NCBI GenBank assembly: GCA_002868945.1
Contig: PKTX01000071.1
Span: 1 to 36,704, forward strand
Length of the DNA stretch: 36,704 nt
Origin: Desulfobulbaceae bacterium
GTDB lineage: Bacteria > Desulfobacterota > Desulfobulbia > Desulfobulbales > SURF-16
Reading direction: 5' to 3'
Shown here: positions 1 through 36,704 of the stretch, one piece after another
How positions within the stretch are numbered: the stretch's first letter is position 1
Layout of the letters: each line of letters opens with the position of its first letter
Made by a program: the position numbers and the translations under genes
The notes under the pieces: generated by a model
What the model was told of the DNA's origin: nothing
Databases searched by the model: none
Seen by the model: the letters and a program-made list of their open reading frames with translations, nothing else

Positions 1-110
1 AAGACACGAAGGCACAAAGAAAAACATAAAAACAAGAAGATCTTTGTGCCTTTGTGGTTAAAGGCATAGTTGCATAAATATACAAAACTTTAAGTGATAC
101 ACTGCACTAG
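1..110 (-). repeat. Dispersed stop-codon repeat (family C), copy 1
   Basis: Read on the minus strand this matches 16661-16815 of the plus strand almost base for base over its first 50 positions, starting CTAGTGCAGT. It then continues into a hairpin whose arms are at about 5-20 and 41-56 (CACAAAGGCACAAAGA type). The TAG near its start is the stop codon of the yciO-like gene. The hairpin may end transcription of that gene. The element is probably cut by the window edge. The homology is seen directly; the terminator role is inferred. Confidence 0.75.
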
Positions 111-712
111 AAGAAGATGGTGACATCGCCCTTGCCTTCTCTGAGCACCACCGGCTCCGCCTCCACAAGTGAGACCACCGACGAAGGCAGCGGATAGAGA
201 TCACCGCCGTCAATAATCTCCTCCACCCGGTTACCAAAGAGCTGCTCCACCTCAAAGGCGGAGGAGGGCAGCTCATGACCATCGAGACCGGCCGAGGTGG
301 TGGCAATGGGATTGCCCAGCCGTTCAACCAGCATCCGGCAGATGGGGCTGTCAGGCACCCTGATCCCCACACTCTTCTGTTTGGAGATCATGATTTTGGG
401 CACAATCTTCATGGTGGGCAAGACAAAGGTATAAGGGCCGGGCAGATTCTTTTTCATCACCCGGTAGGCGGTATTGGACAGGTAGCAATAGGTGCTGACA
501 TCCTTGAGATCGCAGCAGATAAAACTAAAAGGTTTCTGCTTGGGCCGCCCCTTGATCTGGTGCAGTCGCTTGACAGCCTTCTGGTTGAAGATATCGCAGC
601 CCATGCCATACACCGTGTCCGTGGGATAACAGATGATGCCGCCACGGCGGAGAATTTCAACGGCCTTATCGATCAATCTTGACTGGGGGTTATCAGAGTT
701 GATATACAACAT
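107..712 (-). CDS. yciO: Sua5/YciO/YrdC-family protein, YciO-like
   Basis: This 201-residue single-domain protein belongs to the family that makes threonylcarbamoyl-AMP for the t6A modification of tRNA position 37. Seen in the sequence are the N-terminal YPTDTVYGMGCD segment, the nucleotide-binding stretch around KGRPKQKPF, the GIRVPDSPI segment and the ending VVLREGKGDVTIFF. The overall layout, including NPQSRLIDKAVEI near the start and LREGKGDV at the end, follows E. coli YciO more closely than TsaC. However, it keeps the KGRPK..KP motif that is typical of active TsaC/Sua5 proteins. YciO has a weaker or less certain role in t6A synthesis, so the exact function is open. Its stop codon lies inside a dispersed repeat. 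It is transcribed away from guaB. Confidence 0.85.
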   Translation of the reverse strand: MLYINSDNPQSRLIDKAVEILRRGGIICYPTDTVYGMGCDIFNQKAVKRLHQIKGRPKQKPFSFICCDLKDVSTYCYLSNTAYRVMKKNLPGPYTFVLPTMKIVPKIMISKQKSVGIRVPDSPICRMLVERLGNPIATTSAGLDGHELPSSAFEVEQLFGNRVEEIIDGGDLYPLPSSVVSLVEAEPVVLREGKGDVTIFF

Positions 713-733
713 AAGAAAAGTATCAAATGAAAC

Positions 734-768
734 GGCCTGCGTTGTTGGAAGCAGGCCTTTTCTTTTTT
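734..768 (+). terminator. Intrinsic terminator-like hairpin upstream of guaB
   Basis: A perfect 7-bp stem (GGCCTGC at 734-740, GCAGGCC at 751-757) with a 10-base loop is followed by TTTTCTTTTTT. It points along the plus strand, yet no plus-strand gene precedes it within the window. It could insulate guaB or act within a longer leader. Confidence 0.6.
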
Positions 769-1082
769 AGTAAGGGTTGCCGAGCCACGAAGTGTAACCC
801 AATGGGTATCTCATTATGAAAGATACCCTAACGACATTCCCTTTGAACGGCGCTGCCGGCTTGCCGATGGAGCGGCCCCGGGAAAACACGGCTACAACCT
901 TGTGCTAAACCAGGTATTCATATACTGGGACAAGGGCCTGCTGGCAAACCTTTTTTTCACAACGGCCTGGTGAGCCGCTCGCACCGCCAACACTCATAAA
1001 AAGCTAAAGAACTCATCATACGCAATCTTTACCACAGCTCGCCCTTACGGGGCAGAGCTTGACCCAGAAAGGAATTGAAAAA
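769..1082 (+). other. Region upstream of guaB: two hairpins and a possible gene remnant
   Basis: No intact gene is seen here. Two hairpins follow each other: GGGTT at 774-778 with AACCC at 796-800, and GGGTATCT at 804-811 with AGATACCC at 821-828. One plus-strand frame stays open from 731 to a TGA at 971-973 and has protein-like composition near its end (NQVFIYWDKGLLANLFF), but it has no plausible start. It may be the tail of a lost gene. No convincing sigma-70 promoter was found for guaB. Confidence 0.35.
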
Positions 1083-2534
1083 ATGTTATCAGACACCATC
1101 GAACATGCCTATACATTTGACGATCTTCTTCTCATGCCTGGTGCCTCGGAGGTCTTACCCGACTCCGTGGACCTCGGCTGCCGACTGACCAAGGAGATCA
1201 CCCTGAACATTCCCATTGTCAGCGCGGCCATGGACACCGTCACCGAGCATCGTACCGCCATCACCCTGGCCCGGGAAGGCGGCATGGGCATTATCCACAA
1301 GAACATGACCATTGACCAGCAGGTGCTGCAGGTCAAGAAGGTCAAGAAGTCGGAATCGGGCATGGTCATTGACCCGGTAACCACCACGGAAGACTCCACC
1401 GTGGCCGAGGTCCAGGAGGTCATGGCCTCCTACAGAATCTCCGGCGTGCCGGTTCTGAAAAACGGCAAGCTGGTCGGTATTGTCACCAACCGCGACCTGC
1501 GTTTTGTCTCGGACCAGGGTCTGCGGGTCAAGGATGTCATGACCTCCAAAAACCTGGTTACGGCCAAGGCGGGCATTACCATGGAGCAATCCAAGGCCCT
1601 GCTCCACGAGCATCGTATTGAAAAGCTTCTGGTTGTTGATGACAAGGGCGCCCTCACCGGTCTGATCACCATCAAGGATCTGGAAAAGATCAAAAAATAC
1701 CCCAATGCCGCCAAGGACTCCCTGGGGCGTTTACGGGTGGGGGCGGCCATTGGCATCGGCACAGAGATGGACAACATCGCCGCCCTGGTTGCTGCCGGTG
1801 TGGATGTCGTGGTCCTGGACTCGGCCCATGGCCATTCACGAAATGTGCTTAACACCCTGAAGGCGGTAAAAGAGGCCTTCCCAAACCTGCCGGTCATTGC
1901 CGGTAATGTCGCCACGGCAGAGGGCACCGAGGCCCTGATCAAGGCCGGCGCCGATTGCGTCAAGGTGGGTGTCGGTCCCGGTTCCATCTGCACCACCCGC
2001 ATAGTTGCCGGTGTCGGCGTCCCCCAAATGTCAGCCATCTATAACTGCTCTCGCACCGCCGCCCAGTACGGCGTACCCATTATCGGCGACGGCGGCATCA
2101 AGCACTCCGGCGACATCACCAAGGCCCTGGCAGCCGGCGCCGACATCATCATGGCCGGCAGTCTCTTTGCCGGCACGGACGAGTCGCCGGGCGAGACCTT
2201 TCTCTATCAGGGGCGCACCTATAAGGGCTATCGCGGCATGGGCTCCCTTGGTGCCATGCAACGCGGCAGCAGCGACCGCTATTTCCAGGACAAGACCACA
2301 AAGTATGTCCCTGAGGGCATTGAGGGCAAGGTCCCCTACAAAGGGCCCCTGGCCGAGATCATCTATCAGCTCATGGGCGGTTTAAGCTCCGGCATGGGCT
2401 ATGTGGGTGCCGCCACCATCCGGGAGCTGCACACCAAGGCCCGTTTTGTCAAAATCAGCCCGGCCGGTCTGCGCGAAAGCCATGTCCATGACGTTATTAT
2501 CACCAAGGAGGCGCCAAACTACCGCCTCGGCTAG
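1083..2534 (+). CDS. guaB: Inosine-5'-monophosphate dehydrogenase
   Basis: GuaB oxidises IMP to XMP with NAD+, the committed step of guanine nucleotide synthesis in the cytoplasm. The 483-residue product has the usual length. The N-terminal [10 protein letters not shown] opens the TIM barrel. Two CBS domains occupy about residues 95-205. The catalytic loop GPGSICTTR carries Cys303, and the flap region [11 protein letters not shown] follows. I chose the ATG at 1083 because AAAGGA lies 9-13 bases upstream; an in-frame TTG at 1059 would add eight residues unlike the family. guaA follows 185 bases later on the same strand, so the two are likely co-transcribed. Confidence 0.97.
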
Positions 2535-2719
2535 CCCGACTGTTGCCCGGCTAGGATGGGAAGGCCGCATCACGGCCAGATATGCCGCCCCGCCTCTTCA
2601 GGTCTTGTGGGGGCATATCACGGCCGGGCCTGTTCACCCATACCACGGCAAAAGCCGATACTCTTACCAAAGGGTATCTTGATACAATTACAGCAGTATA
2701 CCTCAACACCATACCTATC
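2535..2719 (+). other. Structured guaB-guaA spacer
   Basis: The spacer can fold into several hairpins. GGCCG/CGGCC lies at about 2563-2577. A longer stem pairs 2580-2591 with 2609-2618 (ATATGCC.. with ..GGCATAT). GATACTC at 2657-2663 pairs with GGGTATC at 2672-2678. The string ATCACGGCC occurs twice, at about 2569 and 2617. No T-tract follows, so these are not classical terminators; they could affect RNA processing or guaA translation. Confidence 0.4.
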
Positions 2720-4270
2720 ATGAATATTCACAGTGAAAAGATACTTATCCTCGACTTCGGCTCCCAGACCACCCAGCTCATTGCCCGGCGTATCCGGGAG
2801 CAAAAGGTCTATTGCGAGATCCATCCGTTCCATACCGATCTTGCCAAGATCAAGGAACTAAAAGCCTCCGGCCTGATCCTCTCCGGCGGGCCGCGTTCCG
2901 TCTACGACGAGGGGGCGCCCAAATGCGATCCGGGCGTTTTTGAGCTGGGCATTCCGGTGCTTGGCATCTGCTACGGCGCCCAGCTTATGGTGCAGGAGAT
3001 GGGCGGCAAGGTGGAAAAGGCCTCCAAACGCGAGTTCGGCAAATCAGTCCTTGACATTACCTTCACCGACGGCCTCTTTTCTGGCCTGGGCAGTACCAGC
3101 GGCGAATGCCAGGTCTGGATGAGCCATGGCGACCGGATCGAACAGCTCCCCAAGGAATTTATCGTTTCCGCCACCAGTGAGCACTCTCCCTATGCGGCCA
3201 TCCGTCACCAGAGTAAAGCCCTGGTCGGTGTCCAGTTCCATCCCGAGGTGGCCCACACCCTGATCGGCACCGACATCCTGCGCAATTTCCTCTTTAAGAT
3301 CTGCAACTGCTCGCCCACCTGGACCATGGGCTCCTTTATCGACACCACGGTGGAGGCCATCCAGCAGAAGGTGGGCAGCGACCAGGTGATCTGCGCCCTG
3401 TCCGGCGGTGTTGATTCGGCGGTCACCGCCGCCCTGATCCACCGGGCCATCGGCGACCAACTCACCTGCATCTATGTCAACAACGGCCTGATGCGCACCG
3501 GCGAGACCGCCACTCTGCTCAAATTCTTTGCCGAAACCACCCATCTCAAGGTCATTGACGTTGATGCGGTCGACTATTTTCTCGATGAACTGCAGGGGGT
3601 TATTGATCCGGAAATAAAACGCAAAAAAATCGGCTACGGCTTTATCAAGATCTTTGAAGAGGAGGCCAAAAAGCTCGGCAATGTCAAATATCTGGCCCAG
3701 GGCACCCTTTATCCCGACGTTATTGAAAGCGTTGCCCTGGACGGCGGCACAGTGATCAAGTCACATCACAATGTCGGCGGCCTGCCGGAGATCATGAAAC
3801 TTGACCTCATTGAACCGCTGCGCGAACTGTTCAAGGATGAGGTGCGTCTCCTGGGTCTTGAACTTGGTCTGCCGGAAGAAGCGGTCTTCCGGCAACCCTT
3901 TCCCGGCCCCGGCCTGGGTATCCGCATCATGGGCGAGGTGAGCCGTGAACGCCTCGATATTCTGCGCCAGGCCGATGTCATTGTCCTGGAAGAGATGAAG
4001 AGGAGTGGCTGGTATCGCAAGGTCTGGCAATCCTTTGCCGTACTATTGCCCATCCAGACCGTCGGCGTCATGGGCGATGAACGAACCTATGAGAATGTCA
4101 TTGCCCTGCGTTGCGTGGACAGCCTCGACGCCATGACAGCCGACTGGTCCAAACTGCCCTATGAGCTGATCGGCCGCATCTCCAACCGCATCATCAACGA
4201 GGTGCATGGCGTCAACCGGGTGGTCTTTGATGTCTCATCCAAGCCGCCCAGCACCATTGAGTGGGAATAA
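2720..4270 (+). CDS. guaA: GMP synthase (glutamine-hydrolysing)
   Basis: GuaA converts XMP to GMP using ATP and ammonia drawn from glutamine. The 516-residue protein is full length. The class I glutamine amidotransferase domain covers about residues 6-195, with nucleophile Cys84 in LGICYGAQ and the His174/Glu176 pair in QFHPEV. The ATP pyrophosphatase domain follows, with the PP-loop SGGVDS at 228-233. The C-terminal dimerisation domain ends in the family-typical PPSTIEWE. The start at 2720 is set by alignment to the family N-terminus (KILILDFGSQ). There is no clear Shine-Dalgarno sequence, which suggests weak or coupled translation. Confidence 0.97.
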   Translation: MNIHSEKILILDFGSQTTQLIARRIREQKVYCEIHPFHTDLAKIKELKASGLILSGGPRSVYDEGAPKCDPGVFELGIPVLGICYGAQLMVQEMGGKVEKASKREFGKSVLDITFTDGLFSGLGSTSGECQVWMSHGDRIEQLPKEFIVSATSEHSPYAAIRHQSKALVGVQFHPEVAHTLIGTDILRNFLFKICNCSPTWTMGSFIDTTVEAIQQKVGSDQVICALSGGVDSAVTAALIHRAIGDQLTCIYVNNGLMRTGETATLLKFFAETTHLKVIDVDAVDYFLDELQGVIDPEIKRKKIGYGFIKIFEEEAKKLGNVKYLAQGTLYPDVIESVALDGGTVIKSHHNVGGLPEIMKLDLIEPLRELFKDEVRLLGLELGLPEEAVFRQPFPGPGLGIRIMGEVSRERLDILRQADVIVLEEMKRSGWYRKVWQSFAVLLPIQTVGVMGDERTYENVIALRCVDSLDAMTADWSKLPYELIGRISNRIINEVHGVNRVVFDVSSKPPSTIEWE

Positions 4271-4323
4271 GGTGCCGCCCCGGCCCGACACGGTTCTTCA
4301 ATACAACAAAAAGTAGAATAATT

Positions 4324-5103
4324 ATGCTGAAAACTGGTATTTACGTGGACGCTGAAAACATCCGCCTCTCTGGCGGTTATGGCATGCGCTACGACATCCT
4401 GGTGGATCTGGCCAACACCAACAACTCGACCATGCTGCGCGCCAACTCCTATCTGGCCGAGGATAAACAACGCACCCAGGAGGATGGCGAGTATCGTCAC
4501 AAACTCTATGCCTACCACGATGTCCTGCGCAAATGCGGCTTCAAGGTCATCAAAAAATATGTCAAACATTACGTTGACGACGAGGGGGTGGTGACCACCA
4601 AGGCCAATGCCGACATGGACCTGGCCATTGACGCCATCCTCCAGTCCCGTAACCTGGACCGCATTATTCTGCTCACCGGGGACGGCGACTTTATCCGTCT
4701 GGTGACGGCCCTGCAGAACAAGGGCTGCCGCGTTGAGGTGATCGGCTTTAACAATGTCAGCAATGACCTGCGCGAGGCGGCCGACATCTACCTCTCCGGC
4801 TTCCTGGTGCCCGGTCTACTCCCCTTCCCTGCCGATCTGGAGGGCGACAACTGGTATCGCGGCACCGTGGCCACCTACAAGGCGGACCGCGGTTTCGGAT
4901 TTTTACGCTATTACTTCTTTACTCCGGCAGGTCTGAAGGCGCAGACCGTCTTTTTCCACTGCTCCAAGTCCGCCCATGAACAGGAGGCGCAGGTCTTTAC
5001 CCAGCCCGGTAAGATTTTCGAGTTCCAGATAGTGCCGACCTCACGCGATTCCGCCAAGGTGGAGGCTCAGAACATCCGCCTGCTCAAGGCGGACAACTAC
5101 TAA
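4324..5103 (+). CDS. NYN (PIN-like) nuclease-type protein with C-terminal cold-shock-like domain
   Basis: The 259-residue protein has two parts. Residues 3-165 match the NYN/LabA-type PIN-like fold, with the expected acidic residues: Asp9 (YVDAEN), Asp97/Asp99 (NADMDLAID) and Asp120/Asp122 (LLTGDGDF). Such domains bind metal and usually cut RNA. Residues 176-258 resemble a cold-shock/S1-like OB fold, with RGFGFLRYY and VFFHCS standing in for the RNP1 and RNP2 motifs. Together they suggest an RNA-binding ribonuclease; the substrate is unknown. The start at 4324 fits the NYN N-terminus; the ribosome-binding site is weak. It follows guaA by 53 bases and could share its transcript. Confidence 0.85.
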   Translation: MLKTGIYVDAENIRLSGGYGMRYDILVDLANTNNSTMLRANSYLAEDKQRTQEDGEYRHKLYAYHDVLRKCGFKVIKKYVKHYVDDEGVVTTKANADMDLAIDAILQSRNLDRIILLTGDGDFIRLVTALQNKGCRVEVIGFNNVSNDLREAADIYLSGFLVPGLLPFPADLEGDNWYRGTVATYKADRGFGFLRYYFFTPAGLKAQTVFFHCSKSAHEQEAQVFTQPGKIFEFQIVPTSRDSAKVEAQNIRLLKADNY

Positions 5104-5473
5104 CAGCCCTTCGCGGCAAAATCGTCACGCAATGTCGGCACCTGCCTCACCGTCGGCAAGCCGGAGCAGAGGCCAAGAGCAGCGACGGGATCTCTCGTGC
5201 AAGCTGCTTCTCTTTCTGCAGGGGAACAACAAAGAGGAGCGGCCGGGCTTAAGCGCGCACTTATGGTCAGCTTAGCCCTGCTCCCCCCTGTCGGCAGCCG
5301 TGCCAAACATTTGAAGTCGGGCCCTTGCCGTATGGCAGCCTTTTTTATTTTCTCAACTTTTCTTTTGCGCCGCATCTGTTGTAAAATAACGAAGTTATGC
5401 CTCCATATCGTGCGGGTTTACTGCTGGCCCGATACCATTGTTATTGTCAGAATCACCTTCACCCCCTTCTCCC
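5104..5473 (+). other. Gene-free region upstream of the GAF kinase
   Basis: No gene is supported here. The plus strand can pair GCAGA/AGAGCAGC (5166-5183) with GCTGCT/TCTGC (5203-5219). It can also pair GGGCTTAAGC (5245-5254) with GCTTAGCCC (5270-5278). A short TGCC/GGCA stem near 5327-5338 is followed by a T-rich run, which may be a weak terminator for the gene upstream. Confidence 0.35.
5359..5387 (+). promoter_or_regulatory. Candidate sigma-70 promoter for the kinase operon
   Basis: TAAAAT at 5382-5387 is a good -10 box. With a 17-base spacer, the -35 position reads TTTCTT (5359-5364), which is weak. It lies about 87 bases upstream of the chosen kinase start. Confidence 0.3.
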
Positions 5474-6736
5474 ATGCCCATGAAAGCCTTGAGCCCCCAT
5501 GCCGTTTCCGACCCAGAGACAGCGATCCGTCTGCTGGACACCATTCTGCTCATTGCCGACACCATGAACAGCAATGAACCGCAATCCCAGACAAAAATGG
5601 ACAAGATTCTCTCCATCGTCCTGGACTATCTCGGCGCGGAACAGGGCTCGATCATGGTGCTGGAGCGCTGCAAACTGGTGGTCTGCGCCGCAACGCGAGC
5701 GGAGATCATCGGCATGAAACAGCCGCTGGCGGCGGATATGGTCGCCTCCTGGGTGGCTCGCCAGGGAGAACCCCTCTTTATCGAAGACATCTCCAAGGAT
5801 AAACGCTTTCCCATGCGCGGCGGCGGTACCTACAAGAAGAATTCGCTGCTCTGCGTCCCCATTTTCCACAAGAACAAGGTAGCCGGCACCATCAATGTCA
5901 CGGACAAGGCCGGCAATCGTCATCTGCTCAAGCAGGATGTTCAACTCCTCCTGCATTTCAGCAGCATCATCATCTGGGGCATGGTCCTGGAGGATCTGCA
6001 GAACAAATTAACCAAGCAGCGCTCCACCCTGCGCAAGCGCAACAAAGAGCTGCAACGCCAACAGGAGCTACGCAGCCAGCTCTCCAGCATGCTCATCCAC
6101 GACCTCAAGACCCCCTTGGCCGAAGTGGTGGCCAATCTCGATATTCTTTCCTACACTATTACCGGCGACAACAAGGAGTTTCTCGAAGGAGCGCAAATCG
6201 GCTGCGATCTTGCGGTTCGCATGGTGAGCAACCTGGTCAGTATCGACAAGATCTCGGACGGCAAACAGCAGCTTCTCCGGGAGAATGTCAACCCCCATGA
6301 ACTGCTCACCGAGGCCCTCTCCTCCATTCAGGCCATTGCCCGCCTCAAGGATATTACCATTGTCCACAACCAGGAGGCCGGTGTTGACCTGCCGGAGCTG
6401 CGCATTGACCGCACCTTGATTCTCCGCGTCTTTCAGAACATTCTGGCCAATGCCGTGAGTTACTCCAGCGCTGACACCAAAATTACCGCCGGCATCCGCC
6501 CCGGCGACGACCATGTGCTTTTCATGTTTATTGATGAAGGCCCCGGCATTCCAAGCACCATGAGTGAGGCCATCTTTGATAAATACGCCCGCCTGTCAAG
6601 CCAGCATGACGCCCTGGTGGGAACCGGCATGGGCCTTCATTTCTGCAGACTTGCCGTTGAACTGCACAACGGCAGGATCTGGGTTGAAGGCAGCGAGGGG
6701 CAGGGAAGCTGTTTTTTTGTAGAACTCCCCCTCTAG
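5474..6736 (+). CDS. Soluble GAF-domain sensor histidine kinase
   Basis: The 420-residue protein has no membrane segment. A GAF domain covers about residues 20-165 (GAEQGSIMVLE, LCVPIFHKNKVAGTINV). A coiled coil at about 172-202 leads to a dimerisation/phosphoacceptor helix with His209 in IHDLKTPLAE. The ATPase domain occupies about residues 300-420, with N-box NILANAVSYSS, G1 DEGPGIP and G2 GTGMGLHFCRLA. The ligand of the GAF domain cannot be read from sequence. Two nearby ATG codons (5474 and 5480) are possible starts and neither has a clear ribosome-binding site. The receiver-TPR gene begins four bases after its stop, so it is the likely phosphotransfer partner. Confidence 0.88.
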   Translation: MPMKALSPHAVSDPETAIRLLDTILLIADTMNSNEPQSQTKMDKILSIVLDYLGAEQGSIMVLERCKLVVCAATRAEIIGMKQPLAADMVASWVARQGEPLFIEDISKDKRFPMRGGGTYKKNSLLCVPIFHKNKVAGTINVTDKAGNRHLLKQDVQLLLHFSSIIIWGMVLEDLQNKLTKQRSTLRKRNKELQRQQELRSQLSSMLIHDLKTPLAEVVANLDILSYTITGDNKEFLEGAQIGCDLAVRMVSNLVSIDKISDGKQQLLRENVNPHELLTEALSSIQAIARLKDITIVHNQEAGVDLPELRIDRTLILRVFQNILANAVSYSSADTKITAGIRPGDDHVLFMFIDEGPGIPSTMSEAIFDKYARLSSQHDALVGTGMGLHFCRLAVELHNGRIWVEGSEGQGSCFFVELPL

Positions 6737-6740
6737 GGAT

Positions 6741-7916
6741 ATGACCGAGAGTGCGATGACTCCTCTTCACCCCAAAGATATGACCTTCCTGATCATTGAC
6801 GACATGGACAACATGCGCCGTTCCGTGCGCGCCATGCTCAAACTGATCCAGTACGGCAAAAAATTCTACGAAGCGCCCCACGGCAAAGAGGCCTGGAAGA
6901 TCCTGGCGGAACAGCAAATTCCCATCCATTTCATTATCTGCGACTACAACATGCCCTACATGAGCGGTACGGAGCTGCTGCACCGGCTCCGGGCCGACAA
7001 ACGGCTGCGCGACATCCCCTTTTTGATGATCACCGCCGACGCCAATAAGGAAATTGTTGCCGAGGCAGCCGAACACGATGTGGACGCCTACCTGACCAAA
7101 CCCTTTGTCACCGCCTCGCTGGAGACAAAGATTAATGAGCTTATCGACAAGGCCGCTCATCCCGATCTCACCACCAAACTGCTCAAGGAGTCGAGACTTG
7201 CCGAGGAGGAGGGGGACCTGAAAAAGGCCCTGCAACTGGCCATGGATGCGGCCAAGGCCAACAAGAACCTGTCACGTCCCTACCGCGAACTGGGCCGCCT
7301 CTTCATCAAGGCAAAAAACGTCAAACAGGCCATTGGCTACTTTGTCAAGGCCATTGACATCAACAGACTGGACGTCACCTCCTACCACTATCTTGGTCAG
7401 CTCTATCTACACCAAGGCAAAACGGACAAGGCCATCGACTACTACAGCAAGGCCATGGATATCAGCCCGCGCCACAGTGAACGCGGTTTTAAGTTCGTCG
7501 ACCTGCTTCTCAAGAAAGACCAGCCGCAAAAGGCGGAAAAGGTGCTGCGCCTGCTGCTCAAGCACGATCCCACCAACCAGGAGAATCTCGAAAAGATTGC
7601 CACCATCGCCGCCCATAACAACTTTCCGGATCTGGCCATCAAATGTTATAAAGATATCCTCAAAAATGCGCCACGTCGCCTCTCCATCCATAAGCAGTTG
7701 GGCCTGGCCCTCCAGCTGAAAGGCCAGCACAGCCAAGCCACCGCCTATCTGGAAAAGGCGGTCGACAAATTCAGCGAGGATGTCGAGCTGCACATTGCCC
7801 TGGCCCGCAGCTACCTGGAGATGAACATGTTGATCAGGGCGGATCGCCACGCGGCCAAGGCAGTGCAACTTGATCCCGGCAACCGTGAGGCAAAGACCAT
7901 TCTCAACCAATGCTGA
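6741..7916 (+). CDS. Response regulator: CheY-like receiver fused to TPR repeats
   Basis: The 391-residue protein starts with a complete receiver domain (residues 14-135): acidic pair Asp20/Asp21, phosphoacceptor Asp68 in IICDYNMP, Thr98 and Lys120 in LTKPF. From about residue 145 to the end it is a tandem of tetratricopeptide repeats (for example PYRELGRLFIKAKNVKQAIG and YHYLGQLYLHQGKTDKAIDY). It has no DNA-binding or enzymatic output domain, so the output is presumably protein-protein contact through the TPR surface. It sits four bases after the GAF kinase and 85 bases before the zinc-knuckle membrane protein, which is a plausible target. Other in-frame ATGs at 6756 and 6780 are possible starts. 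Confidence 0.88.
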   Translation: MTESAMTPLHPKDMTFLIIDDMDNMRRSVRAMLKLIQYGKKFYEAPHGKEAWKILAEQQIPIHFIICDYNMPYMSGTELLHRLRADKRLRDIPFLMITADANKEIVAEAAEHDVDAYLTKPFVTASLETKINELIDKAAHPDLTTKLLKESRLAEEEGDLKKALQLAMDAAKANKNLSRPYRELGRLFIKAKNVKQAIGYFVKAIDINRLDVTSYHYLGQLYLHQGKTDKAIDYYSKAMDISPRHSERGFKFVDLLLKKDQPQKAEKVLRLLLKHDPTNQENLEKIATIAAHNNFPDLAIKCYKDILKNAPRRLSIHKQLGLALQLKGQHSQATAYLEKAVDKFSEDVELHIALARSYLEMNMLIRADRHAAKAVQLDPGNREAKTILNQC

Positions 7917-8001
7917 AAACAGGCGCCAGAGAAACTTCTCCACGCTTTTACCCTCTTCCAGGCGCACCAGAAGAGGCGGACCCGGCATGACAGGTTAACA
8001 T

Positions 8002-10107
8002 ATGACTGACACCCTACCCCTCCTTCTTATCATCCGCACCATCCCGCAGCAGGGGGAAAAAATTCTCAGCAATCGCTGGCTGCCCTTTATCGACTATCTG
8101 CGCAATGCATTACAGGCCCAGGGCGAGGAGGCTAAAATCAGCAGTGATGAGATTCTGGTCTTCAGGTTTCAACAAGGCCTGCAGGCCTTCAATGTTCTGC
8201 TCTCCGCCCTGGCTGACAGCAAGAAAGAGCATGACTGGCAATCATCCAGCGGCCCCTGCCCTCTGCAGATTATCGTGGACATTGTACCGCCGGGCTCCAC
8301 GGAAACAGCCGACCTCCTGCCTGACGACTCCATCTGGGCCAACCTGCATCATGAGGTTATCTATCTGGCACCGGCCCTGGAGAAGAAATGGCCGGTGCTC
8401 GCCAACCAAAGTAGCCACCTGCCGGAGCACACCATCCAGCCAGATGGCTCGGGTCTCAGCCGCATTATCTTTACCGATCATGATATCGGCAAACGTTCCA
8501 AACTTCTGGCCTTCCGGGCCCTGCCCGTGGTGGGCAAGGGGAAGGAATGCTTTTACTGCGGCATGACATCGCATCATGTCTCACAGTGCCCCAGCAAATT
8601 GTTAAGCATGGCCACCTGGGGACTGGCCGAGGTAGGCTACCAGACCTTCAACGAACTCAATGCCACCTACAAGAAAGTCTTTCCGGCCAACAAGTCGATT
8701 ATCGCCGCCCTGGAGGAGGGGATCGAGGCCGTTGATATTCGCAAAAATCAGGACCTGCGGACCTTTATTTCCTTTTTTGACATTTCAGCCGTCTATCAAC
8801 CCAGGTTTCTCTGGAATTTTGCCTTTTCCGGCTATAGCCAGTGGGATTCCCTCTATATTTCCGACCGGATAAAAATCGACAACCGCAATCTCCACCTCGG
8901 CCTTGACTGCCTGCGCGTCGGTCAGCATGAGCAGGCCCTGGAAATTCTTGAAAAGGAGAACCGCCGTAAGGACGGTGATCGTTTTGCCGCCCATATAGGC
9001 CTGGCCTTCTGCTCCCTGGAGCTCAACCGGCAGAGCGACATGCTGCGCAACCTCAAAGAGGCCCGCAACCTGGCTCACCAGACCAAGGAAATTATCTACT
9101 GCAACCTGCTGCTTTCCCGTTACTATCAACTCTATAAGGATTTCTGGAGTGCCAAAGAGGCGGTCAACAATGCCATGAAGGCGGATTACGACTGCCTGGA
9201 CGTGCAATATCGCCGTGTTCAGCTGGCTGTTCGGGAGGGTTTGAGTAATCGGGAGTTCAAGCAACTGCGCAGCCTCATTGTCGGCCAGAAGGAGATTTTC
9301 ATCAAGGCCCTCCTTGACCCGCAACTCCTTCCCATTCAAGGGCTTACCGAAGAGATCCTCAGCCATCAATATTCGGTGGTCGCGGTTGACGCCCGGAAAA
9401 ACCTGGCCAACGCCAAGCAGGAAGTGGGAGCCTTGGAGGTATGGCTCGAGGAAGACGACAGACGGCAGGCCGACAACAAGGCGAGCCTTGCGCAGCTGGA
9501 AAAACAGCTTGAACGACACAGCTATTTTGACCTGCTCGACGTATCTGAGCGCAGCAGCGGGCTTTTTTTCAACTGCCATCGCCTGCGCAAGGATTTTTCA
9601 GAACGGCAAAACAGTGAATTCAAAAGCATAGGCCGCAAACTTGACGGCTTTCGCAACTTCTGGAAAGGCTATCCCTACAAGAGTTTTTTCAAGAAATTTC
9701 AGGCTGCCTTGCTGGCCACCATCAAAAAGAACCAGAAGGCGGCTCTCCTTCTCAAAAAGCAGACCTCCAAGTCCACCCTTCAGGCCTTGGCTCTGGCCAA
9801 GGAGATCAGGGCCGAATTTGAGGAGATCAACAGAGAATACAGTCGCCTTATCTGGATGCGCACCGCCCTGAACGGATTAAAGCTTTTTGCCAAACGCCTG
9901 CTTATCACCGAATTCAGCATACTTATTCTGCTGGCTGTTATGCTGCCCCTTGTCAGCGCCGGTCTTGTTGACCAGCCCTCCCTTGCCTGGCTTGCCGAGC
10001 TGGCGGCCGACAAAACCTTCCAGCGAAACGCCCTGATTATCTCCACTGTGTTCATCTCCCCTTTTATCTCTCTGGCCTGGACCATGCTGGACCTGCAGAA
10101 TCAATAA
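8002..10107 (+). CDS. Membrane-anchored protein with CCHC zinc knuckle and TPR/coiled-coil regions, function unknown
   Basis: I do not recognise this 701-residue protein as a named family. Residues 1-135 vaguely resemble a decayed nucleotide-cyclase homology fold (SDEILVFRFQQGLQAFNVL, later HHEVIYLAPALEKKW); this is weak. Residues 183-196 form a perfect CCHC knuckle, C-x2-C-x4-H-x4-C (Cys183, Cys186, His191, Cys196). TPR-like helices follow at about 290-430, then a long charged, coiled-coil-prone stretch at about 460-620. Two hydrophobic segments close the protein (about residues 632-656 and 675-698), so the bulk probably faces the cytoplasm. It has no signal peptide. It is third in a run with the GAF kinase and the receiver-TPR protein, implying a shared signalling role. 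Confidence 0.8.
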   Translation: MTDTLPLLLIIRTIPQQGEKILSNRWLPFIDYLRNALQAQGEEAKISSDEILVFRFQQGLQAFNVLLSALADSKKEHDWQSSSGPCPLQIIVDIVPPGSTETADLLPDDSIWANLHHEVIYLAPALEKKWPVLANQSSHLPEHTIQPDGSGLSRIIFTDHDIGKRSKLLAFRALPVVGKGKECFYCGMTSHHVSQCPSKLLSMATWGLAEVGYQTFNELNATYKKVFPANKSIIAALEEGIEAVDIRKNQDLRTFISFFDISAVYQPRFLWNFAFSGYSQWDSLYISDRIKIDNRNLHLGLDCLRVGQHEQALEILEKENRRKDGDRFAAHIGLAFCSLELNRQSDMLRNLKEARNLAHQTKEIIYCNLLLSRYYQLYKDFWSAKEAVNNAMKADYDCLDVQYRRVQLAVREGLSNREFKQLRSLIVGQKEIFIKALLDPQLLPIQGLTEEILSHQYSVVAVDARKNLANAKQEVGALEVWLEEDDRRQADNKASLAQLEKQLERHSYFDLLDVSERSSGLFFNCHRLRKDFSERQNSEFKSIGRKLDGFRNFWKGYPYKSFFKKFQAALLATIKKNQKAALLLKKQTSKSTLQALALAKEIRAEFEEINREYSRLIWMRTALNGLKLFAKRLLITEFSILILLAVMLPLVSAGLVDQPSLAWLAELAADKTFQRNALIISTVFISPFISLAWTMLDLQNQ

Positions 10108-10115
10108 GTCAGGAG

Positions 10116-10751
10116 TCAGGAGGAGTGAACTTCGGCGGAATCGTTCTGGCAAGCTGTATTTGCGTCGACGTTCATGGCGTTGCGGCAGGGGATACAGAGG
10201 ATGATGTCGTCTTTTACCTGGGCCATGGGCTCCATGACCTTTTCCTGGCAGTGACTACAGCGTAGACTTTTGAAAACACGGGCCGCAGCCGGCACCTTGA
10301 ACTGCCGCTTTTCCACCTTAAAAAGGTCCTCAGGCGCCGCCTCCAGGATGGCACGCACCTTTTTCCCCTTGTGGGCGGCAATCTGTTGCATGATCTCCGG
10401 GTCGCGGTCACCGGCCTGAAACCGGTGCCACACCTGCTGCATGGCCGTGGATTCAGGGGGCGGCTCCCAGATCACGGCAATACGGACTCCGTGGCCATCC
10501 CTGGTCATAAAAGAATAGACCTGCTTGCCGTAATCATCCAGAACAAGGTTGCCCTTGCCAAAGGTGCAACCGGTGACCACCTGAATGGCATCCACCGCAC
10601 ACGATTTGTTCTCCACCACCGCCACGAGCTCCTGCCGCGGCCGGCATGGACCGAGGGCCTCCAGGGCGGCCGCGGCCACGCGGTAGCCAAAGGCCAGGCC
10701 CGGGCAGGCATGGCCGTGGAAGCGCACCACATCGCTGAACTCCTTTTGCAT
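10116..10751 (-). CDS. FmdE-family protein with C-terminal zinc ribbon
   Basis: The 211-residue protein matches the family named after subunit E of molybdenum formylmethanofuran dehydrogenase. It shows the signature FHGHACPG at residues 11-18, a second block NKSCAVDAIQVVTGCTFGKGN, and a C-terminal Cys4 zinc ribbon (CSHC ... CIPC). In bacteria lacking methanogenic C1 genes these proteins often occur alone or near molybdenum/tungsten or redox genes, and their role is unsettled; metal or pterin-cofactor handling is only a guess. The start is supported by GGAG eight bases upstream. It lies 85 bases downstream of the porin gene, beyond a strong hairpin, and converges with the zinc-knuckle gene at a distance of 8 bases. 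Confidence 0.85.
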   Translation of the reverse strand: MQKEFSDVVRFHGHACPGLAFGYRVAAAALEALGPCRPRQELVAVVENKSCAVDAIQVVTGCTFGKGNLVLDDYGKQVYSFMTRDGHGVRIAVIWEPPPESTAMQQVWHRFQAGDRDPEIMQQIAAHKGKKVRAILEAAPEDLFKVEKRQFKVPAAARVFKSLRCSHCQEKVMEPMAQVKDDIILCIPCRNAMNVDANTACQNDSAEVHSS

Positions 10752-10775
10752 TTTCTTTTCTCCAGCGCCATAGAA

Positions 10776-10809
10776 AAGGCCGATTCAACAAAAACGTTGA
10801 ATCGGCCTT
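10776..10809 (-). terminator. Strong hairpin after the porin gene
   Basis: A perfect 14-bp stem (10776-10789 with 10796-10809) and a 6-base loop lie between the porin stop and the FmdE-family gene. On the minus strand the stem is followed by TTTTC, a short T run. It probably terminates or attenuates the cytochrome-porin transcript before the downstream gene. Confidence 0.75.
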
Positions 10810-10836
10810 GATCTTCGGGATATACAGCTTTTTCAG

Positions 10837-12420
10837 CTAGAAACGGACATCCATCAGGAAATAGATATTCTCCATGGTGGTGTCGAGACCTCCAGACACG
10901 ATCCTGTCACTGTCAAGTCGAATCGGCTCGGCGGCCGGCTGGCCGGAACCGGTGTATTCATACTCGGCATAGGTACCACCCACGCGGAAGAAGAGATATC
11001 TGCTGATCGGCTGGATGTAGTAGAGCTCATAGGCATTACCGCGAATGGCAAACTTGTTGTAGAGCTCACTGGCACCGGTGGTCGGCGTCCAGTGGTACTT
11101 GCTGCCATGGTTATACTCAAAACCGATCTTCGGGTTATTAAGGGCATTGATGGGCATGGTGTAGCGCAGACCAGCAACAACACCCCAACCGGTGTGATCC
11201 TCGACATCGGCGGCAACCGCAGCAGTCCCCGGCGTCAGAGTCAGCATGGAGTAACCGGTGCCCAGGTTGGCCGGATCATCATTGGCATCGGTTTCGTTGA
11301 TGGAACCGGAGACATACAGATCAAGGCCAGTGTCGGCAATATCGGCGGCCTGAAAATGGGCGCCGTAGATATCCATATCACCGAGGACAAGGCCATCGGT
11401 GGCGGTGGCGCTACTTAAGACAGGGCCGGTACCATCGACAAAATTGGCCGGCAGATCAAAGACATGGGCATAGGAAAAGACCATGAGGCTGTTATCAACA
11501 TAGGGAATCTTGCCCTCGAAAAAGGCGGCAAAGATATCGGAATCCTCGGTATCCTCATTGTCGAGCCAGCCAAAATCGGTACTGTTCTCGTCTGAACGGT
11601 AGAACTTACCATAGGCCAGACGCAGACCGGCATTCTTCAGGCCTATGTAACGCTGCAGGCCGAGGGTGGCAACAATACCATCCGCCTCACCGTCGAAGAT
11701 AAGCGAGGGATAAGTGGCCTGGCGGGTCCGGTTCTCCTTGAACTCGGTCGGCGGGCCTTCCGTGGAGGGATGGCGGCCAACCGTGATGGCCAGCGGTACC
11801 GGAAAACCTTCAGGAATCCAGTCCACATAGAAACGGTCCACCTTCAAGCCGTTATCACCTAGAGTGTGCACGGCATTGCCATCATTGTTGAAGTTCACCA
11901 GATTATGTTGGTCGTGATCACCCCAGGCATGATAGGCAGCCAAGCGAGCATGGAACTTCAACGACCTGGAGATATTGGCATCCATGTTGATTCGGAAGCG
12001 ATTGGTGAAATTATCACTATCATGTACCGTGGAATAGATGGTGGGGGTGGCCGTTGAGTAGTCGGTTACCATCAGATCCTTATACTTATAAGAATCGTAA
12101 CGGAGGCGATACTCGGCGCCCAGGTTTACCCGATCCTTCAGGGTCTTGGTCTCAACCTGATCCAGGGTGTCATAGATATTATTAATATCATCAGCCATCT
12201 GGTCCATGCGGGCGCTGTCCGCCGCCGGTTGAGGCGCTGCCTGCCGGGCTGCCGGTGCTGCTCCCTGTTTTGCCTCCAACTCCACAACCCTTCTCTGGAG
12301 GGCGTCCAGGCTTTGTAGGATGGCCTTGTAATCCTCGGCAGGAATACGGACCATATCTGCGGCGCATACAGTACCTGTCCAAAGCATAAGAGCGCCTGCG
12401 GTCAATAATATTTTCTTCAT
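10837..12420 (-). CDS. Outer-membrane beta-barrel porin (DUF3373-like)
   Basis: The 527-residue protein begins with a Sec signal peptide (about residues 1-20, cleaved after VCA). A short coiled coil follows at about 30-95 (ILQSLDALQRRVVELEAKQ), then a low-complexity Ala/Pro/Gln stretch. From about residue 100 it alternates beta strands rich in aromatics and ends in VRF, the terminal Phe signal for the BAM complex. The layout fits the DUF3373 porin group seen in anaerobic Desulfobacterota. A strong AAGGAGG precedes the start. The monohaem cytochrome gene ends 15 bases upstream on the same strand. The pairing could serve electron or substrate passage across the outer membrane, but the sequence alone does not prove this. 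Confidence 0.85.
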   Translation of the reverse strand: MKKILLTAGALMLWTGTVCAADMVRIPAEDYKAILQSLDALQRRVVELEAKQGAAPAARQAAPQPAADSARMDQMADDINNIYDTLDQVETKTLKDRVNLGAEYRLRYDSYKYKDLMVTDYSTATPTIYSTVHDSDNFTNRFRINMDANISRSLKFHARLAAYHAWGDHDQHNLVNFNNDGNAVHTLGDNGLKVDRFYVDWIPEGFPVPLAITVGRHPSTEGPPTEFKENRTRQATYPSLIFDGEADGIVATLGLQRYIGLKNAGLRLAYGKFYRSDENSTDFGWLDNEDTEDSDIFAAFFEGKIPYVDNSLMVFSYAHVFDLPANFVDGTGPVLSSATATDGLVLGDMDIYGAHFQAADIADTGLDLYVSGSINETDANDDPANLGTGYSMLTLTPGTAAVAADVEDHTGWGVVAGLRYTMPINALNNPKIGFEYNHGSKYHWTPTTGASELYNKFAIRGNAYELYYIQPISRYLFFRVGGTYAEYEYTGSGQPAAEPIRLDSDRIVSGGLDTTMENIYFLMDVRF

Positions 12421-12435
12421 CTCTCTTCCTCCTTT

Positions 12436-12744
12436 TTACCTGGGGATAACAGCAACTGCAGGCTGGTCACTGTCTGCCGCATGGCTTTTTAAGTATTGGA
12501 CGATGGCTTGCAGATCCGAACCGCTGACCGTCTGGGAGAAATCGACCTTGTGTCGGCCTCTCTTAAAGAACTTATCCCAGACTATCGCTGCTTTATCTGC
12601 CGGATTGACAGGTGCTGCCTGCCCTCCCTTGACGTGGCATGAGCCGCATTTCTGCTTGAACATGCTTGCGCCGTCTTCAGCCATGGCCGAGGTCGAGAGC
12701 ATTGCCATTGACAATGCCACCCCTAGAGCTAGACGCCACTTCAT
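12436..12744 (-). CDS. Small periplasmic monohaem c-type cytochrome
   Basis: The 102-residue precursor has a Sec signal peptide (about residues 1-22, ending AMA) and one haem-binding CGSCH (Cys33, Cys36, His37). The mature protein is about 80 residues. Class I cytochromes normally use a distal Met, but there is no Met after the haem motif; His54 in KRGRHKVD is the only other histidine before the C-terminal YLKSHAADSD segment, so bis-His or five-coordinate haem is possible. A G-rich stretch before the start could act as ribosome-binding site. It is the first gene of a minus-strand pair with the porin. Confidence 0.88.
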   Translation of the reverse strand: MKWRLALGVALSMAMLSTSAMAEDGASMFKQKCGSCHVKGGQAAPVNPADKAAIVWDKFFKRGRHKVDFSQTVSGSDLQAIVQYLKSHAADSDQPAVAVIPR

Positions 12745-13185
12745 ATTTCCCCCCCACTGGTGGTTTGAGTTATTGCAAAATCAAAGACCTGATACACCGG
12801 CGAAGAAGCCGATGCGCTACGATGGGCTTTTTACGAGTCCACCTAAAATGGTCTTCCTGTACTACTAGAACATCGATAAAGTTTTTTATATCACAATGAA
12901 AGCCTTTTTTCCAGTTGTTGTGAAATTATAAGCAGTTAGAATAACAAATTAACGTTGTTTAGATATCTTTGGCAACTTGTGAGGCCACTATATGTTGTGG
13001 GTTATTTCGCCGCAATGATTACCGGAAGGTGGCCTGTCTGAATTTTCATTTCCCAGATTCCTGTCTGATAAAAATAGATATTTTTTCGTTATTTTTTGCC
13101 GGTCTGTGTTGCCGACTCCTCTCCGGCCCTCTTTTTTTCGCTGTTTTTTCCTGCCAAAGCGTGTATAGCTGGCTCATATACAAAA
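12745..13185. other. AT-rich divergent intergenic region
   Basis: No gene is seen between the cytochrome start and the cobalamin riboswitch, which are transcribed in opposite directions. A perfect TATAAT on the minus strand (plus-strand 12925-12930) could be a -10 box for the cytochrome-porin pair, but its -35 is poor. The T-rich stretch at 13078-13150 may hold the promoter for the riboswitch transcript; I could not place it with confidence. Confidence 0.4.
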
Positions 13186-13386
13186 ACTTCGGTGCCGCCT
13201 TATCTTCTTGCAAAAAATGAGGATCAAGCGGTGAAAAGGGAATACGGTGTAAATCCGTAACGTTGGGCCGACGCTGTAAGCGGGGACCGTCCAGCCGATA
13301 TACCACTGCCGGCAATAACGGCGGGAAGGTGTGCTGGCACGGCATGATCCGCAAGTCAGAAGACCTGCCGAGGTTACAGAGGAATC
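13186..13386 (+). promoter_or_regulatory. Cobalamin (AdoCbl-type) riboswitch
   Basis: All the conserved blocks of the B12 riboswitch appear in order: GGTGCC at 13191, GCGGTGAAAAGGGAA near 13229, the GGTGTAAATCC arm, GACGCTGTAAGCGGGGACC, a CCACTG segment, GGGAAGG, and the 3' block CGCAAGTCAGAAGACCTGCC ending near 13374. It lies upstream of a terminator hairpin and the ThiC-paralogue gene. High adenosylcobalamin should therefore switch that gene off. This points to a B12-related enzyme rather than thiamine synthesis, since thiC genes normally carry a TPP riboswitch. Confidence 0.95.
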
Positions 13387-13406
13387 CGGAACGATTTGTC
13401 CATATC

Positions 13407-13443
13407 AATCCGCGCGGCAAGCTTTTGCCGTGCGGATTTTTTT
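13407..13443 (+). terminator. Riboswitch-controlled intrinsic terminator
   Basis: A 14-bp stem with one G-U pair (13407-13420 with 13425-13438) has a 4-base loop and runs into a T-tract ending at 13443. It directly follows the cobalamin aptamer. AATCCG at 13383-13388 could pair with CGGATT at 13433-13438, offering an alternative antiterminator. This indicates control by transcription termination. Confidence 0.88.
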
Positions 13444-13636
13444 ATGCCTGCCGTCCACAGGCATCGTCATTTTCCCGCCCCGGCACACCGTGCCGGGGCA
13501 CATCAGCCGACCCGGCCGGCATTGCCCACAAAGATCGTCGCGACAAGGCGGAGGGTTCTGTGAGAGACGACTTGCTCCCTTCCCAGCAGATCACCTGTAA
13601 AAATGCGGACCAGGGGTACGGCAAAGGAGAACTACG

Positions 13637-14962
13637 ATGAAAACTCAGTTACAACGAGCCCAGGCCGGCGAAATCACCCCCCTCATGGTGCAGGTTGGCC
13701 GAGATGAAGGCTTCAGCCCGGAGGAGATCCGTCAGAAGGTGGCCTTTGGTGAAGTGGTCATTCCCAACAACCCCAATCGTCCGCAGCAGAAGGCCGTGGG
13801 CATCGGCATGGGCCTGCGCACCAAGGTCAATGCCTCCATCGGCACCTCATCCGATATCCGCGACATTGAGTTGGAAAAACGCAAGGCCCGCATTGCCGAA
13901 GAGGAGGGGGCCGACACCCTGATGGAACTTTCCACCGGCGGCGATCTTGACCTTATTCGCCGCGAGATCCTGGCCTGCACCAATCTGCCGGTGGGCAATG
14001 TCCCTCTCTACCAGGCCTTCAATCACTACTCGCGCACCCTCAAAAACCCCAACCTCCTTGATCCGGAGTACCTCTTTGATCTCATCGAACAGCAGCTGGC
14101 CGACGGCCTCTCCTTTATGGCCATCCATTGCGGTATTAACCGCTTCTCCATCGAACGTCTGCGCAAACAGGGCTACCGCTACGGCGGCCTGGTCTCCAAG
14201 GGCGGCACCTTCATGGTCTCCTGGATGGAGTACAACAACAGGGAAAATCCCCTCTATGAGCAGTTTGACCGGGTCTGCGCCCTGATGCAGAAGTATGACG
14301 CCGTTCTGTCACTGGGCAACGGCATCCGAGCCGGCGCCATCCATGACAGCCATGACCGGGCCCAGATGGCTGAGATGATCATCAACTGCGAGCTGGCCGA
14401 ACTGGGCCGGGAGATGGGCTGCCAGATGATGGTGGAGGGCCCGGGCCATGTGCCTCTGGACGAGATTGAGGGCAATATCATGCTGGAGAAACGGATGAGC
14501 GGCAACGCCCCCTACTATGTCTTGGGGCCCCTGCCGGCCGACTGCGGCGCCGGTTATGACCATATCACCGCGGCCATTGGTGCGGCCAGCTCGGCCCGGC
14601 ATGGCGCTGACCTGATCTGCTACATCACGCCGGCCGAACACCTGGCCCTGCCCAATGAGAATGATGTCCGCGAAGGGGTACGCGCCACCCGGCTGGCCGC
14701 CCATATCGGTGATATCGCTAAATATCCCCAGCGGCGCGAGCGGGAAAAACAGGTGGCCCTGGCCCGTCGCGACATGGCCTGGGACGACCACTTTGGCCTG
14801 CTGATGTTTCCGGACAAGGCCCGCGAGGTGCGCAGCGGCCGCAGCCCGGAAAACACCGACACCTGCACCATGTGCGGTGATTTCTGCGCCATGGAGCGGG
14901 GCTACAGCCTCTTTAAGAAGGATATGAAGGGAGACAAGATCAGAGCGGTTGAACCGACATAA
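13637..14962 (+). CDS. bzaF: ThiC paralogue, probable 5-hydroxybenzimidazole synthase BzaF
   Basis: The 441-residue protein belongs to the ThiC radical-SAM family, which rearranges aminoimidazole ribotide. ThiC gives the thiamine pyrimidine; BzaF gives 5-hydroxybenzimidazole, the start of anaerobic B12 lower-ligand synthesis. Reasons for BzaF: the cobalamin riboswitch upstream, the short length without the N-terminal extension of many ThiC proteins, and a stretch (GYRYGGLVSKGGTFMVSWMEYN) unlike canonical ThiC. Conserved family blocks LSLGNGIRAGAIHDSHDRAQ and MVEGPGHVPLDEI are present. The C-terminal cluster motif reads CTMCGDFC, that is C-x2-C-x3-C. The start is supported by AAAGGAG at 13624. 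ThiC activity cannot be excluded from sequence alone. Confidence 0.78.
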   Translation: MKTQLQRAQAGEITPLMVQVGRDEGFSPEEIRQKVAFGEVVIPNNPNRPQQKAVGIGMGLRTKVNASIGTSSDIRDIELEKRKARIAEEEGADTLMELSTGGDLDLIRREILACTNLPVGNVPLYQAFNHYSRTLKNPNLLDPEYLFDLIEQQLADGLSFMAIHCGINRFSIERLRKQGYRYGGLVSKGGTFMVSWMEYNNRENPLYEQFDRVCALMQKYDAVLSLGNGIRAGAIHDSHDRAQMAEMIINCELAELGREMGCQMMVEGPGHVPLDEIEGNIMLEKRMSGNAPYYVLGPLPADCGAGYDHITAAIGAASSARHGADLICYITPAEHLALPNENDVREGVRATRLAAHIGDIAKYPQRREREKQVALARRDMAWDDHFGLLMFPDKAREVRSGRSPENTDTCTMCGDFCAMERGYSLFKKDMKGDKIRAVEPT

Positions 14963-14985
14963 AAGTGGACCGCAGGGCATAGAAA

Positions 14986-15052
14986 AGGGGGACAGGCGAG
15001 AATGGTGATCATTTTCACAACCTCATAAAATAGCGCCATTCTGGTTGTCCCC
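14986..15052. repeat. Imperfect inverted repeat (REP-like hairpin)
   Basis: GGGGGACAGGCGAGAATGG at 14986 pairs imperfectly with CCATTCTGGTTGTCCCCC ending at 15052. It lies 24 bases after the bzaF stop. It has no T-tract, so it looks more like a repetitive palindromic element than a terminator, though it could protect the transcript 3' end. Confidence 0.55.
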
Positions 15053-15075
15053 CACATACCCCATCCCGGCGTTCA

Positions 15076-15243
15076 TTCTTAACTCCCCTGCATCTCCAGG
15101 AAACAACCTTCCTGAACCTGGCCATCTTCAACCTGGCCCTGGTCAGCCCCGGGGCCACCGAGCTCCTGGTGGCTGATTTTTATGAGGGTGCCCTCTCCCT
15201 CTACCTCTCCCTCTACCGGGAGTTTATCAACCCCCGAGGCTGA
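15076..15243 (+). pseudogene. Possible remnant of a gene 3' end
   Basis: A plus-strand frame without a start codon stays open to a TGA at 15241 and reads like real protein (FLNLAIFNLALVSPG, then ELLVADFYEGALSLYLSLYR). It directly follows the inverted repeat, as if the rest of a gene had been lost there. I do not recognise the family. It could also be a chance open frame. Confidence 0.3.
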
Positions 15244-15337
15244 AACCGCGGCGAGATAAGAAAGTTTTTGGGCCAGGAGTTCAAACGACACCCGCAGATC
15301 CCCACACGCCGCCTATACCACTATTTATTGTGTTTCC

Positions 15338-15366
15338 TTGCACCGCTTCTCGAGAAGAACCATACT
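15338..15366 (+). promoter_or_regulatory. Candidate sigma-70 promoter for the dehydrogenase gene
   Basis: TTGCAC (15338-15343) and CATACT (15361-15366) are separated by exactly 17 bases. The spacer contains a perfect 12-base palindrome, CTTCTCGAGAAG (15346-15357), and the -10 box lies in another, CCATACTATGG. Either could be an operator. The gene start is 57 bases downstream of the -10 box. Confidence 0.5.
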
Positions 15367-15422
15367 ATGGTTAAGCGGCTTGCCTTTAGCTTGTTTTCAC
15401 AAACAATAGACAAGGAGATACC

Positions 15423-16664
15423 ATGCAGTACGATTTTCTCGAACAAAGTACCCGTCTTCTTCGCGAGGCTGGCAGGATCTGCCAGATTGATCCCAATGTG
15501 ATGGCATTTCTTGCTGCACCGGCGCGAGTGGTGATCTTTCGCATCCCGTTGAAGATGGATGATGGCAGTTTTCGTGTCTTTGATGCGTACCGTGTGCGTT
15601 ACAACGATGCCCTGGGACCGACCCGTGATGGTACGCGCATTTCGGCCGATCTCGACCTGGGCGAGGTGAAATCGCTGGCATTGATCATGTCTATCAAACA
15701 CGCGGCTGGCCGCATACCGGCTGGCGGCGGCAAGGGTGGCGTGTCAGCCAACCCACGTGAGTTAAGCAAACGCGAGTTTGAGACGCTTTGCCGTACCTAT
15801 ATCCGTCAGCTGCGCCCCCGGGGGCATGCCTATGATGTACCCGGTGCTGATATTGGCACTGACCTGCAAAGCATGAGCTGGATGCTGGACGAGTATGAGT
15901 CGATTACCGGTTACCATGATCCTGCGGCGATAAACGATAAACCACCGATCCTCGGAGGCTCGCTGGGTGGCTATGAAGCCACCGGCCGCGGCGTGTTCGA
16001 CGTCTTCGAGGAAGCTGCAAAAGCAACCGGCTTTGAAATCAAAGATGCCAGTGTCGCTATCCAGGGTTTTGGCCAGGTCGGATCAGTGGCCGCCAGCATG
16101 TTCCATGAAGCCGGTTGCCGCGTCGTGGCGGTGAGTGATAGCCGTGGCGGCCTTTATGCAAAAGAGGGGCTGGATATTCCCGGCTTGCTGGCCCACAAAC
16201 AGGCCACGGGCAAAGTCGCGGACTTTGCTGATAGCCAACCATTGACCGGCCAGGACCTGCTGGAATGTGACTGCGACGTGCTGGTACCGGCGGCGGTGCA
16301 GGGAGTGATTACCGCGGATACTGCCTACCGGATCAAGGCGCAGATGCTGGTGGAAGCCGCCAATGCCCCGACGACGGTGGAAGCCGAGGCGATACTACTG
16401 GAAAGAGGTATTACCATCGTGCCGGATGTGCTGGCGAACGCCGGGAGTGTGCACCTGTGCCAGATGGAGCGCAGCCAGGGGCTTGCCGATAACTACTGGG
16501 ATATCGAGACAATTAACCACCTGCGCCATCAACGGCTGGTGGCCGGCTACCGCGCGGCAATGAATGCGGCTGCCAAGTACCAGTTAAAATCAGTCCGCCT
16601 GGGTGCCTGGATTAATGCCCTCAAACGGATTGAAGAAGCCATGCAGATGCGCGGCTGGTGCTAG
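15423..16664 (+). CDS. Glu/Leu/Phe/Val dehydrogenase (glutamate dehydrogenase type)
   Basis: This 413-residue enzyme interconverts an amino acid and its 2-oxo acid with NAD(P). The substrate-binding domain (about 1-175) shows Lys92, Lys104 in PAGGGKGG and Asp143 in DVPGADIGT. The Rossmann domain follows (VAIQGFGQVGSVAA at about 208-221) and the C-terminal part carries LVEAANAPTT and DVLANAGSV. Length fits the hexameric family; glutamate is the most likely substrate but is not proven. AAGGAG precedes the start. Codon choice looks different from neighbours such as bzaF, and repeats lie on both sides, which suggests acquisition. Its TAG stop is inside a dispersed repeat. Confidence 0.9.
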   Translation: MQYDFLEQSTRLLREAGRICQIDPNVMAFLAAPARVVIFRIPLKMDDGSFRVFDAYRVRYNDALGPTRDGTRISADLDLGEVKSLALIMSIKHAAGRIPAGGGKGGVSANPRELSKREFETLCRTYIRQLRPRGHAYDVPGADIGTDLQSMSWMLDEYESITGYHDPAAINDKPPILGGSLGGYEATGRGVFDVFEEAAKATGFEIKDASVAIQGFGQVGSVAASMFHEAGCRVVAVSDSRGGLYAKEGLDIPGLLAHKQATGKVADFADSQPLTGQDLLECDCDVLVPAAVQGVITADTAYRIKAQMLVEAANAPTTVEAEAILLERGITIVPDVLANAGSVHLCQMERSQGLADNYWDIETINHLRHQRLVAGYRAAMNAAAKYQLKSVRLGAWINALKRIEEAMQMRGWC

Positions 16665-16817
16665 TGCAGTATATCACTTAAAGTTTCGTATATTTATACA
16701 ACTCTGACTTTAACCACAAAGGCATTCTTCTTAATACCCCCTTGAGGGGTACAAAAACACGAAGAGCTTCCTGTTTTTATGTTTTTCTTGGTGCCTTCGT
16801 GTCTTGTGGTTCGAATG
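16661..16817 (+). repeat. Dispersed stop-codon repeat (family C), copy 2
   Basis: It starts CTAGTGCAGT at 16661, the same string that ends copy 1 at the window start in reverse. The first 50 bases differ at only a few positions. It then carries TTAACCACAAAGGCA at about 16711 and the complementary TGCCTTCGTGTCTTGTGGTT near 16792, with about 38 extra bases inside compared with copy 1. The dehydrogenase stop codon TAG (16662-16664) is part of it. Confidence 0.75.
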
Positions 16818-16930
16818 CAATAACGAAACTCTACACGCACATGTATGTTTTACGGAGCATCAGGGACCTTTCTGGTTATGGCCTGTCCGCCTGCGCCAGG
16901 GGGGAGAATACCCCCAAACTCGACAGGCCC

Positions 16931-17860
16931 CTAGCGGGGAATGGCCAGGTCATCACCACCGGCGGGTGAGCACTTGAGCCCGGGGTTTTCCCGGCCGATC
17001 AATTCCAATGCCACCGCGGCATTGCGCACCCGGTCTCGCATCATGTCATCGTGGTAGCTGTCCGGGTTCCATGGCGCGTACATGGCCTCCTCCGACGGAC
17101 CAGGCTCGATCTTGAAATAGCACGGTGCCGCGACACGGGCAATCTCCGCCGCCTCGTAGAAACGCACGAAGCCGCCCATTGAATTCACCAGGCAGAGGTA
17201 GACATCCAGCGGAATCCGGATAGTGCTGCGGATGGCCGATAACATCGGCAGGTTGAGGTCGGCGAGGGGATTGAAGGTATTGGCTCCCAGTTGCTGGGCA
17301 ACATGGGCGCCTGCCGGGTTTGCCTGACCGGCAAATACCGACAGCTTGAAAATGACGTCCTCGGGGATGACGCCTTTTTGGCGGAGCTGGTTAACGAGCC
17401 ACAACACGCCTTCATCGGCTACCAGGAAACCACGAAAGCCGGCAGCCATGCACCGCTCGATGTCTTTGAGCCAGTGCCGGACAGCATCCATGCCGCGCAG
17501 GCGCATGCCGGAGACCAATCCCTCTGATGTGGCTATCTGACGTCCACCATCCCAGCCGCGACGCGGGCCAGGGGTCATCACCACCTCGATTTTCTGTTCC
17601 CGCGCCAGTTGCGCAAAATCTCGTAGTTCGGCCTGGGTGAGATAGGTGGCGCCACCGACAGTAGCAATAATACGGTGTACCGGTACCTGCTGTTGTTCCG
17701 CTTCCTTAATGAGCGTTTGCAGTGATGATACCCGCTCGACACCGGATATTTCGATGCGATAATGACCGCCATCGGGGAAGCGAAGCTCAGACGATGGCAG
17801 CTGATTATTGTCATGAGCCGGAAGTCCCAGTTCTGCAAGTGCCTGTTCCAGGTTATCCAT
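16931..17860 (-). CDS. Peptidase U32-like (TIM-barrel) protein
   Basis: The 309-residue protein looks like the barrel part of the U32/collagenase-like family. It has an N-terminal alpha/beta region with VHRIIATVGGATYLTQAEL, a middle FRGFLVADEGVLWLVNQL, then DVYLCLVNSMGGFVRFYEAAEI. The classic U32 Cys-rich signature is not visible, so membership is distant and peptidase activity is doubtful; several U32 proteins are RNA-hydroxylation enzymes instead. GAGGAGGG precedes the start. It converges on the dehydrogenase gene across the family C repeat and diverges from a broken gene 81 bases away; the three may have arrived together. Confidence 0.7.
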   Translation of the reverse strand: MDNLEQALAELGLPAHDNNQLPSSELRFPDGGHYRIEISGVERVSSLQTLIKEAEQQQVPVHRIIATVGGATYLTQAELRDFAQLAREQKIEVVMTPGPRRGWDGGRQIATSEGLVSGMRLRGMDAVRHWLKDIERCMAAGFRGFLVADEGVLWLVNQLRQKGVIPEDVIFKLSVFAGQANPAGAHVAQQLGANTFNPLADLNLPMLSAIRSTIRIPLDVYLCLVNSMGGFVRFYEAAEIARVAAPCYFKIEPGPSEEAMYAPWNPDSYHDDMMRDRVRNAAVALELIGRENPGLKCSPAGGDDLAIPR

Positions 17861-17941
17861 TAGTCCCTCCTCTCTTAATCTGTTAAGATATCTTGTACAC
17901 CTATCATACTACCCACAACGCCACACAAAAAGGAAGCCTTC

Positions 17942-18430
17942 ATGCCCCTCGACAGTGCCAAACTCATGAAAGACCCCATTGGTTTTTACCCGCAGCCAAC
18001 CGTGGCCTGCCTTGACCCGACCCGTGGCGAACTGCCATGCCGACAACTGGACAACTGGATGAAGCGCGCACCCTGACTTTTCGCGCGCGCCTTGCCACTG
18101 CCGGAGTGCCCGCTGCACGCATTGCAGCGTCTACCGGACAGGGGCACGTAGGCACGGTGGATGAGCTCGCCGCCTAGTTTCGTTATGCGGCAAAGGCGCA
18201 TAGGCCCGAGATGCTGTTAAGGGGGCTGCTCAAACCGGAAGACGGTATTGATGCCAACAATCGCCTCCTGGATCTGCTGCCTGATTGTCATTATCCGGTG
18301 GTGTTTTTGCGACCGGGAACCCATTTACCCGAGCAAGCCGGATGACTGCATTGCGGCCATGGCAGACAAGATCATGATGGCTTGCCGGCAACTGTCGGTG
18401 AAGATCGGCGGCACGGGAGCAAAAGAATAA
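17942..18430 (+). pseudogene. Broken gene with frameshifts and an internal stop
   Basis: An ATG at 17942 with AAGGAAG upstream opens a frame that stops after 44 codons (TGA 18074-18076). Protein-like sequence continues in a second frame (LDEARTLTFRARLATAG, later EMLLRGLLKPEDGIDANN) with an in-frame TAG near 18176, and then in a third frame that ends at TAA 18428-18430 (CIAAMADKIMMACRQL). At least two frameshifts and one nonsense change are needed to read it through, so it is a decayed gene. The family is not recognised. It is divergent from the U32-like gene. Confidence 0.65.
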
Positions 18431-18610
18431 ATCAAGGATTAGGGTCCGAGGGAAAAACCAAATCAAGAATCAAAACGGTAGGAAAAAACCATGGGTTCAA
18501 GGATTCGGAGCATCAAGGGGATCGAGGTTAAAGGTCAAAGAAAAATCGCTCGCCTTTACCCTTGGCCCCCTGGACCCTTTTTTGAAGAGATTTTAAGGAG
18601 GATCTAAATT
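18431..18610 (+). other. Spacer with short inverted and direct repeats, panB ribosome-binding site
   Basis: AGGGTCC near 18441 is mirrored by GGACCCT near 18575, and CAAGGATT occurs at about 18433 and 18498. This is typical of relic intergenic repeats. The stretch ends with TTAAGGAGG, a near-perfect ribosome-binding site for panB at about 18593-18601. Confidence 0.5.
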
Positions 18611-19453
18611 ATGGCAAAAAAACACACGCGTTTCGATCTGCAGAAGTTGAAGGAGGACGGCCAGAAGGCCGTTTGGATTACGGCCTACGACTATTGGACG
18701 GCCAGCTTCGCCGAAGAGGCCGGCATGGACATGATCCTCGTGGGCGACTCCCTGGGAATGTGCATTTACGGCTACAGTGGCACCGTGCCGGTCACCATGG
18801 AGCAGTGCATCTACCATTCGGAGGCGGTCCGCCGGGGCGCACCCAACACCTTTGTCATCGGCGACATGCCCTTTCTCTCCTATCAGGTTAGCGTGCCCGA
18901 GGCCGTACGCAACGCCGGGCGCTTCCACAAGGAAGCCGGGGTGGACGCCGTCAAGCTGGAGGGCGGGCAGCGGGTCCGCGACCAGATCAGGGCCATCGCC
19001 GACGGGGGCATGCTGGTGATGGGCCACATCGGCCTGACGCCCCAGAGTTCCGGCATGCAGGGCGGCTTCAAGGCCCAGGGGCGTACGGCCGAGGCGGCCA
19101 AGGACGTCATCGACGACGCCCGGGCCATCGAAGCCGCCGGCGCCTTTGCCCTGCTCGTGGAGGCCGTGCCCCCCGAGGTTTGCGGGATCATCCGCGACAC
19201 GTTAAGCATACCGGTCTACAGCATCGGCGCCGGGTGGGAAGCCGACGGGCAGCTCATGATTTGCAGCGATGTGCTGGGCATCTTCCAGGCTTTCACCCCC
19301 AAGTTCGTCAAGAAATACGAAAACCTGGGCAAGAAGACCGTGGAAGCTTTCCAACAATACGCCCAGGACGCCCGCAAGGGCGACTTTCCCCAGGAGCAGC
19401 ACGCCTACAAGATGGTGGAAGGGGAGCTGGAGAAGCTGAAGAAACTCCTTTAA
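18611..19453 (+). CDS. panB: 3-methyl-2-oxobutanoate hydroxymethyltransferase
   Basis: PanB transfers a hydroxymethyl group from methylene-THF to 2-oxoisovalerate, giving ketopantoate, the first step of pantothenate and CoA synthesis. The 280-residue protein has the usual length. Visible family blocks are the metal/substrate loop VGDSLGM, then TMEQCIYHSEAVRRG, FVIGDMPFLSYQ, AVKLEGG and the later LLVEAVPPEV and IPVYSIGAG. The upstream AAGGAGG fixes the start. The other pantothenate genes are not in the window. It converges with a solitary ectA, 80 bases away. GC-rich coding and flanking repeats fit an acquired segment, but this is not tested. Confidence 0.93.
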   Translation: MAKKHTRFDLQKLKEDGQKAVWITAYDYWTASFAEEAGMDMILVGDSLGMCIYGYSGTVPVTMEQCIYHSEAVRRGAPNTFVIGDMPFLSYQVSVPEAVRNAGRFHKEAGVDAVKLEGGQRVRDQIRAIADGGMLVMGHIGLTPQSSGMQGGFKAQGRTAEAAKDVIDDARAIEAAGAFALLVEAVPPEVCGIIRDTLSIPVYSIGAGWEADGQLMICSDVLGIFQAFTPKFVKKYENLGKKTVEAFQQYAQDARKGDFPQEQHAYKMVEGELEKLKKLL

Positions 19454-19533
19454 AGGACAGTTCTCGAGAAAGGAGCTGTTGGCATGTGGATCTGGACGAT
19501 CGGCTGTCTTTTGGGCGCACGGCCCTGCTGCCA

Positions 19534-20046
19534 TCAGGATTTGGGCGTGGAGAGCGGCCCGATGCGGAAGAGGGATTCGGCGGCGTGGCCGTCCAGCATC
19601 TCGCTGGTGAAGTGGTTCTCGTACTCGGTCATCTCCGCCCCCTCTTTCTTGGCAAAGCTGGCGAACAGCCGCCGTGAGGGTTCGTTGGACTTGGTGATGG
19701 TGGTATGGAGTTCGGTTACGCCCCGGCAGCTCTGCCGCGCCAGGATAGCCTGAATCATCGTGGTCGCCAGGCCGTGGCCCCGCCCTTCCTTGCCGACGCC
19801 TACCTGCCACAGGAAGAACACGTTGGGCTCTTTAGGCTTGCGGTAGCAGGTCACGTAGCCCACCAGCTCGCCGTCTTTCTCGGCCAGTATGCAGGTTTCC
19901 GAGAAATGGTCACACTGCAGGACGTTGCAGTAGCAGGAATTCATGTCCAGTGGCGGGGTGATGCGCACGAAGGTGTTGAGTCGCGCGCCGTCTTCAGCGG
20001 TGGGTTCACGCAGGGTAATGCCGTCGAATTCGTCATCGATTTTCAT
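19534..20046 (-). CDS. ectA: Diaminobutyrate acetyltransferase-like GNAT (EctA), orphan
   Basis: EctA acetylates L-2,4-diaminobutyrate, the second step of ectoine synthesis. The 170-residue protein fits the EctA pattern closely: PPLDMNSCYCNVLQCDHFSETC near the N-terminus, then GYVTCYRKP, FFLWQVGVGKEGRGHGLA as the acetyl-CoA site, and TTITKSNEPSRRLF. The ATG at 20046 is preferred because AGAGG lies just upstream; a start at 20073 would add nine residues. ectB and ectC, which normally flank ectA, are absent: the neighbours are panB and a cluster of mobile elements. It may complement ectBC elsewhere, be a leftover, or acetylate another diamine. Confidence 0.82.
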   Translation of the reverse strand: MKIDDEFDGITLREPTAEDGARLNTFVRITPPLDMNSCYCNVLQCDHFSETCILAEKDGELVGYVTCYRKPKEPNVFFLWQVGVGKEGRGHGLATTMIQAILARQSCRGVTELHTTITKSNEPSRRLFASFAKKEGAEMTEYENHFTSEMLDGHAAESLFRIGPLSTPKS

Positions 20047-20130
20047 AAGTAACCTCTTCAGGGTGTGCATCATGCGAGTGGTCGTATCCTTCCGGATGCG
20101 GGGCCATCATCCCGAACATGGGGGACATAA

Positions 20131-20348
20131 CAGCCTGTTGAAAAACTACTGCGCTAACTGATGCGGCGTCACAATTCGGCTTGAGCTAAGCAAGCAGAGC
20201 GAGACTCCGAAATGCTCCTAAACCACATGGAAACTGCACCCCAAGGGTACTTGGAGTGTCGCAGGCTCCCTTATCTCCTGCGGGCGCGCATTTTTTCGCC
20301 TCATTTTTCCTAGCCTCAGCTGCGCTCGCTACGTTTTTCAACGGGCTG
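20131..20348 (-). mobile_element. MITE-like element family A, copy 1 (inverted, with extra module)
   Basis: It is bounded by CAGCCTGTTGAAAAAC at 20131 and its partner GTTTTTCAACGGGCTG ending at 20348. Compared with copies 2 and 3 it lies in the opposite orientation. It is longer (218 bp) because its middle contains an extra segment around 20215-20280 that is also found in family B. The flanks ATAA and ACAA are an imperfect 4-bp duplication. No transposase is encoded. Confidence 0.85.
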
Positions 20349-20375
20349 ACAAGGGACCACAAAACAGCGCATATC

Positions 20376-20567
20376 TCAACGTTGCTGCCTGGTATTGTTC
20401 CTGCAATACCGTTGCAAAGCCCTGCCGCGCCAGCGGCGTTTAGTCGGGGTGATACGTAATCGCCTTTGCGCAGGAGAAAGCAGAATGGAGTAGAGGATCC
20501 CAAGAGTGCTCTTGGTGCGCCAAGTATCGGTCGAGATTTCCGCCAATTTCAGAGCCGCTGTGCCCAT
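20376..20567 (-). pseudogene. Small unrecognised open frame between elements, probably a remnant
   Basis: A 63-codon frame (start MGTAALKLAEISTDTW) lies between a family A and a family B element. There is no clear ribosome-binding site. The second half is arginine-rich and low in complexity, so it is probably the 5' remnant of a gene disrupted by the elements, or chance. Confidence 0.25.
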
Positions 20568-20596
20568 ATTTTAAGACAATTCACCATGTTTATCTA

Positions 20597-20815
20597 GTGT
20601 CTGTCCAGAAATAGGTCATTTCGTACGAGATCAAGGACTGCGAGAAAAATAAGCGCGCCCTGAAAGAAGTGCCCTTGGGGTGCAGGCATATATTTGATAT
20701 CGGAGTCTCCACTTCGTTTCGCTTACCTCCGAGCATTATTTTTTGAGCATGACGCTGAGATCGGGCCGGTAAGCGAGTTTACGAGACTCCGAGAGGGCCA
20801 TTTCCGGACAGGCAC
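20597..20815. mobile_element. MITE-like element family B, copy 1
   Basis: The ends are GTGTCTGTCCAGAAAT (20597) and the complementary ATTTCCGGACAGGCAC ending at 20815. The flanking TATCTA (20591-20596) and TATCTG (20816-20821) look like a 6-bp target duplication with one change. It is 219 bp long and has no coding capacity for a transposase. Its interior has two partial inverted segments (CGGAGTCTC near 20701 and GAGACTCCG near 20783). Confidence 0.85.
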
Positions 20816-20821
20816 TATCTG

Positions 20822-21082
20822 AAAGGACAACTGTTACCAGCTCAACTGCAAGCTGTCCATTTTTTTTGCCGGGAAATCTCGGCAACAGGCACAAAACAAC
20901 TTGTTTTTGCAACAGAAATCAGCATGCAACACCAACACATTACTCCCCGCCCGAAAGACCTTGCATCACCTCAACCAGTGGCTCTTTCGCTCACGGGGGT
21001 GTGTTCCTCCACCTCCAGGTTCACATTGATCGCCTGCTGATGGGCCAATGGCTGGAATATAACGATATATCAGATTCGATAT
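20822..21082. other. Gene-free stretch between elements
   Basis: I see no gene in this stretch. A short hairpin (TTGCCG... CGGCAA at about 20868-20885) is the only clear structure. A minus-strand frame with protein-like content near 20980-21060 (VNLEVEEHTPVSE) has no good start and may be a relic. Confidence 0.35.
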
Positions 21083-21110
21083 TCGACATTCTCATTTTTT
21101 AGGGTAGAAT
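21083..21110 (+). promoter_or_regulatory. Candidate sigma-70 promoter for rdgB
   Basis: TCGACA (21083-21088) and TAGAAT (21105-21110) are separated by 16 bases, a good match to the consensus. Transcription would start near 21117, just upstream of a family A element. The element would therefore lie wholly in the rdgB leader RNA. Confidence 0.5.
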
Positions 21111-21141
21111 ACGGCTCTTCTGACAACCAGTTACATCCTAA

Positions 21142-21281
21142 CAGCCCGTTGAAAAAGGTAGCGAGCGCAGCTGAGGCTAGGAAAAATACGGCGAAAAAGC
21201 GCAGTTTACAGGTAGTAAATGAGCATTTTGAGCCGAATTTTGACGCCGCATCTGCCAGCGCAGTAGTTTTTCAACAGGCTG
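21142..21281 (+). mobile_element. MITE-like element family A, copy 2
   Basis: The element runs from CAGCCCGTTGAAAAA at 21142 to TTTTTCAACAGGCTG ending at 21281 (140 bp) and is flanked by a perfect 4-bp duplication, CTAA (21138-21141 and 21282-21285). It is the cleanest copy in the window. Its internal sequence is nearly the same as copy 3. It ends 26 bases before the rdgB start codon. Confidence 0.92.
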
Positions 21282-21307
21282 CTAAGGACCACAAAAGGAG
21301 CAGTACC

Positions 21308-22000
21308 ATGAGCGCACCAACCATCATTGTCCTTGCCACCCGCAACAAGGGAAAAATCAAAGAATTCCAGAAGATCCTCAAAGACTACCCCGTGGACCTC
21401 AAGAGCCTTGATGACTTCGGCCCCATTCCGGAGGCGGTGGAGGATGGCGCGACCTTTGACGACAATGCCTATAAAAAGGCTCATTTTACCGCCAAGGTCC
21501 TGGGCCTGCCGGCCATCTCCGATGACTCCGGCCTCACTGTCGAGGCCCTTGACGGCCGCCCCGGTGTCCACTCGGCCCGCTATGCCGGCGACAAGGCCAC
21601 GGACCAGGACAATATCGACAAGCTCCTTGACGAGATGGCCGGCGTCAGCAACCGCAAGGCCGCCTTTGAGTGCGTCATCTCCATTGCCGTGCCGTCAGGC
21701 CCGGCGCTGACCTATGAAGGTCGCTGCGAAGGCGAAATCAGCAGCGAGCCGCGCGGCGACAGCGGCTTTGGCTATGACCCTGTGTTCTACTATCCGGACT
21801 TTGACAAGACCTTTGCCGAGGCAAGCATGGAGGAAAAGAATAAGGTGAGCCACCGGGGCCGAGCCCTGGCCGAGGTGGCTGCTGAAATGCCCAAGATTCT
21901 CAAGTGGCTGGAGCAGCGCCTCTTTGAGGAAAAACCGCAGAAACCGGACCATAGCGAGTTTGAACACAACGACTGGTCCGAGCCCTATATGGTTAAATAA
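21308..22000 (+). CDS. rdgB: XTP/dITP diphosphatase (non-canonical purine NTP pyrophosphatase)
   Basis: RdgB hydrolyses ITP, dITP and XTP to monophosphates, keeping deaminated purines out of nucleic acids. The 230-residue protein has the family start IIVLATRNKGKIKEF, the central FDDNAYKKA, PAISDDSGLTVEALDGRPGV, the GFGYDPVF block and SHRGRAL near the end. It carries a C-terminal extension of about 25 residues (KPQKPDHSEFEHNDWSEPY) beyond many homologues. The ATG at 21308 has AAAGGAG eight bases upstream. The same frame is open for 53 codons further upstream through the family A element, from an ATG-like start at 21149; that extension is unlikely to be translated. Confidence 0.93.
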   Translation: MSAPTIIVLATRNKGKIKEFQKILKDYPVDLKSLDDFGPIPEAVEDGATFDDNAYKKAHFTAKVLGLPAISDDSGLTVEALDGRPGVHSARYAGDKATDQDNIDKLLDEMAGVSNRKAAFECVISIAVPSGPALTYEGRCEGEISSEPRGDSGFGYDPVFYYPDFDKTFAEASMEEKNKVSHRGRALAEVAAEMPKILKWLEQRLFEEKPQKPDHSEFEHNDWSEPYMVK

Positions 22001-22002
22001 TA

Positions 22003-22100
22003 GAATTTCTGAATCCAGAATTCTGAATTCTGAAGGGGGAGGAAACTGCTGCCGCTATCCAGCAATATTCTGGATTCTGATTTCTGAATTCTGAATTCTG
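22003..22100. repeat. Inverted repeat of GAATTCTGAATTCTG type
   Basis: The left arm (22003-22033) and right arm (22066-22100) are complementary over about 25 bases and contain repeated TTCTGAA units. It lies between the convergent rdgB and PilZ genes, only 5 bases from the PilZ stop, so it may act as a shared transcript end. Simple repeats of this type are scattered in many genomes. Confidence 0.7.
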
Positions 22101-22104
22101 CTTT

Positions 22105-22452
22105 TCAGTCATGAAAGGCGGTCCGGTCAATGAGCTGCCGCACCAGCTTACGTTCTTCATGGCCCAGGTGGGGCACCTCAAAACCGGTGACATGAAAGTC
22201 AGGATTGACATCGGGCCGTGACCAGAGCGTAGTGCCGCTCAACACCACACTTTCCCGGGAGAAATAGCCCTCGGGCAGATCCAGGCGCAGATTCATGGCC
22301 TGCCCCACCGGTAACGGCTCCCTGCTGACAATCTTGCAGCCCTTGGTGGTTATATCAACCAGGTTGCCGATCTGTTGGCCGGTCTCTGTATCATAGAGCT
22401 TCAGGTAGTAGACCAACTGCCGCCGTTTCATGCCCCGTGATTCAACACCCAT
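22105..22452 (-). CDS. PilZ-domain protein
   Basis: The 115-residue protein is a single PilZ-like beta barrel, the usual receptor for cyclic di-GMP. The arginine-rich ESRGMKRRQLVYYLKLYD near the N-terminus resembles the RxxxR switch region, and LVDITTKGCKIVS stands in the place of the (D/N)xSxxG motif with Thr for Ser. It ends in GFEVPHLGHEERKLVRQLI. Binding of c-di-GMP is therefore plausible but not certain. GGAGAGG precedes the start. About 200 bases of unassigned sequence separate it from cmk upstream. Confidence 0.82.
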   Translation of the reverse strand: MGVESRGMKRRQLVYYLKLYDTETGQQIGNLVDITTKGCKIVSREPLPVGQAMNLRLDLPEGYFSRESVVLSGTTLWSRPDVNPDFHVTGFEVPHLGHEERKLVRQLIDRTAFHD

Positions 22453-22655
22453 AATGCCTCTCCATCATAAAAGTCAGCCCAGATCATTGTCGCCGTCGGC
22501 GACATGCCGCCACGTTTCGCCTCATTTTCCCTGCCGAGGCAGGCTGCCGCCTGTTTTGCCGTGCCGACAGGGATCTTGAGCGGCCGCACTCTTAATCGGC
22601 CGACAAAGGCCGCTACTGCCACGCGGCGATTTGTACATCCATGATCGGCTGAATT

Positions 22656-23318
22656 TCATTTTTTTGCAAGCCGGTCCAGGATAAAAGTAAGGACCTGCCG
22701 GGCATTCATCTCCGAGGAATCGACATAGACGGCATCATCGGCCTGCTGCAAGGGGGCCAGGGCCCGGCTTGCGTCATCATGGTCCCGCTTGCGGATCTGG
22801 GCCAGGATCTCGTCATAATCGGCGGCAAGGCCTTTCTCGTGCAGCTGGTCGAGGCGGCGTCTGGCCCGCACTTCGGCAGAGGCGTCCAGGAAAAACTTAT
22901 GGCGGGCCCGGGGAAAGACCACGGTGCCCATATCGCGGCCTTCGGCAACCAGCCGGCCCTGGGCGCCCATCTCCTGCTGCAGTTCCGTCAATTTTTGCCG
23001 CACCAGCGGCAGGGCTGACACGGCTGAAGCCACCATGCCCATTTCCGCGGTACGGATGGCCTCACTGACGTCGTTGCCGGCCAACAGCACCCTGGTATCA
23101 CCATCACCCGGCTCAAGGCGCAGATCGAGATCAGCCAGCAGGGCGGCCATCTGTTCATCGTCGGCCGGATCAACACCTTGCTCCTTGGCCTGCAGCCCCA
23201 CGGCCCGGTACATGGCGCCGGTGTCAAGATAGGTATAGCCCAATTCAGCGGCCAACATACGGCTCACCGTGGATTTGCCCCCCCCGGAGGTGCCGTCAAT
23301 GGTGATAATGGTATCCAT
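22656..23318 (-). CDS. cmk: Cytidylate kinase
   Basis: Cmk phosphorylates CMP and dCMP using ATP. The 220-residue protein shows the P-loop GTSGGGKST at residues 9-17, YLDTGAMYRAVG for the NMP-binding region, GRDMGTVVFPRA, and the LID-type segment RKRDHDDASRALAPL with the usual two aspartates. The ATG at 23318 is preferred over an upstream in-frame GTG (23330) because AGGA lies five bases before it and the family starts close to the P-loop. It begins one base after the hisC stop, so it is translationally linked to hisC. Confidence 0.95.
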   Translation of the reverse strand: MDTIITIDGTSGGGKSTVSRMLAAELGYTYLDTGAMYRAVGLQAKEQGVDPADDEQMAALLADLDLRLEPGDGDTRVLLAGNDVSEAIRTAEMGMVASAVSALPLVRQKLTELQQEMGAQGRLVAEGRDMGTVVFPRARHKFFLDASAEVRARRRLDQLHEKGLAADYDEILAQIRKRDHDDASRALAPLQQADDAVYVDSSEMNARQVLTFILDRLAKK

Positions 23319-23319
23319 A

Positions 23320-24423
23320 TTATCCTGCACGCACTTCCTCCAGCACCTGGGCCAGGGTGGCGACCAAACGTCTGTTCTCCACCTCGGTCCCCACTGTTAT
23401 TCTGATATAGGAATCATAGCCATAGGCAGCCATGGGCCGCACGATGACGCCGCGCAGCAGCATGCCTTCATAGATATCCTTGCAGTTACAGGCCACATCC
23501 ACCAGGAAAAAATTGGTCTGGGTGGGAAAGACATGGCAGCCCAGTCTGCTGATCTCCGCACTGAGCCAGGCGATACCGGTGCGGCTCATGGTCAGGGTCT
23601 GCTGATAATGATCATCATCCGTCAAGGCAGCCAAGGCACCCACCTGGGCCAACTCATTGACGTTAAAGGGCTGGCGCACCCGGTGCAGATAGGAGGCGAT
23701 CTCGGCATGCATGATACCATAGCCAACGCGCAGACCGGCAATACCATAGGCCTTGGAAAAGGTGCGCAGCCCCACCACCGCAGTGCTGCCGTGCAGATAG
23801 TGCCGCACGTCAAGACGCAGCGCCTCATCGACAAAATCGACATACGCCTCATCCAGCACAACGATCACCGTCTCCGGCACCTGTGCCAGAAAGGCCTCAA
23901 AGGTGGCCTTATCAAAGACCGTGCCAGTGGGATTGTTCGGGTTGTCCAGAAAGATCAGTCGCGTTCGGGGCGTGATCCTGGCGGCAATGGTGTCAAGGTC
24001 ATGCCTCATATCCTTCAGGGGCACGACGATATTGCAGCCTCCCTGGGCCTGCACCATGGTCTGGTAGACGAGAAAGGAGGGCAGACTGCTGATCACCTCG
24101 TCACCGGGGGCCACAAAGGCGCGCACCAGGAAATCAATGATCTCATTGGAGCCGTTGCCGAAGACGAGTTCGTCCCGGGCCACGCCCAGCCTGGCGGCCA
24201 CGGCCTCGGCCAGGTAGTAGCAGCTGCCGTCCGGGTAGCGGTGCAGGTTATGGAGATTGGCGGCAATGGCGGCCACTGCCTTGGCCGACGGCCCCAGGGA
24301 ATTTTCATTGGATGCCATTTTGATGGAATCGGTCACCCCGTACTGCCGCTCCAGCTCCTTCAAGGGCTTCCCGGGCGGATAGGGAATAAGGTTCTTTATA
24401 TTATCACTGACGTTGAGCTTCAT
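23320..24423 (-). CDS. hisC: Histidinol-phosphate aminotransferase
   Basis: HisC transfers the amino group of glutamate to imidazole acetol phosphate in histidine synthesis, using PLP. The 367-residue class I/II aminotransferase shows PPGKPLKELERQYG at its N-terminus, ASNENSLGPS, the PLP pocket FLDNPNNPTGT, VVLDEAYVDF, the Schiff-base lysine in TFSKAYGIAGLRVGYG, and a C-terminal YIRITVGTEVENRRL. No other his genes are nearby; it is embedded between gatA and cmk. About 160 bp of its 5' coding part (24222-24384) recur inside a mobile element at 33234-33396. Confidence 0.95.
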   Translation of the reverse strand: MKLNVSDNIKNLIPYPPGKPLKELERQYGVTDSIKMASNENSLGPSAKAVAAIAANLHNLHRYPDGSCYYLAEAVAARLGVARDELVFGNGSNEIIDFLVRAFVAPGDEVISSLPSFLVYQTMVQAQGGCNIVVPLKDMRHDLDTIAARITPRTRLIFLDNPNNPTGTVFDKATFEAFLAQVPETVIVVLDEAYVDFVDEALRLDVRHYLHGSTAVVGLRTFSKAYGIAGLRVGYGIMHAEIASYLHRVRQPFNVNELAQVGALAALTDDDHYQQTLTMSRTGIAWLSAEISRLGCHVFPTQTNFFLVDVACNCKDIYEGMLLRGVIVRPMAAYGYDSYIRITVGTEVENRRLVATLAQVLEEVRAG

Positions 24424-24495
24424 TTTTTTGCCATGCCTGGCTCCTGGTCTGCAGGTCAGATCGACAACATGCGACCGGGCAGCACGTGAAAGATA

Positions 24496-25953
24496 TTAGA
24501 GGGCGGGTTTCTTGCCGACCACCCCGAGGCGCTTCTCCAGGGTATAGGCCACCCTGAGCAGGATCGCCTCACTGAAGTGACTGGCCTGGAGCTGTATACC
24601 AATGGGCAGACCGGCACTGCTGAAACCGCAGGGCACGGACATGCCCGGCACACCGGCCAGATTGGCGGGGATGGTGAGCAGATCGGAAAGATAGACACTG
24701 AGCGGGTCACTGACCTTGTCACCGATCTTCCAGGCCGGTGTCGGCGTCACCGGACTGACCAGGACATCGCACTGCCGAAAGGCATCTTTATAGTCCTCGA
24801 CAATCAAGGTCCGCACCTGGGAGGCCTTCTTGTAGTAGGCGTCATAATAGCCGGAGGACAGGGCATAGGTGCCGATGAGGATACGGCGCTTGACCTCGTC
24901 GCCAAAGCCCTGGGAACGACTGCGCCTGTAGAGATCCACCAGGGAATCGGCATCCATGTCGCGGCGGCCGTAGCGCACACCGTCGTAGCGGGCCAGGTTG
25001 GAGCTGGCCTCGGCCGGGGCAATGATATAATAGGCGGCCACGCCATATTCGGTGTGGGGCAGGGAAACCTCCCTGACCTGAGCACCGGCATCCTGCAAGG
25101 TGGCAATGCCATGGCGCACCACCTTTTCCACCTCCGGATCAAGACCTGCCCCGAAATACTCGGCCGGCACTCCAACGGTAAGGCCGGCCAAGCCCTCCAC
25201 CAGGGCCTGGCTATAGTCCGGGGTCTCCACCCGGGCCGAGGTGGAGTCGCGAGGGTCGTAGCCGGCAAGGGCCTGCAGTAGAAGAGCGGCATCCGTCACA
25301 TCCTTGGTGATGGGGCCGATCTGATCCAGGGAGGAGGCAAAGGCCAGCAGGCCGAAACGGGAGACGCGGCCATAGGTGGGCTTAAGCCCCACCATCCCGC
25401 AATGGGAGGCGGGCTGCCGGATGGAACCGCCCGTATCGGAACCCAGGGCGGCCAGACACTCGTCTGCCGCCACCGCCGCCGCGGAGCCGCCGCTGGAGCC
25501 GCCGCAGATATAATCAAGGTTCCAGGGATTGTGGGGGGTGCCAAAGGCACAGTTTTCATTACCGGAGCCCATGGCAAATTCGTCCATGCTCACCTTGCCG
25601 AGACAGACAGCACCTGCTCCCTTAAGTTTCTCCATGACCGTGGCATCATAGGGCGGCACAAAGTTCTCAAGAATTCGGGAGCCGGCCGTGGTACGCAGGC
25701 CTTTGGTGCAGATGACATCCTTGATGGCCAGCGGCACACCGCAGAGGGCGCCGCCTGTGCCGGCGGCCCGCCGCTCATCGGCCTGGGCCGCCTGGGCCAG
25801 GGCCTCGTCACGGTTTTCCGTGATATAGGCCGCCACCTTGGGCTCAACTGCGGCCATGCGTGCATAGACCGCCTCGGTCACCTCAACGCTGGAGGCCTCA
25901 CCCCTGGCCAGCAATTCCTGGACCTCGTGTATAGTTAATGAACTTAGTTCCAT
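24496..25953 (-). CDS. gatA: Asp-tRNA(Asn)/Glu-tRNA(Gln) amidotransferase subunit A
   Basis: GatA is the glutaminase/amidase subunit that releases ammonia for GatB to amidate mischarged tRNA. The 485-residue protein has the amidase-signature triad at the standard positions: Lys78 (LAIKDV), cis-Ser153 (GGSSGGSAA) and nucleophile Ser177 ([12 protein letters not shown]). AAGGA precedes the start. gatC lies directly upstream on the same strand; gatB is not in the window and must be elsewhere. hisC and cmk follow, giving a likely gatC-gatA-hisC-cmk transcript. Confidence 0.97.
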
Positions 25954-25998
25954 CGTATCCTTATTGTGATCTTTATCTGAATTTCGACCAGGGGGGGG

Positions 25999-26283
25999 TC
26001 AGATGATGCGCGGCACCACAAAGGCCTCACCATTGGCCAGCGGCGCATTGGCCAGGGCCTCTTCCTGGCTCAGCGACTTTTTGACCTCGTCAGCCCGGAA
26101 GGCATTATTGATGGCCAGCACATGGGTGGTGGGCTCCACATCCTGACAATCCACCTCGCCCAGCTTGTCCACATAGCCGAGGATGGTGGCGAGCTGCTCA
26201 GTCATACTCTCTGTCTCTTCCGATGACAGCTCCAGCCGGGCCAGGTTGGCAACCTTCAGCACTTCTTCCTTGGAAATACTCAT
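25999..26283 (-). CDS. gatC: Asp-tRNA(Asn)/Glu-tRNA(Gln) amidotransferase subunit C
   Basis: GatC is the small subunit that wraps around GatA and GatB and stabilises the complex. The 94-residue protein has the family N-terminus (EEVLKVANLARLELSSEE), the central ILGYVDKLGEVD followed by VEPTTHVL, and the C-terminal FVVPRII. AGGAGAG precedes the ATG. It is the first gene of the minus-strand run that continues with gatA. Confidence 0.96.
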   Translation of the reverse strand: MSISKEEVLKVANLARLELSSEETESMTEQLATILGYVDKLGEVDCQDVEPTTHVLAINNAFRADEVKKSLSQEEALANAPLANGEAFVVPRII

Positions 26284-26327
26284 AATGACTCTCTCCTGCT
26301 ATTGCCTCTGCCCTGTCCGCTTATCTT

Positions 26328-26339
26328 GTGTCTGTCCAG
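26328..26339 (+). repeat. Solo terminal-repeat relic of family B
   Basis: GTGTCTGTCCAG is identical to the first 12 bases of the family B copy at 20597. No partner end is found nearby. It lies between the candidate gatC promoter and the gatC start. A chance 12-base match in a window of this size is unlikely but possible. Confidence 0.4.
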
Positions 26340-26384
26340 GGACCGGCAGTACGCCCACACATTACATATCATGAAAAACAAGGC

Positions 26385-26413
26385 ATACTACCCTTCTCCT
26401 TGGCGAACTTCAA
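26385..26413 (-). promoter_or_regulatory. Candidate sigma-70 promoter for gatC-gatA-hisC-cmk
   Basis: On the minus strand TTGAAG (plus-strand 26408-26413) and TAGTAT (26385-26390) are separated by exactly 17 bases. It lies about 100 bases upstream of the gatC start codon. Confidence 0.4.
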
Positions 26414-26480
26414 GAGCAGGCCCTGCAAAAAGTGGCTGCCGGACCGTGGCCAGACCGGCCTGTCGGTCTCTCATGTTTTT

Positions 26481-27524
26481 TTACGGAAAACGCCATCTGC
26501 CGGCAGCCGCCGCCTGGGCCGCCTCAAAGGCGGGAAAGGCGATGGCGGTCTGTGACAGCTTGGCCATGGCCGCGTCGCTTAGGGTGGTACGACCCAGAAG
26601 TTCCACCAGGCCCACCAGCACGCCATTGGCCAGGCTCTGCAGGTTATAGCCTCCCTCCAGGGTGAGCAGGAGGCGTCCGTCACACACCTCGGCCGCGAGC
26701 TCCATCACCTTTTTGGTCAAATAGGCAAAACCGTCGCTGGTGAGGCTCATGCCGCCCAGGGGATCGTTATGGGCGGTGTCATAGCCGGCTGACACAAGAA
26801 TAAGCTCCGGCTTATACTGCCGGGTAATGGGTGCCAGAATATCGTTAAAGATGCGGGCGTAATGTTCATCACCGAGGCCTCCGGTGAGGGGTACATTCAC
26901 CGTGTAGCCCTCGCCCCTGCCGCGGCCTGTTTCCGCCAGGGCGCCGGTGCCCGGATAGTAGGGGAATTGATGGGTGGAGAAGTAGAGAACCTGGTCGGTA
27001 TCCTCGAAGGAGCGCTGGGTACCGTTGCCGTGGTGAAGATCCCAGTCAACGATAAGCACCCGGCTCAATCCCAACTTCTCCAGGGCATAGTGGGCGGCAA
27101 TGGCGACATTGTTGAAGAGGCAAAAGCCCATGGCCCGATCCGGCTCGGCATGATGGCCGGGCGGTCTGACCAGGGCAAAGCAGTTATCCACCTCTCCGGT
27201 CACCACCATGCGGGTACCCTCCACCACGGCTCCGGCGGCCAGACAGGCCGCCTCATAAGACTTGGCCGAGGTAGTGGTATCCTGGTCCAGGGCATCAAAG
27301 GTGCGACCGGCGGTCTGGGCGACACGATCAATATGGGCCTGGCTATGGTTGAGGCGCAGGATATCGACCGAAGCCGGTTTGGCGGCGGGGAAGACAAACT
27401 GTTTGCCGATATCAGGGTTGTCAAGCTGGTCATAGACCACCTTTAAACGGTCCGGCCGCTCCACATGATCAAAACCGGGGTCATGCAGCAAAAACAGCTC
27501 ATCTCGGAAAATTGCTGTGCTCAC
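26481..27524 (-). CDS. Histone deacetylase-family (AcuC/HDAC-like) hydrolase
   Basis: This 347-residue zinc hydrolase removes acetyl groups from lysines, polyamines or related amides. The arginase/deacetylase fold is clear: HDPGFDHVERPDRL near the N-terminus, the charge-relay histidine pair in RPPGHHAEPDRAMGFC, the zinc ligands in VDWDLHHGNGTQ, SAGYDTAHNDPLGGM, and the terminal TLEGGYNLQSLA. The C-terminal part ends in Ala-rich helices. The start is a GTG with AAGGAG upstream. Bacterial members act on acetoin-related, acetyl-CoA-synthetase or polyamine substrates; the actual substrate here is unknown. It lies downstream of the 5-formyl-THF cyclo-ligase gene on the same strand. Confidence 0.92.
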   Translation of the reverse strand: MSTAIFRDELFLLHDPGFDHVERPDRLKVVYDQLDNPDIGKQFVFPAAKPASVDILRLNHSQAHIDRVAQTAGRTFDALDQDTTTSAKSYEAACLAAGAVVEGTRMVVTGEVDNCFALVRPPGHHAEPDRAMGFCLFNNVAIAAHYALEKLGLSRVLIVDWDLHHGNGTQRSFEDTDQVLYFSTHQFPYYPGTGALAETGRGRGEGYTVNVPLTGGLGDEHYARIFNDILAPITRQYKPELILVSAGYDTAHNDPLGGMSLTSDGFAYLTKKVMELAAEVCDGRLLLTLEGGYNLQSLANGVLVGLVELLGRTTLSDAAMAKLSQTAIAFPAFEAAQAAAAGRWRFP

Positions 27525-27676
27525 AGGGGTCCTCTCTCCTTAGAGTTAGTGTGTGGCCGGCCAGGCCGGCGTCCGCATTTCCTCAGCAGCAATCGGCCGA
27601 GTGGCGGCATTAATCCGCATTTTTTTCAACAAGACCGGCAAGATCGCAAAGGATCTCTTTGCGGACAGTAAACACT

Positions 27677-28282
27677 TTACCGGCTAGCAGGCCTCTCTGC
27701 AATTCGTGATTCAGTAACCACATAATCCACGTACTGATCATGGGGGGCCATGGGCACCTCGGTGACCAGCTGCAGGTCAAAACAGATACCCACCCGGGTG
27801 GCCTGCGGCGCCCTGTTGGCCAGGAAGCGATCATAATAGCCGCCGCCGTAGCCCATGCGACCGCCCTGCCGGTCAAAGACCGAACCCGGCACGATGACCA
27901 GATCAAGCTCAGCCGGGCCAAGCTCCGCACAGCGTGTGGGATCAGGCTCCAGGATACCCTGGTAGCCCCTGACAAGATCCTCTTCGAGGTCCCGCACCTC
28001 ATAGATCCTGAGCTGTTTCTCCCTGGTAACGGTGAGCGGCAGAGCCAGTTGTCTGCCGCCGGCCAGCACCTCCTCCATCAAAAGAAAGGTGTCCACCTCG
28101 CTGCGAAAGCTGGCGAAAAAAAGAATGGAACGGGCCCGGGCATAGGGCTCCAGCCCCATGAGCCGGGCCGCCAGGGCGCCGCTTTTAAGGTGTCGCTCTC
28201 GGGCAGAGAGGCGATCACGACGACCAAGCACCTGATGGCGTAAGTCCTGGCGGCTCGCTATGATGTCGGGATGATTATGCAT
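27677..28282 (-). CDS. 5-formyltetrahydrofolate cyclo-ligase
   Basis: The enzyme uses ATP to convert 5-formyl-THF to 5,10-methenyl-THF, recycling an inhibitory folate. The 201-residue protein has the expected length. It shows the N-terminal RQDLRHQVLGRRDRLS, an SEVDTFLLM segment, the signature GSVFDRQGGRMGYGGGYYDRFL with the nucleotide-binding glycines, and GICFDLQLVTEVPMAPHD near the end. The first ATG (28282) was used; its ribosome-binding site is weak. It precedes the deacetylase-like gene with a 152-base gap. Confidence 0.94.
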   Translation of the reverse strand: MHNHPDIIASRQDLRHQVLGRRDRLSARERHLKSGALAARLMGLEPYARARSILFFASFRSEVDTFLLMEEVLAGGRQLALPLTVTREKQLRIYEVRDLEEDLVRGYQGILEPDPTRCAELGPAELDLVIVPGSVFDRQGGRMGYGGGYYDRFLANRAPQATRVGICFDLQLVTEVPMAPHDQYVDYVVTESRIAERPASR

Positions 28283-28370
28283 AGGATGATAGTCTCGGCC
28301 GGTACCATACCATGAAAATCAGACAGGCAAGGGGACAAGGGCTCGTCAAATCGAAAAAAACGCGCCGCTC

Positions 28371-30473
28371 TCAGATGACATCAAAGATTTCCTGGCGCCG
28401 GAAATCCTCATGCAGGCGACTCTTGAGCTTGTCGACATCCTCATCAGTCAATCGCAACTCTTCCTGGACCCGCCCGATGCCCTGCCATTCATCAAGGTCT
28501 CTGTCACCGGGCGCCTTGCCCACCTGCCGACTGAGATGATCGGCCATGGCCATGATATTGACCAGGGTCCGGAAACGATTGGCTGTTTCGCCGGGACGAT
28601 GATGCTGTTCAACACAGGCCAGCAGGGCGGCCGGCATCTGCCACTTCTGGACAAGCATCTGGCCGATCACCGTATGATCAAAGCCCAGGAGCTGCTGTTC
28701 CGCTTCGATCAGGCCTTGCCGGCCGGAGCTGTTCAGTTCATCGATCTCGGCAAACTCATCCGGGTAGCCCATCAGGATGGCGAGCCGACCCAGGTCATGG
28801 AGCAGGCCGCCGACAAAGGCCTCTTCCGGATCGGCATAGCCGATATGCAGGGCCAGACGACGCGCCGCCAGACCGCACTCCTTGGAATGCCCCCAGAGCG
28901 CCTTGCCAAAGGCGCCGATCTTGGCATCATCCTTGGGAAAGACCGAGTGGGTGGAGGCGGTGATAACCAGACTGCGGACAATATTAACCCCCAGTTTGGT
29001 AATGGCGGTCTGCAGGGAGGTGATCTCCTGGCCGGTATTGTAAAGAGCGGAATTGCTGACCCTGATAATCATGGCCAACAGCGACTGATCCTGGGCCAGC
29101 ACCTCGGCAAGCTCTTCCAGCGAACTTTCCGGATCGGCAATGAGGGAAAGGGCCTGGCCCACCACATGGGGCATGGGAGGCAGATCGTCGGTGAGGGCTA
29201 TGAGGCGGGCAGCTTTGTCCTCGCCGATATTCTCCGGCATCTCCAAGGCCGGTTCGCCACCCAGTTTGACGGTCTGGCCCGGAGCAATGAGCCAGGAAAG
29301 CAGATCAAGGAAGTGCAGAGGGCTCATACCCTGGCCCACCTGACTGTTCACCGCAAAGATGAGTTTTGCGCTGCCGGGCTGCACCTCTATAGGGATAAGG
29401 GCGCATTCCCCCTCTTCCGGCAGATCGACCAGGTCGCTCAGAAACGCACTCGCATACACCTTGCCGAAAAAGGCCAGGCCACGCTCACAGGCCGTCACAA
29501 CAACCTGGTCACTGCCAATGTCCACAGAGCTCTGCACCGGCACACTGCGCAAGCGGCCCTTCTCATCCTTATGAAAGGCCAGGCCGCGAAACAGCCGACC
29601 CTTTTTCACCGAGAGGATCAGGGTGGCATCAAAATGATTCTTACAGAAGAAAAGGGCCTGTTCCACCTTCCGGCGCATGGTGGCGGCCTGCAGCACCTCT
29701 TTAAAACTGCGCTTGAAGTCAAGGAAGAGATTGGGTTTGGCGCAGATGCTGTTTTTGGCCGGAGTTGCCCCCTGCTGCTCGCCGCCGCTCAAGGCATACC
29801 ATCCCTTGCGGACGCCGTCACCGATAAATTTCAGGGCAAGAAAGCGGGGCAGAGGGGCCTGGTTGACCAGGGTGTCAATGGTGCTTCGACCACTGATCAT
29901 CCGGTAGAGGATCTCTTCGCTCCTGCCGGCCGGCTCCGCCTCCCGGCCCAGATCGGTGAGTGTCACGGTCTGGCTCATGCTGCCCAGGGCGGCCTGATAC
30001 TCATGCCACTCATCCACCCGCACACTGAGCTCATACATCAAATCAACAGGATAGAGCCTGGCCCCGGAAAAATCTTGGCTGACACCTGTCTCATTAAAGA
30101 CAAAGGACCCTGACTTGAGGAGGAAAAACTGGAAGACAACCTCCTCCATGGCCATGATCAACTCGGCCAGAATGGAGGAGATGGGAAAGAGATCGAGCTT
30201 AACAAGAATCTCCCGCACCGACAGAGGGGTTTCCGAACGGGCCTTGGCAATATAGTGATATTTTTCCTTGTTGATATGGTGGCGGGCATAGAGGGTGCGC
30301 AGCAATTTGGCATCGGCCCGGGCCGAAGAGGCATCCACCACACAGCCGCTTCTGAAGGTGATCAACAGCGGCTCCGGCTCCTTGACGGTCAAGACGCCAT
30401 CCTTGCCGAAGGAGGCCAGATATTCAAGAAGATCCGGCGGAAAGAACTTGGCGATTTCGCCATGAAAAGACAT
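28371..30473 (-). CDS. DUF4388 (PATAN)-HDOD signalling protein
   Basis: The 700-residue cytoplasmic protein has an N-terminal DUF4388/PATAN region (about 1-160: HGEIAKFFPPDLLEYLASFGKDGVL), a poorly conserved middle, and an HDOD domain at about 425-630. The HDOD part shows DDLPPMPHVVGQALSLI, NSALYNTGQEITSLQTAI and GGLLHDLGRLAI; the HD pair is kept. HDOD proteins act as signalling adaptors and usually lack phosphodiesterase activity. The PATAN part is linked to c-di-GMP and motility circuits in deltaproteobacteria. It is divergent from a hybrid histidine kinase, separated by a 377-base region. Confidence 0.88.
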   Translation of the reverse strand: MSFHGEIAKFFPPDLLEYLASFGKDGVLTVKEPEPLLITFRSGCVVDASSARADAKLLRTLYARHHINKEKYHYIAKARSETPLSVREILVKLDLFPISSILAELIMAMEEVVFQFFLLKSGSFVFNETGVSQDFSGARLYPVDLMYELSVRVDEWHEYQAALGSMSQTVTLTDLGREAEPAGRSEEILYRMISGRSTIDTLVNQAPLPRFLALKFIGDGVRKGWYALSGGEQQGATPAKNSICAKPNLFLDFKRSFKEVLQAATMRRKVEQALFFCKNHFDATLILSVKKGRLFRGLAFHKDEKGRLRSVPVQSSVDIGSDQVVVTACERGLAFFGKVYASAFLSDLVDLPEEGECALIPIEVQPGSAKLIFAVNSQVGQGMSPLHFLDLLSWLIAPGQTVKLGGEPALEMPENIGEDKAARLIALTDDLPPMPHVVGQALSLIADPESSLEELAEVLAQDQSLLAMIIRVSNSALYNTGQEITSLQTAITKLGVNIVRSLVITASTHSVFPKDDAKIGAFGKALWGHSKECGLAARRLALHIGYADPEEAFVGGLLHDLGRLAILMGYPDEFAEIDELNSSGRQGLIEAEQQLLGFDHTVIGQMLVQKWQMPAALLACVEQHHRPGETANRFRTLVNIMAMADHLSRQVGKAPGDRDLDEWQGIGRVQEELRLTDEDVDKLKSRLHEDFRRQEIFDVI

Positions 30474-30850
30474 AGATAGACACCCTTTGCAGGAGTTAAG
30501 TGATTCAAATATTGCTCCAATCGGCCTTACATAAAAAGCTAAAATCCATGGTAACGCTAGGAAAAATTCTTACCTGGCACCACTTTTTTCAGCCGACAGC
30601 TGCTGTCGCAGCCATCGCCTACCCAAAAAAAAGAGCTTTTCTTGTTCGTTGGCCGCTAAACCAGGCGCGTCCCGGCCCTGCCGGGGAGGAGCCCGTCCGC
30701 CTGCGTCAAGCCGACCTGTTTCCTGCTTGCAATTCCACCCCACTCCCCCTATACTGTTTTACTGTTCGTCCACAACGCACTGTTTTCATGACAAAATCGC
30801 CACCAAGATGCCAAGCCGGGCACCTATTCCCTTTTCGACCGATATCAGAT
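30474..30850. other. Divergent intergenic region between the HDOD and kinase genes
   Basis: It holds a good plus-strand sigma-70 promoter (entry at 30727). Short palindromes are GCCGACAGCTGCTGTCGC near 30593 (CGACAGCTGCTGTCG is a near-perfect dyad) and CCGGCCCTGCCGG near 30673. The dyad could be an operator shared by the two genes. An open frame across this region is not credible as coding because it precedes the promoter. Confidence 0.45.
30727..30755 (+). promoter_or_regulatory. Sigma-70 promoter for the hybrid kinase
   Basis: TTGCAA (30727-30732), a 17-base spacer and TATACT (30750-30755) make the best promoter match seen in the window. Transcription should begin near 30762. Start codons upstream of this point can therefore be set aside. 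Confidence 0.65.
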
Positions 30851-33091
30851 ATGAGTACCAGAGCAAAGGTTATTACAGCGGTAATGGTGGTTATCCTGAC
30901 CATATGTGCCATCTTCCTTCTGCTGCTCTCCAGACAACATCAGCACTATCTGGAGAAGATTATCACCACCCAGTCGGAAAGCGCCAACACCGTGGCCGAG
31001 GCCATTATCCAACAGGTAAGCAGCAACTACGCCCTGCGCATCCACGGCTTTGTCAACCACAAGGCATCCAGATCCAAAGAGGCCCTGGTCAGGGCCTTTG
31101 CCGAACGAGATCGCCGCCGGCTCCAGGAACTGAGCGAGCCCTTCTTCGAGATTCTCAAGAATGAAAACCCCTACTTTTCCACCCTGGGTTGGATCCTGCC
31201 CGACAATACCGCCTTTCTGCGCGTCCATGCCCCTGACAACTTCGGCCAGAATGTCGGCACAATGCGGCCGGACGTGGCGGCAGTCAACAAAGAGAGACGA
31301 CAACAGGCCGGCTTTACCACCGGTTATGTCGGCCTGCAATACCGGGTGGTGCATCCCGTTTTTTTCAACGATACCTACCTCGGCGCCACCCAATTCGGCA
31401 TCAAGGGCACGGTCCTGCTTGACACCCTGAGCAAGCAGCTGGGCACCGCCGTCTGCCTGGCCATGCCCCTCAGTGAATATAACACCATCCTGCCGGAATA
31501 CCGGAAGGGACTAATTGTTGGCTCCAGCCACGCCATCAGTGCCTCCGACCCTGCCACATTCAAACCCTTCCTGGCGGAAATAGACTGGCAAAAGGAGCGG
31601 CAGACCCTTACCCTGAAGGGGCAAAGCTATGCCCTCTGCCGGGTAAGTTCCCTCACCAACTTCCGGGGCGATGAGCTGGCCCATCTCTTTGTTGCCCTGG
31701 ACATTACCAATGAACTGCAGCAAGGCCGCTCCTTTCTGCTGACCGCCTTTTGGCTCAGCGCCCTTTTAAGCGGCATCTCCTTTATCATCCTCTACGTAAG
31801 CTACGGCGCCCTGGTGGAGAAAATCGTCGGCCTCAACCTCTCCCTGGCCCGCACCAATCGCCGCCTGGAAGAAAAGGTACGGCAACGAACCGAGAAACTC
31901 TTTACGGAGATGGAGGAGAAGAAAAAAACCGAGGCCAGGCTACAGAAGGCGGAAAAGATGGAGGCCATCGGCCTGATGGCAGGCGGCGTCGCCCATGATC
32001 TCAACAACATCCTCTCCGGCGTGGTCAACTATCCGGAACTGCTGCTCATGAAGCTGCCCGACGGGAGCGAACTGCGCGCCCCCATTACCGCCATCCATGA
32101 ATCAGGCCTGCGCGCCGCAGCCGTGGTTGACGATCTGCTCACTGTGGCGCGCAGTGCCGCCAAGGTCCGCGAGATTGCCGATATCAACATCATCATCCAT
32201 GAATATCTCGCCTCCCTGGAGGGCCAAAAACTGTTGACCCGCTATCCCGATGTTCACATAAAAACCCGCCTGGCGCCGGATCTTTGCAACATCTCCTGTT
32301 CCCCGGTGCATATCCGCAAATGTCTGATGAATCTGGTTATTAATGCGGCCGAGGCCCTGCAGGATTCAGGCACCATTGTCATCAGCACGGAAAATCGCAG
32401 CTTCAGCGCCGCAGAGACGCAGGGAGATATCAAGGCCGGCAACTATGTCGCCCTGGTGGTGACGGATAACGGGCCGGGCATTGCCGCCGAGGACCTGGAT
32501 CACATCTTTGAACCTTTTTATACAAAGAAAAAGATGGGGCGCAGCGGTTCAGGCATTGGCCTGGCCGTGGTCTGGAACGCCGTGCAGGACCATAACGGTT
32601 TCATCCGGGTACAAAGCAGCAGCGGAAACGGCACATCCTTCACCCTGCTCTTTCCCGCCACCACACTGCAGCAGGCCACCCTGGACGACATTAAGGTGAA
32701 TATGGCCAACCTGCAGGGCAATGGTGAAAAGATCCTGGTGGTGGACGACGAGCCCCACCAGCGCGAAATCGCCTCCCAGGCCCTCACCCTGCTGGGCTAC
32801 CAGGTGACCTCCCTGAGCTCTGGGGAAAAGGCTGTCCGCTATATGGCAAACCATGAAGCGGACCTGATCCTGCTTGACATGCTGATGGAACCGGGCATAA
32901 ACGGCCGCCGAACCTATGAGGAAATCCTCAAACGCCATCCGGGCCAGAAGGCGGTGATCGCCAGTGGTTTTTCCGAAAGCGACGAGGTAAAAAAGGCGGC
33001 CCGACTCGGCGCCGGCGGCTTTATCAAAAAACCGTATACCCTTGAAGAGCTGGCCGTGGCCGTCAAAAGCGAGCTGCAGAGAGACATCTGA
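30851..33091 (+). CDS. Transmembrane hybrid histidine kinase with dCache-type sensor and C-terminal receiver
   Basis: The 746-residue protein has a first membrane helix at about 8-26 and a periplasmic sensor at about 30-290 resembling dCache_3 (FLRVHAPDNFGQNVGTMRP, YRVVHPVFFNDTYLGATQFG). A second helix at about 294-317 is followed by a coiled coil at 328-368. The kinase core has His382 in GGVAHDLNNILSG, an N-box (CLMNLVINAAEAL) and G-boxes (DNGPGIA, GSGIGLAVV). A C-terminal receiver begins at ILVVDDEPHQRE with the acceptor Asp in LILLDMLME. The start at 30851 places the helix at the N-terminus; an ATG at 30788 is the alternative. No separate regulator is adjacent. A mobile element inserted 9 bases after its stop. 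Confidence 0.9.
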   Translation: MSTRAKVITAVMVVILTICAIFLLLLSRQHQHYLEKIITTQSESANTVAEAIIQQVSSNYALRIHGFVNHKASRSKEALVRAFAERDRRRLQELSEPFFEILKNENPYFSTLGWILPDNTAFLRVHAPDNFGQNVGTMRPDVAAVNKERRQQAGFTTGYVGLQYRVVHPVFFNDTYLGATQFGIKGTVLLDTLSKQLGTAVCLAMPLSEYNTILPEYRKGLIVGSSHAISASDPATFKPFLAEIDWQKERQTLTLKGQSYALCRVSSLTNFRGDELAHLFVALDITNELQQGRSFLLTAFWLSALLSGISFIILYVSYGALVEKIVGLNLSLARTNRRLEEKVRQRTEKLFTEMEEKKKTEARLQKAEKMEAIGLMAGGVAHDLNNILSGVVNYPELLLMKLPDGSELRAPITAIHESGLRAAAVVDDLLTVARSAAKVREIADINIIIHEYLASLEGQKLLTRYPDVHIKTRLAPDLCNISCSPVHIRKCLMNLVINAAEALQDSGTIVISTENRSFSAAETQGDIKAGNYVALVVTDNGPGIAAEDLDHIFEPFYTKKKMGRSGSGIGLAVVWNAVQDHNGFIRVQSSSGNGTSFTLLFPATTLQQATLDDIKVNMANLQGNGEKILVVDDEPHQREIASQALTLLGYQVTSLSSGEKAVRYMANHEADLILLDMLMEPGINGRRTYEEILKRHPGQKAVIASGFSESDEVKKAARLGAGGFIKKPYTLEELAVAVKSELQRDI

Positions 33092-33100
33092 GCCCCTTTA

Positions 33101-33478
33101 GTGCCTGTCCAGAAATGAGTCATTTCGGAGTCAAAGCTTCGCTCACTTACCTGTTCGAGATCATGGAGCATAGGGAAATAAAAAGCGCCCCCTGAAAGAG
33201 GTAAGGGAGCCTGCGACACTCCGGGTGCCCTCGAGCTGCCGTCCGGGTAGCGGTGCAGGTTCTGCAGATTGGCGGCAATGACGGCCACTGCCTTGGCCGA
33301 CGGCCCCAGGGAATTCTCATGGGATGCCATTTTGATGGAATCGGTCACCCCGTACTGCCGCTCCAGCTCCTTCAAGGGCTTCCCGGGCGGATGGGGCAGC
33401 ATATTGAGCATATGTAAGCACTCTTATTTTCCGTGGCGACACAGAGATCGGCCAAGAGGGCCATTTCTGGAGAGGCAC
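33101..33478. mobile_element. MITE-like element family B, copy 2, carrying a captured hisC fragment
   Basis: The ends GTGCCTGTCCAGAAATG (33101) and CATTTCTGGAGAGGCAC (ending 33478) are complementary with one mismatch in 17. They are flanked by a perfect 6-bp duplication, CCTTTA (33095-33100 and 33479-33484). The 378-bp interior shares modules with the copy at 20597 and family A copy 1. In addition it holds about 160 bp of hisC coding sequence that the other copy lacks. No transposase is encoded, so movement would need one supplied in trans. It lies between the hybrid kinase and trmJ stops. Confidence 0.92.
33234..33411 (-). pseudogene. hisC 5' fragment inside a mobile element
   Basis: Between 33234 and 33396 the sequence aligns without gaps to 24222-24384 of the intact hisC, with about five differences in the first 160 bases. 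On the minus strand it encodes PPGKPLKELERQYGVTDSIK and LHRYPDG as in HisC, but with ASHENS in place of ASNENS. The bases before it (encoding LNMLPH instead of KNLIPY) are diverged yet still resemble an HisC N-terminus. It cannot be functional: only about 58 codons remain and the frame then runs into element sequence. Confidence 0.92.
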
Positions 33479-33507
33479 CCTTTAAGCCCCTCTTACCTTA
33501 CCGACCT

Positions 33508-34281
33508 TCAGGAATCTTCCCTGTCCGGTCTGCCGGCGGCCAGCCAACGTACCTGCCGACAGATTCCCCGGATATACTTGACCTCCCGGGCCCGCAGGCC
33601 GATCCGGTTAAAAAAGTGGCTGAGATTATGACGCCACTGACCCAGATCCGTTTCCTTGAGATAGCCGATGGCGCGCAGACTCTCTTCAAGTTCGTCGTAG
33701 AGGGCGGCCAAGACCCGTGACGAAGCCAGGGTGGGTGTGGCCGGCGGCTTACCGGTCGTGGCCATCAGAGTACCGAACAGCTCATAACAGATAACCCCCA
33801 CGGCCTGGGCCAGATTGAGGGAGGCAAAATCAGCCGTGGGGATGGTCACCGTGGCATTACACAGTTCAATTTCACTATTACTCAAGCCCTGATTCTCCGG
33901 ACCAAAGACCAGAGCCACTCGATTATGGGCCAGCTTGGGCAGGAGGTCCTCCACCATGTGCCGCGGATTTTCCAGAAAAAAACGCCGCCTGCCCTGGCGG
34001 GCCGTGGTACCCACCACCCAGCTGCAGGGCGCCACGGCCTCGGCCAGAGTGGGGACCTGAAGCAAGCCATCGATCAGCTCCTTGGCATGGTGGGTGGCCA
34101 GTTTGGCCATGGCCGCTTGTTCCGGCAATTCATCGGCCACCACCACCAACTGCCGGATCCCCATATTATGAGCGACACGGGCCGCCGCCCCGACGTTTTC
34201 GCCATACTTGGGACGCACCAGCACCAGCCGTACGCCGGCCAGCTGCTCCTTAACCGCCTCTAATTTTTTATGAACACCCAC
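33508..34281 (-). CDS. trmJ: tRNA (cytidine/uridine-2'-O-)-methyltransferase TrmJ
   Basis: TrmJ 2'-O-methylates position 32 of tRNAs using SAM. The 257-residue SPOUT-fold protein has the N-terminal LVLVRPKYGENVGAAARVAHNMG, then the knot-forming blocks LVFGPENQGLSNSE and IPTADFASLNLAQAVGVICYEL. A C-terminal helical region of about 80 residues matches the TrmJ dimerisation extension. I chose a GTG start at 34281, preceded by AGGAAAG; a TTG at 34308 would add nine residues. It lies immediately downstream of rnr on the same strand, so the two RNA-processing genes are probably co-transcribed. Confidence 0.92.
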   Translation of the reverse strand: MGVHKKLEAVKEQLAGVRLVLVRPKYGENVGAAARVAHNMGIRQLVVVADELPEQAAMAKLATHHAKELIDGLLQVPTLAEAVAPCSWVVGTTARQGRRRFFLENPRHMVEDLLPKLAHNRVALVFGPENQGLSNSEIELCNATVTIPTADFASLNLAQAVGVICYELFGTLMATTGKPPATPTLASSRVLAALYDELEESLRAIGYLKETDLGQWRHNLSHFFNRIGLRAREVKYIRGICRQVRWLAAGRPDREDS

Positions 34282-34334
34282 GCTGATTCTTTCCTGGTTG
34301 CAGTTCAAAAAAATACCGCCGTCTCCCCGGCTGC

Positions 34335-36506
34335 CTATTCCTCTTCCAACACAAAATTGATCCGGTGGGTCAGGAGATCGACTCCCGCCACCCGGGCGGT
34401 GACCAGGTCGCCCAGTTGGTAGCGCTGTCCCGTGTGTCTGCCCACCAGCCGGTGCATCTTCTCCTCCAGGACATAGTAGTCGCCGCTTAAATCGGCAATT
34501 GCCACGGCACCACTGACCATGAGCTCGTCAAGCTCAATAAACAGCCCCCAATCCGTCACCCCGGAAATCACACCGGTGAAACTGGCGCCGATATGGCGCG
34601 CCATGTACTGGGCCTTGAGACGGTTACTCATCTCGCGCTCGGCATCCACGGCCACCCTCTCCCGCTTGGACAGAAAGTCACCGGCCTCAAGCAGGCGTCC
34701 CTTGCCTTTGGCCGAAGGCTTGGCACCGGCCAGCCAGCCGGCCAGGGCCCGATGCACCTGGAGGTCCGGATAGCGTCGAATGGGCGAGGTAAAGTGACAG
34801 TAGTAGGAGGCTGCCAAACCGAAATGGCCGACATTCTCGGGGCTGTAACAGGCCTGCTTCATGACCCTGAGCAGCAGGTTGTTGATAACATACTCCTTAG
34901 GCGTGCCCGCGGCCTTGGCCAGCACCGTATTAAACCATTGCGGCGTTGCAGCCGTTTTGGGCAGCGGCCCCAGGAAGGAATGGGCAAAATCGGCAAATTC
35001 CTCCACCTTGAGCGGGTCCGGCACCTCATGGATGCGGTAGAGGATATCAACCTTGGCCCGAGCCATGGCCTCGGCCACCGCCTCATTGGCGGCCAACATG
35101 AATTCCTCGATAATCTTGTGAGCCTGGTTGCGCTGTCGCCGGTGCAGGGCCTCCACCTGGTCGTCATCCCCCACCTTAATCACCATCTCCGGCAGATCAA
35201 AGGCAATGGCACCCCGGCCCAAGCGTCTCTCTTCCAGCAGGCTGCCGAGACGGGCCATCTCTTCCACGGCCTTCAGCAGCTCCTGGTCCGCTGCCGCCTC
35301 TTCCTTATCCTGGAGGATATCCCAGACCCTGTTATAGGTGAGGCGGTGGCGGCTCTTGATCACCGAACGACAGAAGCGGCTCTTGAGGCGCTTGCCGCTC
35401 TTGTCAAAGTCGAGAACAGCGGTAAAGGCATAGCGATCTTCATGGGGATTGAGACTGCAGAGGCCGTTGGAGAGGCGCTCCGGCAGCATGGGCAAGACAC
35501 CGGTTGGGAAATAGACGCTGGTGCCGCGCTGATAGGCCTCCTTGTCCAGGGCACTGCCCGGCTCCACATAATGACTGACATCGGCAATGGAGACATAGAG
35601 ACGCAAACCCTTGGCATGAGGCACCACACAGACGGCGTCATCAAAGTCACGGGCCGTCTCATCATCAATGGTGACATGAAAAATGTCGCGCAGGTCTTCG
35701 CGGCCCTCAGTCACCTTAACCTCGGCACTGATACGGGCCACCTGATCCTTCACCTCGTCGGAAAACTCATGGGGCAGCTCAAAGTTGCGGATCACCATCT
35801 CCATCTGTACCTGGGCCAGATGGGGATCACCCAGGATCTCCACCACCCGGCCCTTGACAACAAGGGCCTCGGGCTGAAACTCGTCCAGGGCCACCATAAC
35901 GGCTTCACCGTTTTTGGCGCCCTGCTCATCTCCCGGGCCAATCTTGACGGTGAGACGGATACGGCTGTCATCCGGGGTCACCTCACCATCGACAAAGACC
36001 CCCACCAGGCGCTCCAGACCGCGCTTGATCACCGCCACCACCCGGCCCTCACGACGGCCGCGACCGGCGCCGATCTGTTGGATCAGCACCGTATCACCAT
36101 GCATGGCACTCCCCAGAAAACGACCGGGAATAAAAACATCCTTGTCCGGCGCAACACCACCGACCACGGGTCGAGCGACAAAACCAAAACCCTTGGGATT
36201 GACCACCAGAGGACCCTCCATGAAATCCTTGGGATTGAGGCCGTAGGAGGTATCGCCGGCATCAATCAGGATGCGTTGGCGCACCAGGCCGTCAAGGAGA
36301 TCATGCAGATCGCGGCGGGCACCGCGGGGCCAATTGAGATCAGCAAGGATCTCCTTGGCGTCGGCAATACCGCCGCGGCGATGGATGGCCGCCGCAATAC
36401 GATCCGGCTCCAGTTCAAAAACCGCACTGCCGCGGCCGGGGCCGGAGCTCACCTGCCGGTGTGTCTTTTTTTGTTTAAACTTTCCTCTTTTACTGCGACG
36501 AGCCAT
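34335..36506 (-). CDS. rnr: Ribonuclease R (3'-5' exoribonuclease)
   Basis: RNase R degrades structured RNA from the 3' end. The 723-residue protein starts with a basic tail (MARRSKRGKFKQKK), then a winged-helix region at about 30-95 and cold-shock domains. The RNB catalytic domain follows, with the metal-binding aspartates in DDETARDFDDAV. Later blocks are YFPTGVLPMLPERLSNGLCSL and YCHFTSPIRRYPDL. An S1 domain ends the protein (FTGVISGVTDWGLFIELDEL). AGAGG precedes the ATG at 36506; a start at 36533 would add nine residues. A family A element begins 40 bases upstream, so promoter elements may overlap it. Confidence 0.95.
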   Translation of the reverse strand: MARRSKRGKFKQKKTHRQVSSGPGRGSAVFELEPDRIAAAIHRRGGIADAKEILADLNWPRGARRDLHDLLDGLVRQRILIDAGDTSYGLNPKDFMEGPLVVNPKGFGFVARPVVGGVAPDKDVFIPGRFLGSAMHGDTVLIQQIGAGRGRREGRVVAVIKRGLERLVGVFVDGEVTPDDSRIRLTVKIGPGDEQGAKNGEAVMVALDEFQPEALVVKGRVVEILGDPHLAQVQMEMVIRNFELPHEFSDEVKDQVARISAEVKVTEGREDLRDIFHVTIDDETARDFDDAVCVVPHAKGLRLYVSIADVSHYVEPGSALDKEAYQRGTSVYFPTGVLPMLPERLSNGLCSLNPHEDRYAFTAVLDFDKSGKRLKSRFCRSVIKSRHRLTYNRVWDILQDKEEAAADQELLKAVEEMARLGSLLEERRLGRGAIAFDLPEMVIKVGDDDQVEALHRRQRNQAHKIIEEFMLAANEAVAEAMARAKVDILYRIHEVPDPLKVEEFADFAHSFLGPLPKTAATPQWFNTVLAKAAGTPKEYVINNLLLRVMKQACYSPENVGHFGLAASYYCHFTSPIRRYPDLQVHRALAGWLAGAKPSAKGKGRLLEAGDFLSKRERVAVDAEREMSNRLKAQYMARHIGASFTGVISGVTDWGLFIELDELMVSGAVAIADLSGDYYVLEEKMHRLVGRHTGQRYQLGDLVTARVAGVDLLTHRINFVLEEE

Positions 36507-36546
36507 GGGAATCCTCTTGTGCTGCGGGTTCAAAAGCCGTGCTTAT

Positions 36547-36704
36547 CAGCCCGTTGAAAAACGTAGCGAGCGTAGCTGAGGCTAGAAAAAATGAGGCGAA
36601 AAAGCGCAGTTTACATGGGTAAATGAGCATTTTGAGCCGAATTTTGACGACGCATCAGTAGATAGCGAACGAAGAGAGACCTTCGAGCGCAGTAGTTTTT
36701 CAAC
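36547..36704 (+). mobile_element. MITE-like element family A, copy 3 (cut by window end)
   Basis: It begins CAGCCCGTTGAAAAACG at 36547 and runs to TTTTTCAAC at the last base, where the expected AGGCTG is cut off by the window end. Its interior matches copy 2 closely apart from about 25 extra bases near 36655-36685. It is inserted upstream of rnr. Confidence 0.9.

Follow-up and report, generated by a model that had tools for sequence, protein, structure and literature searches.

The locus at 33101-33478 of the window (the whole stretch of DNA that was analysed, 36,704 nucleotides) raises the question of how a piece of hisC came to lie between the ends of a transposase-less element, and whether the product should be regarded as a bacterial Pack-MITE, as the first-pass annotation had proposed. 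In plants, the capture of gene fragments by MITEs is well documented, and the elements involved are known as Pack-MITEs or Pack-MULEs.

A MITE between two convergent genes

The coordinates of the features are collected in Table 1. Terminal inverted repeats, a target-site duplication, and many dispersed copies without a transposase identify the element as a MITE. Its description as a non-autonomous element with near-perfect 17-bp ends, a perfect 6-bp duplication, and captured host gene DNA holds on alignment: the ends pair at 16 of 17 positions with one mismatch, and the same ends border the sister element. The ends belong to family A; for the interior, the best resemblance is to family B and to a single close relative, C57:84360-84555. 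The kinase gene stops 3 bp short of the left duplication.

Table 1. Positions of the features in the window and of the autonomous elements in related genomes
Feature	Position	Strand	Remarks
MITE, family A (ISNCY-type ends)	33101..33478		378 bp, transposase-less
Left target-site duplication CCTTTA	33095..33100		identical to 33479-33484
Right target-site duplication CCTTTA	33479..33484		6/6 versus left copy
Left terminal inverted repeat GTGCCTGTCCAGAAATG	33101..33117	+
Right terminal inverted repeat GTGCCTCTCCAGAAATG	33462..33478	-
Captured hisC piece, codons 14-68	33234..33396	-	157/163 versus 24222-24384
Intact hisC, 367 aa, donor of the piece	23320..24423	-	TIGR01141 above cutoff
Hybrid sensor histidine kinase gene	30500..33091	+	Pfam HisKA, HATPase_c, Response_reg
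TrmJ/YjtD-type RNA methyltransferase gene, convergent neighbour	33508..34308	-	TIGR00050 above cutoff
Sister family A MITE without hisC	20597..20815		duplication TATCTA/TATCTG, 5/6
Family C members	20131-20348, 21142-21281, 36547-36704		the last reaches the contig end
Autonomous ISNCY copy	L208 591-2290		duplication TAGCTA
Autonomous ISNCY copy	L220 608-2305		duplication TAGTTA
Further autonomous ISNCY copies	L212, L210		matching ends

The empty site that relatives had been expected to reveal is present in two genomes of the same genus (G001 and G003, about 74-79% DNA identity), in which the convergent kinase and trmJ-like genes occur without the element and the gap between the aligned parts of the gene pair measures 47-76 bp. 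A third genome, G002, was left out of this comparison, as one flank alone aligned well. In all three genomes hisC lies 7-9 kb from the gene pair, and the donor was therefore already nearby.

An open frame of 165 aa (32914-33411, minus strand) begins within the MITE, crosses the captured hisC DNA, and extends into sequence antisense to the kinase gene. A Pfam search with this frame returned no match, and it is probably not expressed.

Copies across the genome and the order

In the 3.7-Mb genome, a search for the family end pattern with at most 2 mismatches gave 129 matches on the forward strand and 124 on the reverse, compared with 2 forward and 0 reverse for a reversed-pattern control, which places the family ends far above chance. 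The stretches read (2.08 Mb, 56% of the genome) contain 67 family A elements, with lengths of 37-378 bp. The 6-bp duplication is perfect in 40 of these and matches at five of six positions in a further 21, with the consensus TANNTA. Of 97 genomes of the order, 25 have exact family A ends, which for the most part flank elements about 140-260 bp long that have duplications. The smallest copies, of 37 bp, consist of two ends and a 5-bp loop (L050 3783-3819, L078 17904-17940, and others); several have perfect 6-bp duplications, and the type is also present in G026.

When families A and B are taken together, a foreign interior was found in one of 126 genuine copies from the same 56% of the genome, namely that at 33101-33478, and no other capture was seen among the remaining 125. 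This null result limits the frequency of capture. A family B look-alike among the 127 elements collected (L176 15606; 240 bp, 3/4 duplication) has no family interior and was rejected as a chance pairing. No second hisC-bearing MITE was found in the genome by BLAST or in the relatives searched.

Many contigs of this genome (for example C14, C39, C48, C51, and C54) end about 100 bp within a MITE. Because MITEs sit at so many contig ends, the assembly does break at these repeats, and an assembly error could in principle have joined hisC into one of them. The site at issue, however, is internal to its contig and holds a unique MITE variant with a perfect duplication, and six differences from hisC are private to the copy. 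An artefact is thus scarcely credible.

The partner insertion sequence

The lead to a partner was an unpaired end in a related genome, which pointed to a broken ISNCY-type transposase gene. A search with this gene detected ISNCY-type transposase genes in 18 of 194 genomes, including intact autonomous copies of 1.7 kb with ends such as GTGTCTGTCCGCGAAA and GTGTCTGTCCATAAAT. Their 6-bp TANNTA duplications (TAGCTA, TAGTTA, TAACTA, and TACCTA) are the same as those of the MITEs. The hisC-bearing element resembles the ISNCY family (NCBIfam NF033593) in its GTGTCTGTCC..AAA ends and in duplication length, as an ISNCY-derived MITE should, but differs from the autonomous elements in having no transposase and in its added modules and hisC interior.

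An autonomous insertion sequence with the ends and 6-bp duplications of the MITEs is therefore found in relatives; in the window's own genome (G000) no ISNCY transposase match was obtained at E <= 1e-20, although assembly gaps could hide one. With no such match, in an assembly broken at many MITEs, the MITEs of this genome look orphaned. A cognate transposase in the same genome is expected of a mobile population but is not strictly defining. Three DDE_Tnp_1 matches in this genome were considered as the autonomous partner and rejected on the basis of ends that do not match. The rve profile also has three matches in this genome.

The captured fragment and its donor

The hisC match, put by eye at about 160 bp and 97% identity, is gapless and 96% identical over 163 bp (E ~1e-71). 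Piece and gene have the same chromosomal direction and lie 9 kb apart. A whole-genome BLAST search with the piece matched the element and hisC alone.

Six differences separate the copy from the gene: Y15H, N39H, E40E, A52V, L57L, and H58Q. At the sites of Y15, N39, and A52, the gene's base is present in the relatives whose hisC aligns over the region; at H58, the base of the copy yields Gln, in contrast to the His codon of the gene and of most relatives. The synonymous sites E40E and L57L are ambiguous as to which sequence changed. Of the six differences, at least four thus arose in the MITE copy rather than in the gene. The hisC genes of the nearest relatives reach only about 79-82% identity. 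The comparison indicates that the copy derives from the resident hisC, 9 kb away, and has since decayed. The copy is proposed to be a neutral relic now.

The alternative raised previously, that a related or divergent hisC allele was the donor, conflicts with the genome BLAST result and the polarity of the changes. It also drew on the bases at the hisC-5' side of the fragment, GCAGCATATTGAGCATATG, which had been taken for a HisC-like variant; these are ordinary interior of this MITE lineage, seen in a relative without hisC.

The retained fragment could alternatively serve as a functional RNA. The kinase gene is directed into the element, where the hisC piece has the antisense orientation, and read-through from this gene would yield RNA complementary to the 5' part of the hisC mRNA. 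A scan of 33000-33600 for sigma-70-like promoters was nevertheless negative, the copy drifts at conserved sites, and the hisC-bearing element was seen in this genome alone, all of which make such a role very improbable.

Insertion point and mode of capture

The closest hisC-free family member, C57:84360-84555, aligns along the whole element except for two insertions. The first is a 26-bp module on the left, at a place where family B copies likewise bear a module. The second is one clean block of hisC, with an insertion point at CCCTTGGGCT|GCAGCATATTG; its length relative to the hisC-free relative is 158 bp, and the hisC match spans 163 bp. At the left junction, hisC and MITE share the 5-bp microhomology GCTGC, and at the right junction they share one G. 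These junctions are read against the closest relative, which need not be the exact parent MITE, and may include filler or lost bases. The insertion point falls in the crown of the hairpin predicted for the relative, at the border of two small hairpins. The exact junction had no match in GTDB genome contigs, a collection from which the records nearest to the window's genome may be missing.

Based on these data, a simple model would suggest a one-off event in a resident MITE. An ISNCY-family transposase acting in trans would have inserted the MITE between the sensor kinase and trmJ-like genes, creating the CCTTTA duplication. Later, in the course of replication or repair, a copy of about 160 bp from the resident hisC, 9 kb off and in the same direction, would have entered the crown of the MITE hairpin by two microhomology-assisted template switches, at GCTGC and at a single G. 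The target site is 8-9 kb from hisC, and the chance of a donor within about 9 kb in a 3.7-Mb genome is ~0.005. This proximity and the clean insertion with its flanking microhomology make a local template switch more likely than capture linked to transposition. We assign a probability of roughly 0.6 to a local microhomology template switch of this kind, with the copy persisting as a neutral relic.

Capture probably took place in situ, and the order of events, with capture later than the landing of the MITE, is inferred, as is the template switch itself. It is important to note that the duplication gives no date for the capture: had hisC DNA been acquired first and the MITE then hopped over a short range, the anatomy would be the same. 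Moreover, a single case cannot establish a mechanism. As the element has other modular changes, an exchange process specific to these MITEs may also be considered.

In a true Pack-MITE, hisC DNA would have been captured during transposition or repair of an excision gap, and the hisC-bearing form would then have transposed to this site. The perfect duplication and the two intact ends around the hisC piece are consistent with this sequence of events, as are the large size of the family and the identification of an autonomous IS type. Yet the hisC-bearing form is single-copy, none of the other copies among the 126 carries host DNA, no ISNCY transposase was found in this genome, and a donor just 9 kb away is not predicted by transposition unless hops are local. 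We therefore consider this history unlikely.

Comparison with known systems

The capture of hisC DNA is real, the element has the anatomy of a Pack-MITE, and the type of its partner is known. Like plant Pack-MITEs and Pack-MULEs, it lacks a transposase and has inverted ends and a target duplication that enclose part of a host gene (hisC codons 14-68). It differs from them in being a single bacterial copy with its donor 9 kb off, and in that no amplification or later movement is evident: there is one hisC copy of this kind in the genome and none in the relatives searched. The name "bacterial Pack-MITE" is therefore apt for the anatomy and not for the spreading that it implies. With neither a second hisC copy nor a partner transposase found in the genome, nothing indicates that the captured piece was ever mobilised, and the claim that the element spreads or reshuffles coding pieces is unsupported. 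A literature search for Pack-MITE with bacteria and insertion sequence gave no match.

Transposase-less bacterial elements that carry other DNA include a qnrS2 mobile insertion cassette and its MITE (PMC5444012) and the TIME-COMP elements, in which other DNA is carried between transposon ends (PMC4133298). Mobile insertion cassettes and mosaic TIME elements carry whole genes or composite segments, whereas the element described here holds an internal gene fragment without evident function. Correia, ERIC, and RUP elements are small hairpin MITEs (reviewed in PMC2229807) with inverted ends, a duplication, and many mostly intergenic copies; the hisC MITE is like them in being a small hairpin element with inverted ends, a duplication, and many copies. 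In the passages of the review considered here, it is MITE sequence that has become fused into genes, and not pieces of host genes that lie within MITEs. The present locus, for which the donor and the insertion point are known and decay is visible, is a clean bacterial example and thus demonstrates that capture can happen.

Interior modules common to different MITE families

The ends of families A, B, and C are unrelated, and yet all three contain the same internal hairpin modules. Family B has the ends GGGTATCTTGAATAATT and a 4-bp duplication; family C has the ends CAGCCCGTTGAAAAA and, by inspection, a 4-bp duplication, and accounts for 43 end pairs in the scanned part of the genome. This sharing is compatible with a regular exchange of interiors among the three families, by recombination or by template switching between hairpins, of which the hisC piece would be an accidental product. 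Unrelated ends with 6- or 4-bp duplications around the same modules fit such a scheme, and so does the hisC element itself, with its family A ends and family-B-like interior. The sharing could, on the other hand, be explained by old common ancestry with swapped ends or by independent insertion of small modules, and we regard regular exchange as possible but somewhat doubtful; it may overlap with the local template switch preferred here. That exchange among differently ended families is active, shuffling modules and occasionally copying host gene pieces, seems less probable still. If true, it would be a bacterial counterpart of Pack-MITE formation. More generally, the modules common to families with unrelated ends offer a concrete system for asking how the interiors of bacterial MITEs are exchanged.

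A palindromic module of 23-26 bp, GGTAAGsGAG...GACTCC, has 228 matches in the stretches read; it occurs in all three families, at several positions and at times in tandem, and may be a mobile unit in its own right. At L065 2010-2450, a family C MITE contains an inserted family A MITE with the duplication TATCTA. Finally, the window contains two pairs of inverted-repeat arms (1-110 and 16661-16805) of 55 and 64 bp with ~90% identity, which lie 16.6 kb apart and begin AAGACACGAAGGCACAAAG.
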